From the NCBI RefSeq assembly GCF_021272385.1, contig NZ_JAJSDZ010000005.1, positions 992,001 through 1,056,000 of the forward strand: 64,000 nt of DNA, in the 5' to 3' direction. The notes beneath the pieces were generated by a model, which was not told where the DNA came from, did not search any database, and saw only the letters and a list, made by a program, of their open reading frames with translations. Shown piece by piece: positions 1-64,000 of the stretch (positions are counted from its first letter, which is position 1; each line of letters starts with the position of its first letter). The DNA comes from Vibrio salinus (GTDB lineage Bacteria > Pseudomonadota > Gammaproteobacteria > Enterobacterales > Vibrionaceae). Position numbers and translations under genes: made by a program.

Positions 1-1082
1 AAATTTTCGACAGAAAGTAAACACCTGGGATGTTCATACTGACACACAACCAATTTACCCTGTTTATTTGCAAACGTAGACTTATAACGAGCCTCACCTC
101 CCATAAAATCGTAAATATCGATACCATCATCTAACGCTTTCTTAATAAGAAGGTAATGAGAAACCAATCCCGGTTTAAAATGAGAGCTTTCATGGCTATA
201 GTTCATTGAACAAAAATAAAAATAGAGTACTTTTTTATACCGAAAATTATAAACAATCCCGATAGTTTCATCGCCGGCTTTTATGTGATTTAATTCAATA
301 CACCCGCTGCTAAGCCCTCGGGATATCAGCATTTCATGAAAGGAAATGAATTTAGGATTAGCTAATCCACTACCGGACTGACCGTTTCCCCAACGAGCTA
401 AATGATATGGTTTAGCAAGTTCGAGAAGCTCCAGAGCTTCTGCTCTTGTCTGCATTTGTTTTACTGAAATTTCACCAATATTTTCATATTCTCTTAAACT
501 CCGGGTAATTTGATAACGAGAATTACGTGAAATAGATTCCAGAACTGATTGATTATTCTCTCGCAGCCAATTGAGCTCCAGAAAATAATTGGTTGTTTCC
601 CATATTTTACGCTCAAATAATCCCAGAGCATTAAGATCAGAGAATTTCTCAGGCTTACTGGCTCCTGCAATAAAGGCATCACTCGGGCCTAACCAATAAT
701 AAACACTTGCACACATAGCATGTCGGATTTCGGCAGTGTTCTGATCCGAAATTAAGAAGTCATTGTATTCTATCCAGATCTGATCTTCTTCGGAGATGCC
801 CGTACGATGCAAATAATGTTTAACTCTTATCCCTTTAGTTCCTAAAAAACCAGATTTAGTAACGACAATTCCCAACCCAACTGTTTTTCCTAAGCGTTTT
901 GCTTCAAGTAAAAAAAAGTGGTCAACAAAGCAATCCAGCCAAGATCTAATCCATAACCAACTTAAAAAAAAGTTAGAATCAGCCCTGTTTTCAAGGTCTG
1001 TCCATACTTTCTCTAACCATTGCTTATCAGGGTTTTCAAACCATTCACATTGAATCCCTTTTCTTTCTCTGGACGACGACAT
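1..1082 (-). CDS. CelD/FemAB-like GNAT acyltransferase (3' end beyond window)
   Basis: The minus strand is open from an ATG at 1082 to the window edge (360 codons), so the C-terminus is missing. The protein starts MSSSRERKGIQ. It has the pattern of the BioF2/CelD-type acetyltransferase fold (Acetyltransf_6): an aromatic stretch FFLSWLWIRSWL near residue 40, the central SRNSRYQITRSLREYE region, and a second half with FHEMLISRGL and YDFMGGEARYKSTFA. Proteins of this fold are common in cellulose, EPS and exosortase loci, where they are thought to transfer acyl or aminoacyl groups, but the substrate is not known here. It is divergent from prsT. It does not look like the specific FemAB subfamily linked to XrtA, so I call only the superfamily. 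Confidence 0.75.
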   Translation of the reverse strand, partial: MSSSRERKGIQCEWFENPDKQWLEKVWTDLENRADSNFFLSWLWIRSWLDCFVDHFFLLEAKRLGKTVGLGIVVTKSGFLGTKGIRVKHYLHRTGISEEDQIWIEYNDFLISDQNTAEIRHAMCASVYYWLGPSDAFIAGASKPEKFSDLNALGLFERKIWETTNYFLELNWLRENNQSVLESISRNSRYQITRSLREYENIGEISVKQMQTRAEALELLELAKPYHLARWGNGQSGSGLANPKFISFHEMLISRGLSSGCIELNHIKAGDETIGIVYNFRYKKVLYFYFCSMNYSHESSHFKPGLVSHYLLIKKALDDGIDIYDFMGGEARYKSTFANKQGKLVVCQYEHPRCLLSVEN

Positions 1083-1190
1083 ATGTATATCCTTAATATC
1101 CTGTATTACTATATACCTGAGTAATCAAGGTATAAACTTGAAGCTTACTGTAAAGTGAGTTCTAACCGGTCTCATCAGCCATCCACCTGT

Positions 1191-1206
1191 TTTACACTAT
1201 TGTAAA
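1191..1206. promoter_or_regulatory. inverted repeat TTTACA-N4-TGTAAA between divergent genes
   Basis: A perfect 6+6 bp inverted repeat with a 4-base spacer lies in the divergent region between the CelD-like gene and prsT. The right arm is part of a 13-base string, TATTGTAAACACA, that recurs at about 7559-7571 upstream of the PEP-CTERM gene. It could be a binding site of a dimeric regulator shared by both promoters. Only the sequence symmetry and repetition support this. Confidence 0.35.
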
Positions 1207-1326
1207 CACATGACATTCTTAATATTGAGACAAGAACAAAAAGATTGAATGATGTCTTAATACCCAAGATAAAAAGTGTCTATCATGGAAGTGTTTATGG
1301 TTCATCAACTTGCATCAGGGAATGTT

Positions 1327-4110
1327 ATGTCTCAGCACAAGCAAAATAAAAAAACGACCAAACGTCTTTCACTTGTCGGTTTAACTGCAACTGTCATACT
1401 TTTTACAGGCTTAGCTTATGCGGACAATTATTTAGAAAGTGCAGAAAAATACCTGAGCAATAATGAAGTTAATGCCGCTATCATCGAACTAAAAAATGCT
1501 ATTCAAAATACGCCTAAAGACGCCCAACCCAGATTGGTTCTGGGTAAGCTGTATTTACAACGGGGCAATTATGCTTCAGCCGAAAAAGAGTTATCAAGAG
1601 CCTTACATTTAGGTGCCAATAAACCGGAAGTATTACCTCTCTTGGCCAGAGCACTTTCAGATCAGGGTAAACACGAAGATGTTATTGAATTAGTGGATGA
1701 ATCCTCTATATCAAATTCCATATCGAAAGCCGAATTACTTGGACTTAAAGCCTTATCTGAAATTAATCTAGGGAACGCAGATAGTGCCAGAGCTGTATTA
1801 AAAAACATTAAAAAAGACCTCAAACAACAATCCACATATCCTCTCCTTGCTCAGGCCAGACTGGTAGCAGGAGAAAATCCAGTAAAAGCTATAAAATTGA
1901 TCAATCAGGCATTAAAAATAGCGCCGGAAAACAGCGATATATGGGTATTAAAAGGTCATCTTGAATTTGCGCAACAACAATTTAACAAAGCAACAGAAAC
2001 ATACCAAAAAGCCTATAAAATTTCTCCAGACGCTCTACATTACAGTCTCTTTATTGCCCGATCTCTTGTCTATTCAAAACACTTTGAGAAAGCTTCTCCT
2101 TATATAGATAAGGTGCTGAAAATAAGTCCAAATCATCCTCTTGCTAACGAATTAAAAGCAACCATACTTTATTCTGAAGGAAAGTATGATGATGCGAAAG
2201 AACATGCTGATAAAGCATTGAATAACGGTTCAAAAAATATAGCAACGACGCTAATATCGGCCATTTCAGCCTATAAATTAAACTTATATGAACAAGCAAA
2301 CAGAAGACTGAAACAAGTGCTCCCCCATCTTCCGGAAGACCATTTTGCCAGAAGACTTTACATTGTCACTCTGATGAAACTTGGCTATATCAATCAGGCA
2401 ATTCAAAGTATGGACAAACTGAATGTTGATTCAAAAGATAATAACCGCTTTATTTCGCAAATGAGCATAGAGCTATCCAAATTAGGTCGTGATGAAGATG
2501 CATTAACTCTGGCCTCGAAGGCTTATGATAGCGACAAGAGCAGTTCAAATGAGCTCATGTTAGGACTGGTAAAACTGGCAGATAATGATGCGACCGGCAT
2601 AAAAGAACTTCAGTCTGCCATATCAGAGCAACCCGACAAAAGAAAAGCAGAAATAGGAATTGCTTATTACTATATCAAACTGGGAAAAATTACTCAGGCA
2701 GAAGCCGTTGCAAATAAATGGCTCAAGCAAAATGCAGATGATATTGATGCTCTAACATTAAAAGGGAAAATTTATCAGTTAAAAAAACAATTTAACCTTG
2801 CCGAAAAAGAACTGAAAAAAGCCCTAAAAGTACAACCAGACTTTGTTCAGGCTAAAATAGCCCTCGCACAAGTATTAGCAAATCAAGGCAAATTCCCAGA
2901 GTCATATCAACAAGCATTTGAAGCAAAAAAAATGCTCCCTGGTGATGAGTCGGCAACTCAGGTATTAATTCTTAGCGCTAAACGCTTAAATAAAATGAAA
3001 CAGGCTTTAAGTCTTATAAACAAGCAGATTGATAATGATCCTACAAATTTAGCGCTAATACATCAAAAAGCCGAAGCCTTGGTGATCGATAACAACCCTC
3101 AAGGTGCGGCCAAACTTCTTGAAGACTTACCCGATGAAACAAAAAATGCCAAAACATGGTCTTTAATTGGTGATATTTATTACATTGAAAAACAATGGTT
3201 TAATGCACAAAGAGCATACAAAAAATGGTTAGAGATGGCACCAACAGATGCTCAGGCCTATATTCGTAACATCAGCATCAGTGAAAAAACGACAAAATTT
3301 GGCGCCGGAATAAACCTAATTAAAAAAGCCACGGAAATATTTCCAAATGATGTCCGTTTTCCTCTTATGAAAGTGGGCTTGTTAATCAAATCTAAAAAGC
3401 TGGGTCAGGCACAGCGTCTTTTAAATACGTTACCAGAAAGAATTAAAGAAACGCCTTACTCAGCCAGACTACAAGGATTAATTTACGCCCTTCAGAAAGA
3501 TTTTTCTGAAGCCGTAGCATTTCAGAAAAAAATATTTAAACATAATCCCGGGCTTGAAACCGCCAAGGATCTGGCTTCTGCATATGTTTTAAACGGGGAA
3601 AGCCAAAAAGCTATTATCTTTTTATCAAAAGTGATAAAGGACCACCCAATAAAAGGGCGTCCATTAAATATTCTTTTGGCTGATATACAAAGTAAAACTG
3701 ATCCGGAAAATGCTATTAAACTGTATGAAACTATCATAAAAAAAGAGCCTAAGAATATTATTGCACTAAATAATCTGTCATGGCTTTATATGGATAAAAA
3801 TCAATATACTAAAGCATGTCAATATTCAAAAAAAGCATTTGAATTAGCGGGGAAACAACCAGAAATAGCAGATACTCATGGCTACTGCCTTCTTAAATCG
3901 GGTAACGTAGATGAAGCGACTTCATTATTAGAAAGAGCCTACCAATTAGCAAAATCCAATTCTGAAATCGCCTTACATTACGCTGAAAGCCTGATTAAAG
4001 AAAATAAAACGGAACAAGCTCAAAATGTATTGATGGGAGTGACAACAAAGGATCCTAAACTCATAACCCTTAAGCAGGATTTAAATGAAGCAGCAATAAA
4101 CAATCAGTAG
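1327..4110 (+). CDS. prsT: XrtA/PEP-CTERM system TPR-repeat protein PrsT
   Basis: A protein of 927 aa with an N-terminal signal peptide (about residues 1-31, ending FTGLAYA) followed by tetratricopeptide repeats over the whole mature chain. The first repeat contains AAIIELKNAIQNTPKDAQ and a following LGKLYLQRGNYASAEKELSRAL, typical of PrsT, a large periplasmic or outer-membrane TPR protein found with exosortase/PEP-CTERM EPS systems. The reading frame opens 17 codons earlier at a GTG (1276), but the ATG at 1327 has CAGGGA five bases upstream and puts the signal peptide at the N-terminus. TPR arrays bind proteins, so it probably scaffolds EPS or PEP-CTERM export. A short gap leads to the protease gene, suggesting one operon. 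Confidence 0.88.
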   Translation: MSQHKQNKKTTKRLSLVGLTATVILFTGLAYADNYLESAEKYLSNNEVNAAIIELKNAIQNTPKDAQPRLVLGKLYLQRGNYASAEKELSRALHLGANKPEVLPLLARALSDQGKHEDVIELVDESSISNSISKAELLGLKALSEINLGNADSARAVLKNIKKDLKQQSTYPLLAQARLVAGENPVKAIKLINQALKIAPENSDIWVLKGHLEFAQQQFNKATETYQKAYKISPDALHYSLFIARSLVYSKHFEKASPYIDKVLKISPNHPLANELKATILYSEGKYDDAKEHADKALNNGSKNIATTLISAISAYKLNLYEQANRRLKQVLPHLPEDHFARRLYIVTLMKLGYINQAIQSMDKLNVDSKDNNRFISQMSIELSKLGRDEDALTLASKAYDSDKSSSNELMLGLVKLADNDATGIKELQSAISEQPDKRKAEIGIAYYYIKLGKITQAEAVANKWLKQNADDIDALTLKGKIYQLKKQFNLAEKELKKALKVQPDFVQAKIALAQVLANQGKFPESYQQAFEAKKMLPGDESATQVLILSAKRLNKMKQALSLINKQIDNDPTNLALIHQKAEALVIDNNPQGAAKLLEDLPDETKNAKTWSLIGDIYYIEKQWFNAQRAYKKWLEMAPTDAQAYIRNISISEKTTKFGAGINLIKKATEIFPNDVRFPLMKVGLLIKSKKLGQAQRLLNTLPERIKETPYSARLQGLIYALQKDFSEAVAFQKKIFKHNPGLETAKDLASAYVLNGESQKAIIFLSKVIKDHPIKGRPLNILLADIQSKTDPENAIKLYETIIKKEPKNIIALNNLSWLYMDKNQYTKACQYSKKAFELAGKQPEIADTHGYCLLKSGNVDEATSLLERAYQLAKSNSEIALHYAESLIKENKTEQAQNVLMGVTTKDPKLITLKQDLNEAAINNQ

Positions 4111-4140
4111 CAATTTTACCTGTTATAATTTAACCAAATA

Positions 4141-4914
4141 ATGATAAGTATGTGGAATAAATTTCGATTCTGGTCTGTTTTATGGCTATTTTTAATCGCA
4201 AAGCCTGTGTCGGCCGGATTACCAGAAACGATTCAGTCAATACAACCATCTGTTGTTGGCATAGGTACTTACAGCAGAACTCTTGCTCAGCATACCCGCT
4301 TTTTAGGAACAGGGTTCGCGGTATTAAATGGAAAATTTATCGTTACAAATGCCCATGTAATACCCACACTTCTGCATAGTAATCAGAAAGAAAAAATCGT
4401 GATATTTGCAGGAAGAGGGAAAAATCCCAACATACGAGATGCTGAAATTGTCACCATAGACCTGACCTATGATATTGCAATTCTAAAAATATCAGGTAAG
4501 GCTCTAAAACCTGTAACACTTTCAAACAGAAAAGTCAGAGAAGGCGAATCGATAGCATTTACCGGATTTCCTATTGGCGCCATTCTTGGTCTTTATCCCG
4601 TTACACATCATGGAATCATTTCATGCATTACTCCAATTGCCGTTCCTGTCAGAACGACAAAAGAACTGACCGTAAAACAGCTAATCAGACTCAAAAATCC
4701 TTACCTTGTCTACCAGCTTGATGCAACAGCTTACCCTGGGAATAGTGGAAGCCCTGTTTACGAACCAGAAACGGGAAAAGTAATAGCGATCATTAATAAA
4801 GTTTTAGTGAAATCAACGAAAGAAGCACTATTATCAGATCCAAGTGCTATCACTTATGCCATACCGGTCATATACTTAAAACACATACTAAAAAAAGTTT
4901 CGTTATCCCACTAG
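4141..4914 (+). CDS. secreted trypsin-like serine protease
   Basis: A protein of 257 aa with a signal peptide (to about residue 25, KPVSA|G). It has a complete S1/HtrA-like triad: His-72 in VTNAHV, Asp-111 in LTYDIAIL and Ser-202 in YPGNSGSP. There is no PDZ domain, unlike DegP/DegS, so it is a stand-alone periplasmic protease. It lies 30 bases after prsT and 3 bases before a VanZ-like gene, so the three are probably co-transcribed. Its substrate is not known; in this context it may process or quality-control surface proteins or EPS machinery. The start could also be the ATG at 4150; neither start has a strong Shine-Dalgarno site. Confidence 0.85.
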   Translation: MISMWNKFRFWSVLWLFLIAKPVSAGLPETIQSIQPSVVGIGTYSRTLAQHTRFLGTGFAVLNGKFIVTNAHVIPTLLHSNQKEKIVIFAGRGKNPNIRDAEIVTIDLTYDIAILKISGKALKPVTLSNRKVREGESIAFTGFPIGAILGLYPVTHHGIISCITPIAVPVRTTKELTVKQLIRLKNPYLVYQLDATAYPGNSGSPVYEPETGKVIAIINKVLVKSTKEALLSDPSAITYAIPVIYLKHILKKVSLSH

Positions 4915-4917
4915 CAC

Positions 4918-5328
4918 ATGAAAATCATAAAATTAATTCTGCTGGTTATATTTGCGTCTCTTATTGGATACGTATCCCTAAGCGGTGGAACCACACCAAA
5001 CATTCATATACCAAGCATGAATAGTTATGGAATTAACCACTTAGATAAGATCCTACATCTGCTGGCTTATCTTATATTTACCTGTTTGGGTGCTCTTATC
5101 TTCCATAAAAAGAGAAGTCTGAATCTGTATTATCTGGGGCTTTTTTTCTACAGCTTAGCCCTGGAACTGTTACAGATTCCCATGCCCCTCCGACAAGCCT
5201 CTTTCTCTGATTTATCTGCCAATATACTGGGAATACTCACTGGAATAATACTTAATTATCTTCTGAAAAAACGAATAATGTATGTTTATACACATCAAAT
5301 ATCATCTAGAAACATAAAAAAACGATAG
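4918..5328 (+). CDS. VanZ-like membrane protein
   Basis: A small integral membrane protein (136 aa) with about four hydrophobic segments. It shows VanZ-family marks: LDKILHLLAYLIFTCLGAL (the D-K-x-x-H-x-x-AY motif) and an acidic/SFSDLSANILGILTG motif near the C-terminus. VanZ proteins occur in teicoplanin resistance and, as small paralogues, in many exosortase and EPS clusters, where their role is unproven. It is the last gene of the prsT-protease-vanZ set. A strong hairpin overlaps its stop codon. A second VanZ-like gene lies in the EPS operon at 36380-36781. Confidence 0.75.
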   Translation: MKIIKLILLVIFASLIGYVSLSGGTTPNIHIPSMNSYGINHLDKILHLLAYLIFTCLGALIFHKKRSLNLYYLGLFFYSLALELLQIPMPLRQASFSDLSANILGILTGIILNYLLKKRIMYVYTHQISSRNIKKR

Positions 5329-5356
5329 CTCTGCAAAACAAACAAGAGCTATCGTT
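5321..5356. terminator. strong hairpin after the prsT operon
   Basis: A perfect 12-bp stem (AACGATAGCTCT / AGAGCTATCGTT) with a 12-base loop begins inside the last codons of the VanZ-like gene. It lies between convergent transcripts, VanZ-like on + and ThiF-like on -. The U-tract is short, so it may act as a bidirectional terminator or a 3' stabilising hairpin. Confidence 0.6.
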
Positions 5357-5390
5357 ATTAACGGGATATATCAAAAAATTATTCCTTTAT

Positions 5391-6266
5391 TTATAGTAAA
5401 TCACGTTGATCGGCAAATTTTCGTGCCGCTAACATACGTTTAATGCGTTGCAACGGACCTTTATTTCCCCAAAGCAACCTGCCTTTCCGATATAAACACC
5501 TATAGGCGTCAAACTGCATATAATGAGGCGCAGCCATTGGTGGTCGTTTATTTAGCAATATAATTAACACTTCTGATGTCAGTAACCCTGTGGCAATATC
5601 ACAGGCACAGGACAGAGAAGGTCCCGCATGATCCGATGAATCAACTTTACTGGTATCCATATAACCCCAGTGAGTTCCCCTTGGAGCAATTCCGACCGCA
5701 AAAGCTATCAGCTGATCGAACAACGCCATATCGTCTGTTATGTCAAAATAGTCCTCAAATTTCATGCCATCCGGCATAAAAACATTTAATGTTCCTGAAA
5801 ATCCTAATGGTGCAGAAAAAACAACCGGCTTGCCATGCTTTCTGGCTGAACGGTAAAGAAGCAAACGAGCCGGCATAGAAAAAAAATCTATCGCATCAAC
5901 GATTACATCGGCATTTCTAACAAAATCCTCGACATTATCGGGTTGAATACCCTTGGGAAATTGAGTGATATCAACTCCCGGATGAATATCCTTAGCCATC
6001 CCGGCCATCACTTCAACCTTTGGCCGATCAACAGTAGAGGACATCGCGCCAACCTGACGATTGATATTCTTAATGCTAAACTCGTCAAAATCAGCAATAT
6101 TGAAGGAGCCGATCCCCATTCTGACAAGATCGATCAGCTCCCGACCGCCTAATCCCCCACAACCCGCAACAGCGACCCGGGCATCTTTGAGTATATTTTG
6201 CTCTTCCTCGCTAATAAGTCCTATGTTACGAGTGACAGCAAGTCTGTAATATTCTTGAGTATCCAT
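5391..6266 (-). CDS. ThiF/MoeB/E1-like adenylyltransferase
   Basis: A protein of 291 aa with the E1-like fold. The N-terminal nucleotide-binding motif VAVAGCGGLGG (about residues 31-41) is followed by IADFDEFSIKNINRQ, with the conserved Asp and Arg that contact ATP, and by VIVDAIDFF. Family members adenylate a C-terminal carboxylate, as ThiF and MoeB do on ThiS and MoaD. The zinc-binding CxxC pairs of MoeB/ThiF are absent; only a Cys-Ala-Cys (near 223) and scattered Cys remain. It lies 65 bases downstream of the FeeM-like acyltransferase on the same strand, so the two likely form an operon. No ThiS/MoaD-like partner is nearby, so the substrate may be a small acid or lipoamino acid rather than a protein. 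Start chosen at 6266 after AAGGTGA. Confidence 0.82.
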   Translation of the reverse strand: MDTQEYYRLAVTRNIGLISEEEQNILKDARVAVAGCGGLGGRELIDLVRMGIGSFNIADFDEFSIKNINRQVGAMSSTVDRPKVEVMAGMAKDIHPGVDITQFPKGIQPDNVEDFVRNADVIVDAIDFFSMPARLLLYRSARKHGKPVVFSAPLGFSGTLNVFMPDGMKFEDYFDITDDMALFDQLIAFAVGIAPRGTHWGYMDTSKVDSSDHAGPSLSCACDIATGLLTSEVLIILLNKRPPMAAPHYMQFDAYRCLYRKGRLLWGNKGPLQRIKRMLAARKFADQRDLL

Positions 6267-6331
6267 CAGTTTCACCTTTGATTTTTTATGTAACCTAGCC
6301 AGTGATCCGATTACATCTTTAAAAAATCAGA

Positions 6332-7243
6332 TCAAAATGGGAAACGGACGCCTATTTCTTGATACTGAGCTCTTAAACAAGATAAGTCTTTATCTTCCAA
6401 AGTATCGACAAAATGTGTTTTCTCAGAAATAAAATACGTCAGTAAATCCTCAGACAATGGCTTACCTTCGCCTTTGCTACGGTTATAGCTTTCGGTAAAG
6501 AAAAAACGATGTAAGTCAGCATCAAATTCTTTTCCTGCATAAAACAACTCCGCTTTTTTATTTGCTTCTTCGATATTAAGTCTGTGCCCCTGAACCTTTA
6601 ATTTATAAGCCGCTGAGTAAGGTACTAAATCCCCAATAGGCTCGAAAAGGCATACTTTCCGGTAAAATCTGATATGCCGCTGAGTCACAGAGCAGCATAA
6701 ATCGGTAACATTTTTCATAGCAGCATATTGAAACATCAGCTTAAACATATGTAGGAAAACTTTATATTTTGAATATTCAGGATTAAGCGCAAATGCAACA
6801 ACTTCTGCCAATCTCTTTCCCTGAGAACGCATTTTCGCGATTTCTTCACCACAAAACTCTTCCATCGGCAGTCCCATCGGACTATCAAGAACTAAGCTCA
6901 CAGTACCAACAATTTTACCGTTACCTTTCTTAAATTCTTCTGGTTTTCCTGCCGCTAATTCTTCATGGTAATTAGCAATAAAAACTTTTGTATTAGGTAA
7001 TAAATGATATTTAGTAAAACGAATTCCTTCGTGATTGTTTTCCTGCAATCCCGCTTCAACGTAGTTATTCCATACCAGTCTGAAAGCATCCTCAATTTCT
7101 TGTTTTCCCACTGCAATTTTATAAGTCACAGCCTGAGATTCTTGCCTACCCTCGTCACCTTTGGAAATACGAACTTCATTACGTCTCTCAAATGGCACAG
7201 TCTTTCCGTTTAATTCAGGCTTGATAACCTTTTCTTTATTCAC
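6332..7243 (-). CDS. FeeM-like N-acyl amino acid synthase / PEP-CTERM-associated acyltransferase
   Basis: A protein of 303 aa of the GNAT-like autoinducer-synthase/FeeM superfamily. Marks are the DAFRLVWNNYVEAGLQ helix, the GTVSLVLDSPMGLPMEEFC strand-loop and the EVVAFALNPEY segment, followed by CCSVTQRHIRFYRK. FeeM makes long-chain N-acyl tyrosine from acyl-ACP, and relatives occur beside exosortase genes. The open frame runs 98 codons further upstream to 7537, but that stretch does not look like protein. A GTG at 7243 has an excellent GGAGGTG site seven bases ahead, so I start there. It precedes the E1-like gene and is divergent from the PEP-CTERM gene. Product prediction: an N-acyl amino acid; the acyl acceptor cannot be told. 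Confidence 0.8.
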   Translation of the reverse strand: MNKEKVIKPELNGKTVPFERRNEVRISKGDEGRQESQAVTYKIAVGKQEIEDAFRLVWNNYVEAGLQENNHEGIRFTKYHLLPNTKVFIANYHEELAAGKPEEFKKGNGKIVGTVSLVLDSPMGLPMEEFCGEEIAKMRSQGKRLAEVVAFALNPEYSKYKVFLHMFKLMFQYAAMKNVTDLCCSVTQRHIRFYRKVCLFEPIGDLVPYSAAYKLKVQGHRLNIEEANKKAELFYAGKEFDADLHRFFFTESYNRSKGEGKPLSEDLLTYFISEKTHFVDTLEDKDLSCLRAQYQEIGVRFPF

Positions 7244-7764
7244 AGGACACCTCCAACCAGACGTCATCAAGTACAATTGCACTCCGTCTAATATAGTTCT
7301 AGCACATAAAAGTAAGATAAGTTCACAACGTGGAAAAGCGACAGAAATGTATTTTTTTGTTGATAGAAAGGGAAAAAATAATTTTATTAATTTCAGGGTG
7401 TTACACAAAAGAAAAATCTCATTTATGAGATTACATTTCACACAAAAGTTATTAATAATGGAGCAAAATCTAATTTCTGCAACTCGACGCTGTCTTATAA
7501 ATTTTACAATTAATTTATCAATAAGAACAACTGTCAAAAAGTTTTACAATGGTAAATTTATTGTAAACACAATCAAAGATTTAAAAATAAACTATTGTTT
7601 TTTAATAAAAAAAAGATAATTAATTTACTTAAAAATATATGAATAAATATTATTATCAAAAGTAAGCACAAGTTAATGACAGTATTTTTTACAATTTTAT
7701 TTTTTATAGTTTAAAAAACACAAAAAAAAATCATAACCATTTGATAAATAAGAAATAAAAAGAA
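7244..7764. other. long AT-rich divergent regulatory region
   Basis: About 520 bases without a credible gene between the FeeM-like and PEP-CTERM genes. It contains TTTACAAT at 7503-7510, 7543-7550 and 7688-7695 and its complement ATTGTAAA at 7560-7567. The 7543/7560 pair forms an 8+8 bp inverted repeat with a 9-base spacer. AATTTATCAATAAG at 7512-7525 is an exact right half of the LuxR/HapR-family consensus. The A/T-runs are typical of a regulated promoter region, possibly bound by H-NS. Confidence 0.45.
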
Positions 7765-7780
7765 TGGCACTATTAATGCA
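7765..7780 (+). promoter_or_regulatory. sigma-54 promoter of the PEP-CTERM gene
   Basis: TGGCAC-N5-ATGCA has the invariant GG and GC exactly ten bases apart, as in the -24/-12 consensus TGGCAC-N5-TTGCA. It predicts transcription starting near 7791, about 34 bases before the chosen start codon. The enhancer-binding activator PrsR is encoded 3 kb downstream, and RpoN/PrsK/PrsR control of PEP-CTERM genes is known in Zoogloea. This makes the site persuasive. Confidence 0.8.
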
Positions 7781-7824
7781 TAAACAAAACATGATGAAAT
7801 TAAACCCGTATGAGGAAACGATTT

Positions 7825-8721
7825 ATGTTAAGCAAGATTTTGAAACCTCTTTTAGTATGTTTTGCGTTTGTTTTATGCAGTCAGGTAAACGCACAAACAC
7901 TCAACTTAGTTGGAGTAACATGGGGAATCGATACCGACCATGACGGCGATACTTCTAATATAACTGAAGTGTCAAATTTCGACTACATCGGAGCCACATT
8001 CGTTCAATTTTCCGACAATGATGGCAGCGGATCAATAACGGAAAATGACAGCTTCACCGATTACAGTTACCTTAAGTCAAATGTAAGTGATTTTGGAGAC
8101 ATGACGGCGTCGTTTTCCAACTGGACCGGTTCTTTTGGTACATTTTATAATTTCGGAAGCGACTATTTGACAAAAGTTACTTTCGATACTGGCTCTTTGA
8201 TGACTCTCTATTCAGGTACTCAAAGTGTCATGGAGTTAGAACTTAACACAGGTAGTATTAATGTTCAGATTAATTCAGAAGGCTCTACAATTACTCAGTT
8301 TGGTCAACTTGCTTTAGAGCTTCAGGTTACCTCTGTTGAAGAAGGCTACTTTTATATAAAAATTGATGGTAACTGGGTAGATTTATACGAACTGCTCGAT
8401 GAGACCTCTTCATACTATGATATGTATGACGGTAAAGTAATCGCTGAAGTCGCAAGTACTACCCAGACGGACAATATCTCGCTGGATAATATTACCGATG
8501 AATACATCGAACAATTGGCTGCTCTGACAGGCCTGAGTGAATCTGATATAGAGAGTGCGATTGGTAATGATTTGGCCAGTGGCTATTTCGTTACCTACAA
8601 TGACGGCAACTTAGATTTGGGAGTTGTCCCTGAACCTGGAATGTTAAGTTTAATGGGGCTTGCATTTTTAGGGTTAGCTGGCTTCCAGTATAGACGTAAA
8701 ACAAAAAACTCAGAAGGCTAA
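7825..8721 (+). CDS. PEP-CTERM sorting-domain protein
   Basis: A secreted protein of 298 aa. The signal peptide is MLSKILKPLLVCFAFVLCSQ.. (cleavage near VNA|Q). The C-terminus has the full exosortase sorting signal: VVPEPG, then a hydrophobic helix MLSLMGLAFLGLAGF, then basic QYRRKTK. The mature part is acidic and rich in Ser/Thr/Asp, with calcium-loop-like stretches DTDHDGDTS and SDNDGSGSITEND. Exosortase would cut near the PEP motif and the protein would go to the surface or EPS matrix. An in-frame ATG exists at 7810, but the one at 7825 has GAGGAAA seven bases upstream. It is transcribed alone from a sigma-54 promoter and ends at a strong terminator. It is the only PEP-CTERM substrate in the window. 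Confidence 0.92.
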   Translation: MLSKILKPLLVCFAFVLCSQVNAQTLNLVGVTWGIDTDHDGDTSNITEVSNFDYIGATFVQFSDNDGSGSITENDSFTDYSYLKSNVSDFGDMTASFSNWTGSFGTFYNFGSDYLTKVTFDTGSLMTLYSGTQSVMELELNTGSINVQINSEGSTITQFGQLALELQVTSVEEGYFYIKIDGNWVDLYELLDETSSYYDMYDGKVIAEVASTTQTDNISLDNITDEYIEQLAALTGLSESDIESAIGNDLASGYFVTYNDGNLDLGVVPEPGMLSLMGLAFLGLAGFQYRRKTKNSEG

Positions 8722-8749
8722 TAAATAAAGATTTAATTTCATCATACTC

Positions 8750-8788
8750 ACTGCTTCATTTTCTTAAAAATGAAGCAGTTTTTTTTAT
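8750..8788 (+). terminator. rho-independent terminator of the PEP-CTERM gene
   Basis: A perfect 13-bp stem, ACTGCTTCATTTT / AAAATGAAGCAGT, with a 4-base loop is followed by eight T residues. It isolates the PEP-CTERM transcript from prsK. Confidence 0.9.
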
Positions 8789-8868
8789 TCATGAGCCAAA
8801 GCGAAATCAAACTAGTGCTATTATCGAAGAGGAACTGAAATACAAAATAAAGTGCAAGGATTTGGATC

Positions 8869-10941
8869 TTGAACATCGCATTTGGAACCACTGGATATGT
8901 CATATCCACCGTTGGCTTTTTGTTTCTTTTTTTACTGCTACTCACCACCAGACAACAAAGTTTTCAACGTTCTTTACTCATCTTTGCTTCTCTCTCTAAT
9001 TCCGTCTGGGCTCTTAATTCATCGGTTTATTTTTACCATCACTTTTCTGTCCTATCGCTTTTACCCGTGGAAACTATCCGGAATTTAAGCTGGTTTCTAT
9101 TACTTCTCAGTTCACTTTCCAGAAAACCTAACATCAAAACTCTTATCTCGACAGATAAGGTAACCCGACAAATCATACTATTTCTAACCTCTTGCTTTTT
9201 TCTGGAAAGCTCATACTCCTGGATAGCCTGGTTACCCTATCGCTATATTATCCTGTTACACCTGGTTCAATCCTCCGTTGGACTGTGGCTAATCGAACAG
9301 TTATACCGAAGAACCACGAAACAAGATCGCTGGATGATAAAGCCAATCTGCCTTGGTCTGGGCGTTACATTTGCCTATGACTTCGCTCTTTATGCCAACG
9401 GGGTATTAACTAACAGAATCGACACGATGTTTTTCTACGGGCGAGGATGGGTCACTATCATTACTCTACCGTTGATTATCATGACAGCACGACGAGTTAA
9501 AGAATGGTCAACCCGAATCTATATTTCCCGGGATATTGTGTATAGCAGTACACTGTTAACCGTCGCCGGAATATATTTACTTATCATGGCATTTACCGGT
9601 TATTACATACGATATATTGGCGGTGATTGGGGAAATATGGTTCAGAATATCTTCTTCGCTCTCAGCGGATTAATTCTGGCCAGCTTATTTATGTCCGAGT
9701 CATTAAGAAGACAGCTAAAAGTATTTATAACCAAACATTTCTACGCCAATAAATATGAGTATCGAGAAGAGTGGACAAAATTTGCATCAACACTTGAGGA
9801 AGACGCCGACTCACCATATCAGGTATCTCTCAACGCAATGATACGTCCTTTTGACTGTGAACGGGGGATGCTTGCTATTATGGAAAATGGCAAATTAAAA
9901 AAGAAAGCATTTTATAATCAAACAGAAAAATACCCTGAGTCCGATAACATACTGGAACAACTATCAGCTAATGCTATTGAGCACCACTGGATTATTGATA
10001 TTCAGGACTTAAAAAATGAAACAACTAAGGTTCCATTTAAATTTGATTCAAATGAAATAGCATCCATAACAACATTCAGTTATATCATTCCCATTACAGA
10101 TAAAAATACCGTAAAAGCCGTGTGTTTTCTTTCTCCACCAAACTCTACTCATCATTTAAACTGGGAAGACAGGGATCTCATGTGGGCTATAAGTAAGCAA
10201 CTAGCGGTATATTTAAGTCTGTACCATACCAACAAGAAATTAACCGAAAATGAACAATTTGATACATTCAACCGAATGTCAGCTTTCCTTGCTCACGACC
10301 TGAAAAATATTCTGGCACAACTGCAATTATTATCAAAAAACGCCAAACACCATAAAGATAATCCAGAATTTATTGATGATGCTTTTGACACAATAGACTC
10401 AGCGGTTATCCGTCTGAATAAAGTTGTTGATCACCTGAAAAAGAAAAATCCACAATCCAATTCAGCAGAAGTGTTCGATGTTGAAAAAATTATTCAACAA
10501 GCATGTCATGAAAGAGAAATAGGACAACCCAATCCTACTTATGAAACAACCAGTGAGAAACCATTTTCACTCAATACAGATCGCGAACGCTTCCGAAATA
10601 TGCTTTCACATTTAATACAAAATGCCCAGGATGCAACGACACCAGAGGGCACTGTGGCTGTAAAGACATCAACATCCAAAAACGACTACGTTATTTGTAT
10701 AGAAGATAATGGGATTGGAATGAGTGAAGACTTTATCGAAAACCGATTATTCAAACCTTTTGATACGACAAAAGGAAACTCAGGAATGGGAATCGGAGCC
10801 TACGATGCAAAAAAAATGATTGAACAACTTAACGGACATATCAGCGTAGAGTCAAAAAAAGGCCAAGGCACCCGTTTTTCAATTCATATTCCTCTATCCG
10901 AATGCTCAGATAATAATACATATCTGCACTCTTCGAAGTGA
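8869..10941 (+). CDS. prsK: XrtA/PEP-CTERM system histidine kinase PrsK
   Basis: A protein of 690 aa. Residues 1-275 carry about eight or nine membrane segments. A GAF-like region follows (about 300-450), then the dimerisation/phosphoacceptor domain with His-476 in LAHDLKN, and a HATPase with the N-box NAQDAT (585), DNGIGM (613-618) and GMGIGAY (639-645). Size and layout match PrsK, partner of the sigma-54 activator PrsR. The start is a TTG with AAGGA about ten bases upstream; no better ATG fits before the first membrane helix. prsR follows after about 140 bases. The input signal is unknown; the membrane and GAF parts suggest an envelope or small-ligand cue. Confidence 0.9.
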   Translation: MNIAFGTTGYVISTVGFLFLFLLLLTTRQQSFQRSLLIFASLSNSVWALNSSVYFYHHFSVLSLLPVETIRNLSWFLLLLSSLSRKPNIKTLISTDKVTRQIILFLTSCFFLESSYSWIAWLPYRYIILLHLVQSSVGLWLIEQLYRRTTKQDRWMIKPICLGLGVTFAYDFALYANGVLTNRIDTMFFYGRGWVTIITLPLIIMTARRVKEWSTRIYISRDIVYSSTLLTVAGIYLLIMAFTGYYIRYIGGDWGNMVQNIFFALSGLILASLFMSESLRRQLKVFITKHFYANKYEYREEWTKFASTLEEDADSPYQVSLNAMIRPFDCERGMLAIMENGKLKKKAFYNQTEKYPESDNILEQLSANAIEHHWIIDIQDLKNETTKVPFKFDSNEIASITTFSYIIPITDKNTVKAVCFLSPPNSTHHLNWEDRDLMWAISKQLAVYLSLYHTNKKLTENEQFDTFNRMSAFLAHDLKNILAQLQLLSKNAKHHKDNPEFIDDAFDTIDSAVIRLNKVVDHLKKKNPQSNSAEVFDVEKIIQQACHEREIGQPNPTYETTSEKPFSLNTDRERFRNMLSHLIQNAQDATTPEGTVAVKTSTSKNDYVICIEDNGIGMSEDFIENRLFKPFDTTKGNSGMGIGAYDAKKMIEQLNGHISVESKKGQGTRFSIHIPLSECSDNNTYLHSSK

Positions 10942-11085
10942 GGGAATACAAATAGTTAGACCTAATCTATAAAGCTAACAACACCAATATCAGCCTTACA
11001 CCATAGATGTCTTATTTTTAATAATGAAGATGAGTTATATTGAGTGTATTAAATAGTTGAACAAGGAAAATAAGGCCACTGTGTG

Positions 11086-12429
11086 ATGGAAACATTACTT
11101 ATAATAGAAGATGATCCCGGTATACAGAAACAGCTAAAATGGACTTTTTCTGATTATCATGTTGTTCAGGCATACGATAGAACAGAAGCGATCAACGCGC
11201 TGCGACGGCATGAACCTAAAGTCATCACTCTCGATTTAGGCCTGCCTCCTGATCCTGATAATTCCAGCGAAGGACTGGCAACGTTAAAAGAGATTCTTGC
11301 ATTATCACCAAAGTCAAAAGTCATTGTTATTACAGGGAATGATGAAAAAGAAAACGCTCTTAAAGCCATAGAAATAGGTGCTTATGACTTTTATCCAAAA
11401 TCAATTGATAAGGATATACTGAATGTCAGCATCAATCGTGCTCTATTTTTAGCAAATATTGAACTGGAAAATGAAAATTTAAAAAAATATTCTCTGGATA
11501 AAAACGGATTTATTGGTAATAGCCCGCAAATTCAAAAAGTCTGTCACCTGATAGAACGAATTGCTCCGACAGATGTAACAACATTATTACTGGGAGAAAG
11601 TGGTACGGGTAAAGAGGTCTTAGCCAAGTCAATTCACAATCTGAGTGAAAGAGAGAAAAAACCATTTGTCGCAATCAACTGTGCATCAATACCAGAAACA
11701 TTACTCGAAAGTGAGTTGTTTGGCTATGAGCGAGGCGCATTTACCGGTGCAGTTAAAATGACAAAAGGTAAAGTGGAATGTGCCGAAGGCGGAACACTGT
11801 TTCTTGATGAAATAGGAGATATGCCAGCTCCCCTTCAAGCAAAAATTCTTCGTTTTTTGCAAGAAAAAGTAATTACCAGGGTTGGAGGGCGCGAGGATAT
11901 TCCTGTCGATGTGCGAATCATCTGTGCAACCCACCAAAATTTGCAGCAAATGGTTACAGAAAAAACATTCAGAGAAGATCTTTTTTATCGCATCAGTGAA
12001 ATAACCATTAATATCCCCCCACTCAGAGAACGGGGAGAGGATATAATTCTGCTTGCCCGATCTATTTTACATACCAGTTGTCAACAAATTAACAAACAGA
12101 TTAACGGATTTACCGACGAAGCCGTTCAGGCATTAATCCAATATTCATGGCCAGGGAATGTCAGAGAACTCCAGAACAAAATAAAAGCGGCCTGCATAAT
12201 GTCCGACGATAAAAGAATTACTGAAAAAGATCTGGTGCTTATCAATGACGAAAGCAACAAATCCAATATAGAATTAAACCTAAAAACTGTAAGAGAAAAT
12301 GCAGAAAGAGAAGCAGTTAACCGTGCTCTGTCTATCAGTAATGGGAACATGTCCAATACGGCTTGCTTACTCGGTATTACCAGACCAACCCTTTACGCCT
12401 TAATGGAAAAATATTCACTAAAAAAATAA
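11086..12429 (+). CDS. prsR: sigma-54-dependent response regulator PrsR
   Basis: A protein of 447 aa. It has a receiver domain (Asp-9/Asp-10, phosphoacceptor Asp-50 in VITLDLGLP), an AAA+ sigma-54 interaction domain with Walker A GESGTGKE (170-177) and the GAFTGA loop (217-222) that contacts sigma-54, and a C-terminal Fis-type helix-turn-helix ([22 protein letters not shown]). This is the expected layout of PrsR, partner of PrsK. It should activate -24/-12 promoters such as the one at 7765-7780. A GTG three bases earlier (11083) is an alternative start. A strong hairpin follows the gene. Confidence 0.93.
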
Positions 12430-12487
12430 CCATTAGCTGAATATCTTCCTCAATAAAATCGTGAATGGGTATATACTTATACATGAT

Positions 12488-12530
12488 ACAAAAACAACCT
12501 TTGATTAATATACTCAAAGGTTGTTTTTGT
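12488..12530. terminator. 17-bp perfect hairpin after prsR
   Basis: ACAAAAACAACCTTTGA pairs without mismatch to TCAAAGGTTGTTTTTGT across a 9-base loop. The right arm ends in TTTTTGT, so it can terminate prsR transcription. Only 30 bases separate it from the next start codon, and I see no convincing promoter there. Read-through or attenuation may therefore feed the MMPL operon. Confidence 0.8.
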
Positions 12531-12560
12531 TATTTAGAGTCTCTCCAACAGGGGGTGAAG

Positions 12561-14918
12561 ATGGATATTAAGGATAAAAACCATAGCTCTTATCTGGATA
12601 CATGGATAGTAAAAACTGTCAGGTACCCCATATTATCCATAATATTAATTTTAACTCTGATTGTCCTTGCCAGTATAGGTGCTAAGGATCTAACCTTCAG
12701 AGGAGATTACAATATCTTTTTTGATAAGGGGAATCCTCAACTACTTGAATTTAATCACATACAAGCTGAGTTTTCTAAAACAGACAATCTGGCTATCATT
12801 ATAGCTCCCCGTAATAAAAATGTTTTTACTCCCCAAACATTATCCATCATTCAAAAAATAACAAATGATGCATGGCAAACACCCTATTCAAGCCGAGTCG
12901 ACTCTCTTACTAATTACCAACATACAGAATCAGTCAGGAACGAGGAAGAAAATGAAGATGATCTTATCGTTCAGGATCTCGTCCCGGATGAATTCAGCTT
13001 TTCGGAGCAGGCAATACAGAAAATCAAACAAATAGCACTATCAGAACCCGTCACTAAAAATTCTATCGTTTCTGCCAAAGGAGACGTTGCTGTCGTAAAT
13101 ATTACGGTCCAGCTACCTGAAAAAAACAAAACCACAGAAATAGTTGAAGTTTACGATTACGTGACTAACTTACTTAGCAAGTACCAGAAACAATATCCGG
13201 ATACTGAGTTTTACCGGGCGGGCCTTGTCGCCATGAACTATTCGTTAATGGATTCCGCCCATCAGGACATCATAAAATTAGTCCCGATGATGTTGGTCGT
13301 CATTCTCATGTTTCTGATTCTATTGCTCAGATCTTTTCTCAGCGTTCTGGCTACATTGGTCGTGATCATTACATCAGTATCAGCAACACTGGGCATATCT
13401 GGCTGGCTTGGAATGTCGATAAACGTCGCAACGGTTAACATTCCAACACTAATATTAACGTTATCGGTAGCTGATTGTGTCCATATAATTTCGACAATGC
13501 GACATCAGATGCTTAATGGTGAAAATAAATCCCAAGCCATCATTCACAGTCTGAAAATCGATGTCATGCCGGTATTAATCACGTCAGTCACAACCGCTAT
13601 TGGTTTCTTGATGATGAACATGTCAGATTCTCCGGTATTAAGAACGTTTGGCACCTTGGCAGGATTAGGTGTCATGCTTGCTTGTATACTATCGTTAACC
13701 TTGCTCCCGACACTACTTTGTTTACTACCTATAAAAGCTGAATCGCCGGCAGAGAACAAAAAAACGAACCGGATTGATTATTTAAGTAATTTCATTATTA
13801 AATACAGAAAATTTCTGCTGCCAGTATCCGTAATTGTAATTATTTCAACAGCAATTTTAATTCCTCAGAATAGGATAAATGATGACTCGGTAAAATATTT
13901 CAATAAAGGGAGTGATTTTCGTCAGGTTGCTGATTTTATGCAAGATCATATTAGTGGAATGGGAACAATCAGTGTTGTCATTAACTCTTCCAGAGAGCAT
14001 GGTATCGTTGACCCTGATTTTTTAAAGACGGTGGAAAACTTTACCCGGTGGCTAAGAAAGCAACCGGAAGTCGATCATGTTTCTTCACTAACTGATATTC
14101 TCAAAAGACTTAATAAAAATATGCACGGCGATGATCGCTCTTTTTATCGTTTACCTGATAATCGGGAATTGGCTGCTCAATATTTATTAATGTACGAAAT
14201 GTCTCTCCCTTACGGACTTGATTTAAATAACCAAATAAACATAGATAAATCGGCACTTAAAATTCAGGTTACAACAGAAAACTTAGGAAGCGATAAATTT
14301 ATAGACTTGGAAAACCGAATTCACAGTTGGTTTAATCACAATAATATCAATGGAAAGGTTCATGAAATTAAAGAATCCAGCCCATCATTGATGTTTGCTC
14401 ATATTGGTGCAACCAATATGAAAAGCATGCTGATATCACTACCTATTAGCCTCATCATCATTTCAGGATTATTAGTACTGGCACTGAACTCCTTCAAACT
14501 GGGACTGTTTAGTATTATCCCCAATATGGCTCCAGCTATTATTGGGTTCGGATTATGGGCATTAATCTCAGGAGAAATCAATCTGGCACTTTCTGTGGTT
14601 GCTTCTCTAACACTTGGAATTGTCGTTGATGACTGTGTCCATTTTCTTACCAAATATCGGATAGCCAGAATCAAAGGAGAATCTCCTGAAAACGCTATTC
14701 GGTACTCATTTCATAGTGTGGGACGAGCACTATGGGTAACCTCTGTCGTACTCGTCGCTGGCTTTTCTGTACTTGCAATGTCATCGTTCAGACTGAATTC
14801 TGATATGGGTAAACTTAGCAGTATCATTATTTTTCTGGCTCTGATCATCGATTTTTTCTTTCTTCCATGTTTATTAATGATGTTCGATAAAGATAAGAAA
14901 AAAAAAGTATCAGTATAA
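12561..14918 (+). CDS. MMPL/RND-superfamily permease
   Basis: A protein of 785 aa with the duplicated RND plan: one N-terminal helix, a large periplasmic loop, then a bundle of helices, repeated in the second half. The intramembrane motifs TLSVADCVHIIST (first half) and TLGIVVDDCVHFLTKYR (second half) are those of the predicted-exporter/MMPL branch (COG1033), which moves lipids and other hydrophobic cargo using proton flow. Start chosen at 12561 after GGGGGTGAAG. The frame opens 32 codons earlier but that part overlaps the hairpin. It is followed by a LolA-like periplasmic protein and an outer-membrane barrel, a set that could span the envelope. Confidence 0.85.
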   Translation: MDIKDKNHSSYLDTWIVKTVRYPILSIILILTLIVLASIGAKDLTFRGDYNIFFDKGNPQLLEFNHIQAEFSKTDNLAIIIAPRNKNVFTPQTLSIIQKITNDAWQTPYSSRVDSLTNYQHTESVRNEEENEDDLIVQDLVPDEFSFSEQAIQKIKQIALSEPVTKNSIVSAKGDVAVVNITVQLPEKNKTTEIVEVYDYVTNLLSKYQKQYPDTEFYRAGLVAMNYSLMDSAHQDIIKLVPMMLVVILMFLILLLRSFLSVLATLVVIITSVSATLGISGWLGMSINVATVNIPTLILTLSVADCVHIISTMRHQMLNGENKSQAIIHSLKIDVMPVLITSVTTAIGFLMMNMSDSPVLRTFGTLAGLGVMLACILSLTLLPTLLCLLPIKAESPAENKKTNRIDYLSNFIIKYRKFLLPVSVIVIISTAILIPQNRINDDSVKYFNKGSDFRQVADFMQDHISGMGTISVVINSSREHGIVDPDFLKTVENFTRWLRKQPEVDHVSSLTDILKRLNKNMHGDDRSFYRLPDNRELAAQYLLMYEMSLPYGLDLNNQINIDKSALKIQVTTENLGSDKFIDLENRIHSWFNHNNINGKVHEIKESSPSLMFAHIGATNMKSMLISLPISLIIISGLLVLALNSFKLGLFSIIPNMAPAIIGFGLWALISGEINLALSVVASLTLGIVVDDCVHFLTKYRIARIKGESPENAIRYSFHSVGRALWVTSVVLVAGFSVLAMSSFRLNSDMGKLSSIIIFLALIIDFFFLPCLLMMFDKDKKKKVSV

Positions 14919-14967
14919 TCAATACTTTTTCTTTCAAAGACTACTCACTTACAGTTAGGAGGAACAG

Positions 14968-15792
14968 ATGAAACTCTTTTTTTTATCATGGCACATGAAG
15001 ATTGGTCGAAAAATGTTATGTACTGAAATAATATGTGCAATATTTCTTTTAACTGTTACTCCTACCGTCTTTGCTGATCAGGCCAAAGGTTTAAAGATTG
15101 CGAAAGAAAGAAAAGCCAGAGATAAAGGTTGGCTGGATAGTACAGCATCCGTCATTATGATTCTGAAAAATGCAGAAGGAGATGAAAGCAGACGAGTCAT
15201 GAGAATGAAATCACTGGAAGTTGAAAATGATGGAGATAAAGGACTGACAATCTTCGATGAACCACGGGATGTCCAGGGAACAGCATTCCTGACTTATTCA
15301 CATATCACCGGAGCTGATGATCAATGGCTTTATCTTCCAGCTCTCAAACGGGTCAAAAGAATTTCTTCGCGAAATAAATCCGGACCATTTATGGGTAGTG
15401 AGTTTTCATATGAAGATCTGAGTTCATTTGAAATCGGAAAATATCATTTCAATTATTTACGAGACGAAACCATCAGCGGTCAACCTTGCTTTGTGGTTGA
15501 AGAAAAGCCCCTTGATAAAATGTCTGGTTATACAAAACTTATCACCTGGGTTAATAAATCGGAATACGTGCCGATGAAAGTGGAATACTTCGACCGCAAA
15601 CATACCAAATTAAAAACATTGATTTTAACAGATTATAAGCAATATCTTAATAAATACTGGCGAGCATTAACTCTGAAAATGACCAACCATCAGACAGGAA
15701 AAATTACGATTCTAAAAACGAGTAATATTGAGTTTCAAACGGGCTTAAAAGAAAGAGATTTTAATAAGAATATTCTCAAACGAGTAAGATAA
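14968..15792 (+). CDS. LolA-like outer-membrane lipoprotein-sorting family protein
   Basis: A protein of 274 aa, exported (signal segment about residues 15-36, ending VFA|D). The mature chain matches the LolA-like family that accompanies MMPL permeases: RVMRMKSLEVENDGDKGLTIFDEP, then DDQWLYLPALKRVKRISSRNKSGPFMGSEFSYEDLSSF, and a C-terminal WRALTLKMTNHQTGKITILK strand. The family fold is an open half-barrel that binds acyl chains, so it probably carries a lipid-like cargo across the periplasm between the permease and the outer membrane. It has a strong AGGAGGA site before the ATG. Confidence 0.85.
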   Translation: MKLFFLSWHMKIGRKMLCTEIICAIFLLTVTPTVFADQAKGLKIAKERKARDKGWLDSTASVIMILKNAEGDESRRVMRMKSLEVENDGDKGLTIFDEPRDVQGTAFLTYSHITGADDQWLYLPALKRVKRISSRNKSGPFMGSEFSYEDLSSFEIGKYHFNYLRDETISGQPCFVVEEKPLDKMSGYTKLITWVNKSEYVPMKVEYFDRKHTKLKTLILTDYKQYLNKYWRALTLKMTNHQTGKITILKTSNIEFQTGLKERDFNKNILKRVR

Positions 15793-15822
15793 CTGCACAT
15801 AACGTATATGGAAAGAAAGAAC

Positions 15823-17019
15823 ATGTTTTCTATCAATCCTATTGTATCTGTTTTCGCTATTACCGGGATTTCATTTCTATGTCAGGCTCAGGAAAAATCC
15901 GTCTTAGAACCGGAGCTTAGTGGACAGGTAAACTTTGAATACCGACAATTTTTCAAAGAAGGGAATGACTCTCAGGATAAAGAGCAGCCATCGGCTGTGA
16001 TGAAACCGGAATTATACTGGAGCTTTAATGATGACAACTCCAGTATTACCTTCACCCCTTTTTATCGCTATGATCACATGGACAGCGAAAGAACTCATGC
16101 AGATATACGAGAATTAAAATATCTTACTTATTGGGATGACTATGAGCTCAGAGTTGGCATTAATAAAGTTTTTTGGGGAGTTACCGAGTCAGAGCATTTA
16201 GTTGATGTCATTAATCAAACAGATTCAATTGAGTCTGTTGATGGTGAAGATAAACTGGGTCAGCCAATGATCCAGTTTACCGCTATCAAAGACTGGGGTG
16301 TCACAGAATTCTACCTACTGCCGTATTTCAGAGAAAGAACATTTCCTGGTTCAAAAGGTCGGTTGAGAACCACGATTCCTATTAATACGGACAAAGCACA
16401 ATATGAGTCATCTGACAAACAAAAACATATCGATTATGCAGCCAGGTATTCAAATACTCTTGGAGAATGGGATATAGGAGTCAGTTATCTTCATGGAACA
16501 GACAGAGAACCATACTTAATTTCTCAGGGAGCAGAACTAATTCCATACTATGCTCAGATGAAACATGCCGGAGTTGATATACAAGGAACCATGGGAAGCT
16601 GGCTGTGGAAACTTGAAGCGGTTTACAAAGACAGCTACAAAAACTATACGTCGACAGATAGTGGATTTGAATACACTCTTGTTGGTGTTTTCAATACGGT
16701 TTGGGATTTAGGACTCCTCTCCGAATATTTATATGATTCACGGGGGGAAGACTCTTTAGCGATAGGACAAAACGATGTCTTTGCCGCTTTCAGACTCTCA
16801 CTAAATGACGAAGATAGCACTGAAATGCTATTTGGAATGACACAAGATCTGGATAACAGTGATGTCCGTCTATATAAGTTGGAGGCATCGACAAGGTTGA
16901 CCAACGAACTCAGCCTTAGTATTGACGCATGGGCGAGTGAAAACCGCACGACGACTGACCCACTTTATTCTATTAGAAACGATGACTTCATCCAGATGGC
17001 CATAGAATATTATTTTTAG
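15823..17019 (+). CDS. outer-membrane beta-barrel protein, function unknown
   Basis: A protein of 398 aa with a signal peptide (ending FLCQA|Q). Alternating aromatic/polar strands run throughout and the C-terminus is an outer-membrane signature (MAIEYYF, terminal Phe). Strand pairs such as YELRVGINKVFWGVTESEHLVDVINQTD resemble the barrels encoded after MMPL/LolA-like genes. It is the third gene of that set, 30 bases after the LolA-like gene, and probably acts with it in the outer membrane. Start chosen at 15823, preceded by GGAAAGAAAG, rather than at 15808. I do not recognise a named family with certainty. Confidence 0.7.
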   Translation: MFSINPIVSVFAITGISFLCQAQEKSVLEPELSGQVNFEYRQFFKEGNDSQDKEQPSAVMKPELYWSFNDDNSSITFTPFYRYDHMDSERTHADIRELKYLTYWDDYELRVGINKVFWGVTESEHLVDVINQTDSIESVDGEDKLGQPMIQFTAIKDWGVTEFYLLPYFRERTFPGSKGRLRTTIPINTDKAQYESSDKQKHIDYAARYSNTLGEWDIGVSYLHGTDREPYLISQGAELIPYYAQMKHAGVDIQGTMGSWLWKLEAVYKDSYKNYTSTDSGFEYTLVGVFNTVWDLGLLSEYLYDSRGEDSLAIGQNDVFAAFRLSLNDEDSTEMLFGMTQDLDNSDVRLYKLEASTRLTNELSLSIDAWASENRTTTDPLYSIRNDDFIQMAIEYYF

Positions 17020-17041
17020 AGAGATAAAACGTCTTACTCCG

Positions 17042-18523
17042 TCATTCCTCACCAGAAGAATTAAAGCAGCCATGTCTATTAATAAATGCTCCAATAAATT
17101 TGTCTTTTCCCGTGATTGTTTTTCCACAAAAATCGGTCAGATACTCATCATTTTTAACTGGATATGAAACGGCATTTTTCTTAATATCTAAGCTCTTATC
17201 CGTAATACTAAAGTTTCCGGTTTCAGGTGACTGAAACATATCTGTTAATGCGTCTTTATTTGTAAAAAAATCTCGGGGAAAAATTATATTTCCTGAATTC
17301 GAAATAATTTTTCCTTGATCCCGAGATCTTAATTTGCCACTAAATAAATTATTAACAACCAGAGCACTACTCTGAGGGAATCGAATATCAATTCCAGAAG
17401 TGTTATACAATGTATTATTATTTATAACACTATTCTTCCCGCTATTAACATAAATTCCGACGTCACTACAATGAAAAATGATATTATTTCTAATCGTAGT
17501 GTGATTAGCCTGATATGCAACTCCACCTCTTCTATCTGGCATACCACCACCGCCAATTGACAGACCTACCGAGGCCCCTGGATACTGTTTCTCTGAGGTA
17601 TTACAAATAACCAGATTATTCTCAAACACACCATTATTTGCACCACCTTTCATAAAAGCACCATAGCTAATTTTATTTCCTCCAATTTTAATAAAGTCAC
17701 GAATGATATTATAAGAAACCAACCAATCATTAGCATGGTCAATATTAATAGGAGTAACAGAAAATTTAGTGTCTCTGGGTTTAGTATAATAAAAATGGTT
17801 ATACTCTACCTTCCCTCTATCCGGATATGCTCCAGCCCTTTTATTCACTTTAATTGCTGCATTAAAATCCACAAAATCATTGTTTGTAATTTCAATATCG
17901 TGAGCATTTCCAACAATATGTACAGCATGTTCACATGAGTTATGATTACTGCACGTTCCTATAAATTTAAAACCCGTAATTGTCCAATAAGGTTTATTCA
18001 GAAAAATTCCTTCCAGTGTATTCATTAATAAGCTGGCTTTCCCTGGGTGTTCAGCTTTCACTACCACCGGTAACGATTTTGTTGGTATTTTATTGCTGGT
18101 AGGAAAACGCTTTGAATTTAATATGTACTCACCATCAGCAACGACAATGGTACTACCAGGCTCTACTTTCTTAAGTGCTTCCATGAATTGTTTTGAGTCA
18201 GACACATAAATTTGCTGAGAAGGGCTTTTTACTACCACCGGAGGAGATTTAAAATCAGGTCCCACCGTTGGCCACTGACTTCTGTCAAAAGGCTTCCAGT
18301 AATACATAGGTGTAATCAAGCTCTTTCCAGCTTGATTTAGAACATCAGCCACGGGTTTTGTCACAGAATGACGGGCAAACTTATTTGCGGTATGAAAAAG
18401 AACTGTTGGTAAAGATTGATCTTCAAACAGAATCCTTCCAAAAGAATAAACTGAATATCCCAATACCAGATTAAATACAATACCAGTCAGAATCAGATAT
18501 TTTTTAATCAACACAGGTATCAT
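17042..18523 (-). CDS. membrane-anchored right-handed beta-helix protein, possible polysaccharide lyase
   Basis: A protein of 493 aa with an N-terminal signal anchor (LILTGIVFNLVLGYSVYSF). It then has a chondroitinase-B-like entry (ADGEYILNSKRF..) and a long series of parallel beta-helix turns with Asn ladders (NHTTIRNNIIFHC, KNSVINNNTLYNT, HDIEITNNDFVDF). This fold is used by uronate-polymer lyases and epimerases (PL6 and relatives). The polymer predicted for this locus contains uronic acids, so trimming or modification of the EPS is a reasonable guess. I could not assign the catalytic Lys/Arg pair with confidence. It is convergent with the barrel gene (22-base gap). AAGGATAG precedes the ATG. 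Confidence 0.7.
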   Translation of the reverse strand: MIPVLIKKYLILTGIVFNLVLGYSVYSFGRILFEDQSLPTVLFHTANKFARHSVTKPVADVLNQAGKSLITPMYYWKPFDRSQWPTVGPDFKSPPVVVKSPSQQIYVSDSKQFMEALKKVEPGSTIVVADGEYILNSKRFPTSNKIPTKSLPVVVKAEHPGKASLLMNTLEGIFLNKPYWTITGFKFIGTCSNHNSCEHAVHIVGNAHDIEITNNDFVDFNAAIKVNKRAGAYPDRGKVEYNHFYYTKPRDTKFSVTPINIDHANDWLVSYNIIRDFIKIGGNKISYGAFMKGGANNGVFENNLVICNTSEKQYPGASVGLSIGGGGMPDRRGGVAYQANHTTIRNNIIFHCSDVGIYVNSGKNSVINNNTLYNTSGIDIRFPQSSALVVNNLFSGKLRSRDQGKIISNSGNIIFPRDFFTNKDALTDMFQSPETGNFSITDKSLDIKKNAVSYPVKNDEYLTDFCGKTITGKDKFIGAFINRHGCFNSSGEE

Positions 18524-18782
18524 AAGCTTCTATCCTTATTATTTCACGAATTCTGCTGTTTGTAGTATTATTTAAAACTGAACTTGCAGATACATAATAT
18601 TCACCTGATTATCTGGCGGTTTCAAGCAAAAAAGACATTGCACATATTATCAGTTTTATTGTCTCAAGAATAAGAACACTGTAAACAGATCGTACACATT
18701 GAAATTTAAAGTCAATAGTAAACTGTTAACTATTGACATAATAATGTCTACTCTCTGTGAAAGATAAAAACAAAGGATAAGT

Positions 18783-19754
18783 ATGAAGTATCTAGTCACA
18801 GGTGCTGCCGGATTTATTGGCAGCTTTGTAGCAGAAAAACTTTGCAACGAAGGATATGAAGTAGTTGGCATTGATAACTTAAACGATTACTATGATCCTC
18901 AACTAAAGCTTGCTCGGCTGAAAAGACTAAAAAACCTGTCAAATTTCCACTTCATGAAAATGGATCTCTCAGACAGAATTTCGATTGCTGAATTGTTTGC
19001 GACTCAAAAATTTAACCGTGTAATTCATTTGGCAGCTCAGGCAGGAGTTCGTTACTCAATTGATAATCCAATGGCTTACGTTGATTCAAATCTGGTTGGG
19101 ATGGCAACTATACTGGAAGGATGTCGTCATAATGCCGTTGAACATTTAATTTATGCTTCATCAAGCTCAGTATATGGTATGAATAAAAAAATTCCTTTTA
19201 CTGAAGACGACAGAGTGGACAATCCTGTTTCTCTCTATGCTGCAACGAAAAAAGCCAACGAGCTAATGGCTCATACGTATAGCCACCTTTACCAATTACC
19301 TGCAACCGGACTACGTTTTTTCACTGTCTATGGCCCGTGGGGCAGACCTGATATGGCACCTTATCTTTTTACTGATGCAATTAGCAATGGTAAAACCATC
19401 AATGTGTTTAACTATGGGAAAATGCAAAGAGACTTCACTTATATAGATGACATCGTTGAGAGTATATTTAGAATTCAGAATATTATACCAAATAAAAAAT
19501 CTGGTTATAACACTCTGTATAATATAGGTAACAGTCATCCAGTCGAGCTTAGTCACTTCATAGAATGCATAGAGGACAGCTTAGGTATTAAAGCAAACTG
19601 TAATTATATGCCGATGCAACCCGGAGATGTTGAAACTACCTATGCGGACTGTGGAAAATTAGAGCAAATCACTGGCTATACACCAAATACTCCATTATCA
19701 GAAGGAATTAACAAATTTGTAGAATGGTTCAGGGAATATAACAAATACGAATAA
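18783..19754 (+). CDS. NAD-dependent epimerase, UDP-glucuronate 4-epimerase-like
   Basis: A protein of 323 aa, an extended short-chain dehydrogenase. The NAD motif GAAGFIG lies at residues 7-13, Asp-31 binds the cofactor ribose, and the catalytic Tyr-152/Lys-156 sit in SLYAATKKANE. The pattern NDYYDPQLKLARL after the second strand and RFFTVYGPWGRPDMA are typical of enzymes interconverting UDP-glucuronate and UDP-galacturonate (CapI/WbnF-type). With Ugd at 42873-44039 it would supply UDP-GalA for the EPS. It stands alone with AAGGAT before the ATG and is convergent with the phosphatase gene. Confidence 0.88.
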   Translation: MKYLVTGAAGFIGSFVAEKLCNEGYEVVGIDNLNDYYDPQLKLARLKRLKNLSNFHFMKMDLSDRISIAELFATQKFNRVIHLAAQAGVRYSIDNPMAYVDSNLVGMATILEGCRHNAVEHLIYASSSSVYGMNKKIPFTEDDRVDNPVSLYAATKKANELMAHTYSHLYQLPATGLRFFTVYGPWGRPDMAPYLFTDAISNGKTINVFNYGKMQRDFTYIDDIVESIFRIQNIIPNKKSGYNTLYNIGNSHPVELSHFIECIEDSLGIKANCNYMPMQPGDVETTYADCGKLEQITGYTPNTPLSEGINKFVEWFREYNKYE

Positions 19755-19760
19755 TTTTCA

Positions 19761-19796
19761 CCTCTAACCTTATACTATCAAAAAGGAGGTTAGAGG
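19761..19796. terminator. hairpin between convergent epimerase and phosphatase genes
   Basis: A perfect 10-bp stem, CCTCTAACCT / AGGTTAGAGG, with a 16-base loop. Neither side has a clear U-run, so termination efficiency is uncertain. Confidence 0.45.
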
Positions 19797-19832
19797 AAAA
19801 TGAGAAAACAAGCTCACCAGGAACAGTAATGT

Positions 19833-20276
19833 TTATAGCAATTTTCTTGCCCATGCTTCTAAGGCTTTATCAATATTAATAAAGGCCTGGCGAAATTCAT
19901 GTTCACTTTTATTATAAGGATCTTCGATCTTACTAAGTCCAATCCAATGGCCTAATAAAAAAGACTTATGTCTCGCCGTCGGTATTTGATCGCAAAGAGC
20001 TTCTATTTGTTCACGTTCCATAGCTAAAATAAGATCATATTGTATAACAAGATCCAGAGTCACTTGCTTTGCCCGATGAAAAGAAATATCTATACCAAAC
20101 TCAATAGCAACTTTTACCGCTACAGGCTCTGCCGCTTGATCCTGCAATCCACTTTTTAGAGTAGCAATACCTGCAGAGTCAACTTGTTTATCAGGTAATA
20201 AATTGTGCAGTTTTTCTTTTGCATATGGTGATCGACATATATTACCTGTACATATAATTAAAATCTTATCAAACAT
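19833..20276 (-). CDS. low-molecular-weight protein tyrosine phosphatase, Wzb-like
   Basis: A protein of 147 aa with the complete LMW-PTP active site CTGNICRS (Cys-9, Arg-15) and the general acid Asp-119 in KIEDPYNKSE. Wzb-type phosphatases remove phosphates from the tyrosine tail of Wzc-type kinases, allowing cycles of polysaccharide assembly. A Wzc-like kinase with such a tail is encoded at 37492-39693, so this is its probable partner. Unusually, it is not adjacent but about 17 kb away and transcribed alone. Confidence 0.9.
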   Translation of the reverse strand: MFDKILIICTGNICRSPYAKEKLHNLLPDKQVDSAGIATLKSGLQDQAAEPVAVKVAIEFGIDISFHRAKQVTLDLVIQYDLILAMEREQIEALCDQIPTARHKSFLLGHWIGLSKIEDPYNKSEHEFRQAFINIDKALEAWARKLL

Positions 20277-20517
20277 CTATTATAAATACCTTTATTATTT
20301 CAGTTTTTTTTGAACAAAGATCTCTTAATTATTTTTATTAGTAATCAAAATGATAAAAATACTTGTTTTTTCATATAGTAAAGACAAAGATTAATTTAGA
20401 AAACGATAAAAATAACACACTTTAAAAATTCATATAAAAATGACCAAAGCATTTTTGATAAATAAAATATTGACGACTATAACATAATCAAACACAAGCT
20501 AAAGCACAGGTACGATT

Positions 20518-22056
20518 TTGTATAAAAAAATATGTCAAACAGGTTACTCAATACTGATATTTCTTTTATTTGTTTTCTGCACATTAAGTGTGCAAGCATC
20601 GGAAGATTTACCAACCCCCAATAAAGTACTGTCCTTCGATAGTACAGAGGACTGGAATACTTCAGGAGGAGGTGAATTCACTACGGTATGCCCAATCGCA
20701 GAAGGAAGCGGGGCCATGCTAATTACCGGAAACGGTAATAGAAATTCTCAACCAAAAGCAAAAAAAACACTAAATGGATCGATAGATACTGCTGATTTAG
20801 GGGTTATTGCATTTGCAATTAAAAAAAATCTTCCCCGCGTTACAACCAATGTTACCCTGCGCTTCGGACAAGGCAGCTCATATTCAAAGGTAAATTACAA
20901 TGTTAATGTCGCTAATCTCAGCTCAACACGTCCGCTAGGTACCTACTGGATAGCTTATGACTCCTCAGAAGACAGCTCATTATCTGCCTACGACTCAATC
21001 AATTCTGTTCTGGTATCTTCTCCATCAGCCAGTGCTCCTTATTTTATCGATAATACAATTGATGCTCTCTACACCAATGCTAAGGGTCAGGCGACCATAG
21101 TGATTGGATTCGACGATGCCGAGGATACAATAGAAACTATCGCCTATCCCTATATGCTACAGTACAGCATGCTTGGAACAGTTTACCTTCCAACACAAAT
21201 AATAGGTACAACAGATTCCCTCACATGGGATCAAGTCACGACTCTTTACAATGCGGGTTGGGCAATATCTATCGATGGCTCTCCTGATGATACCAGTATG
21301 ATTGAAGCTGACAGTCTTAGTGATGCTGTAGAGAACGCAACAAGCCAGTGGGAAGACTTGGAAGAGCACAGTGTTAACTCCGATGCGATGTACCATATGT
21401 GTTACCCGAATGGGGCTTATTTTAATCCTAAACTTAAACCTATCCAGGTATCAGGCATGACGTCCGATGGAACAAATACTGTTGTTTTTGACAAAGCCTA
21501 TGATATTCAAAATGGCATGCGTGTATATGGAGTCAATGTCCCTGAAAATACATATGTTATAAATAATGGTGGTGACGATGTCTATTCAGTTAAGCTATCG
21601 TCAACAATCCCCACTCAAACTGTACCGGTTATGTTTAACGATGAAACAGAAGATTTCTACCTAGGTTCCTTACCCGCAGCATTAGCTAAGGCTGGAATGA
21701 AAAGTGGTCGAATTACCGGCGGTGGAGGTATGTACACACGGTTTGGATTTGGTGACCGAGAAATGACAACTCCAGGGCAGGGAGTGTCATATATGACATA
21801 CAATCAATTTAAAAAATTAATAGATCAGGTTGTATTGCGTGGAACAACAATGGAAGTTTACTTCCACAGAATAGTAGATGATCCAGATGATGGCTGGACA
21901 ACAGATACCCCTAATCCTGGCATTAATGTGTATGAATCATTCTTTAAAGCTTTTATAGATGATATAAACAGCCGTGCATCTGATAATGAATTGGTTGTAT
22001 TGACCAAACCTGAATGGTATGAAAGAGACATAGACGCTACAGTACCAAGTGATTAA
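20518..22056 (+). CDS. secreted polysaccharide-deacetylase-like protein
   Basis: A protein of 512 aa with a signal peptide (ending LSVQA|S). It has an N-terminal beta-sandwich-like region (about 35-180), then a NodB-like barrel beginning ATIVIGFDDAEDTIETIAYPYM, with the Asp-Asp of the metal/catalytic motif, and continuing through YHMCYPNGAYFNP, where a block of beta residues interrupts the barrel before FYLGSLPAALAKAGMKSGR. The usual H-xxx-H metal pair is not obvious, so activity is uncertain. Probably acts on exported EPS. The start is a TTG after CAGGT. A terminator follows. Confidence 0.7.
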   Translation: MYKKICQTGYSILIFLLFVFCTLSVQASEDLPTPNKVLSFDSTEDWNTSGGGEFTTVCPIAEGSGAMLITGNGNRNSQPKAKKTLNGSIDTADLGVIAFAIKKNLPRVTTNVTLRFGQGSSYSKVNYNVNVANLSSTRPLGTYWIAYDSSEDSSLSAYDSINSVLVSSPSASAPYFIDNTIDALYTNAKGQATIVIGFDDAEDTIETIAYPYMLQYSMLGTVYLPTQIIGTTDSLTWDQVTTLYNAGWAISIDGSPDDTSMIEADSLSDAVENATSQWEDLEEHSVNSDAMYHMCYPNGAYFNPKLKPIQVSGMTSDGTNTVVFDKAYDIQNGMRVYGVNVPENTYVINNGGDDVYSVKLSSTIPTQTVPVMFNDETEDFYLGSLPAALAKAGMKSGRITGGGGMYTRFGFGDREMTTPGQGVSYMTYNQFKKLIDQVVLRGTTMEVYFHRIVDDPDDGWTTDTPNPGINVYESFFKAFIDDINSRASDNELVVLTKPEWYERDIDATVPSD

Positions 22057-22065
22057 TACTGATGT

Positions 22066-22092
22066 AGGGAAACATCTCATGTTTCCCTTTGG
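22066..22092 (+). terminator. terminator of the deacetylase-like gene
   Basis: Stem AGGGAAACAT / ATGTTTCCCT (10 bp) with a 3-base loop, ending in CCCTTT just after the stop codon of the upstream gene. Confidence 0.7.
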
Positions 22093-22114
22093 CATTTATT
22101 CGTTATAAAATGGA

Positions 22115-22735
22115 TTAATTCTGCTCGATCATCCACTTCAATAATGCTTTTTTCTCTATATCACTGGCATTCAGATACCAAGCTTTAATTTTTTTAATAA
22201 ACTCATCTGAATTAGTATTAATATTAATTTTTTCCGGTCTTGAAACCTGACTTAATGTTGTTGGTGAGATATTAATATTATGAGAAAGGTTATACTTTTC
22301 TATTAATTTTTCTATATTAGCATACGGGAATAACCCCTCATTTCCCGGTAAGACATCTGGTGTCAGTGCTTTAACATCACCATTAGAGTAAGATAACTTC
22401 CAATTAACATTATCCTTTCTGAAAGCAACTTCAGCCATTGCGTAGGTGTTAAAAACCCGATGACTCAAAGTCAATATACGATCCTGAAACACGTTAATAA
22501 CAGAAATCAGAGGAGCAGATTGATACTTTTTTTTCTTCGTGCCATGTTTTAATACTTCAACATAACGAAAAACCAATTCATTATTCCCTTTATGCAACTC
22601 AACTAAATGCCCATCTACTTTCATTTTCTGCCCATTAACAGCCATTAGCTCAACTGTATCCGGAAACCGAAGAGTTGCAGCATTTGTAAAAACACTAAAA
22701 CATAGAGCTAAAAAAATTATCCAATATTTTTTCAT
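22115..22735 (-). CDS. DUF2057 (YccT/CsgI-like) family protein
   Basis: A protein of 206 aa with a signal peptide (MKKYWIIFLALCFSVFTNA|A). The mature start ATLRFPDTVELMAVNGQKM and the following strand LHKGNNELVFRYVEV are those of DUF2057. The E. coli member YccT (CsgI) is periplasmic and inhibits curli assembly. Here it follows a porin gene, separated by that gene's terminator, in a polysaccharide region. Its role may be matrix-related, but nothing in the sequence proves this. Start at 22735; a TTG four codons upstream is also possible. Confidence 0.8.
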   Translation of the reverse strand: MKKYWIIFLALCFSVFTNAATLRFPDTVELMAVNGQKMKVDGHLVELHKGNNELVFRYVEVLKHGTKKKKYQSAPLISVINVFQDRILTLSHRVFNTYAMAEVAFRKDNVNWKLSYSNGDVKALTPDVLPGNEGLFPYANIEKLIEKYNLSHNINISPTTLSQVSRPEKININTNSDEFIKKIKAWYLNASDIEKKALLKWMIEQN

Positions 22736-22753
22736 CACGAAATCCAATATTCA

Positions 22754-22777
22754 AAATAAAACCACCCGCAGGTGGTC
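22754..22777 (-). terminator. terminator of the porin gene
   Basis: On the minus strand ACCACC-TGCG-GGTGGT is followed by TTTTATTTT, a short GC-rich hairpin plus U-tract right after the porin stop codon. Confidence 0.8.
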
Positions 22778-22801
22778 TATCGAGACATAAAACCAAAATT
22801 A

Positions 22802-23776
22802 TCAGAATGTGGCATCCAGACCAACAACGTATCCTGTTTCCATATCATCTTCGTCAGTTAGACCAATTTCAGCGTATAATGCTACTTCTGTCGATAAAGA
22901 ATACGTTACGTTGGCATAAAAATCGTTTATATCACCATTTTTAACCGAACTCTCGATACTGTTCTTGGTATCCGTTATAGCCCACCCTGCAGCATACTCA
23001 AAACGCCCGCCATCAGCCCAACTAGCAGTTACACCATAAGTATATTTATCTCTATCGGTACCATCCGTTTGCTCAGTTTGAGATGTACCATATGTTCCCG
23101 CAAATAACCAATCACCAACAGTATAACGAGCTTCAATATCATATGTGGATATATCTCTATCCTGTTCTTGAGCCCGGGCTAAAAATAATGTCAATTCCAA
23201 GTCGTTTATTCTGGCGCCAATATTCCCATCAACCTGATAGTCATCAGAAAATGTAGTTGTCGAAGTCGAATTTCTGTTTTCTAAATATGCAATGCCACCA
23301 TAAAACATTTCACCACCATCATATTTATATTTAATAACCTGATCGCCTTCATAATCTGCATTTTCAACAAATGAAGTAAAGCCAAACTCATAGTCATCAC
23401 CGATGCCAGCTTCATCCAAAATAGTTGACTGAGAACCAAATGTTATAGTATGCACTTGATCAATAACAATTTTACCGTAAACATCACCACGGTTAACATC
23501 ATCTTTACCATCATTATCGCTATCACCGTCGTTGGCATCAATATCCATATGTGTACCAACAAGAAGATCTTCAGTCATTTCATAGGTCAAATCAAACCCA
23601 AAATTAGCTTCATTAATAGTCCATTGTGAATGAACTGATTTATCCTGATCTTTAAAATACTGAACATCAACTTCACCTGATAAATCCAGAGTCACCCCAT
23701 CCATCGAGTAAATTTCTGCTGCATTTACCGAAGAGGCAATACCAGCCACTGCTAATGATATAAACGTTTTTTTCAT
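22802..23776 (-). CDS. outer-membrane porin
   Basis: A protein of 324 aa. The signal peptide MKKTFISLAVAGIASSVNA|A is followed by a mature start EIYSMDGVTLDLSGEVDVQYFKD, typical of Vibrio general porins. Alternating strands run to a terminal VVGLDATF with C-terminal Phe. A loop DANDGDSDNDGKDD is calcium-loop-like. It probably forms a trimeric diffusion pore. It has its own promoter region and terminator and may be unrelated to the EPS genes around it. Start chosen at 23776 with GAGAGG just upstream; the frame opens five codons earlier. Confidence 0.88.
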   Translation of the reverse strand: MKKTFISLAVAGIASSVNAAEIYSMDGVTLDLSGEVDVQYFKDQDKSVHSQWTINEANFGFDLTYEMTEDLLVGTHMDIDANDGDSDNDGKDDVNRGDVYGKIVIDQVHTITFGSQSTILDEAGIGDDYEFGFTSFVENADYEGDQVIKYKYDGGEMFYGGIAYLENRNSTSTTTFSDDYQVDGNIGARINDLELTLFLARAQEQDRDISTYDIEARYTVGDWLFAGTYGTSQTEQTDGTDRDKYTYGVTASWADGGRFEYAAGWAITDTKNSIESSVKNGDINDFYANVTYSLSTEVALYAEIGLTDEDDMETGYVVGLDATF

Positions 23777-23936
23777 TATTTCCTCTCCCAAAATAGAGGC
23801 ATTAATCCACTAAGCACATTACTATCTATGTACTCATAACAATAAATTTCACTTTACGTGAAAACATTCAAATTTTTGAATGGAATAAATATTGAACTTT
23901 GCTGTAATCTCATTAGTAATACAAATACAACATAAA

Positions 23937-25322
23937 TTACCTATTACTAAAAAAATCTTTGTTAGACACTTTTAATTGACAAGAAATACCGGCTAACACC
24001 AACACTAAAATAAAGGTCATAACATTCGCCATTGCCTGTAAATTAAAATCAACTGAAATATGAATTAATTCACCAATAATGGCCATCAAACAGCCTATTG
24101 CTGTACCTTTTAAGGTTTTACTATGTCGGGTTCTCAGAGCATTAAAAGATTTAAACAATGCAAAAATAATAACCACTCCCAAAAAAATAGTAGCGGGAAT
24201 ACCAACTTCCGTCGAAAATTGAATATAATCATTGTGTGCATAGTTATAATAACCAATATTATAATGGGAATAAGACGGAAATGTTGAATAAAAAGCACCC
24301 AATCCTGTGCCTGTAAAAGGAGCTTCTTTTAAAATATCCATACTCCACTCCACAACTTGATCCCTGGTCTCAGTTGTAGCCGATGTGGCTTCCAATCGCT
24401 CTTTCACTTTTTCTAACCCAAATAATGAACCAACAATCACGGTATCAATCAAAATAATTGAAATAACTAAGACTGTTAAAGCTCTGGGGCGATTTTTATA
24501 AAACAGCATTGCAATACCACCACCAATTAAAGTGACGGAGAAAAAAGCGGTATTTCCCATACGAGATCGAGTCATGACTAATGCTATGACCATAATAATA
24601 AGACACAAACGAACCAGCATCTTGGGTGACAAAACGGCGTCAAACCATCTTTCTAAACGAACACGCCACGAACCAGACTTAGACTGATGCATCTGAGAAA
24701 TAATTAATCCCGTCCCCAGACATAAACACATCATAAGGTAGTTCGCTAAATGATTATAATATACAAAACTGCCTGTCACTCGATTCCCTTCCGGAATACC
24801 AAATATCAAGCTATGGTCAATTCTAAGCAAGACCATAATAGCACCATAAAACGCCTGAAAAGTTCCACTGGCAACTATTACGTACAGAATTAAACGTACT
24901 CTTTTAAGGCTATTTATTAATAAAACACTATTCATTGCAAATAATGTATAAGTGAGACCTTTTAACAATCCGGTTTGCGTTGCATAAGAATCAAGCGAAA
25001 TAGTGCCATATAAACGATGATAGTCATGGTAAAATTGAGCACTGTATGGAGATACCCAATGTAACAAGTCAATTGGAATAGGAATGATTTGGATAAAGAC
25101 CCAAAGCTGAAAAATACTCAATGGCAGCAATAACCACGTAAACTTAATTAAACGACTTAAATCTAAATGTTTAAAATTAAAGCTAAACAGGATAATTGTT
25201 TGAGTAGCAACGATAACTTCAACTATTGACCAAGCCCATATTCGATGGCTAGCTAAAGGTATTGGTAACCAAAAAATTAATCCAAGTAATAAATAAAAAC
25301 AAAATAGTTCAGATTTTGACAT
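23937..25322 (-). CDS. O-antigen ligase/polymerase family membrane protein
   Basis: A protein of 461 aa with about ten to twelve membrane helices and the Wzy_C/WaaL-type periplasmic loop (FTGTGLGAFYSTFPSYSHYN..YYNYAHNDYIQFSTEVG). The HNDY-type motif and preceding Arg-rich region are usual for O-antigen ligases and EPS polymerases. A distinct Wzy-like protein is already encoded in the main EPS operon (35141-36370), so this one may ligate the polymer to a carrier or polymerise another glycan. It follows the small exported protein gene but lies behind that gene's terminator. Confidence 0.85.
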   Translation of the reverse strand: MSKSELFCFYLLLGLIFWLPIPLASHRIWAWSIVEVIVATQTIILFSFNFKHLDLSRLIKFTWLLLPLSIFQLWVFIQIIPIPIDLLHWVSPYSAQFYHDYHRLYGTISLDSYATQTGLLKGLTYTLFAMNSVLLINSLKRVRLILYVIVASGTFQAFYGAIMVLLRIDHSLIFGIPEGNRVTGSFVYYNHLANYLMMCLCLGTGLIISQMHQSKSGSWRVRLERWFDAVLSPKMLVRLCLIIMVIALVMTRSRMGNTAFFSVTLIGGGIAMLFYKNRPRALTVLVISIILIDTVIVGSLFGLEKVKERLEATSATTETRDQVVEWSMDILKEAPFTGTGLGAFYSTFPSYSHYNIGYYNYAHNDYIQFSTEVGIPATIFLGVVIIFALFKSFNALRTRHSKTLKGTAIGCLMAIIGELIHISVDFNLQAMANVMTFILVLVLAGISCQLKVSNKDFFSNR

Positions 25323-25342
25323 TCTTAACCAATTTAAATAAA

Positions 25343-25366
25343 AAGTAGCCCATAAATGGGCTACTT
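25343..25366 (-). terminator. terminator between the small exported protein and the ligase-like gene
   Basis: AAGTAGCCCA / TGGGCTACTT forms a perfect stem around TAAA (10 bp). On the minus strand it runs into TTTTATTT. Confidence 0.75.
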
Positions 25367-25409
25367 AAGCTGACCATATTTACATGAAAAAACTAAGATG
25401 ATGGCAGAA

Positions 25410-25889
25410 TTAGCTTTGTGATATACCGCTACCTCTTACCCGGCGATTAATGATAGGTTGCTGTCCCAAAGGACCACCAGCAGCCGTTGCCTGAGCAATA
25501 ATAGTAGGATCTATATTGGCTGCCAGTGCTAACTCAGGCAATAATGTTGGATCTAAACCCAATTCAAGAGCCACATTTGCTATAGATAACGCATTTTCAG
25601 GAGCAGATTGAAACGCAGCAACGACCAAAGCAGCTAAATCAGAACCAGAAGATTCTTTATAAATAGCTCTTAATCCTTCTGAAGCATTTGCAGGGAAATC
25701 GGAAGCAAATTTTGACATGGCCTCCTGTGGCTGAAACTTTTTAAGTAACGTCTTCACTTGCTGCTCAACTGACGCGACAGTCATATCACTTTTAATAGTG
25801 GCATCCGACTTAGTGTCTACAGCAAAAGAATAAGGTGACATGACCGATGCCAACAAACTTACAACACCAACTGCTAATAACTTTCTCAT
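25410..25889 (-). CDS. small exported protein of unknown function
   Basis: A protein of 159 aa with a clear signal peptide (MRKLLAVGVVSLLASVMSPYSFA|V). The mature part is mostly helical and Ala-rich, with repeats of the type ALELGLDPTLLPELALAANIDPTIIAQATAAGG. It ends in a short basic tail, NRRVRGSGISQS. I do not recognise the family. Similar Ala-rich small periplasmic proteins occur in EPS loci. GGAG stands six bases ahead of the chosen ATG. It has a 627-base upstream region and its own terminator, so it is probably monocistronic and regulated separately. Confidence 0.65.
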   Translation of the reverse strand: MRKLLAVGVVSLLASVMSPYSFAVDTKSDATIKSDMTVASVEQQVKTLLKKFQPQEAMSKFASDFPANASEGLRAIYKESSGSDLAALVVAAFQSAPENALSIANVALELGLDPTLLPELALAANIDPTIIAQATAAGGPLGQQPIINRRVRGSGISQS

Positions 25890-26516
25890 TATCATCTCCA
25901 AATAAGCTATAAAAATCATTTAGTTAGAAAATCAATCGGTTATAAAATAATAATTTTAATTATATCGGGTAATAAACACCCGAAAACCACATTTTTCACC
26001 TTATTGAAGTTCAATTTTATGTTAAAGACATGCAAATTTCTTTCAAAACCAGATTTATATTGATATCTGTATCATTATTGAGATAATAATCTCATTATTA
26101 ACATAAGGAATAACTAAAATATATTGCGCGCTTTTTAGCCAGAACAGTGTTAAAATATTTCTACTGAAAAAGTCAAACACCAAATAAAAGAACTTCTAAT
26201 AAAGAAAGATATTTATGGAAAGTTATATTAGAAACTTTATCAGACTTAAGGGAGATTTCTGACAAAAAGAAAAGCCAGAGAGAATTAAAATAAAAATAAA
26301 CATTCAAAGAAATAAATATAATATCAAAATAAATATCTCCATACAGCTACATTAAAAATCATTGAACTGGACAGATTGTTAATATAAAGATTTCCACCAA
26401 CAATACCTTTAACACAAAGAGTCATGAATGTCCCCTAAAATCAACTGATGTAAATTCAATGAAAATAATCGTCATTCACAACTAATTCTATTATTTAATA
26501 AAATCTAAAATCCATA
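25890..26516. other. AT-rich intergenic region
   Basis: No credible gene in 627 bases. Visible structures are a TCGGGT-N7-ACCCGA hairpin (25965-25983) and TGAGAT-AATA-ATCTCA (26079-26094). The region separates the end of the long EPS operon from the small exported protein and probably carries that gene's promoter. Confidence 0.4.
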
Positions 26517-27278
26517 TCAATTAAAAAAACGTTGCATAATATTATAATATGTATCAACTTTGAATCGTTCCCTATTTTCATTTAAATAAGTTAAAATTTT
26601 ATCATGATCTTTCTTAGATGTTGATAAGTAATCACCTCCGACCCCATGGAATTTCAATATAATTATCTTAACATGCTTATTTTGGTAACTATTTTCTATA
26701 TATCTGATAATTTTTTTAGCTGACATACCTGATGGGGCTAAATAAGCAACATGCTCTTTTTTGAACGTTCGACCATAAATATACGTTGATAATTTCTTAG
26801 CGACTGCTTGAGCATAATTACCATTAGATGTTTGGCTGTCACCGCAAGGTAGTGTTAAAGATCGACGTCGTTTCTGACCATCGATTAAGTAAAGAAAAGT
26901 GTTTGCAACTCTGACCTCTGCAACCATTTCCTCTACCGTTTTATTATCTAAATTTGCATAAGGTTTTACCCATGTTCTGCCTTTAGATACACTGCATTCA
27001 TGAAATAATGTGTGGTTACCAAGTTCATGGCCTTCTGCAGCAGCATTGCGCCATTTTTCAACTTCCGGCCCACTAACAGTTTTTGATGTAGGGAGTATAT
27101 AAAATGATGCCTTAAATCCATAATGATCTAACGCCGGGATAGCATTATCCAATTGTGACTGAAGCCCATCATCATAAGACAAACTTACACTGACCTGCCT
27201 TTCGTCCATAGCATGAGATAGGGCTGGAATAATAAAAAGTATCGAACAAATAAAGCACTTTAAACGGGAGAATATCAT
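26517..27278 (-). CDS. polysaccharide deacetylase (NodB family), secreted
   Basis: A protein of 253 aa with a signal peptide (ending IPALSHA|M). The NodB domain starts VSVSLSYDDGLQSQLDNAIPAL, with the Asp-Asp of motif 1, and continues with HELGNHTLFHE, the H-xxx-H metal pair of motif 2. Later, LKFHGVGGD supplies the C-terminal His motif. The catalytic set therefore looks complete. It would remove N- or O-acetyl groups from the nascent or exported EPS in the periplasm. It is the last gene of the 17-gene operon and overlaps the acyltransferase gene by four bases. Confidence 0.88.
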   Translation of the reverse strand: MIFSRLKCFICSILFIIPALSHAMDERQVSVSLSYDDGLQSQLDNAIPALDHYGFKASFYILPTSKTVSGPEVEKWRNAAAEGHELGNHTLFHECSVSKGRTWVKPYANLDNKTVEEMVAEVRVANTFLYLIDGQKRRRSLTLPCGDSQTSNGNYAQAVAKKLSTYIYGRTFKKEHVAYLAPSGMSAKKIIRYIENSYQNKHVKIIILKFHGVGGDYLSTSKKDHDKILTYLNENRERFKVDTYYNIMQRFFN

Positions 27279-27793
27279 AGTCTGTTTTCACTTTTCATCA
27301 TAACATCAGAATCACTTTGAGGTACGGTATCAGCAGGTATTTCCTGAACTGGAGGTAAAATACCTAAATATCCTAAGTGAATACCTCTTTTTTTTATCAC
27401 TGCAGGATTTCCAGCAACCAGACAATTACTGGGAACAGATTTAGTAACGACCGCACCAGCAGCAACAATACAGCTATCACCAATTTCCACATCCGGTAAA
27501 ATCAGTGTATTGCATCCTATATGACAATTTTTACCTACAACAACCTTACTGGTCTTTCTCCTACACATATCGTGTGCCAGCAGCTTAGCTTCAAACGCAA
27601 TATAAGAACCTTCTCCTATATATATTCCCTGACCATTTCTTTTATCAAGCTTTGCTTTCAGAGAAATTCTTGCTGAAGGATGAATATGCATTCCATAAAC
27701 AGCATTTAAGTATTTTACTTTATAACTAAGTAATTTCTGTCTGAGTTGGATCTGAATAAAATCTTTTACATATCTCATTAAGTGCTTAAGCAT
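27275..27793 (-). CDS. hexapeptide-repeat acyltransferase (WcaF/CapG-like)
   Basis: A protein of 172 aa with left-handed beta-helix hexapeptide repeats (IHPSARISLKAKLD, VVVGKNCHIGCNTLILPDVEIGDSCIVAAGAVVTKSVPSNCLVAGNPAVIKKRG). The ending VAGNPAxxIKxR is typical of sugar O-acetyltransferases. It probably acetylates a sugar of the repeat unit in the cytoplasm. It lies between pssE and the deacetylase. Confidence 0.85.
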   Translation of the reverse strand: MLKHLMRYVKDFIQIQLRQKLLSYKVKYLNAVYGMHIHPSARISLKAKLDKRNGQGIYIGEGSYIAFEAKLLAHDMCRRKTSKVVVGKNCHIGCNTLILPDVEIGDSCIVAAGAVVTKSVPSNCLVAGNPAVIKKRGIHLGYLGILPPVQEIPADTVPQSDSDVMMKSENRL

Positions 27794-27818
27794 ACCAAAG
27801 TCCTATTATACTAAATTG

Positions 27819-28286
27819 TTAAATAAGTCCGGATAAATACTCAACTAATTGTTCACGCTCTGGAGTTTCAAGCCCCACAGGACTTTCTAAGCTACGATAA
27901 TTTTCTAATAATTGCTTCAATTCCTGCTCATTTGTTGCTATGTATAATCCTTTAACTCCTTCAAATGAGCTTACGGTGTCTAACTGATGGTCATTTCGGT
28001 GTTCGCCGAATTTAGCCATTCTTGGAAACAGTATGATCGTCTTTTTTAATCTTAAACAATTGATAATTGTTCCCATACCAGCATGAGAAATAACGACCTC
28101 TGCTTGATTAAATAAATTATCTAAATCATCAGGTGGGTAAAAATTTTGAGATGAAATCGCTCCTGGAATATATGTACAATCTCCAATTTGAGCCTTAATA
28201 TTCAGTTGTAATTCTTTTGCTAAAGAATCGACGATCTTAGTTAAACGTAAAAATGGCAACTGAGTTCCAACTGTTAAAAAAATCAT
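27819..28286 (-). CDS. PssE/Alg13-like glycosyltransferase subunit
   Basis: A protein of 155 aa, a C-terminal-type GT28 domain: MIFLTVGTQLPFLRL at the start and the donor-binding AEVVISHAGMGTIINCLRLKKTIILFPR. In rhizobial PssD/PssE and eukaryotic Alg14/Alg13 two half-proteins form one enzyme, with this half binding the UDP-sugar. The partner half is encoded immediately upstream (2-base gap). The frame opens 19 codons earlier inside pssD, but MIFLTVGTQ is the family's usual start. Confidence 0.88.
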   Translation of the reverse strand: MIFLTVGTQLPFLRLTKIVDSLAKELQLNIKAQIGDCTYIPGAISSQNFYPPDDLDNLFNQAEVVISHAGMGTIINCLRLKKTIILFPRMAKFGEHRNDHQLDTVSSFEGVKGLYIATNEQELKQLLENYRSLESPVGLETPEREQLVEYLSGLI

Positions 28287-28288
28287 AA

Positions 28289-28735
28289 TTAAATCACTCT
28301 TCCTTGATATTCCAGCCCATTTTTTTCTGCAACATTTTTCCATTGAGATAATACTTTTATTCCAAATTTACGAGCAATTTTTCCTGATAAGGATAATTTC
28401 TTCGAATTTGCAATACTATCGATCCAAACGGATTTCGTTCCAGTTATTTTTGCCATAAATGCAAATATCAATCCTGGAGCCGCTCCCGTTGTTACAACTA
28501 AATCAGGCTTTTCAGACATTAATATTTTTATAGCACTAATAGACACAAAACCAGCTTTATACGCATCGGTACGACTAAAATCTCTTATCTGATAATATTT
28601 TTCACAATGCATAAATGATGGAGATTTGTCATATGTACCAACAACGATACGCTGGTTACCAAGCATTTTTTCCGCAATCAAACTCAATTGGACAAAATGT
28701 CCCCCGGGAGAAGCCACTAATAATATTTTACTCAT
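28289..28735 (-). CDS. PssD/Alg14-like glycosyltransferase subunit
   Basis: A protein of 148 aa with the Alg14/PssD start ILLVASPGGHFVQL, where GGH is the acceptor-side motif, and DLVVTTGAAPGLIFAFMAKITGTKSVWIDS. It should anchor the PssE-like catalytic half at the membrane and bind the lipid-linked acceptor; PssDE adds glucuronic acid in rhizobia. Together with Ugd in this window a uronic acid donor is plausible. It overlaps the lyase gene by eight bases. Confidence 0.88.
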   Translation of the reverse strand: MSKILLVASPGGHFVQLSLIAEKMLGNQRIVVGTYDKSPSFMHCEKYYQIRDFSRTDAYKAGFVSISAIKILMSEKPDLVVTTGAAPGLIFAFMAKITGTKSVWIDSIANSKKLSLSGKIARKFGIKVLSQWKNVAEKNGLEYQGRVI

Positions 28736-29480
28736 TGCTATCGGTTACATTTGTAATTGTTAAGGATCTTAATTCAACACCCATATTGGTATCGATCGTT
28801 TTATCTCGATATATTCCCATCTTAAAATAATGGAAATAATCATTTAGCATTATCTGATCGGAAAAGCTAAACTTATGCACAGTTCCATCGATAGTACAGC
28901 TGCCTTTTACCGAACCTTCACTCTCGTACAACCAGTGAATTGTATTATTACACTGAACTTCAGAACCTGGGTTTACATCGAATACATGCTCCTGATTTTC
29001 AGAGTGAAGCACCAATTTCAGACCATTGTCATAGCGTAGCTGATAAGACAATGGAGGTGAATGTTTACCAAAAGTAGACCATGTTTCACCTTTATTTGGA
29101 TTTGGTTGGTCATGCCATTGAGCTATAATAACCCAATCTCCATCCCATGCCTGATAATAACCACTACTATCCATCAACGCCAAATCAAAATCGTATTCAA
29201 CAGTATCACCAACATCATAGGAAGTATTAAAATCAATTTCAGAACGTTCTCCATTAAAAATATAGGAGTTGTCTCCATTTAAAACGATTCGAACACTGTT
29301 ATCTCCGATATTAATTGCTCTTTTTTGAGATTCAATATAAATATCACTGTACGACTGATTAAAGCTAAGAGCATCTTTAACTTTCGAAGCCTTCACTTCA
29401 TCGGAACAATCAGCATAGACAGACAAAGAAAAAAACAAAGTAATATAAGCAATAACCGGAAACTTATTTCTACTAATCAT
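28728..29480 (-). CDS. secreted polysaccharide lyase (heparin lyase I-like)
   Basis: A protein of 250 aa with a signal peptide (ending LSVYA|D). The concanavalin-like jelly-roll strands contain the motifs of the Polysacc_lyase family: NGERSEIDF, VIIAQWHDQPNPNKGE, LSYQLRYDNGLKLVL and YFHYFKMGIYRD. Such lyases cleave uronate-containing chains by beta-elimination in the periplasm. A lyase inside an EPS operon usually controls chain length or clears misdirected polymer, as AlgL does for alginate. It lies between a GT4 gene and pssD. Confidence 0.82.
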   Translation of the reverse strand: MISRNKFPVIAYITLFFSLSVYADCSDEVKASKVKDALSFNQSYSDIYIESQKRAINIGDNSVRIVLNGDNSYIFNGERSEIDFNTSYDVGDTVEYDFDLALMDSSGYYQAWDGDWVIIAQWHDQPNPNKGETWSTFGKHSPPLSYQLRYDNGLKLVLHSENQEHVFDVNPGSEVQCNNTIHWLYESEGSVKGSCTIDGTVHKFSFSDQIMLNDYFHYFKMGIYRDKTIDTNMGVELRSLTITNVTDSNE

Positions 29481-29505
29481 GGTAATTACCTTTTCAGCTA
29501 ATCAT

Positions 29506-30528
29506 TTAGTTGTAAATAAACTCTATCTTCGGAATAATTGCAGACACATCATACTCAGCATCATATAACGCTTTAGCATTGCTTGATATCAACGTTAAGT
29601 CAGCATTATGTAATGCTTTATCCACAACTTGCTTTATACAATCTACATCGCCAGGCGTAACGATAAATCCGGTATTATCGTCTATGATGACTTCAGGAAT
29701 TCCTCCGACCGGTGTTGAAATAACGGGTAGACAAGATGCCATCGCTTCAAGAATCACAACAGGTAACCCTTCATTGTAAGATGGTAATATCAATAGCTGA
29801 CTTTGTGCCATTAACTCCGCTTTTCTGGTTTTATCAACCCAACCATGAAACTGAATCTGCTCACGCACGCCCTGCTCATCAACAGCTTTCCAGAATGCAT
29901 CGACATCACCGCCACCGCCAACATTCAAAGTAACATCTGGCATCTCCTTCAATACTTTCAGTAAATCAAAAATACCCTTTCGTTCAATTAAAGCTCCTAA
30001 AAAAAGCAACTGCATCGGCTGTTTTTTTATATCAGGGATAGGTTCTATTACAGCAAAATTAGGAATAACCAAGACATTATCCTGTTTTTTCCCATCGAAT
30101 ATCGACTCAATATAAGCCTGCCAAGAGTTGGACAAAACAACGAAATAATCACAACCCGATATCAGTTTCCTAATTTTGTTCTGAACGCTATCAGTCTGAC
30201 TTCGATAAAATTTTTTAAACTCTGAACCATGCAGGTGAATAATAACTTTTTTAGAAAATGCTTTAGCTATTTTTAAATAAACATACTTTCGCCAGAAACT
30301 TCCGCGATATGACATATGTAAATGGAAACAAATATTGCTAAAAAAGAGAGAATAAAATAAAACAATAAAAACGCCCCACACTGACAAGAATAAATCTTTC
30401 GTTTTCCCTTTTCCTGAATGGGTGATAAAGCGTTTAAATGTATGATTCTCAGAAGCATTAACCTCAATATTTTTAATAACAGAGTCAATACCGCCTTGTT
30501 GACCAGTACCTAAAACAATAATTTTCAT
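29506..30528 (-). CDS. glycosyltransferase family 4
   Basis: A protein of 340 aa, GT-B fold. The N-terminal MKIIVLGTGQQGGIDSVIKNI binds the acceptor. The C-terminal half has the GT4 donor-site pattern LLFLGALIERKGIFDLLKVL and LPSYNEGLPVVILEAMASCLPVISTPVGGIPEVI, with the E-x7-E motif. It should add one sugar to the lipid-linked repeat unit at the cytoplasmic face. The start is one base after the stop codon of the upstream acetyltransferase gene. Confidence 0.9.
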   Translation of the reverse strand: MKIIVLGTGQQGGIDSVIKNIEVNASENHTFKRFITHSGKGKTKDLFLSVWGVFIVLFYSLFFSNICFHLHMSYRGSFWRKYVYLKIAKAFSKKVIIHLHGSEFKKFYRSQTDSVQNKIRKLISGCDYFVVLSNSWQAYIESIFDGKKQDNVLVIPNFAVIEPIPDIKKQPMQLLFLGALIERKGIFDLLKVLKEMPDVTLNVGGGGDVDAFWKAVDEQGVREQIQFHGWVDKTRKAELMAQSQLLILPSYNEGLPVVILEAMASCLPVISTPVGGIPEVIIDDNTGFIVTPGDVDCIKQVVDKALHNADLTLISSNAKALYDAEYDVSAIIPKIEFIYN

Positions 30529-30529
30529 T

Positions 30530-31066
30530 TTATACCTTAGGATTAATAATAAGATTCGATGAACCATTATACGATAATATTTTTGCCGGGTTTCCAGCAA
30601 CAACAGCATTGTCCGGAATATTTTTAGTTACAACTGAATTAGCTCCAACAACAACATTATTTCCTATAATAATACCTCCCAATATACATGCACCGCTTCC
30701 AATATAAACATTATTTCCTACAGTGGGAAATTCACCTGATTTACCTGCTATTGTTACATTATGGACGATGGTAACATTGGAACCTAGTTTTACTTTTGGA
30801 CCCCATGTTGTTCCAAATACATGATGAATTCTAAACCCCTCTCCTATATTACTTTTAAAATTAACATCTGTATTATAAATAACCTTCGCTATTTTATAGA
30901 GAATTAATGTTAGAACATTTAACAAAGGAACACTATTAGTTCCTTTACACAATCGTAAAATAAAGGAAAATCTAAACCCTTTGTTTTTAATCAAACAATT
31001 TACAAAGGATAAAAAACTTATTTTTCCTTCCCATCGATAAACATCAGAATAAATCAACTTCCACAT
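30530..31066 (-). CDS. serine-acetyltransferase-like hexapeptide enzyme (copy 2)
   Basis: A protein of 178 aa of the CysE-like left-handed beta-helix family: IHHVFGTTWGPKVKLGSNVTIVHNVTIAGKSG, then IGNNVVVGANSVVTKNIPDNAVVAGNPAKIL. In EPS loci such proteins O-acetylate sugars rather than serine. It is clearly a paralogue of the next upstream gene: the same length class, the same N-terminal MW-x(5)-DVYRW start and co-linear motifs. The pair is probably a tandem duplication with diverged specificity. Confidence 0.85.
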   Translation of the reverse strand: MWKLIYSDVYRWEGKISFLSFVNCLIKNKGFRFSFILRLCKGTNSVPLLNVLTLILYKIAKVIYNTDVNFKSNIGEGFRIHHVFGTTWGPKVKLGSNVTIVHNVTIAGKSGEFPTVGNNVYIGSGACILGGIIIGNNVVVGANSVVTKNIPDNAVVAGNPAKILSYNGSSNLIINPKV

Positions 31067-31209
31067 AACTCTTCCTTCAAATGATTAAATAATGATTATC
31101 AATCTTATCGTAAAGAGTTTTTAATTAGTGAGATATGAAAAAAATTAACCTAAAAATTTCATTATTTTTACAAAGGGCAATCTATTAAAATAGATGACAG
31201 AAGCCAAAC

Positions 31210-31755
31210 TTAAAAATCTATTTTAATAGGATATGAAATTAGCTCGAAAGACCCTTTATATGAGATGATCTTAGCTGGATTTCCAATAACTATAGCATTA
31301 TCTGGAATATCCTTTGTTACAACACAATTAGCACCTATGACAACATTATTTCCTATTGATATATTTCCTAAAAGAGTAGAGCCTGGTCCTAAATATACAT
31401 TATCGCCAATGGTCGGCCACATTCCATCGATATTACCAATTGTAACATTATGAGCTAGAGTTAAATTTATTCCAGATATCACATCAGGTCCCCAAACAGT
31501 ACCTATAACATGATGAATTTTAATTCCAGGAGCGATATTGGCTCGAAAATCAATATCACTTGAATATATTATTTTAAAAATCTTATATAGAATTCGTGAA
31601 ATATAATTTAAAAAAAATATTTTTTTTGTACTTTTAGCCAAACGCATAAAAAAAACAAATCTAAAGCCTCGATAGCTAACGAGGGCAAGAAAAACATCAA
31701 TCAGACGTGTATTAGCTCTCCATCTATATACATCTAACTTTATAACTCTCCACAT
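31210..31755 (-). CDS. serine-acetyltransferase-like hexapeptide enzyme (copy 1)
   Basis: A protein of 181 aa, CysE-like hexapeptide transferase: IKIHHVIGTVWGPDVISGINLTLAHNVTIGNIDG and IGNNVVIGANCVVTKDIPDNAIVIGNPAKIISY. It starts MWRVIKLDVYRWRA, like copy 2. A 143-base gap with an AT-rich inverted repeat (ATCTATT / AATAGAT near 31188) separates the two copies, the widest gap in the operon. Likely an O-acetyltransferase for the EPS repeat unit. Confidence 0.85.
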   Translation of the reverse strand: MWRVIKLDVYRWRANTRLIDVFLALVSYRGFRFVFFMRLAKSTKKIFFLNYISRILYKIFKIIYSSDIDFRANIAPGIKIHHVIGTVWGPDVISGINLTLAHNVTIGNIDGMWPTIGDNVYLGPGSTLLGNISIGNNVVIGANCVVTKDIPDNAIVIGNPAKIISYKGSFELISYPIKIDF

Positions 31756-31773
31756 AAAAAACCTATTTTATAT

Positions 31774-32871
31774 TTACAATTTTAAAAATAATGAAAAGTA
31801 TCTATCAGCTACAATATTTTCCGAAAAATCTTCTGCTCGTTTGAGTCTTATTGATCTAGAGCAGCTAGGAGAAATTATTTCTGAACAAATAGCCTCAGAT
31901 AACAAAATATGATCTCCCACTGGAACCAATCTCCCATATTTTCCGGATTCCAGAATTTCTCTTGGACCACTTCGGCAATCTGTAGAGACAACAGGTAACC
32001 CAAAAGCTAACGCTTCTACAATTACATTGCCAAATCCTTCCCATGCAGATGACAAGACAAAAAGGTCCGCCTGAGAATAAAAACTAACAACATTGTTACT
32101 GAACCCTGCAAAATCTACTCTATCAGAAATATCTAACTCATTAACTAAACAAGATAGTTTTGCCATTTCAGTCTTATCATGGGTTCCACCCAATATGGTC
32201 AAAGAAGCTCTGACAGATCTATTTTTTAATTCTGCAACAGCTTTAAGTAACGTTGTATAGTCTTTTTGAGGAGTAACTCGCCCAACAGCTAATAATTTAA
32301 ATTTTTCGGAAGAAGTTGCCGATTTTTTAGAAATATCACAGCTGTTTTTTGCCTGAAAGCGAATGGGATTATGAATAAACGTGCATTTTCCAGGTTGTTT
32401 AACAAGAGGAATTAAATCACTCATAACACCTTCAGAAACAGCCACAACTTTGTCAGCTAACGGATACAAATACTTAACGATAGCCGTTACTTTTTTCTTA
32501 GTAAATTGAGATTTAGAGGAAAAATGCTCAACAATTGAGGCATGCTCACTCACTACAACCTTTGCCTTTGTACGTGCTAACTTCGCCGAAAGAATACAAG
32601 CTGCATTGGTATCAGGATATGCAGAGAGAATTAAGTCAGGATTAAACCCCTGAATTACTTTTTTAAACTTCAGGACACTCAGAAAAGTACGGTTACATTC
32701 AAGACTTTTCACAGGAATATTTAACTCCTGCAAAGTTTCGTAACTTGCCCCCACACTTTTGTCTGTAACAAAAAGGATCTGATGCTCTTTCAACCACTGC
32801 TTAGCTAATGAAATGAAAACCTGTTCAGCCCCACCAAATCCCATATAGGAAATGCGAAAAATAATCTTCAT
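31774..32871 (-). CDS. glycosyltransferase family 4
   Basis: A protein of 365 aa, GT-B fold. The start MKIIFRISYMGFGGAEQVFISLAKQW carries the GGAE acceptor loop. The donor half has KLLAVGRVTPQKDYTTLLKAV and VLSSAWEGFGNVIVEALAFGLPVVSTDCRSGPREIL, the EGFGNVIVEAL motif of GT4 galactosyl/N-acetylgalactosaminyl transferases. Start at 32871 forms an ATGA overlap with the stop of the GT2 gene, which marks translational coupling. The frame opens 45 codons earlier inside that gene, but those residues are not family-like. Confidence 0.9.
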   Translation of the reverse strand: MKIIFRISYMGFGGAEQVFISLAKQWLKEHQILFVTDKSVGASYETLQELNIPVKSLECNRTFLSVLKFKKVIQGFNPDLILSAYPDTNAACILSAKLARTKAKVVVSEHASIVEHFSSKSQFTKKKVTAIVKYLYPLADKVVAVSEGVMSDLIPLVKQPGKCTFIHNPIRFQAKNSCDISKKSATSSEKFKLLAVGRVTPQKDYTTLLKAVAELKNRSVRASLTILGGTHDKTEMAKLSCLVNELDISDRVDFAGFSNNVVSFYSQADLFVLSSAWEGFGNVIVEALAFGLPVVSTDCRSGPREILESGKYGRLVPVGDHILLSEAICSEIISPSCSRSIRLKRAEDFSENIVADRYFSLFLKL

Positions 32872-33818
32872 GATTTTTTCAACTTGTATGCTAAATAGTA
32901 TATAAAAGGTAAAACGCCGACCAAAAATTTTCTCTTTGTAATTTTTCCTGTTCGAAACAACTTTACCCAATTGAATAATCCAATTTTTTTCTTCCACATT
33001 ATCCAACTAAATTTAATTATATTTAGATTTCGTTTAGCTGCAGAATGATACATATAAAATAAATGTGCTTTAATACAAAGCAAGGTAAGTAAATTGGGAA
33101 TATTTTTGTTACTTAGAAATGTGTTGATATGATTACAATCGCTGAGTGTCACTTTTGATATTGCACTAACTTCACCGATCTGATAGAAGTACAAGCTTTT
33201 TTTTGAGGAAAAAACATATTTTGCATTTTCATATAAACCATACAGATAAATAAGATCTTCACAATAACGAATACCGACAGGAAATTGTATTGATCTAGCC
33301 AGGTCAGACTTAATCAACCTACACATAACCAGCCAAACAAAAGCCTGACAGGCATTATCGAGCGCCTCTTTCGATGAATACAACCCTTCCTTTGAAGTTG
33401 TTACTTGTCCATGCTCAACAATATTGTTGACATTATTCTTATAAGCTTCAAACTTATACTCTATAATGTCAGCTTGAGGATTATCTTGAGCAAGTTCAAA
33501 TAACGAGTCTAAATAAGTATCACATACAAGATCATCAGCATCACAAAAGGTAATGTATTTTCCCGATGCCGCGTTTAATCCTGTATTTCGGGCCATACTT
33601 ACACCACCATTCTTTTGGCGAATGCATTTTATCTTTCCGCTAACAATTTCTTGTAAAAAATGAGATTCAATCATATCATTGACAGGCTCATCAGAACCAT
33701 CATCAATAATAACTATCTCATAATAATAATGTCCATTTGCACTAGACAATATCGAATCAACAGTAGCACACAGGCTAGAACCAGCATTGTATGCCGGAAT
33801 TATAACACTAATCTCCAT
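32868..33818 (-). CDS. glycosyltransferase family 2
   Basis: A protein of 316 aa, GT-A fold. It starts MEISVIIPAYNAGSSLCATVDSIL and has the metal-binding YITFCDADDLV (D-x-D) and RNTGLNAASGKY. It should transfer one sugar to the undecaprenyl-linked unit. The last 60 residues are basic and hydrophobic, as for membrane association. It overlaps the flippase gene by 11 bases and the GT4 gene by 4. Confidence 0.9.
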   Translation of the reverse strand: MEISVIIPAYNAGSSLCATVDSILSSANGHYYYEIVIIDDGSDEPVNDMIESHFLQEIVSGKIKCIRQKNGGVSMARNTGLNAASGKYITFCDADDLVCDTYLDSLFELAQDNPQADIIEYKFEAYKNNVNNIVEHGQVTTSKEGLYSSKEALDNACQAFVWLVMCRLIKSDLARSIQFPVGIRYCEDLIYLYGLYENAKYVFSSKKSLYFYQIGEVSAISKVTLSDCNHINTFLSNKNIPNLLTLLCIKAHLFYMYHSAAKRNLNIIKFSWIMWKKKIGLFNWVKLFRTGKITKRKFLVGVLPFIYYLAYKLKKS

Positions 33819-35148
33819 GAACGGCCTTAACGGGTTTATTCAAAACAAAAAATAAAGTTTTCTTAGTAGAACTTATAGGGTTTGTCAATAGTGACCATAG
33901 CTCCTCTATCACTACATAAACAAAAATTCGAGTATTTCGAAACAGCAAATAAGACAATAAATCAGCAATAGCATATGAGGCAACGGAAACAATAGCGATC
34001 GCAATAAGGCCATAGCATTGGATAAAAATAACAGAACAGGATAAAGAGACAAAAGAAGCTATAATCGTTTTAATTAACTCAATATTCGACCAGCCCTGTA
34101 TAATTAAAACTCTTGAGAAAAAAGCGCCAAAATAAGCAAAGAGCAACTTCCAAACAACTATTTTCAATATAATTCCAGATTCGATATATTTGTTCCCATA
34201 CAAAATTGAAATGACATAGTCTCCAAAAAAGTATGTAAATACACCACCCAAAATACCGAAGATAAGCATTAAACGAATAATATTTCGAAAGACATTTCCA
34301 CCTAAGCCATTCTTATCAATCTCGTGATTCAATTTATTGAAAAATGAAAACACAAAAATATGACCAATAAACACAACCTGAGTAACAAGTTTTACTGCCG
34401 CCCCATAAATACCAACATCTTTTGCGGATAAAAATTCCTCTATAATAATAGAATCAAAATACATAAACAAAGGTAACAAAATAGAAGAAAACAAGACAAA
34501 ACGAGATTCTTTAAACAGATAAACACATTTTAATAAAACATTTTTAAAATAAATATTATCATTGTATTTTTTATTTATTGAAAAAAAAGCAAACAGCAAA
34601 ATCACTTGTGACACAGCAGAGTAGATAAAGAGATATAAAGCTGCATAATAAAAGTTAAGTTTAAAATGTAATACAACTAAAATATAAGCCAATGCAACCA
34701 ATCTCGACAGCAGTGTTGATAATGATAAATATTTTGGATTCTCGGTTGCCTGAAGAAACAACCGCACTATGGTAGACTTCCCGAAATAAGCCGCAGAGCA
34801 AGCTGATAATATAAGTGGTAAAATCAATTCTCTAGGTGTATCACTAAAAAAATAGACCCATGAAGTTACCGAAACAATAAAAAAAATCCCACCAATACCA
34901 CGAATAAATGACACAGCAACAAAGACTAATCTTTTATTATCATCTTTAATAAAATCTCGCATTACTACATTGTCCATCCCTAATATAAAAATGAAGGAAA
35001 GAACACTAGCCACAGCTTGAACATAAGAAAGATGCCCCATATTTTCAGGACCATAAAATCTAGCAACAAACACAGTACTGAATAAACCAAAGACAATCCC
35101 TCCAAGATTATCTAAAGCAAATAACATTATCTTTTTTATATTATTCAT
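33808..35148 (-). CDS. Wzx-like polysaccharide flippase
   Basis: A protein of 446 aa with about 12-14 membrane helices. It starts MNNIKKIMLFALDNLGGIVFGLFSTVFVARFYGPENMGHLSYVQAV, the standard MATE/MOP-family polysaccharide exporter entry (GPxxxGxLSY). It flips the lipid-linked repeat unit to the periplasm for Wzy. Start at 35148 overlaps the end of the Wzy-like gene by eight bases. A TTG four codons upstream (35160) also opens the frame. Confidence 0.9.
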   Translation of the reverse strand: MNNIKKIMLFALDNLGGIVFGLFSTVFVARFYGPENMGHLSYVQAVASVLSFIFILGMDNVVMRDFIKDDNKRLVFVAVSFIRGIGGIFFIVSVTSWVYFFSDTPRELILPLILSACSAAYFGKSTIVRLFLQATENPKYLSLSTLLSRLVALAYILVVLHFKLNFYYAALYLFIYSAVSQVILLFAFFSINKKYNDNIYFKNVLLKCVYLFKESRFVLFSSILLPLFMYFDSIIIEEFLSAKDVGIYGAAVKLVTQVVFIGHIFVFSFFNKLNHEIDKNGLGGNVFRNIIRLMLIFGILGGVFTYFFGDYVISILYGNKYIESGIILKIVVWKLLFAYFGAFFSRVLIIQGWSNIELIKTIIASFVSLSCSVIFIQCYGLIAIAIVSVASYAIADLLSYLLFRNTRIFVYVVIEELWSLLTNPISSTKKTLFFVLNKPVKAVHGD

Positions 35149-36370
35149 ATTTTTTATCAATATCTATAAGAACTTTTGCTTTCAATAATAGATAAGCAAA
35201 AATAAAGTTAAACCAACTAAAGCTTGCGGCTAATAAAAAAGTTGTTTCTGTAATATTATTAATTACAGAAAAAGTTCCAACACAAAACCCCAGCCAAGTA
35301 TATTTATCAGCTTTCCCCAATGTAATTATATGAATATAAGTTTTAAAAAAATCAATAATCACAAAAACAAATAATCCAAACCCTACAGCCCCAATAGCTA
35401 TAAATATATCAACATATCCACCATCTGAAGCAGCCAACTTATCAACCCACTCTATCGAATATTTGGCCAACTCAGTTTCCTGAATTAAATTATTATCACC
35501 TAAGCCCCAAACAGAGGCATATCCCATTCCATACAGTAGATGTCCGAAAGACTGATTCAGCATAACAAGCCATAATCTTCCCCTACCTGTCAACCAGTCA
35601 TCCTGTAAATGTGTATACAAAAAACTAAAAATAAAGTCATGATTAGTAATAATAAGAATTGGTAAGATAATTGCGGCTACCCAAAATAATAAACGTATAG
35701 GGAAAAAAAAAGTCAGCCGGGCTTTATCAGAAAAATATTTGCTTCCATTATTCAGAAAAAAAGACACACCAAGTATTAATATTGTTGTTGCTATTGACGT
35801 TTTTGATAAAGTCATAAGAAGTAGAAAAAAAACACAACACAACATAGAAACACGAATAAAATCCCAGCGATTAATGGAAAATATGTAATAAAAAATCATC
35901 ATTCCAATAATAGGACCAAGATTATTTTTATTAGCAAATGCACCAGAGATTTCTAAGATACGTCCATGAGCCAAATCATTTTTTAAAACTAAAGTAAAAG
36001 TAAGAACAACCCAAAAAACACTTAAAATTCTTATCGATTTTACATTATCAACACTTAAAAAAGTCGCAATAAAAAAAACAACATAAAGATAAAGAAGTAA
36101 TTGCCAAACCAGCTCATAGAGAGTTTTTCCAGGCCATTGAGACCAAAATGAAGAAATAAAACACCAACAAAAAACAAACAAAAGAGGTAGTGATTTTTTA
36201 ATTAAATCATATGAAAATTGAATTTTAATTTTTTTATTAGCACAAAAGCAACCTAAAACAATAAAAAAGAAAAATAGAATTGGACGTTTTAAAAGGCCAT
36301 TTGAAAGTGTTAGCATTAGTACCGTCGATATAATGATACTTTCTTGAATAAACAGTTTTGATATTTTCAT
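35141..36370 (-). CDS. Wzy-like O-antigen/EPS polymerase
   Basis: A protein of 409 aa with about ten to twelve membrane helices and a large periplasmic loop. The O-antigen ligase/polymerase motif is LTGRGRLWLVMLNQSFGHLLYGMGYASVWG. An earlier motif, ISGAFANKNNLGPIIGMMIFYY, is typical of EPS polymerases. It should polymerise repeat units delivered by the flippase encoded next. Adjacent Wzy and Wzx genes define the pathway type. Very A/T-rich, like its neighbours. Confidence 0.87.
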   Translation of the reverse strand: MKISKLFIQESIIISTVLMLTLSNGLLKRPILFFFFIVLGCFCANKKIKIQFSYDLIKKSLPLLFVFCWCFISSFWSQWPGKTLYELVWQLLLYLYVVFFIATFLSVDNVKSIRILSVFWVVLTFTLVLKNDLAHGRILEISGAFANKNNLGPIIGMMIFYYIFSINRWDFIRVSMLCCVFFLLLMTLSKTSIATTILILGVSFFLNNGSKYFSDKARLTFFFPIRLLFWVAAIILPILIITNHDFIFSFLYTHLQDDWLTGRGRLWLVMLNQSFGHLLYGMGYASVWGLGDNNLIQETELAKYSIEWVDKLAASDGGYVDIFIAIGAVGFGLFVFVIIDFFKTYIHIITLGKADKYTWLGFCVGTFSVINNITETTFLLAASFSWFNFIFAYLLLKAKVLIDIDKKYE

Positions 36371-36379
36371 AAAATAGAC

Positions 36380-36781
36380 TTAATTGTTTTTTCTTCGTTC
36401 TGATAATTGAAATAAAATTTGATATAAAATAAAAGAACAAACCATTCCAAAGCAATCAACTAAAAAGTCCATTAATGATGGCTTCCTAGACTGAAAAAAA
36501 CATTGTATAAGCTCATCGGTGCCAAACACCCAAATCAATGAAATAAATCTAATAGTAAATAATCCCCAGATTTTTCTATAACTCGACACCATGGAAGTAA
36601 AGCCAAGGATAAAAGCCAAATAAAAATGTAGGTGTTTATCACCACCAACGTAGCATTCAACGATTAAAATGTCAGTTGTACGAATTTCCAAACTTTTCAT
36701 TATTGATAAAGCCGCAATAAAAAGAAGGATCAAAAGAAAGTAAACATGACCCTGCTTAACTTTTTGACCAGCTATTATCAT
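36380..36781 (-). CDS. VanZ-like protein (VpsQ position)
   Basis: A membrane protein of 133 aa with four hydrophobic segments. VanZ-like marks are GGDKHLHFYLAFILGF, TDELIQCFFQSRKPSLMDFLVDCFGM and a hydrophobic tail. Its place directly after a VpsP-like gene is that of vpsQ in the V. cholerae vps-II cluster. Function unproven; small VanZ proteins recur with Wzc-type EPS systems. It overlaps the upstream gene by four bases. Confidence 0.75.
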   Translation of the reverse strand: MIIAGQKVKQGHVYFLLILLFIAALSIMKSLEIRTTDILIVECYVGGDKHLHFYLAFILGFTSMVSSYRKIWGLFTIRFISLIWVFGTDELIQCFFQSRKPSLMDFLVDCFGMVCSFILYQILFQLSERRKNN

Positions 36782-37461
36782 GATTTAGACTTATAGTTTC
36801 CGCATGTCCAAAGAGGAATATGGGCCAATATAGCGACACTACACATCCGCTCTTTATTCGGAGAGAACTTAAAAATCTCATTCAACCTCCAATTTTTAAT
36901 TCCATACTTATCGTGTTCAGTAATGAATTTTAATGCTATTTTTTTTTGCTCAATGTTCAGTTTATCCCAATGTGAAAACAAAATTTTTATTGACGTTTCT
37001 GCTGTATCCTTTTCAAAGGGGCCAAATTGATAAACAGATCTTAAGACTGTATAAACATCTTTTAAAGAGTCGCCCCGGTAATCCATAAGATCAGCCTTTT
37101 GAGAATAAGCATCAGGAAACAAAGGCCGGAGACGAATCGAAGAATCCAGATACTGAATAGAAGAATTTAATAAATTCTTACGTTCATGTTCTGATTCTAT
37201 AGTCAAAGATTCTAAATAGCTAACATATGATGCATCAATTAAGTAATCGGGATTGTTTTTTTTCCAATATAACATCCCGTTAGAGGCCTTTTTTATCTCT
37301 TCAATATTTTTGATGCCTAATTTTTCACTATTTATTGAAAGTAATTCATTTGACAAAACATTATGATATAAATTTCCCATTATTGAACAATAAGCAAAGC
37401 CAATAATAAAAAAAGACAGCATTACTATAGCTACAGAAAAAACTATTCGGCGAAAGACCAT
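36778..37461 (-). CDS. VpsP-like polysaccharide biosynthesis protein
   Basis: A protein of 227 aa with one N-terminal membrane anchor (IVFSVAIVMLSFFIIGFAYC). The periplasmic domain is helical, with a TPR-like region (LNSSIQYLDSSIRLRPLFPDAYSQKADL). Position and architecture match VpsP of Vibrio, which follows the Wzc homologue VpsO. Its role is not known; a scaffold for the Wzc/exporter complex is possible. Confidence 0.7.
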   Translation of the reverse strand: MVFRRIVFSVAIVMLSFFIIGFAYCSIMGNLYHNVLSNELLSINSEKLGIKNIEEIKKASNGMLYWKKNNPDYLIDASYVSYLESLTIESEHERKNLLNSSIQYLDSSIRLRPLFPDAYSQKADLMDYRGDSLKDVYTVLRSVYQFGPFEKDTAETSIKILFSHWDKLNIEQKKIALKFITEHDKYGIKNWRLNEIFKFSPNKERMCSVAILAHIPLWTCGNYKSKS

Positions 37462-37491
37462 TATTAATTAACCAAAATATTATTATATATT

Positions 37492-39693
37492 TCAACTTTC
37501 CTGATAAGCACCATAATAATTACCATATGAGTAATTTTCACGAGCTGCTTTGAAACTAATTTTATTCACCACAATTCCTTCCAGTTTTATTTCATGATTT
37601 GTCAATTTAGAAATAGTATTATTAATTATAGGTTGTTTAGTAGAATTAGCTTTAACAACAACAACCATTGAATCAACCAATTTACCAATAATCAATGAAT
37701 CACTTACAGGTAATGTGGGGGGGGTATCTATAATGATTTTTTCAAACTTATTATCAAGTAATTCAAACAATTCGACTATTTTCTTTGAACTTAATAATTC
37801 TTGTGGACTAGATGTTAACATACCGGCAGGAAGAACGTTCAAACCGGATGTTTCATCTACATAGATGCATTCATCAATAGGCTTATTCATCAATAAATGG
37901 TTCGTTAACCCCTGATGATATTTTTTCAAACCAAATCGTTCAGCAACCGCTGGCTTACGGAGGTCTAAATCAACCAGTAACACATTTTCGACTTTAGCAA
38001 ATGACATGGCCACATTAACGGCCACCGTTGTTTTTCCTTCTTCAGGTAAAGACGAAGTAACAGCAATACGCTTTGTTCCTCCTTCATTTAGCTGACTAAC
38101 CATCAAAGATGTACGTATAGAGCGGATTGATTCACTAAATGCTATCTCTTTATCACTAAAAAAAAGTTTATTATCAATTGGTACCTTTTTGTATTTCTTG
38201 TCTTTCACAACAGGAATGCCACCAATGGGAATCAAACCAAACTTATCCTCAAAATCACTAACAGACTCAATAGTGCTTTTTAATAAATCAACGATAAAAA
38301 CAAAAGTAACAGCAAGAAAGATACTTGCAATAAACGCCCCGATAACAATCAATTTTCGCTTTGGAGAACTCGGCAACTGAGGAACAAGAGCCTGATCAGT
38401 AAAACGAGCATTAGCCGCATCATAATTACTTGTTGCTGTGGTTTCTTTCTGGCGAGTCAGGAAAAGATTAAGAATTTCTCGGTTTGTATCTACTTCGCGC
38501 TGTAAGGCATCATATCTACTTTTCTTAACCGTTAATTCCTGAAATTTGGCTTTTTGTTTTTGTATCTCAGCTTGTAATAATCTTTCTTGTTGTTTAGTCG
38601 CCTGCAACTCCTTACCAAAACCTTTAACCAGCTTACGGGTTATCTCCTCAGCCTGTTTTTCTATGGATTTCAGTTTCGCGTTTGCAGCAATCATTTTGTC
38701 ATGCTTAGGACCATAGCGCTTACTGAGTTCATTAACATCATTTTGGGCTTCTAGCTCTGCATTTCGAATATCAATGACTTGTGGATGCTGAGAAATTGCG
38801 GGTATCGCCGATAGCGAAGCAACATCTGTCACATTACCTGATGTAAGTGCATCATATGCGGATTCAATTCTAATCCGGCCATCCCGAACCTGAGCAAGAC
38901 GGGTGGTTAAACTGGTAAGCTGCTGATTTGCCAAAGCTTCAATACCACTATCTGTGGGATTAATTAATTTTTCTTTCACTAAAAAATCTGACAATGCTTT
39001 TTCAGAATCCGATAATTGTTGTCTTAGTTCACCAAGACGGCTTGTAATCCAACTTGATGCATATTTAGTAACAGATAGCCGGGCATCTAAATTACTTTCT
39101 ATGTAAGCAACTCCAATTGCATTTGCTACTTTTGCCGCTAGTTGAGGATCTTCAGAAGTAAAACTAATATTAACTAATTGTGTCTTTATGATAGGATCAA
39201 TACTCAAATTATTTTTAAATAACTTTAAAACTATCTGTCTGGTTGCTTCATCAGAGCCAGCTTTCTGATCTGACTCAGACTTAAAAAATGATGAAATAAA
39301 CTTATTCTCTTTTAAAGATTGTAAAATACTTTTCTCAGAGTCAATACTGGGGTTAAACTCTTTAAAATCATCAATACCTAATTTATCAATGACAGCCTGA
39401 GCGATTTGATTAGAACGCAAAATTTCAAATTGAGTTTGGAAATAATCTTTCTGATTAGCATCAATACCGACAACATCATCAATGGAAACCGCTTTTTTTT
39501 CCTGCGCTTCAATCAACAAAGTCGCTGTCGCTGTATATTTAGATGGCATTGATAATGCTATTAGCACTGTAATTCCAGTTACCAATATCGCAAAAATTAT
39601 AATTGCCAGCCATTTACGTTTAATCAAATCTATATAATGGCTAATATCAATTAGCTCACTTGATTTATTATTGTCATCAGATGGTAGTTTCAT
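37492..39693 (-). CDS. Wzc/VpsO-like polysaccharide co-polymerase and tyrosine autokinase
   Basis: A protein of 733 aa. It has a Wzz domain with two flanking membrane helices (about residues 30-50 and 435-455), long periplasmic coiled coils between, then a cytoplasmic BY-kinase: Walker A SSLPEEGKTTVAVN, Walker A' VLLVDLDLRKP and Walker B KIIIDTPPTLPVSD. The C-terminus ENYSYGNYYGAYQ has five tyrosines, the autophosphorylation cluster. It controls chain length and export with the Wza-like protein. The Wzb-like phosphatase at 19833-20276 is its likely partner. Start at 39693 with AAGG eight bases ahead. Confidence 0.93.
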   Translation of the reverse strand: MKLPSDDNNKSSELIDISHYIDLIKRKWLAIIIFAILVTGITVLIALSMPSKYTATATLLIEAQEKKAVSIDDVVGIDANQKDYFQTQFEILRSNQIAQAVIDKLGIDDFKEFNPSIDSEKSILQSLKENKFISSFFKSESDQKAGSDEATRQIVLKLFKNNLSIDPIIKTQLVNISFTSEDPQLAAKVANAIGVAYIESNLDARLSVTKYASSWITSRLGELRQQLSDSEKALSDFLVKEKLINPTDSGIEALANQQLTSLTTRLAQVRDGRIRIESAYDALTSGNVTDVASLSAIPAISQHPQVIDIRNAELEAQNDVNELSKRYGPKHDKMIAANAKLKSIEKQAEEITRKLVKGFGKELQATKQQERLLQAEIQKQKAKFQELTVKKSRYDALQREVDTNREILNLFLTRQKETTATSNYDAANARFTDQALVPQLPSSPKRKLIVIGAFIASIFLAVTFVFIVDLLKSTIESVSDFEDKFGLIPIGGIPVVKDKKYKKVPIDNKLFFSDKEIAFSESIRSIRTSLMVSQLNEGGTKRIAVTSSLPEEGKTTVAVNVAMSFAKVENVLLVDLDLRKPAVAERFGLKKYHQGLTNHLLMNKPIDECIYVDETSGLNVLPAGMLTSSPQELLSSKKIVELFELLDNKFEKIIIDTPPTLPVSDSLIIGKLVDSMVVVVKANSTKQPIINNTISKLTNHEIKLEGIVVNKISFKAARENYSYGNYYGAYQES

Positions 39694-39732
39694 CACTTTT
39701 ACCTTATACAAAATTCATCATATGGAAACGTA

Positions 39733-40299
39733 TTACCAGAAAGAACTAACTACATAAATCGTATCGCCAGGATGTACGATATCGTTCAAATCAACTTCTT
39801 CTTTATTTTTTAATAATTCTTTGATTTGTTCATCAGTCATACCATCTGTCTCATTTTCTCTGGTCAAATAAATTCCCTTTGTTTTTCTGTACTTAGCTAA
39901 AAATCCACCAGCTAATGCAATTGCTTTCTGCACTGTTAATCCTGGCTGATATTCATATCCGCCAGGTGCGTTAACAACGCCATTCACATAAATATTCCGA
40001 TATTTCACCATATTAATGGTTACCTTAGGATCAACTAAGTAATCTCCTTTTAGTCCTTTGGTAATCATATTTCTTACCTGGCTTAACGTTTTTCCTTTCA
40101 GATCAATTGTCCCTAAATATGGGTAATCAATTTTTTCACTACTATCTATTATTAACTGGTCATACGATAAATCAGGTTCTCCATATACGGATATTTTAAT
40201 TTCGTCACCCGCACCTAAACGATACCCCGCAGCAAATGAGCTAACAGAACAGACTAAACCCGCCATTAGCAGTAAAAATTTAAAAATATGATTTTTCAT
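39733..40299 (-). CDS. Wza/VpsN-like polysaccharide export protein
   Basis: A protein of 188 aa with a signal peptide (MKNHIFKFLLLMAGLVCSVS.., cleavage near SFA|A). A Poly_export domain follows (YRLGAGDEIKISVYGEPDLSYDQLIIDSSEKIDYPYLG) and one SLBB domain (IYVNGVVNAPGGYEYQPGLTVQKAIALAGGF). It is short compared with Wza (about 380 aa): further SLBB domains and the C-terminal outer-membrane helix are missing, and there is no proper lipobox. A separate outer-membrane pore may therefore be needed. Confidence 0.88.
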   Translation of the reverse strand: MKNHIFKFLLLMAGLVCSVSSFAAGYRLGAGDEIKISVYGEPDLSYDQLIIDSSEKIDYPYLGTIDLKGKTLSQVRNMITKGLKGDYLVDPKVTINMVKYRNIYVNGVVNAPGGYEYQPGLTVQKAIALAGGFLAKYRKTKGIYLTRENETDGMTDEQIKELLKNKEEVDLNDIVHPGDTIYVVSSFW

Positions 40300-40352
40300 C
40301 TCAGAAACTCGAATAAATAAATAAAAGGGTGAATACGTTTTTATCGTTGGTA

Positions 40353-41753
40353 TCAATATGCTGTTTTTCCTACAAATCCTTTAAACACAGTCAAAAATAC
40401 AATCTTAATATCAAGCCATAATGACCAGTTCTGGATATAAACCAGATCATATTCAACACGTTTTTCCATTTTATCCAATGTATCCGTTTCTCCCCGGTAC
40501 CCATTAATCTGAGCCCACCCGGTAATTCCCGGTTTGACATGATGGCGAAGCATATATTTATCAATTAACCCCCGATATTGCTCGTTATGAGCAACAGCAT
40601 GAGGTCTGGGACCTACTATCGACATTTGCCCTGTAATCACATTAATAAACTGAGGAAGTTCGTCCAGTGATGTTCGACGAATAAAAGAACCAAATGGCGT
40701 TATACGAGGATCATTTTTCGTTGCTTGTTTTACGACCGGTCCATTATCCATCGCTCGCATAGAGCGAAATTTCCATACTTTAATGGCTTTACCATCCAAT
40801 CCATAACGCTCTTGCTTGAAAATAACCGGGCCAGGAGAAGAAAGTTTAACGCCCAAAGCCACAAACAATAAAACTGGACTAATAAGAAGAGTAATAATAG
40901 AAGCAAGAATGATGTCTTCAATTCGTTTCACCAATGACGTGAAACCATAGAAAGGTGTATCATACACACTAAGAGTCATAACATTACCTACTGATTTAAA
41001 ACGACTTTGCATCAAATCAAAGGTAAAAAAATCTGGAACGACATGGACATGAGCATTCGCGTCAGAAAAAGCATTTAAGATTTGTTTTATCCTTTTCGAT
41101 GCTTCCATGGGTAAAGCGATATACACATTTTGAATGGTATGGCTTTTTGCTAAATTAATTGCATCATCAATATTACCTCTCATTGCCGCAGGTAACATAA
41201 GCCCTATTCGGTCAATTGACCGGTCATCATAAATTCCGACTAACACATTCCGTTTATCTTTTGTCTTTTTAAGCTCATTAGCCAATTGTAATCCTGCTTT
41301 AGTCGCCCCTATTATTATCGTTTTCTTTTTATAATTATTCGGTGTTTTTAGCAGTCCCAACAACCCGGTACATCCCCAACGCCAACTCAATAAAACAAAA
41401 GGTACAGTAACAAACCAACAGGATAAAACGACTCGTGAATATTCATCGGTCACCTTCAGAACAAATCCGATCATTAGTCCAATAATGATACTGGCCAGCC
41501 ATGATGTACAAATGAGGGAAAAGGTTTTCCTTAACGACGAATAGCGTAACGGTCTGTAAATCCCCAGAATTTCTGACGTTAAAAAGTAAGAAATAAGGAA
41601 AATACCCAGGATAGATTGGTAATGAGAATTAAACTGACCGACGTACCCTTCTGCAATAGCGAAAAGGCAACTAGCAATTAAGAAAAGATCAAAAATCTTA
41701 AAAGCAACTGACGATTCTTCACCATAATATTTTATTCGACTACCATATGCCAT
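40353..41753 (-). CDS. undecaprenyl-phosphate sugar phosphotransferase (WcaJ/VpsL-like)
   Basis: A protein of 466 aa, polyisoprenyl-phosphate hexose-1-phosphate transferase. It has about five N-terminal helices, a Rossmann-like central domain (TIIIGATKAGLQLANELK), then the catalytic C-terminal domain: VKLSSPGPVIFKQERYGLDGKAIKVWKFRSM and GSFIRRTSLDELPQFINVI. It starts the repeat unit by loading the first sugar phosphate on undecaprenyl phosphate. It is the first gene of the operon. The ops/JUMPStart element lies about 30 bases upstream. Confidence 0.92.
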   Translation of the reverse strand: MAYGSRIKYYGEESSVAFKIFDLFLIASCLFAIAEGYVGQFNSHYQSILGIFLISYFLTSEILGIYRPLRYSSLRKTFSLICTSWLASIIIGLMIGFVLKVTDEYSRVVLSCWFVTVPFVLLSWRWGCTGLLGLLKTPNNYKKKTIIIGATKAGLQLANELKKTKDKRNVLVGIYDDRSIDRIGLMLPAAMRGNIDDAINLAKSHTIQNVYIALPMEASKRIKQILNAFSDANAHVHVVPDFFTFDLMQSRFKSVGNVMTLSVYDTPFYGFTSLVKRIEDIILASIITLLISPVLLFVALGVKLSSPGPVIFKQERYGLDGKAIKVWKFRSMRAMDNGPVVKQATKNDPRITPFGSFIRRTSLDELPQFINVITGQMSIVGPRPHAVAHNEQYRGLIDKYMLRHHVKPGITGWAQINGYRGETDTLDKMEKRVEYDLVYIQNWSLWLDIKIVFLTVFKGFVGKTAY

Positions 41754-41783
41754 CTTTCACACCAAACTCTTCAACTGATTTAA

Positions 41784-41809
41784 CACGCTACCGCCCTCGG
41801 GTTCACAGC
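41784..41809 (-). promoter_or_regulatory. ops element in a JUMPStart sequence (RfaH recruitment)
   Basis: On the minus strand the region reads GCTGTGAACCCGAGG then GGCGGTAGCGTG. The last 12 bases (41784-41795) match the ops consensus GGCGGTAGYNTG exactly, and the part before it resembles the JUMPStart core. ops pauses RNA polymerase and recruits RfaH, which suppresses Rho-dependent termination in long surface-polysaccharide operons. It stands about 30 bases before the first start codon of the operon. Confidence 0.9.
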
Positions 41810-42062
41810 ATCCCACGAGCTTATTTTTAAAATTTGAATTTTTTAATGACTATTCATAATCGTTTCAAATGCTGACCTTGTTAACGAAATTGTAATTATT
41901 TGTCATTTTTTCATGTCTTAAATCTGACTATATTTAGCCTCGATTTATTGGCCTCCATTATGAGTGATCAGTCACATTCTTTTCAAGAATTGTGCAAGGG
42001 AGAGTGGCTTTAAAGTATGGCATGTTTTAAAATCGAGACAATTACGGTCAATTTCATTCATT

Positions 42063-42081
42063 ATCTGAACGTAATTCAGAT
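42063..42081. promoter_or_regulatory. palindrome ATCTGAA-N5-TTCAGAT
   Basis: A perfect 7+7 bp inverted repeat with a 5-base centre lies upstream of the EPS operon leader. It looks like a dimer binding site, but no regulator can be named from sequence alone. Confidence 0.35.
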
Positions 42082-42268
42082 AGTTTCTAAAAGTTAAAAA
42101 ATTGACACGTCTCTAATATAAGAAATTAAAGACTTTGATATCATAGAGAGATAGGTGGGAAAAAATCATGGCAATGACCGAATTTATAAATGTCAAATAG
42201 TTGCTTTTTTTCTTTTTTATGAAAATAAATCAGAAAAAAGTGTAAGAAAGTTTTATTCCATCTCGCAT

Positions 42269-42709
42269 TTAAAGTGTAAGCGTCATTATAATAGCGTCTT
42301 CTCTTCCCTTATCTGATGGGTAATAATTTTCTCTCCGGTCAATTTCATTAAACCCGACAGATTCATAGAGGTGAACCGCATTCTGATTACCGGCTCTAAC
42401 TTCAAGCCATATACTTTCCGCTTTTTTCTGCTCACTGTATTCAGTCAAAAACTGAAGTAGTCGTCGGCCAAATCCTCTGTTCTGACACTCTTTGGCAATG
42501 GCAATGTTAAGCAAACTGACTTCGTCAACAATGTTCTGAGCATAAAAATAACCAATCACCAAATCCTCTTCCAGAATGACATGGTGGATCGCCCCTCGAC
42601 TACTCAGATTGTTAATACTTGCTTTTGACCATGGATGAGAATGAACAAGCTGTTCAATTTGCCAAATCCGGTCAAGATGGCACGGCTTGGTTGGAATAAT
42701 GGAAATCAT
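42269..42709 (-). CDS. rimI: ribosomal protein S18 alanine N-acetyltransferase
   Basis: A protein of 146 aa, GNAT fold. The acetyl-CoA loop ECQNRGFGRRLLQFL (Q/R-x-x-G-x-G/A) and WLEVRAGNQNAVHLYESVGFNEIDRRENYYP are characteristic of RimI, which acetylates the N-terminal alanine of S18. In many gammaproteobacteria rimI directly follows holD. Here ugd and its terminator lie between, so rimI must use its own promoter. Confidence 0.92.
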   Translation of the reverse strand: MISIIPTKPCHLDRIWQIEQLVHSHPWSKASINNLSSRGAIHHVILEEDLVIGYFYAQNIVDEVSLLNIAIAKECQNRGFGRRLLQFLTEYSEQKKAESIWLEVRAGNQNAVHLYESVGFNEIDRRENYYPSDKGREDAIIMTLTL

Positions 42710-42812
42710 ATAATTGAGTACTCTACCTACCAGTCAAATCAGAGAAAAGATTTAATACAAACTCTCACTAAAGCAAAGTATTCTTCCAGAAATTTTCTTT
42801 ACTTATCACAAA

Positions 42813-42851
42813 CAAAAAAATAGCCATGGGTATCCATTTGCCCATGACTAT
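42813..42851 (-). terminator. terminator of ugd
   Basis: On the minus strand ATAGTCATGGG pairs with CCCATGGCTAT (one mismatch) and is followed by seven T residues. Confidence 0.85.
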
Positions 42852-42872
42852 CTCTGTAATTAACAAATAATC

Positions 42873-44039
42873 TTAATCGGCACCAAACAGATCACGCGTA
42901 TACACTTTATCTTCTACCTCGGAAAGCACATCCGCCATACGATTAGAGACGATGACATCAGACATCTGTTTAAACTCTTCAATATCTCGAATCACCCGGG
43001 AATTAAAGAACAAATCGTCTTTCATAACAGGCTCATAAACAACAACTTCAACACCTTTAGCTTTCAACCGTTTCATGATGCCCTGGATAGATGAAGCCCG
43101 GAAATTATCAGATCCAGCTTTCATAATTAAACGATAAATCCCTACCACTTTAGGGGAACGTTTCAAAATACTGTCCGCAATAAAATCTTTACGGGTCCGG
43201 TTTGCATCGACAATAGCACCGATAATATTATTTGGTACCGCATCATAATTGGCCAGCAACTGCTTAGTATCTTTCGGCAAACAATAACCACCATAACCAA
43301 ATGAAGGATTATTATAATGACTTCCTATACGAGGATCTAAACATACTCCCTGAATGATCTGCTTACTATCCAGTCCATACGCTTCCGCATACGAATCCAA
43401 CTCATTAAAGTAAGCCACTCGCATCGCCAGATAGGTATTTGAAAATAACTTAACCGCTTCCGCTTCGGTCGAATTGGTAAACAAGACTTCAATGTTCTCT
43501 TTCTTAGCCCCTTGCATTAACAAATGAGCAAATTTTTCAGCCCGCTGACTTTGCTCACCAACAATAATACGGGAAGGGTACAGGTTGTCGTACAGGGCCT
43601 TACCTTCTCTCAAAAATTCAGGTGAAAAGATCAGATTATCGCAACTTAATTGTTCTTTTATTTTTTGCGTATAGCCAACTGGAACCGTAGATTTAATTAC
43701 CATGACAGCATTAGGATTAATAGACATCACATCATTAATAACAGCTTCCACAGAAGAGGTATTAAAATAATTGGTCTTGGGATCGTAATCCGTTGGGGTA
43801 GCAATGATCACATAATCAGCATCAACATATGCTTCTTCTTTATCTAACGTGGCCTTGAAGTCAAGATTTTTTTCAGAGAGAAACATTTCGATTTCTCTAT
43901 CGACGATCGGTGACTGCTTGTTATTTAACATCGTCACTTTTTCCTCAATAAGATCCAAAGCAACAACTTTATTATGTTGTGCTAATAACATCGCATTTGA
44001 TAGGCCAACGTAACCCGTCCCTGCTACAGCAATTTTCAT
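42873..44039 (-). CDS. ugd: UDP-glucose 6-dehydrogenase
   Basis: A protein of 388 aa. It has an NAD-binding [13 protein letters not shown] start, the central [21 protein letters not shown], the dimer helix [25 protein letters not shown] and the catalytic Cys-253 in [13 protein letters not shown]. It oxidises UDP-glucose to UDP-glucuronate. It lies between holD and rimI, whose genes are neighbours in related genomes, and has its own terminator. Together with the epimerase at 18783 it would supply UDP-GlcA and UDP-GalA for the EPS. Start at 44039 after GAGGTTG; the frame opens seven codons earlier. Confidence 0.93.
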
Positions 44040-44222
44040 ATCAACCTCACTACCTGACAACTGTTGTTGTGATTATTAAAAATAAGACACCAATAGTACC
44101 GAGGGCCAATACTATAAGAAAAGAGGAAAATGTACTAATATTCTGGAAATTTACGACGTGTAAAAGTTCTGAGACTAATTTCATTGAAAATCAACTTTGA
44201 ATTCCATTTTGTAATCAATTAG

Positions 44223-44642
44223 TTAAACGCCATCCCTACCCAAATTAACCTGAATCTGCTGCCAAAGATAACGCTTCGCCTGAGTATTATGGTTCATGTC
44301 TGACAATAAAGACGATTCCAGAATTTTATGAGAACCTATGAATGGCTTCTGAGTACGACATCCTGAAAACCAGATCCATTCAAGGCTCTCATAATCGACC
44401 AAATTTAACTTTTCCGGGTAAACATGCCGGATATTCTGCAACTGAACCTGAAAACTACCTGCTATTTTTTCCAGTAAAGTGATCTCTTCTGAGGTTGCCG
44501 GTTTAACAGGACAAATAAATAACACATCCACTCGGCTATCCGGTTTCACCTTATGGACATCGTAATTTATCAGTCTTTCAGGGTATGACAGAATCCAGTT
44601 ATCGAGTCCCATTTCATCTAAATAGCAAAGATTGTCTTTCAT
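44223..44642 (-). CDS. holD: DNA polymerase III psi subunit
   Basis: A protein of 139 aa. The N-terminus LCYLDEMGLDNWILSYPERL matches the psi tail that binds chi (HolC), and the rest (WIWFSGCRTQKPFIGSHKILESSLLSDMNHNTQAKRYLWQQI) fits the HolD fold that contacts the clamp loader. It overlaps the acetyltransferase gene by four bases and keeps the usual order with rimI apart from the inserted ugd. Confidence 0.88.
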   Translation of the reverse strand: MKDNLCYLDEMGLDNWILSYPERLINYDVHKVKPDSRVDVLFICPVKPATSEEITLLEKIAGSFQVQLQNIRHVYPEKLNLVDYESLEWIWFSGCRTQKPFIGSHKILESSLLSDMNHNTQAKRYLWQQIQVNLGRDGV

Positions 44643-45115
44643 TTATGTTCAATCATCCCATTGACTACCCAGCCAAACCAGTCCGGCTTGGACTCTATTT
44701 CACCCAGATAATACTCATATCCCCACAACTCGTTGCCATATGGACTGAAGCCAAACTCTTGGTATTTCTCATCGCCTTCAGATCCAAAACACGCTGGATA
44801 TCCTAACTCCCCCAGAGTATTCATGGCTTCCTGAATCAACGAAATCTTAATATCTGTTTCCCCGATATGTTCAGAACTCACGGTTATCGGCGTCATAATT
44901 TGCCAGGTACTTTCCACACCGTCACATATAACCGGCCTGAAAGCAACATGTCCGATAACCTTCCCCTCATCACTACAGACAACAAGAGATAAAGTCAAAG
45001 AAGCATTTTCCCTCATTGTCATTATGTCACCGGCTAATCTATCGTCATTCGCATGCTCTTTCAACAAGCTATCAATAAGCAAAATATCAGCAGGTGCTTC
45101 AGTTCGTATAAGCAT
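44639..45115 (-). CDS. GNAT acetyltransferase (YhbS-like)
   Basis: A protein of 158 aa, GNAT fold: DEGKVIGHVAFRPVICDG, EAMNTLGELGYPACFGSEGDEKYQEFGFSPYG. This pattern is that of E. coli YhbS and relatives, encoded beside the ubiT/U/V genes. The substrate is unknown. Start taken at MLIRTEAPAD (45115), which overlaps the end of ubiT by 17 bases. An upstream start in the same frame (45160) would lie inside ubiT. Confidence 0.82.
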   Translation of the reverse strand: MLIRTEAPADILLIDSLLKEHANDDRLAGDIMTMRENASLTLSLVVCSDEGKVIGHVAFRPVICDGVESTWQIMTPITVSSEHIGETDIKISLIQEAMNTLGELGYPACFGSEGDEKYQEFGFSPYGNELWGYEYYLGEIESKPDWFGWVVNGMIEHK

Positions 45116-45644
45116 TCGGTTTTCGTTCCTTACCGGGTTGCGGTGATGATGAATTTTCAAGCCCTTTATACACGAAGTCAGCCAATTCTTTTATTGATAT
45201 TTGCATCAATTTTGGTAATCCATCAAAATCCACATTATCAAGTAAATTTTTTACTTCTAGCCCCAGTTCTGTATCCCCTTCAATGACCAACCTACGCTGA
45301 AAAAACAGAGTATCCGGATCCTCTTTCCGTCCTGCAATTAACACAAGATCATTCAAATTTCCTGAAAAAGTTACATCGGCAACATGGCCATTGTTCAGAC
45401 TATCGACAATAAGATGGCCCTGTTTAAAACTGATCAATTTATAAACATTGAGGTCTTTTATACCGACTTTCAGCCACTTATCTTCAAGAAATTCAAAATC
45501 CCCTTCTTCAATAGCTTCTTTACAAACGTATTTAAGAAAAGAAAGAAGGGCTTTTTTTTGCAAAGTATCCGGTAAAAACTGGACTGGAGGTCTCAAAATT
45601 GATGCTGAGTTCTCGACTATTCGCCGATGGATATTGTTAATCAT
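45099..45644 (-). CDS. ubiT: O2-independent ubiquinone biosynthesis accessory factor UbiT
   Basis: A protein of 181 aa with an SCP2 lipid-binding domain (LISFKQGHLIVDSL.. ADVTFSGNLNDLVLIAGRKEDPDTLFFQRRLVIEGDTELGLEVKNLLD). UbiT works with UbiU and UbiV in oxygen-independent ubiquinone synthesis and presumably binds the isoprenoid intermediate. ubiU and ubiV are encoded in the opposite direction beyond the GGDEF/EAL gene. A GGAG site precedes the ATG. Confidence 0.92.
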   Translation of the reverse strand: MINNIHRRIVENSASILRPPVQFLPDTLQKKALLSFLKYVCKEAIEEGDFEFLEDKWLKVGIKDLNVYKLISFKQGHLIVDSLNNGHVADVTFSGNLNDLVLIAGRKEDPDTLFFQRRLVIEGDTELGLEVKNLLDNVDFDGLPKLMQISIKELADFVYKGLENSSSPQPGKERKPNAYTN

Positions 45645-45824
45645 ACCGATTCTCCGATAATTTATCTCAACAAACTATACTAATAAATGACTAGCTGCAA
45701 CACGGTGCTTAACGTCAAAGTTATTAGTGATTTATACGCTTTCTTCCAACTTTAAAGAAAGTTATAGTAGATTACATTGAACCGTAATCGTCAGGCTGCC
45801 TGCACATTCACAGAGTAATTTTTA

Positions 45825-47894
45825 GTGCCAATTTCCGAAGAACTTAAATTTTGGTTTACCGAGTTAACATCACATAGTCCATTCTTCTTTGCATTAATCG
45901 ATGCAACCTTTCGTTATGCATTCGTAAATCACCGATATGAAGAAATATCAGATCTTTCACAGGAAGAAATGATTGGTTTAAGTGACAGAAAAATCTTTGG
46001 CAACAGCTATTATAATCAGGTAAAGCCCCTCTATGATCAGGCTCTGAACGGTCTTCGGGTCGAGTCTGAAATCAACTTCAAGATCAATGATATCGACAAC
46101 AGTGTATTCTGCATCATTTTCAGCATAAGTGACAAAGACGATAAGAAATACTTGCTGTTTCAGGGTATCGATATTTCAGATAAAGTTCTTTTGTCACAAT
46201 CTCTGTCTGAGTCTGAAGGAAAATTTAATGCTTTGCTCCATTCAGTAAGTGATGGGGTAATTCTTGCCGACCAAAACACGATCCTTTCTATTAACCCAGC
46301 CGCAACAAAACTGCTGGGATATGAATCAGCCGAAGAGTTGCTGGGAGAAACCCTTAATGCATTATTCATAGATAAAACATCAAAAGATCCTTACAAGATT
46401 GAAATAACCAATCTTCTTCGGCAGCAATCATCTATTGAATGTCTCACCAGTTCAATATGTGATTCAACTAAGCCAGTTAAACTGAGATACAGCAGTTCCT
46501 CTTTACTGGGCACTTCTGTTGATTTTATTTTTCTCAAAGATTTATCACAGCCAAGTGCAAATCTGACAAAACAAATTGACAAGAATCCCAAAAATATCAT
46601 TTCAACAACCGAACTCACTATTGACTCTTTAACAGGATTATATAATCGTAGTGGTTTTATCAAACGATTAGATCTGTTGATAAAAGATAAAACACCGCTA
46701 ATTCTTTACTATATCGATATTGATAATTTTAAGAATATCAACGACTCTCTTGGTCATACTATTGGCGATAAAGTTATCCGGGAAATATCAACACGGTTAA
46801 AACGAACGGTCCCTTCAGACGCTGTACTAGGCCATCTTGGTGCCGATGAATTTGCTGTTATTTTACCCGAACCTCCAATGCCTGAAATTGAAACGCAGCT
46901 TGCCGAGAAAATTATTGCTCTGATCAATGAACCCTTCAATCTGAATTATTTTAGCAAGCGCCTTGCCTGCTCGATTGGTACCGTCTCATTTCCTGAAAAT
47001 GGTACCGATGCCAGAAATCTTCTGCAAAATGCCGATACGGCCATGTATGAAGCTAAATCCCGTGGACGAAACCGAACCATAGCTTTCGAAGAGCGAATGA
47101 ATAAAGAAGCCAGAACCCGGTTATGGCTGGAAATTGAATTGCAAAAAGCCCTGCAACAAAATGGACTGGAAGTCTGGTATCAGCCAAAAGTCAGTGCACG
47201 AGATTACAGTATAAATGGCGCAGAAGCACTGATTCGCTGGAAACACCCAGTTGAAGGATACATTAGTCCCGGAGCCTTTATCCCTGTCGCGGAAAAAGCT
47301 GGGCTAATTGAGCAGGTTGGCCGGGTCGTCATGAGAGAAGTATTCGCTACTGTAAAACGGTGGAATCAACAAAAGATTTTACCCGGGAAAGTGGCAATCA
47401 ACCTGTCACCAGAACAGTTTGGTAATCCTAAATTGATTAAATATATGTCTCAATTGTTAAATGCTACCCGGCTAGAACCTTCATGCATCACCTTCGAGCT
47501 AACGGAAACAGCAGTAATGAGTGATGGTGACCATACCATTCAAATGCTGAATTCCATCAAAAAACTGGGATTTACCCTGTCCATCGATGACTTTGGAACA
47601 GGCTATTCATCATTGTCTTATCTTGCCCGCTTTCCTATCGATGAACTAAAAATAGACAGGGCATTTATTACAGATGTGGATACTCTGCCTAAACAGGTAA
47701 CCGTTATTGAAAATATAATCAACCTTGGTAAGTCATTGAATCTAAGTGTTGTTGCTGAAGGGGTAGAAACACAAAGTCAGGCCCAATTACTCTCCAGCCT
47801 CAACTGCCACTCTATTCAGGGTTTTCATTTTTATCGGCCACAACCTAGAAACGAAGTTGAAATATTATTCGCAAAGCAGATGAGAAGACGGTGA
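45825..47894 (+). CDS. rocS: PAS-GGDEF-EAL protein (rocS position)
   Basis: A protein of 689 aa. Two PAS-like regions (about 10-125 and 130-240) are followed by a GGDEF domain (265-430) whose signature reads GADEF instead of GGDEF, and by an EAL domain (445-685). The EAL domain has the metal and catalytic residues in place: AEALIRW, NLSPEQFG, DDFGTGYSSL, LKIDRAFI, VVAEGVET. It is therefore more likely a c-di-GMP phosphodiesterase with a weak or regulatory GGDEF. The position between ubiT and ubiU is that of V. cholerae rocS (VC0653), as I remember it. It starts with GTG. It is divergent from ubiT. Confidence 0.85.
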   Translation: MPISEELKFWFTELTSHSPFFFALIDATFRYAFVNHRYEEISDLSQEEMIGLSDRKIFGNSYYNQVKPLYDQALNGLRVESEINFKINDIDNSVFCIIFSISDKDDKKYLLFQGIDISDKVLLSQSLSESEGKFNALLHSVSDGVILADQNTILSINPAATKLLGYESAEELLGETLNALFIDKTSKDPYKIEITNLLRQQSSIECLTSSICDSTKPVKLRYSSSSLLGTSVDFIFLKDLSQPSANLTKQIDKNPKNIISTTELTIDSLTGLYNRSGFIKRLDLLIKDKTPLILYYIDIDNFKNINDSLGHTIGDKVIREISTRLKRTVPSDAVLGHLGADEFAVILPEPPMPEIETQLAEKIIALINEPFNLNYFSKRLACSIGTVSFPENGTDARNLLQNADTAMYEAKSRGRNRTIAFEERMNKEARTRLWLEIELQKALQQNGLEVWYQPKVSARDYSINGAEALIRWKHPVEGYISPGAFIPVAEKAGLIEQVGRVVMREVFATVKRWNQQKILPGKVAINLSPEQFGNPKLIKYMSQLLNATRLEPSCITFELTETAVMSDGDHTIQMLNSIKKLGFTLSIDDFGTGYSSLSYLARFPIDELKIDRAFITDVDTLPKQVTVIENIINLGKSLNLSVVAEGVETQSQAQLLSSLNCHSIQGFHFYRPQPRNEVEILFAKQMRRR

Positions 47895-47993
47895 ACATAA
47901 TGACCTTTTGAGTCTAAATCTGGCTCATATCAAACTTTAAATACTTTTTTTTACCTAGAATACATATGTTTATATTCTACAAAATGAGTTCAT

Positions 47994-49007
47994 ATGGAGT
48001 TGTTATGCCCAGCAGGTAGTTTACCTGCTCTCAAAGCAGCGATTGATCATGGAGCCGATGCTGTCTATATCGGATTTAAAGATGATACCAACGCTCGCCA
48101 TTTCGCTGGATTAAATTTCACAGGAAAACGTTTAGATAATGCGATCAATTATACTAAACAGCACAGAAAAAAAATCCATATTGCCATCAATACTTTTGCC
48201 CATCCAAACCGTTTTAAGACATGGACTCAGGCAGTGGATAAAGCCGCCGACTTAGGCATAGATGCTCTGATATTAGCCGATATATCTATTCTGGAATACG
48301 CTACAGAAAAATACCCACATATTGACCTTCACTTGTCCGTTCAAGCCTCAGCCACTAATAAAGCAGCAATCCGATTTTACACCGAAAACTTTAATATTAA
48401 ACGGGTGGTATTACCACGAGTATTATCCATGCCACAAGTAAAACAACTATCAACCGAGCTAGGTAGCAATGCCGAATTAGAAGTCTTTGCTTTTGGCAGT
48501 CTTTGTATTATGTCGGAAGGACGGTGCTATTTATCCTCTTATCTCACAGGAGAGTCACCCAATACTGTTGGAGCTTGCTCACCAGCCCGGTTTGTTCGCT
48601 GGCAGGAAACAGAAAGCGGACTTGAATCTCGATTAAATGGTGTACTCATCGATCTCTATAAACATGGAGAGAATGCCGGGTATCCAACCCTGTGTAAGGG
48701 GCGGTTCTGTACAACCAATAAGGGTGAAAAAAAGTGTTACCACACGCTTGAAGAACCAACCAGTTTAAATACTCTAGGGCTTCTTCCTGAATTATTTTCC
48801 GCTAACATTGCATCAGTCAAAATTGAGGGGCGGCAGAGAAGTCCGGCTTATGTCGCCGAAGTGACCAAAGTGTGGCGCAAAGCCATTGATGACTATCAGC
48901 GCCATCAACATGACTACTCAGTAAAACCAGAATGGAACCGCGCTTTAGAAAATCTTTCAGAAGGAACACAAACAACGCTTGGTGCTTATCATAGAAAATG
49001 GCAATGA
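47994..49007 (+). CDS. ubiU: ubiquinone biosynthesis protein UbiU (U32 family)
   Basis: A protein of 337 aa, peptidase-U32-like barrel. The four cysteines that hold the 4Fe-4S cluster in E. coli UbiU are present: Cys-171 and Cys-178 in SLCIMSEGRCYLSS, Cys-195 in GACSPAR and Cys-234 in PTLCKG. The UbiU-UbiV complex hydroxylates ubiquinone precursors without O2. ubiV follows after ten bases. Confidence 0.94.
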   Translation: MELLCPAGSLPALKAAIDHGADAVYIGFKDDTNARHFAGLNFTGKRLDNAINYTKQHRKKIHIAINTFAHPNRFKTWTQAVDKAADLGIDALILADISILEYATEKYPHIDLHLSVQASATNKAAIRFYTENFNIKRVVLPRVLSMPQVKQLSTELGSNAELEVFAFGSLCIMSEGRCYLSSYLTGESPNTVGACSPARFVRWQETESGLESRLNGVLIDLYKHGENAGYPTLCKGRFCTTNKGEKKCYHTLEEPTSLNTLGLLPELFSANIASVKIEGRQRSPAYVAEVTKVWRKAIDDYQRHQHDYSVKPEWNRALENLSEGTQTTLGAYHRKWQ

Positions 49008-49017
49008 GGAGATGAGA

Positions 49018-49896
49018 ATGAAATATTCTTTAGGGCCAATTCTGTATTTTTGGTCAAAAAATGACATCAATGCATTCTATAACGCCGCTTTAGACAGTGA
49101 TGCAGATATCATTTATTTAGGTGAAACCGTCTGCTCAAAACGAAGAGAGTTGAAACCGGCCGAATGGGTAGAACTGGCAAAATCACTAGCAAATTCAGGT
49201 AAGCAGGTCGTTCTGTCAACCATGGCTCTGTTAGAATCCAGCAGGGAAATCGATGTAATGAAAACGTATATTGATAATGGTGGACTACAAATAGAAGCTA
49301 ATGATATGTCTGCCATCCAGTTGGCTACCGATAAAGGGGTGCCTTTTGTTGCCGGTCCTGCTATTAATGCTTACAACGCCCATACACTGAAAGTTTTATT
49401 AAATAAAGGAATGACCCGGTGGTGCATGCCGGTGGAGCTTTCCAGAGACTGGTTAAAAAATACGCTACAACAATGCGAAGAATTAGGTATCAGAAATCAG
49501 TTCGAGGTGGAAATTTTCGGGTACGGGTACCTTCCATTAGCTTACTCTGCCAGGTGTTTCACTGCCAGAGCCGAAAACCGCCCCAAAGATCAGTGTAAAA
49601 AATGTTGTCTGAATTATCCAAACGGTATTTTAGTAGAAAGTCGGGAAGGAGAAGAAATTTTTACACTCAACGGGATTCAGACACAATCAGGACACTGCTA
49701 CAACCTGATTAATGAGCTGCCTTCTATGCATGATATGATCGATGTTGTTCGTCTCAGTCCACTCAGTATTGATACCTGCAGTTATATTCGTGACTTCAAA
49801 GCTAACGAGACAGGTAGTCACCCGGCGTTATTATCCAATAAGGAATGCAACGGCTACTGGCATCAGTTATCCGGTATGGAAACATTCACTCCGTGA
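49018..49896 (+). CDS. ubiV: ubiquinone biosynthesis protein UbiV (U32 family)
   Basis: A protein of 292 aa. With the start at 49018 the cysteines fall at 39, 180, 193 and 197, exactly the positions of the 4Fe-4S ligands in E. coli UbiV, which supports this start (GAGGAG six bases ahead). It acts with UbiU in anaerobic hydroxylation. The frame opens further upstream inside ubiU and also has an ATG at 49012. Confidence 0.94.
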   Translation: MKYSLGPILYFWSKNDINAFYNAALDSDADIIYLGETVCSKRRELKPAEWVELAKSLANSGKQVVLSTMALLESSREIDVMKTYIDNGGLQIEANDMSAIQLATDKGVPFVAGPAINAYNAHTLKVLLNKGMTRWCMPVELSRDWLKNTLQQCEELGIRNQFEVEIFGYGYLPLAYSARCFTARAENRPKDQCKKCCLNYPNGILVESREGEEIFTLNGIQTQSGHCYNLINELPSMHDMIDVVRLSPLSIDTCSYIRDFKANETGSHPALLSNKECNGYWHQLSGMETFTP

Positions 49897-49925
49897 TATG
49901 AGCAATACCATTGATGACAACCTAA

Positions 49926-49954
49926 ATCACCTGAAACTATTGTGTTCAGGTGAT
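49926..49954. terminator. hairpin between convergent ubiV and nlpI
   Basis: ATCACCTGAA / TTCAGGTGAT, a 10-bp perfect stem with a 9-base loop. No U-run, so it may be a weak or Rho-assisted terminator for either strand. Confidence 0.4.
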
Positions 49955-49974
49955 ATCGGCACATATCGTAATCC

Positions 49975-50877
49975 TTACACTTTTTCTTTCCCCTTGATCT
50001 GTAGGGCTTTCAGATGGTGATAAATTTTTTCCAGCTCAAGCATGGCATATCGATTTTCAATATACTCATAAATATTAAACGACAAAGACAACTTATAAAG
50101 TGCAATCGCATCTGCATATTGACCTTTCATCTGATAACGTTTAGCCAGGTAGAAATAAGCTTCAGTTAACCTCTGAGCTAACACCGTATTATCTTTGGTA
50201 CTATCAAGAATTTGCTTAAACGTCTGGCTATCAGCTTTGGGGTTAAGCATCATCCTGACAAGAGACCATCCCCATACATCTGGGTGATGTTCAGAATAAG
50301 TTCGCTTAAGATCCGCTTTCGCTTTTACCGGATCCAATTCACTTTCGATAATATAGACCCACAAGTAATGAAATGGTGCTTCAACCTTATCTGGTTTTAC
50401 CTGTTCAAGAGGTTCTATAGCCAACTTTGGCCTCTGACCATAATACAGCGCGATGGCCTGATTTCTTTTCGCAAACGCGTTTTTCGCATTTAACTCAATT
50501 GCGGAATCAAATGCCTCATATGCTGAATCAAACTGCCCGGTTTCAGTATAATAAACCCCAAGCATATTAAACGCTTCGGACTGAGCAGGATTCAGATCTA
50601 AAGAACGCTCTAAATCAAGGCGGGCTAAATTCTTAAGCCCCACAGAATCGTATAAATCGCCTCTTTCTAAAAACATTTTAGCCCTGACATCATCAGGTAT
50701 ATTTTTCCGGCCTAATAATTCTGTCAATTGAGCAATTTTGACTTCTTTGTCCAGACTGACCTGAACAGGTCTTGCCATCGGGGGATACAACCAACGGATA
50801 TTTTCTGAGTTTTGCTTATCCGATGATGCACATCCTAACAGAACCATACTACTCAGAATGATCGATAACCATTTCAC
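49975..50877 (-). CDS. nlpI: lipoprotein NlpI (TPR)
   Basis: A protein of 300 aa with a lipoprotein signal (MKWLSIILSSMVLLGC, lipid Cys-16). TPR repeats follow (RLDLERSLDLNPAQSEAFNMLGVYYTETGQFDSAYEAFDSAIELNAKNAFAKRN). NlpI is an outer-membrane adaptor that scaffolds peptidoglycan hydrolases and delivers MepS to the Prc protease. It follows pnp, as in E. coli, but a terminator lies between. Confidence 0.93.
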   Translation of the reverse strand: MKWLSIILSSMVLLGCASSDKQNSENIRWLYPPMARPVQVSLDKEVKIAQLTELLGRKNIPDDVRAKMFLERGDLYDSVGLKNLARLDLERSLDLNPAQSEAFNMLGVYYTETGQFDSAYEAFDSAIELNAKNAFAKRNQAIALYYGQRPKLAIEPLEQVKPDKVEAPFHYLWVYIIESELDPVKAKADLKRTYSEHHPDVWGWSLVRMMLNPKADSQTFKQILDSTKDNTVLAQRLTEAYFYLAKRYQMKGQYADAIALYKLSLSFNIYEYIENRYAMLELEKIYHHLKALQIKGKEKV

Positions 50878-50898
50878 GGCATTGATTTCCTTAAATAA

Positions 50899-50921
50899 AA
50901 AGGGAGCATACTGCTCCCTTT
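50899..50921 (-). terminator. terminator of pnp
   Basis: AAAGGGAGCA / TGCTCCCTTT, a perfect 10-bp stem with a 3-base loop. On the minus strand it is followed by TTTATTTAA. Confidence 0.85.
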
Positions 50922-50987
50922 ATAACATGCTTTTCAGGTAAAAAGCGAACTCGTAGAAAACAACCTACACAGTCCTGACATTAATTA

Positions 50988-53135
50988 CTAAGCAGAAGGT
51001 TGTTCTGAAGAATCTTCTGTCACGTTTTCTTCAGCTTTAGGTTCTGTTTTTTCAACCGCCGCTTTCATACTCAAGCGAATACGGTTCTGACGGTCAATTT
51101 CCAGTACTTTAACCTGAACTTCCTGACCTTCTTTCAGATAATCGCTCACTTTATCAACCCGCTCTTCAGCGATCTGTGAAATATGCACTAAGCCATCTTT
51201 ACCAGGCAAAATAGTGACAAAAGCACCGAAATCAGCCAGACGGGCTACTTTACCGGTATAAATACGACCAACTTCCACTTCAGCAGTAATCTCTTCGATA
51301 CGACGAATAGCTTCTTTAGCAGCTAAACCATCAGTTGCAGCGACTTTAACAGTACCATCATCATCAATTTCAATGGTTGTACCGGTTTCTTCAGTCAGCG
51401 CCCGGATCACAGCCCCACCTTTACCAATCACATCTTTGATCTTATCTGCGCTGATCTTCATTTTATGAATTCGTGGTGCAAATTCAGAAATATCTTCACG
51501 TGCAGAACCAATTGCCTGATCCATAACGGAAAGAATGTGCATGCGCGCACCTTTTGCCTGGTTGAGTGCAATCTGCATAATTTCTTTGGTGATACCTTCA
51601 ATTTTGATATCCATTTGCAGCGCCGTAACCCCGGTAGAAGTACCTGCAACTTTAAAGTCCATATCACCCAGATGGTCTTCATCACCAAGGATATCTGAAA
51701 GAACAACGAAATCATCGCCTTCTTTTACCAGTCCCATAGCAATGCCGGCAACCGATGATTTGATTGGCACACCAGCATCCATAAGAGCAAGAGAAGAACC
51801 ACAAACCGATGCCATTGATGATGAACCGTTAGATTCTGTAATTTCAGAAACAACGCGGACCGTATATGGGAAATCATCCACGGAAGGCATAACAGCTGCG
51901 ATACCACGTTTCGCAAGACGACCATGGCCAATTTCACGACGCTTAGGAGAACCGACAAAACCGGTTTCACCTACGCAGTATGGTGGGAAGTTATAGTGAA
52001 GAAGGAAATGATCTTTACGCTCACCAGTCAGTTCATCAATGATCTGAGCATCACGCTGAGTACCGAGTGTTGCCGTTACGATTGCCTGTGTTTCGCCACG
52101 GGTAAACAAGGCAGAACCATGAACCCTTGGAAGAACGCCTGTACGAACGTCTAACGCACGAACCATGTCTTTTTCACGACCATCGATACGGGGAGCACCG
52201 GAAAGGATACGACTACGTACCACTTTTTTCTCCAGAGAATGAAGCATATTATGCAGTTCATTTTCATCCAGAGATTCATCCTGCTCCAGTAAAATACGAA
52301 CAACATCTTCTTTGATTACGTTAACCTGGTCATAACGGGCCATTTTTTCAGTAATCTGATAAGCTTCAGTGAAACGGCTTTCTGCCAATTCAGCAATTTT
52401 CTCTTTCAGAGGCTCATTAGTAACCGGAGCTGTCCATTCCCACGCAGGAGTGGCAACTTCCGCAGCAAATTCGTTAATCGCATTAACAACCGCCTGTTGC
52501 TGCTCGTGACCATATACAACCGCAGCCAGCATCTCTTCTTCAGAAAGAATGTCCGCTTCTGATTCAACCATCAGTACCGCATTTTGAGTACCAGCCACAA
52601 CCAGATCCAAACGAGAGGTTTCCAGCTCAGCCTGACTTGGGTTCAGAACAAGCTGACCGTCGATATGACCGACACGTGCCGCACCGATAGGACCATTAAA
52701 AGGAATGCCGGAAACAGCAAGAGCAGCAGAAGTACCAATCAATGCTGGAATATCAGGCTGAACATCTGGATTAACCGCCATAACAGTTGCAATGATCTGA
52801 ACTTCATTCGTGAAACCTTCAGGAAACAAAGGACGGATAGGACGGTCAATAAGACGTGCTGTCAGTGTTTCACCTTCAGACGGACGACCTTCACGTTTAA
52901 AGAAACCACCGGGAATTTTACCTGCCGCATAAGTCCGTTCCTGATAATTGACCGTCAATGGGAAGAAATCCTGACCTTCTACAGCTTCTTTTTTACCAAC
53001 AACAGAAACAAATACGGAAGTGTCATCCATTGTCACCATAACAGCGGAAGTCGCCTGACGGGCAATCACACCGGTTTCTAGAGTCACGGTATGATTACCG
53101 TACTGGAATTTTTTAACTACGGGTTTTTCAAACAT
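50988..53135 (-). CDS. pnp: polyribonucleotide nucleotidyltransferase
   Basis: A protein of 715 aa, full-length PNPase. It has two RNase PH domains (first: [34 protein letters not shown]; second: [33 protein letters not shown]), then KH ([22 protein letters not shown]) and S1 ([22 protein letters not shown]). It degrades RNA by phosphorolysis and works in the degradosome. The leader at 53174-53290 forms the double stem typical of RNase III-dependent autoregulation. Confidence 0.97.
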
Positions 53136-53173
53136 TCATTTTTCCTTTTTCCGGATTGATCCGGATAGTGTTA

Positions 53174-53290
53174 TCAATACACTCAAGGCATTACGAATCG
53201 CGACTAGTAAGAAGAAGCTAGTGATAACACCTTCTTAATAGTCGCGACCATCTGGCCGACATTAGTGACTGTAGTGCTTTGAGTATTTTA
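53174..53290 (-). promoter_or_regulatory. pnp leader: long stem-loop, likely RNase III/PNPase autoregulation
   Basis: TCGCGACTA (53198-53206) pairs with TAGTCGCGA (53239-53247), and AAGAAG with CTTCTT inside it. An outer pairing links ATACACTCAA with CTTTGAGTAT (about 53178-53286). In E. coli the pnp leader double-strand is cut by RNase III and then used by PNPase for autocontrol. The placement and form here agree with that. Confidence 0.65.
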
Positions 53291-53358
53291 TTGCTTTTTT
53301 TCTGCAATAAGCAGGTAGTATAAACTACTTACCTGAATTTTTGTTAAACTTAGATACT

Positions 53359-53385
53359 AAAAAAGGGGCTTAAAGCCCCTTTTTT
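53359..53385 (-). terminator. terminator of rpsO
   Basis: A run of six A, GGGGC / GCCCC stem and six T. It is symmetrical and lies between rpsO and the pnp leader, as in other gammaproteobacteria. Confidence 0.9.
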
Positions 53386-53397
53386 AACAAACTCTTC

Positions 53398-53667
53398 TTA
53401 GCGACGTAGGCCCAGACGTTTGATTAGTGCGTGATAGCGTTCCAGATCCTTACCTTTCAGGTAATCCAGAAGTTTACGACGGCTTGAAACCATACGCAGA
53501 AGACCACGACGGCTATGGTGATCGCCTTTGTGTTCCTGGAAGTGACCCTGAAGGTGGTTAATAGAAGCAGTCAGTAGTGCTACCTGTACTTCTGGTGAAC
53601 CTGTATCGCCTTCGCTACGTGCATATTCAGCAACGATTGCTGCTTTAGTTTCTGCATTCAGAGACAT
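53398..53667 (-). CDS. rpsO: 30S ribosomal protein S15
   Basis: A protein of 89 aa, the usual length. It matches S15 throughout ([49 protein letters not shown]). It binds 16S rRNA early in 30S assembly and represses its own mRNA. AGGAGAG precedes the ATG, with a promoter and a hairpin leader upstream. Confidence 0.98.
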
Positions 53668-53697
53668 ATTTCTCTCCTGAGAGTTAAGTTTATGTTT

Positions 53698-53727
53698 GTG
53701 TCAGCCAATCTCTGATTCAGCCGACAC
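53698..53727 (-). promoter_or_regulatory. rpsO leader hairpin (candidate S15 binding site)
   Basis: On the minus strand GTGTCGGC pairs with GCTGACAC (one mismatch) around a 14-base loop, just after the predicted transcription start and before the ribosome binding site. S15 autoregulation through leader structure is known in several bacteria; the form differs between groups, so the role is inferred. Confidence 0.4.
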
Positions 53728-53738
53728 GAGGAAGCGGG

Positions 53739-53767
53739 ATTATAGAGTATCTGCTACTGACTGTCTA
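53739..53767 (-). promoter_or_regulatory. rpsO promoter
   Basis: On the minus strand TAGACA, 17 bases, then a perfect TATAAT. It sits in the truB-rpsO gap and would start transcription near 53732. Confidence 0.75.
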
Positions 53768-53800
53768 GTACTCAGAAGAACCGAATCTACTGCTAAAAAA

Positions 53801-54736
53801 TTATTTTCTGACAACCAGTCTTTTGGGTGCGACCTTACCATCGTGATCAATTTCACCGACACCAAGAAAACACTTTTCTTCTCCAGCCGTGATTCGCACC
53901 TGACCGGAAACCGGACTTCCCGAGACCTGAACGGCTTGGCCGTGTAATACCATTTCGGCCAATTCAGCAATAACATTCACTTCAGGTAACGCTTCAACGG
54001 CGGTATCCATTGGTAACAATAATGGGTCCAACAATTCTCTTGGCTGAACATCCTGAGAATGCGCCACCTCCAGCAATGCTTCTAACTGTTCAAGCGTCAC
54101 CATTTTTTCGTATGGATAGCGGCCGACTTCGGTCCGGTGCAAGCTGGTTACATGAGCACCGCAGCCCAGCATTTCACCAAGATCATCGACAATGGTCCGA
54201 ATATACGTCCCTTTAGAGCAATGAATATCCATTTCAATTTCATCGTTATCAAAACGCAGTAACCGGATATCATATACGGTTATTTTTCTGGGTTCTCTAG
54301 GAATATCAATCCCCTGCCGGGCATATTCATATAAAGGCTTGCCCTGATATTTCAATGCAGAGAACATGGATGGCACCTGGTCGGTTTCCCCCCGAAAGTG
54401 TTCAATCTTGTCGAGTAAATCCTGCTGACTGACGTGAACATCGCGGGTCTGGACCACGTCACCGTCTGAATCGGACGTATTCGTCCGCTGCCCCAGTCTG
54501 GCAATGACGATGTAGCGCTTATCCGAATCCAGAAGAAACTGAGAAAATTTGGTCGCTTCACCAAGACAAATGGGTAACATGCCGGTCGCCAGCGGATCCA
54601 ATGCGCCGGTATGACCGGCTTTTTCGGCAAAATAAATACGCTTCACTTTCTGAAGCGCATCATTTGATGAAATGCCTGTCGGCTTATCTAACAGGACGAT
54701 ACCATCAACAGGGCGTCCTTTACGACGTCTGGCCAT
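53801..54736 (-). CDS. truB: tRNA pseudouridine-55 synthase
   Basis: A protein of 311 aa. It has the catalytic Asp-47 in [15 protein letters not shown], the KRY and RTxTSDSDG segments, [16 protein letters not shown] and a C-terminal PUA-like part. It makes the T-loop pseudouridine in tRNAs. The start codon shares one base with the rbfA stop (TAATG). Confidence 0.97.
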
Positions 54737-55131
54737 TACTCATCATCTCCACGTCCGGCTGCCTGTTTTTTCATCTTATCGTTACTGACTACTTCGGATA
54801 CCAGATTCGACATTTTCATGCCGTCGACCAGAGTATTGTCATAAACAAAACGAATTTCAGGTGTTAATCTCAGGCGGATTTGTTTGCCTAATAACATGCG
54901 GATATGAACTTCGTGTTCCTTCAGCGCATTCAGACAACTTTCCGGTGTCTGCTCACCAACACACAAAAAAGTCACATAAACTTTTGCATAGGCCAGATCT
55001 CTGGAAACCTGAACTTCTGAGATGGTCACCATTCCCAAACGTGAATCACGAATTTCACGCTGCAGGATCATCGCTAATTCTTTTTGCAGTTGCTGGGCAA
55101 CTCGCTGTGTACGACTAAATTCTTTAGACAT
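54736..55131 (-). CDS. rbfA: ribosome-binding factor A
   Basis: A protein of 131 aa, KH-like fold: [51 protein letters not shown]. It helps 16S rRNA maturation and cold growth. Start at [11 protein letters not shown] (55131); the frame runs 17 codons further but those residues are not RbfA-like. Confidence 0.96.
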
Positions 55132-55232
55132 ATGTTCTCTCACTATAGAAAGAATGGGGGGATGGATATACCAGCCCCCCATGGCGTATACAACAACCTT
55201 TACCGCTTCTTCACTGAAGCCGTAATTGTCGA

Positions 55233-57983
55233 TTAATCGTCAATTGAACGTTTAATTTCAACCGTTTCGAAAACCTCGATCTGGTCACCGACCCGAACAT
55301 CATTGTAGTTTTTAACACCGATACCACATTCGTATCCGTTCTTAACTTCCATGACATCATCTTTGAAACGACGTAATGATTCCAGCTCACCTTCGTAAAT
55401 AACAACGTTTTCACGCAGAACACGAATTGGGTTATTACGTTTGATGAGACCTTCCGTCACCATACATCCGGCAATCGCACCCAGCTTCGGTGATTTGAAC
55501 ACATCACGCACTTCAGCAAGACCAATGATTTCCTGCTTGAATTCTGGCGCAAGCATACCACTCATCGCCTGTTTCACTTCATCAATCAACTGATAGATGA
55601 TCGAGTAGTAACGAAGATCCAGATGTTCAGCTTCAATCGTTTTACGCGCAGAAGCATCCGCACGAACGTTAAAGCCAAGGATAATCGCATCAGAAGCTGC
55701 TGCCAGCGTCGCATCAGTTTCCGTGATACCACCCACACCGGAACCAACAATGCTGACTTTCACTTCATCGGTAGACAGTTTAACCAATGCATCGGAAATG
55801 GCTTCAACTGATCCCTGAACGTCCGCTTTCAGTACCACGTTCAACTCAGCGACTTCACCAGCCGCCATATTAGAGAACATGTTCTCCAGTTTGGCTTTCT
55901 GCTGACGGGCCAGTTTCACTTCACGGAATTTACCCTGGCGGTAGTTAGCTACTTCACGGGCTTTGCGTTCATCACGTACCACTGTTGCCTCATCACCGGC
56001 AACAGGAACACCCGATAAACCAAGGACTTCCACAGGAATCGATGGGCCGGCTTCGAGCACTTCGTTACCCAATTCATCGCGCATCGCACGAACACGACCA
56101 TATTCCTGACCACAAAGAAGAATGTCACCTTTGTGTAGCGTACCGGACTGAACCAAAATCGTCGCAACAGGACCACGACCTTTATCAAGACGTGATTCAA
56201 CAACGACACCGGAAGCCATACCGTCTTTCACGGCTGTCAGCTCAAGGACTTCGGCCTGAAGCAGAATCGCTTCTAACAGCGCATCGATGTTTGTTCCCTG
56301 TTTTGCAGAGATATGAACAAACATGTTATCACCGCCCCACTCTTCAGGGATGATGTCATACTGAGCCAATTCGGTTTTCACATTATCCGGGTTGGCATCT
56401 TCTTTATCGATCTTGTTCACAGCAACGATCAAAGGAACGCCAGCGGCTTTCGAGTGCTGAATGGCTTCAATTGTCTGAGGCATCACACCGTCATCGGCTG
56501 CCACAACCAGTACCACGATATCCGTAGATTGAGCACCACGGGCACGCATTGCCGTAAATGCGGCGTGTCCGGGAGTATCCAGGAAGGTGATCATGCCATT
56601 ATCGGTTTCAACATGATAGGCACCGATATGCTGGGTAATACCACCGGCTTCGCCAGAAGCCACGTGAGCCCGGCGGATATAATCCAGTGTCGATGTTTTA
56701 CCGTGGTCAACGTGACCCATAATGGTCACAACCGGAGCGCGTGGAACCGCATCCGACGTGCTGTCACGATCAGACAGAACCTGCTCTTCCAGTTCGTTTT
56801 CTTTACGAATTACAACTTTGTGACCCATTTCTTCCGCCACTAATTGCGCCGTTTCCTGATCGATCACCTGATTAATGGTTGCCATTGCGCCCATTTTCAT
56901 CATCACTTTGATGACTTCGGTCGCTTTCACAGACATTTTCTGAGCCAGCTCAGACACTATGACGGTTTCCCCAATCACAACTTCCTGTTTCTGAACCACT
57001 GCATTTTTGTCAAAACCATGTTGCATTGAAGATGGCTTGGCGATACGTCCTTTGCGTTTGCCTTTGCGAGAGTCACGTTCCTGACGATCATCATTCTTAG
57101 ACATTTTACGCTTATTCGCTTTGGTACGACGACGGCCACCTTCCTCACGACGGTCTGCTTCATCTTCCGCTTCTCGTGCATAACTAGAAGTCGTCACATG
57201 GTAATCTGTTTTTTCCTCTTCCATATCACCTTTTTTCTCTTGTTCCGCAGACCAACGCTCTTTATTTTTTTCAGCCAATTCGCGTGCTTTTTCAAGCTGT
57301 CGCTGACTTTCCTCTTCAGCCTTACGCCTTGCTTCTTCATCCCGGCGGCGTTGTAATGCTTCGGCTTCTTTTCGCGCTGCCTCTTGCTTAGATTTTTCTT
57401 CATCAGAAAGCTCAGCCACTTCCTGCTGTACATTCGCTTTACGTTTTGCTTGTTCTTCCGCGTCACGCTTCGCTTTTTCTTCTACGTCACGTTTCGCTTT
57501 CTCTTCTGCTTCACGTTTCGCTTTCTCTTCTGCTTCACGTTTCGCTTTCTCTTCTGCTTCACGTTTCGCTTTCTCTTCTGCTTCACGTTTCGCTTTCTCT
57601 TCCGCTTCACGTTTCGCTTTCTCTTCTGCTTCACGTTTCGCTTGTTCTTCCGCTTCACGCTTCGCTTCATCTTCTATTGCACTACGCTTGACGTACGTAC
57701 GTTTTTTACGTACCTCGACCTGCACATTTTTACTTTTACCGCTTCCGGCACTAACACTTAATGTGCTGCGCGTTTTACGCTGAAGTGTTAAACGAGTTGG
57801 CGATGTCTCGTTAGATTCATCACCATTGCCTTTACGAAGAGAAGTCAGTAATTGCTGCTTCTCTTCTTCTGAGATTGTATCAGAACTCGTCTTTTTCATT
57901 CCAGCTTCGGCAAGTTGTTCTATTAAGCGGTCAACAGGTGTACCTATTTCGTCACTCAGTGCTTTTACTGTAAATTGTGTCAT
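55233..57983 (-). CDS. infB: translation initiation factor IF-2
   Basis: A protein of 916 aa. An N-terminal IF2_N domain ([20 protein letters not shown]) is followed by a highly charged linker and a second IF2_N ([23 protein letters not shown]). The G domain has [17 protein letters not shown] and NKIDK, and the C-terminal domains include the fMet-tRNA-binding part. It brings the initiator tRNA to the 30S subunit. The linker contains nine 8-residue repeats of the form KREAEEKA (residues 108-179), encoded by a 24-bp DNA repeat. Start at 57983 with AGGGGAG upstream. Confidence 0.97.
57447..57662 (-). repeat. 24-bp tandem repeat in infB (nine units)
   Basis: Nine in-frame 24-base units encode KREAEEKA/Q variants. 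The central copies are nearly identical in DNA as well as protein, with recurring GCGAAACGTGAAGCAGAAG-type sequence on the minus strand. Copy-number change by slippage would keep the frame. Confidence 0.92.
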
Positions 57984-58006
57984 GCCGCTTTCTCCCCTTG
58001 CTGAAA

Positions 58007-59500
58007 TTATGCATCTTCTTCTTCGCCGAACCAACAAATATTACGAGCAGCCATAATAAGTTCACCGGCTCTCTCTTCTGTCAGATCTTCGATGCCTTCC
58101 AGATCATCAATGCCCTGTTCTGCTAATTCTTCTAACGTTGAAACGCCTTTCGCTGCTAGCTTATAAGCCATATCACGCTCTAACCCTTCCAGGTTTAATA
58201 AATCTTCAGCAGGCTCTACACCTGAATACGATTCTTCTTTGGCCAAGGCAAGAGTAGTTAAAGCATCTTTCGCCCGGGAACGCAATTCTTCGACTAAATC
58301 TTCATCCAGTCCGTCAACTTCAAGCAACTCATTAACCGGAACATACGCAACTTCTTCCAGGGTTGAAAAACCTTCCTCAACAAGAAGCTCTGCGAAGTCC
58401 TGTTCAATATCAAGATGTTTCATGAACGTTTCAATCGATTCCAGGGATTCTTCCTGATGTTTTTTCTGAAGATCATCTACTGTCATAACGTTCAGTTCCC
58501 AACCAGTTAACTGAGAAGCTAAACGAACGTTCTGACCGTTACGACCAATGGCCTGAGCCAGGTTATCGGCTTCAACCGCAATATCCATTGAATGCGCATC
58601 TTCATCAACAATAATGGATGCCACATCAGCAGGAGCCATGGCATTAATAACAAACTGAGCAGGATTATCATCCCATAAAACGATATCAATACGTTCGCCG
58701 CCGAGCTCACCGGAAACAGCCTGAACGCGAGCGCCTCTCATACCAACACAGGCACCAACAGGATCAATGCGTTTATCGTTTGTTTTTACAGCAATTTTGG
58801 CACGAGAGCCAGGATCTCGAGCAGCACCTTTCAGTTCAATCAGCTCTTCACCAATCTCAGGCACTTCGACTCTGAATAATTCTTCAAGCATCTCAGGCTT
58901 AGAGCGGGTAATAAATAACTGAAAACCTCTTGCTTCCGGTCTTACCGCATATAATAGGCCCCTGACACGATCACCACTACGGAAGTTTTCCCGGGGTAAT
59001 TGATCATCACGTAAAATTACCGCTTCCGCGTTATTTCCCAGATCAAGGATAACCGCATCACGATTTACTTTTTTTACTACACCGGTAACCAGATCACCTT
59101 CGTTATCAATGAACTGTTCAACAATTTGTGCACGCTCAGCCTCACGAACTTTCTGAACGATAACCTGTTTTGCTGTCTGAGTTGTGATACGGTCAAAAGT
59201 GACAGATTCAATCTCTTCTTCAACATAATCGCCAAGCTCAATCGAATCATCATCATAACTTGCGGCGTCGAAAGACATCTCTTTCGTCGGATTCTGAACT
59301 TCTTCAACGACTAACCAACGACGGAAAGTATCAAATTCACCAGTTTTACGGTCAATCGCCACCCGGACGTCAATTTCAAGTTCATATTTTTTCTTTGTTG
59401 ACGTAGCAAGAGCAATCTCTAAAGCTTCAAAAATTCTCTCACGAGGTACCGCTTTTTCATTCGATACTGCTTCTACTACCGCTAAAATCTCTTTACTCAT
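58007..59500 (-). CDS. nusA: transcription termination/antitermination factor NusA
   Basis: A protein of 497 aa. It has the NusA N-domain ([32 protein letters not shown]), S1 ([21 protein letters not shown]), two KH domains ([61 protein letters not shown]) and two acidic C-terminal repeats. It ends 24 bases upstream of the infB start. It controls pausing, termination and rRNA antitermination. Confidence 0.97.
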
Positions 59501-59524
59501 CTTTTAGAGCCTCTACGTTAAGAC

Positions 59525-59980
59525 TTAAAATTTAGGGATTAGGTTAGCTTTAGCTATGTTGCTAAGCGCAAAATGTTCATTTTCTCCATCAACGAGAATC
59601 GTCACCGTTTCACCGTCAATTGAGTCAATAACACCTTTCCACTTACGTCTGTTATTCATAGCCATTTTTAATACGATGCTGACCTCGTGACCAACAAACT
59701 GCTCATAATGAGCAGCTTTAAAAAGTGGTCGTTCCAGCCCTGGAGAAGATACCTCTAAGTTATACGCAACAGAGATAGGATCTTCTACGTCAAGCACTGC
59801 ACTCACCTGGCGACTTACATCTGCGCAATCATCTACATTGATCCCATTTTCATGATCAATGTAAATACGAAGCGTTGAATGTGCGCCCGCACGAACGAAC
59901 TCCAATCCAACCAACTCATAGCCTAAAGCCATTACCGGCGCTTCCAGCATTTCAGTCAGTTGTCTTTCTAAGCCAGTCAT
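59525..59980 (-). CDS. rimP: ribosome maturation factor RimP
   Basis: A protein of 151 aa: [62 protein letters not shown] and the C-terminal SH3-like part. It acts in 30S maturation. First gene of rimP-nusA-infB. Start at 59980 with GGAG eight bases upstream. Confidence 0.96.
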
Positions 59981-59997
59981 TAAACCACTCCAGAAAC

Positions 59998-60017
59998 AAA
60001 AAAAGGGCCCAGAGCCC
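59998..60017 (-). terminator. terminator in the rimP leader
   Basis: On the minus strand GGGC-TCTGG-GCCC followed by seven T residues lies only 17 bases before the rimP start codon. With the next terminator upstream it forms a tandem, which suggests attenuation of the rimP-nusA-infB operon. Confidence 0.65.
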
Positions 60018-60087
60018 AATAAACTTTCCAAGCATACACCTAAAACTTAGCGCAAACTCCATGGAGCGACACAAAATTTCAGATAAT

Positions 60088-60114
60088 AAAAAACCCCGAT
60101 AGTCGGGGTTTTTT
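60088..60114 (-). terminator. terminator after tRNA-fMet
   Basis: Stem CCCCGA / TCGGGG with a TAG loop, flanked by six A and six T. It ends the secG/tRNA transcript before rimP. Confidence 0.88.
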
Positions 60115-60198
60115 ATTGCTGGACCCTGATATATTGAAAACCTAAGGCTTTCAATAACAGTGTTCAATACACTGCAAACTTGCAAAACCCATATAAAA

Positions 60199-60275
<77 letters not shown>

Positions 60276-60332
60276 CCAATTGCTGCGCATATTAACCAAT
60301 GCGAATCGTATTTACAAGTTTGTAAAGAATAA

Positions 60333-60415
60333 TGGTGCCGAGAGAGGGACTCGAACCCTCACACCGAAGCGCTAGCACCTCATGCTAGTGTGTCTACCAA
60401 TTTCACCATCTCGGC
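60333..60415 (-). tRNA. tRNA-Leu (GAG)
   Basis: 83 bases including CCA. Class II shape with a long variable arm. Anticodon loop ATGAGGT gives GAG. The acceptor GCCGAGA pairs with TCTCGGC. It lies between secG and tRNA-fMet. Confidence 0.96.
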
Positions 60416-60448
60416 AATTCAATAATAAACAGCAAAAAACTAAGCTAT

Positions 60449-60793
60449 TTATTCAGGAATCTCGTCGCTGTTATTTGTTTTAACAGGAACTTTTTTAACT
60501 GCCTTTTCTGCTTTTTTCTGTACCTGTTCCTGAAGAGCATCAGGAGCATACTGGGATTTTGATTTATGTGTAGACAGATTACCTAACACCAAGCTTATCA
60601 CCAAGAAAATTAAAGCAAAAATTGTTGTCATCCGGGTTAAGAAATTACCCGAGCCACCAGAGCCAAATACAGTATTTGATGCTCCAGCCCCGAATGAAGC
60701 GCCCATATCTGCGCCTTTCCCTTGTTGAATCAACACCAGGCCAATGATAGCAATCGCTGCCAACAGGTAAAGCACAAGTAGAACTGTAAACAT
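60449..60793 (-). CDS. secG: protein translocase subunit SecG
   Basis: A protein of 114 aa with two membrane helices (MFTVLLVLYLLAAIAIIGLVLIQQ and a second after FLTRMTTIF) and the conserved loop GKGADMGASFGAGASNTVFGSGG. It is part of SecYEG in the inner membrane. Start at 60793 after AGGTGGG. A promoter lies at 60900-60928. Confidence 0.96.
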   Translation of the reverse strand: MFTVLLVLYLLAAIAIIGLVLIQQGKGADMGASFGAGASNTVFGSGGSGNFLTRMTTIFALIFLVISLVLGNLSTHKSKSQYAPDALQEQVQKKAEKAVKKVPVKTNNSDEIPE

Positions 60794-60899
60794 TACACCC
60801 ACCTATGGTCCAAATTGTTGAGCCAGCGCCGTCCTCATTACCCTTTTCAGGTTATATTCAGAACAAAGCTAGCGCCCTCCCAATCAGAAGGTGGACGCA

Positions 60900-60928
60900 A
60901 TACTAACGGAAGCCTTTAACGCTGACAA
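60900..60928 (-). promoter_or_regulatory. secG-tRNA promoter
   Basis: On the minus strand TTGTCA, 17 bases, TAGTAT. It predicts a start near 60893, about 100 bases before secG, and would also serve the two tRNA genes. Confidence 0.65.
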
Positions 60929-61014
60929 GTAATTATCCGGATTTTTTTTCGCATTGCTCTTCAAACGGTTAAAAAAGGGACATTTTGATCAATCCCAGCC
61001 AGATCATACAAAAA

Positions 61015-62355
61015 TTAACAGCTTAGTTTCACCGTTTGAGCGATATCAGAAGCAGACTTTTTGACCAATGCCTCGTCTTCCCCTTCAACCATGACCCGAA
61101 TCAATGGTTCCGTTCCTGATTTTCGGAGTAAAACCCGGCCTTTATCCCCTAGCTGGTCCTCAGCTTTTCTGACTGATAGCTGAACCTGTTCACTATCCAA
61201 AGGGTTAGTTTCACCACTGAAGCTGACATTTTCCAACACCTGAGGGTAAAGCGTCATTCCTTTGGTTAACTCATTCAACGTCATTTCACTATCAACAACC
61301 GCAGCCAATACCTGCAATGCCGCTACAATAGCATCACCTGTCGTTACTTTATCCAGCAGAATAATATGCCCGGAATTTTCAGCGCCTATCTTCCAGTTCT
61401 TTTCCTGCAATTTTTCTAGAACGTAACGATCTCCCACAGCCGCACGAATAAACGGAACACCCAATTGTTTGAGCCCTACTTCCATCCCCAGATTCGTCAT
61501 CAAAGTACCGACAACACCACCTTTTAACTGTCCCTTACGTAATAAATCCCGGGCAATAATATAAGCAATCTGATCACCATCAACTTTATTACCAAGTTCA
61601 TCAACCATGATGATTCGGTCACCATCGCCATCAAACGCCAGCCCCAAATCGGCTTTTTCATCAATCACTTTCTGTTGTAATGCTTTTACATCCGTAGCTC
61701 CAACTTTGTCATTAATATTGAGACCATTTGGTTCGACGCCCATCGCAACAATTTCTGCCCCCAATTCTTTAAATACGTTCGGAGCAATGTGATATGTGGC
61801 ACCATTCGCACAATCCACAACCAATTTCAATCCGCTTAAATTGTGCTTTGAGGGAAAAGTGCTTTTACAAAATTCAATATAGCGCCCGGCCGCATCATTT
61901 AACCGGTTTGCCTTACCCAACTCTGCAGAAGGAACACATTCAATGTCTTTATCCAGTTCTTCTTCAATCGCAAGTTCTATTTCATCCGGTAATTTTGTTC
62001 CTTCAGAAGAAAAGAATTTAATTCCGTTATCATAATAAGGATTGTGTGAGGCTGAAATTACTATTCCGGCTTCAGCACGAAAAGTTTGAGTCAGATAAGC
62101 AACTGCCGGCGTTGGCATCGGGCCGGTAAGTGTCGCTTTTAATCCGGCTGCAGCTAATCCGGCTTCTAATGCTGACTCGAGCATATAGCCTGAAATACGG
62201 GTATCTTTACCAATGATGACCTGCTTAGTTCCTTGTTTGGCCAATACACGTCCTGCTGCCCAACCTAATTTTAAAACAAAATCAGGGGTAATAGGATATT
62301 CTCCTACCTTGCCCCGAACACCATCAGTACCGAAATATCGTCTATTGTCGCTCAT
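61015..62355 (-). CDS. glmM: phosphoglucosamine mutase
   Basis: A protein of 446 aa: [26 protein letters not shown], phosphoserine loop [16 protein letters not shown] (Ser-103), metal loop [13 protein letters not shown], sugar loop GAENSGHI and phosphate loop [12 protein letters not shown]. It converts glucosamine-6-P to glucosamine-1-P for UDP-GlcNAc. It follows folP by 18 bases, probably in one operon. Confidence 0.97.
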
Positions 62356-62373
62356 GTTTTGTTCTCTGGTTTA

Positions 62374-63207
62374 TTACTTTTGATATTTGTTCATTGTATT
62401 CAGAATTGTAATCGCTTCAGCTGTCGCTTTTACATCATGAACCCGAAGTATTTGTGCGCCTTTCCCGGCACAGATAACTGCTCCAACCACACTGGATAAC
62501 TCACATTCTGCTGGTTTCTTATTGAGTAACTTATGCAACATTGTCTTTCGCGACAGCCCGGTAAGAATAGGAAGATCGTATTTTTTAAACTCTTCCAGAT
62601 TCGCCAGCAAATAATAATTGTGCTCAAGAGTTTTACCGAAACCAAATCCGGGATCTAAAACAATATTTTCTCTTTCTATCCCACCATGAATACAGGCTTC
62701 GATTCGATCTTTCAAAAAACAATGTACTTCCGGCAAAAAATGTTCATATTCCGGCGCTTTCTGCATCGTTCTTGGCTTGCCTTTCATATGCATAATACAC
62801 ACAGGAACAGCTGCTCCGGCAACAACATCAATTGCCCCCGGTTCCTGCAATGCACGAATATCATTAATAAAATCGGCACCGGCTTCGATGGCTTGTTTCA
62901 TCACCTCAGGCTTACTGGTATCGACAGAAATCCATACGTCTGATTTTTGTCTTAACTCCGTCACAACCGGAATGACTCTTTTCAGCTCATCATCTACCCC
63001 TACTTCAGGAGCTCCTGGCCGGGTTGATTCTCCACCGATATCGATGATAGTTGCCCCATCCCGAATCATCTCTTGTGCATGTTCAATTGCACTTCTGACA
63101 ACCGTATACTTTCCACCATCAGAGAAAGAATCCGGCGTCGTATTCAAAATGCCCATAATCTGAGGCTCAGTTAAATCAAGAACTTTGTCTTTATATCTAA
63201 TTTCCAT
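62374..63207 (-). CDS. folP: dihydropteroate synthase
   Basis: A protein of 277 aa: IMGILNTTPDSFSDGG, IDIGGESTRPGA, FINDIRAL, CIMHMKGKPRTMQ, LDPGFGFGKT, GLSRKTML and ILRVHDVKAT, all the motifs of DHPS. It joins p-aminobenzoate to the pterin in folate synthesis. Start at MEIRYKDK (63207). The Shine-Dalgarno site is weak. Confidence 0.96.
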   Translation of the reverse strand: MEIRYKDKVLDLTEPQIMGILNTTPDSFSDGGKYTVVRSAIEHAQEMIRDGATIIDIGGESTRPGAPEVGVDDELKRVIPVVTELRQKSDVWISVDTSKPEVMKQAIEAGADFINDIRALQEPGAIDVVAGAAVPVCIMHMKGKPRTMQKAPEYEHFLPEVHCFLKDRIEACIHGGIERENIVLDPGFGFGKTLEHNYYLLANLEEFKKYDLPILTGLSRKTMLHKLLNKKPAECELSSVVGAVICAGKGAQILRVHDVKATAEAITILNTMNKYQK

Positions 63208-63223
63208 GATGTGCCCATAAAAC

Positions 63224-63250
63224 AAAAACCCCGAGTATTTTCCCGGGGCT
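63224..63250 (-). terminator. terminator of ftsH
   Basis: On the minus strand CCCCG-N10-CGGGG is followed by TTTTTGTTTT, between the ftsH stop and the folP start. Confidence 0.8.
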
Positions 63251-63275
63251 TTAAATGAAATCAACAAATCATTTT

Positions 63276-64000
63276 TTAATCAACTTTATTTGTATCATCT
63301 TGCTCTTTATTGTCTGAAGACTCAGCAGCATCATTAGTGTTATCCTGATCTTGCTCTTTTACAGTGTCACTGTCTTTTGACACTGACTCTTCAGCCACTT
63401 TTTCTGCTTTTGCTTTCTCTTCTTTTGCATGCTCTTGTTCAAGCCAGCCAGCTGGCTCTCTGATGGTTTCTTTGCGATCCATCAGATCATCTATCTGCCC
63501 GGCATCAATAGTCTCATATTTCATAAGAGCATCTTTCATTGCATGCATAATATCCATGTTTTCATTGATGATTTTCTTAGCCCGCTCATAATTTCGATCG
63601 ATAATTTTACGAACCTCATCATCGATCAACCGAGCTGTATCATCTGACATATGCTTCGATTTGGTCACACTACGTCCGAGGAATACTTCCCCTTCATCTT
63701 CAGCATATAACAATGGACCCAGTTTTTCTGAAAATCCCCATTGCGTAACCATTTTGCGGGCAATGTCAGTAGCGCGCTCAATATCATTTGAAGCGCCTGT
63801 CGATACTTTGTCGGTACCATAAATAAGCTCTTCGGCCAAACGACCACCATAAAGACTCGAAATCATAGACTCCAGATGTTGCCGGGACATACTGATGCGA
63901 TCTTGCTCAGGCAAATACATAGTCACACCAAGAGCCCGTCCACGCGGAATAATTGAGACTTTATAAACCGGATCATGTTCAGGAACCAAACGCCCCACAA
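63276..64000 (-). CDS. ftsH: ATP-dependent zinc metalloprotease FtsH (5' part beyond window)
   Basis: The last 241 codons are inside the window; the frame is open to its edge. The visible part begins just after the HEAGH zinc motif ([33 protein letters not shown]). It includes the third zinc ligand region ([31 protein letters not shown]) and the C-terminal helices. The last 50 residues are an acidic, Lys/Asp/Asn-rich tail. FtsH is a membrane AAA+ protease that degrades LpxC and unassembled membrane proteins. Confidence 0.96.

Follow-up and report, generated by a model that had tools for sequence, protein, structure and literature searches.

A FeeM-family synthase and an E1-like enzyme beside the XrtA/PEP-CTERM genes of Vibrio salinus: a candidate desaturase-less variant of the acyl-oxazolone pathways

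Background

The OxzAB, Tyz and Trz pathways combine a FeeM-like acyltransferase, a ThiF-type cyclase and a flavin oxidase of the nitroreductase superfamily (FDO) to produce acyl-oxazolones: an amino acid acylated by OxzA, TyzA or TrzA is cyclised by the ThiF part using ATP and then desaturated by the FDO, as described in the accessible text of two reports (PMC10404671, PMC12856293). According to the available part of the second, TrzS yields a cyclised saturated intermediate under limited oxygen or as the R540A variant (PMC12856293), so that cyclisation is possible without desaturation. Genes encoding an N-acyl amino acid synthase (NAS), a ThiF protein and a nitroreductase are also present in producers of N-acyl dehydrotyrosines, as stated in the excerpt available (PMC12479983). 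A further model, TIGR03694, is an exosortase-associated acyltransferase according to its NCBIfam description.

Here we analyze a gene pair of Vibrio salinus in a window, which is the whole stretch of 64,000 nucleotides under study (contig NZ_JAJSDZ010000005.1, positions 992,001 to 1,056,000). The initial annotation had proposed that the two genes make an acyl amino acid and then activate its carboxyl group, and that such a pathway would be new. The chemistry stands as the best reading, but the novelty does not, because OxzAB, TyzABC and TrzAS are already known from the portions of the literature available; by analogy with them, the outline of the proposed pathway is of a known kind. N-acyl amino acid synthases have reportedly been tied to the PEP-CTERM/exosortase system by Craig et al. 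2011. In the literature text available we found no statement on a ThiF partner or on LolA/MMPL export for exosortase-linked synthases, and the open-access literature, which de Rond 2021 and Craig 2011 lie outside, returned neither an exosortase link of a ThiF cyclase nor a LolA-like/MMPL link nor an FDO-less branch; in the accessible text, exosortase and oxazolone occur once each in PMC8776678, and exosortase and ThiF once each in PMC7962754.

Results

Identity of the two genes

The pair consists of the following genes.

5391..6266, reverse strand: E1-like (ThiF-fold) adenylyltransferase/cyclase of the PRK08223 family, 291 aa from the ATG at 6266
6332..7243, reverse strand: 303-aa N-acyl amino acid synthase of the FeeM family, from the GTG start at 7243 to the stop at 6332

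Both open reading frames lie as first annotated, 65 bases apart on one strand. This gap implies the ATG at 6266, which is preceded on its 5' side by AAAGG; the alternative GTG at 6275 would give 294 aa and a gap of 56 bases. The GTG of the FeeM gene has GGAGG six bases 5' of it.

Both proteins are assigned to their families with profile scores far beyond what chance would give. The FeeM-family protein matches PF21926 with 140 bits, over the curated cut-off of 27; FeeM (2g0b) is its sole PDB sequence match (E 8e-11) and is also matched in fold (E 3e-12) by its model, which is of low confidence (pLDDT 60, four sequences). It has no match to TIGR03694 (exosort_acyl) at E 0.001, and the window genome has none at E 1e-10. 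The E1-like protein matches PF00899 with 160 bits (cut-off 28) and NF006077, the PRK08223 model, with 349.5 bits, over the curated cut-off of 266; among other NCBIfam models it scores 316 bits with PRK14851 and 244 with PRK14852. Its scores are weaker with ThiF (108), MoeB-type (up to 91), TcdA (69) and Rv1355c/TrzS-type (PRK07877, 67) models, and they stay under the curated cut-offs for ThiF/MoeB (TIGR02356, 108 against 275; TIGR02355, 69 against 377) and for TcdA (68.5 against 304). PRK14852, a model of 989 positions, aligns with the window FeeM protein at 30-234 and with the window E1 at 303-588; since it covers both, it suggests that natural FeeM-E1 fusions exist. An FDO-fused relative (L067) matches PRK08223 and aligns with 23-669 of the 679 positions of PRK14851, below the cut-off of that model.

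Two zinc-binding CxxC motifs are a feature of the ThiF/MoeB activators. The window E1 has four cysteines and zero CxxC, and among 59 aligned relatives, considering the E1 domain only, one CxxC is found in 40 and two in none. The initial description of the enzyme as a zinc-less E1 without the two motifs is thus borne out, with none in the window and at most one per relative (n=59); as no relative has two, the absence of zinc CxxC pairs is, on this alignment, a trait of the whole E1 family. The residues G38, G40, G41, G43, D64, N70, N72, R73, Q74, K86 and D127 are invariant across the 60-row alignment and D130 is present in 98% of it, and the window E1 carries every one of these adenylation residues. 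D130 is probably the counterpart of the TrzS Asp whose Ala variant lost cyclisation, according to the accessible text of that report (PMC12856293). The alignment leaves out two of the 61 loci (L024 and L079), for which a short match had been chosen; missing from the tree as well is L105 (G225), which is below the family cut-off and absent from every locus count. One in-frame stop (TGA or TAG) was noted for the E1 match in each of G416, G194, G184 and G182.

The window E1 is divergent, with a best identity of 46% over 289 columns, and in the tree it sits on a long branch with the FDO-less G354 and G126 (93/94, then 92/49), outside the starred groups. Its AlphaFold model (pLDDT 81) fits the folds of AclA, ThiF and MoeB about equally (Z 22.8-22.4). 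The other two PF00899 proteins of the window genome, scanned as fragments, resemble ThiF/MoeB and TcdA most, with scores that narrowly miss the curated cut-offs. A defence-type E1-E2 system was discarded, since the best PADLOC match reaches 47 bits and covers the protein in part only.

Recurrence of the pair

Above its cut-off, PRK08223 is found in 40 of 369 genomes of the class, the window genome included. Within the genus it occurs in 1 of 37 genomes and is not a genus trait; five other matches in the genus, of about 127 aa and with E 1e-20 to 1e-22, are probably of the TcdA type. The 42 related loci considered here, which exclude the window, come from the 39 other E1 genomes of the class and from three genomes of the order (G045, G050, G056), and the stretches fetched extend up to 6 kb on each side of the E1 gene, less at contig ends. 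Acyltransferase and FDO domains were called at these loci with locally iterated profiles, checked for a few with NCBIfam or Pfam.

An acyltransferase domain is present in the stretch at 30 of the 42 loci; at 21 it is within 1 kb of the E1, and at 11 it is no more than 500 nt away and codirectional with it. An FDO is present at 25 and lies in the same open reading frame as the E1 at 13. One or both are found at 37 loci and neither at five. The co-occurrence check suggested with the initial annotation shows, therefore, that the pair recurs far beyond the window genome (acyltransferase within 1 kb at 21/42 loci), contrary to the first refuting condition given with that annotation, and a chance pairing of FeeM and E1 was rejected on this recurrence across genomes and loci. 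In G126 and G354 no acyltransferase was found genome-wide with TIGR03694 and PF21926; the G354 contig stops 234 bases 5' of the E1.

Eight E1 loci (L066, L074, L078, L080, L083, L085, L102 and L016) carry two acyltransferase genes of the exosort_acyl/FeeM type, perhaps for different acyl or amino acid substrates. In a Bacteriovorax FeeM protein (L022:11663-12886) about 200 residues C-terminal of the FeeM domain have no Pfam match.

The FDO

No FDO is fused or adjacent to the window E1, unlike in the acyl-oxazolone pathways, and none was found in the window genome by a single FDO query, by a profile of 19 FDO sequences or by a PF00881 survey, whose only match there is an NfsA-type nitroreductase (375 bits). 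Genome-wide, the single query matches in 23 of the 43 E1 genomes, partially in G413, at a contig end. The 19-sequence profile, run on 22 of the 43 (20 without a match and two with weak ones), added full matches in G182 and G403 and partial ones in G282 and G306. In all, 25 of the 43 have an FDO, two have a partial one and 16, the window genome among them, have none or matches of at most 27 residues. In 14 of these 16, window included, an acyltransferase is no more than 10 kb away from the E1; the exceptions are G126 and G354. Since the FDO-less rows are scattered over several places of the E1 tree, FDO losses look repeated.

Exosortase genes and a candidate export route

The window genome carries an XrtA/PEP-CTERM set with exosortase, PrsT, PrsK, PrsR and a PEP-CTERM protein all present. 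The features around the pair are listed below.

G000:C5:973804-974550, some 17 kb ahead of the window: exosortase
1276..4110, forward strand: PrsT, the TPR protein of the XrtA/PEP-CTERM system (TIGR02917, 589 bits, cut-off 312)
4141..4914, forward strand: trypsin-like serine protease (PF13365, 77 bits), probably secreted, as its N terminus suggests
5316..5356, reverse strand: likely intrinsic terminator 3' of the E1 gene, 12-bp stem and a run of 7 T
7810..8721, forward strand: PEP-CTERM protein (PF07589, 25.1 bits, cut-off 20.7)
8869..10941, forward strand: PrsK histidine kinase (TIGR02916, 634 bits, cut-off 300)
11083..12429, forward strand: PrsR sigma-54 response regulator (TIGR02915, 704 bits, cut-off 503)
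12465..14918, forward strand: MMPL-family exporter, proposed lipid carrier (PF03176, 135 bits)
14968..15792, forward strand: LolA-like outer-membrane lipoprotein-sorting protein (PF17131, 217 bits)
15808..17019, forward strand: 403-aa protein 3' of the LolA-like gene, with no Pfam match and no relative in the E1 stretches; by eye, a possible secreted outer-membrane protein

For the region 5310-5372 a folding energy of -18.7 kcal/mol was obtained (z -6.6), which 0 of 200 shuffles equalled, and the terminator overlaps the 3' end of a convergent VanZ gene (stop at 5328); a pattern scan for terminators with loops of 3-8 only did not report this hairpin. Near PrsR, a sigma-54-like -24/-12 site with one mismatch lies at 7765-7780 on the forward strand, 30 bases 5' of the PEP-CTERM gene at 7810. 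One such site was counted against a chance mean of 1.73 for the window, and the promoter scan scored below the shuffle mean. Relatives of the serine protease occur in 6 of the 61 E1 stretches, directly divergent from the E1 in two (L014:7110-7919, L106:5117-5899), 2 kb from it in one (L097:4043-4831) and farther off in three more. Directly 3' of the E1 at two loci are PEP-CTERM proteins of the THxN family (L014:8996-10003, L027:2477-3484). By eye, a repeat-helix-like secreted protein is encoded at 17042-18523 on the reverse strand of the window and a long run of polysaccharide genes occupies 18783-41753, both located past the exosortase regulators.

Exosortase (PF09721) is found in 38 of the 40 E1 genomes of the class and in 87 of the 329 without E1 (Fisher p 8e-18, kinship ignored); G158 and G418 are the E1 genomes without it, and G045, G050 and G056 are outside that draw. 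TIGR03694 at E 1e-10 is found in 29 of the 40 against 28 of the 329 (Fisher p 1e-18, kinship ignored), a count of 57 genomes of which 46 are over the model's cut-off.

The window MMPL and LolA-like genes lie directly behind PrsK and PrsR, 6-9 kb from the E1 and on the opposite strand. In 22 of 43 genomes a PF17131 gene is at most 10 kb from the E1, whereas uniform placement, calculated with rounded genome sizes, predicts 0.53. LolA-like and MMPL genes also stand near the E1 in G126 and in the Bacteriovorax contig L022, which has a FeeM gene at its distal end. MMPL relatives occur in 15 of the 61 E1 stretches, that of L014 being weaker and perhaps of another RND type. Of the FDO-less loci, 9 of 15 have one in the stretch, against 3 of 25 loci with FDO (p 0.003, post hoc and with kinship ignored), or 7 of 12 against 2 of 18 when stretches cut by contig ends are removed (p 0.013, post hoc). 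LolA-like genes are not commoner at FDO-less loci (8/15) than at loci with FDO (10/25).

The LolA-like gene might be a mere part of any exosortase island, but a control did not bear this out: 4 of 80 E1-negative against 7 of 43 E1-positive genomes with the exosortase set have such a gene at most 30 kb from a listed exosortase, and among the four, G151 and G265 also carry TIGR03694 nearby. The control covers 80 of the 87 E1-negative exosortase genomes, those with weak exosortase matches (G065, G092, G122, G157, G277, G323, G414) being dropped; it was made among the exosortase positions listed, with part of the exosort_acyl matches, and left out eight weak LolA matches (E 7e-19 or weaker; G096, G151, G272), none of them within 30 kb of a listed exosortase. 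On this control, the LolA-like link is closer to the E1 and acyltransferase than to the exosortase.

Discussion

The gene families, the kept residues, the gene order, the recurrence, the links with exosortase and LolA-like/MMPL genes and the failure to find an FDO are established, and the explanation that we favour builds on them. The pair is, with a probability of roughly 0.6, a desaturase-less variant of the acyl-oxazolone pathways tied to the XrtA/PEP-CTERM system, with a saturated oxazolone as predicted product. The FeeM enzyme would N-acylate an amino acid, which may be aromatic, with a fatty acyl group; the E1-like enzyme would then adenylate the carboxylate of the N-acyl amino acid with ATP, and attack of the amide oxygen on the acyl-AMP would close the 5(4H)-oxazolone ring. 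We infer these substrates and the cyclisation, as well as the export and any surface-polymer role considered below. Because no FDO is recognisable in the genome, a saturated oxazolone, or the product of its hydrolysis or of attack by an amine, would be expected rather than a dehydro-oxazolone; the saturated ring could be a reactive end product or an intermediate. The MMPL exporter and the LolA-like protein would finally move the lipid to the outer envelope, and the product is best read as a surface lipid or a reactive acyl donor.

Against this explanation stands the failure to find in the window genome an FDO, a defining part of the known pathway. Moreover, the window E1 is divergent and on a long branch whose other members, G126 and G354, have no acyltransferase that we could find, the MMPL and LolA-like genes are 6-9 kb away on the other strand, and LolA-like genes are not commoner at FDO-less loci. 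In the accessible text on stieleriacine, kyonggic acid and thalassotalic acid, no acyl-oxazolone is recorded despite the ThiF genes of the producers (PMC12479983). The same text, where clusters of NAS, ThiF and nitroreductase go with N-acyl dehydrotyrosines and no oxazolone is seen, speaks for a distinctly unlikely alternative, in which the E1 serves the desaturation or tailoring of N-acyl amino acids, as may be the case for dehydrotyrosine lipids such as the stieleriacines, with no oxazolone product, and an unrecognised desaturase replaces the FDO; the FDO profile is empty in the window genome and no other oxidase was noted beside the pair, which argue against it.

The lack of a recognisable FDO in 16 of the 43 E1 genomes, 14 of which have an acyltransferase within 10 kb, together with the link between E1 and exosortase genes, speaks for a transfer to an acceptor: the E1 would activate the N-acyl amino acid but release no oxazolone, and the acyl-AMP, or an enzyme-bound oxazolone, would be passed to an amine or hydroxyl. 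This would join the acyl-aminoacyl group to an EPS sugar, to a PEP-CTERM protein or to an amine of the envelope; attachment to EPS or a protein was the idea of the initial annotation. Saturated azlactones acylate amines, which also counts in favour of this reading. The FDO-bearing relatives make free lipids, however, and no conserved extra transferase was found among the families tracked. According to the available text on Methylomonas LW13, a strain mutated in an N-acyl amino acid synthase linked to exosortase does not form its distinct polysaccharide band, which complementation restores, but the strain also failed to grow in the set-up, and growth failed likewise in two unrelated mutants that lacked the band (PMC11072679); the band may thus reflect growth, and we take its loss as a hint that carries no mechanism. 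On balance transfer to an acceptor is unlikely. Also unlikely, and tentative, is a role in the FDO-less branch of the saturated azlactone as a reactive acyl-amino-acid donor that crosses the envelope and acylates the surface polymer, PEP-CTERM proteins or other amines.

A classic E1 role, i.e. activation of a ubiquitin-like or sulfur-carrier protein encoded elsewhere, with the FeeM adjacency incidental, is highly improbable. The fold and the adenylation residues are as in ThiF/MoeB, but the scores are far under the cut-offs of those models, zinc CxxC pairs are lacking and adjacency or fusion to acyltransferase and FDO recurs. In addition, the small open reading frames of the window locus (45-140 aa, ATG start, within 3 kb) gave 0 BLAST matches (1e-6) among those of the 42 other loci. 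On the low ThiF/MoeB scores, the missing CxxC pairs and the lack of a shared small frame within 3 kb of the window locus, activation of a ubiquitin-like protein was rejected as the main reading.

Returning to the desaturase-less oxazolone pathway, a ThiF cyclase and a LolA-like/MMPL route beside the synthases suggest a testable route in which a lipid would be made inside the cell, cyclised or activated, and exported to the surface. The desaturase-less branch raises the question of how the cell would use a saturated oxazolone, given its reactivity. Should the lipid assist the formation of a surface polymer, this would bear on floc and biofilm formation, with the growth confounder attached to the Methylomonas hint in the available text (PMC11072679).

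Comparison with known systems

The top fold match of the window E1 is AclA from Tenacibaculum discolor (PDB 9egb; Z 22.8), a ThiF-fold enzyme solved with substrate, for which the literature search returned no paper; it is tied with ThiF and MoeB as a fold match and is 20% identical to the window E1. The exosortase-linked synthases, in the available descriptions (Craig et al. 2011; TIGR03694), are likewise N-acyl amino acid synthases in exosortase genomes; the window FeeM protein differs from them in having no match to exosort_acyl TIGR03694. In the clusters for stieleriacine, kyonggic acid and thalassotalic acid, NAS and ThiF genes are close together as at the window; these clusters include a nitroreductase, and the accessible text records no oxazolone detected (PMC12479983).

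OxzA and OxzB of Pseudoalteromonas rubra, as far as the available account goes (de Rond et al. 2021), are likewise an N-acyl amino acid synthase beside a ThiF-type cyclising enzyme. OxzB is reportedly a ThiF-FDO fusion, whereas the window E1 stands alone in a genome where no FDO was found. The window pair has exosortase, MMPL and LolA-like genes in its surroundings. The systems of Mycobacterium tuberculosis have an FDO in the accessible text, either separate (TyzC) or fused in TrzS, unlike the window (PMC10404671, PMC12856293), and the window E1 is nearer to PRK08223/PRK14851 than to PRK07877, the model of TrzS (Rv1355c). In TyzABC, as the available text describes it, TyzA has a FeeM-like fold and TyzB is a stand-alone ThiF cyclase, as at the window, and the tyz cluster is flanked by mmpL9, which can be compared with the MMPL gene of the window (PMC10404671).
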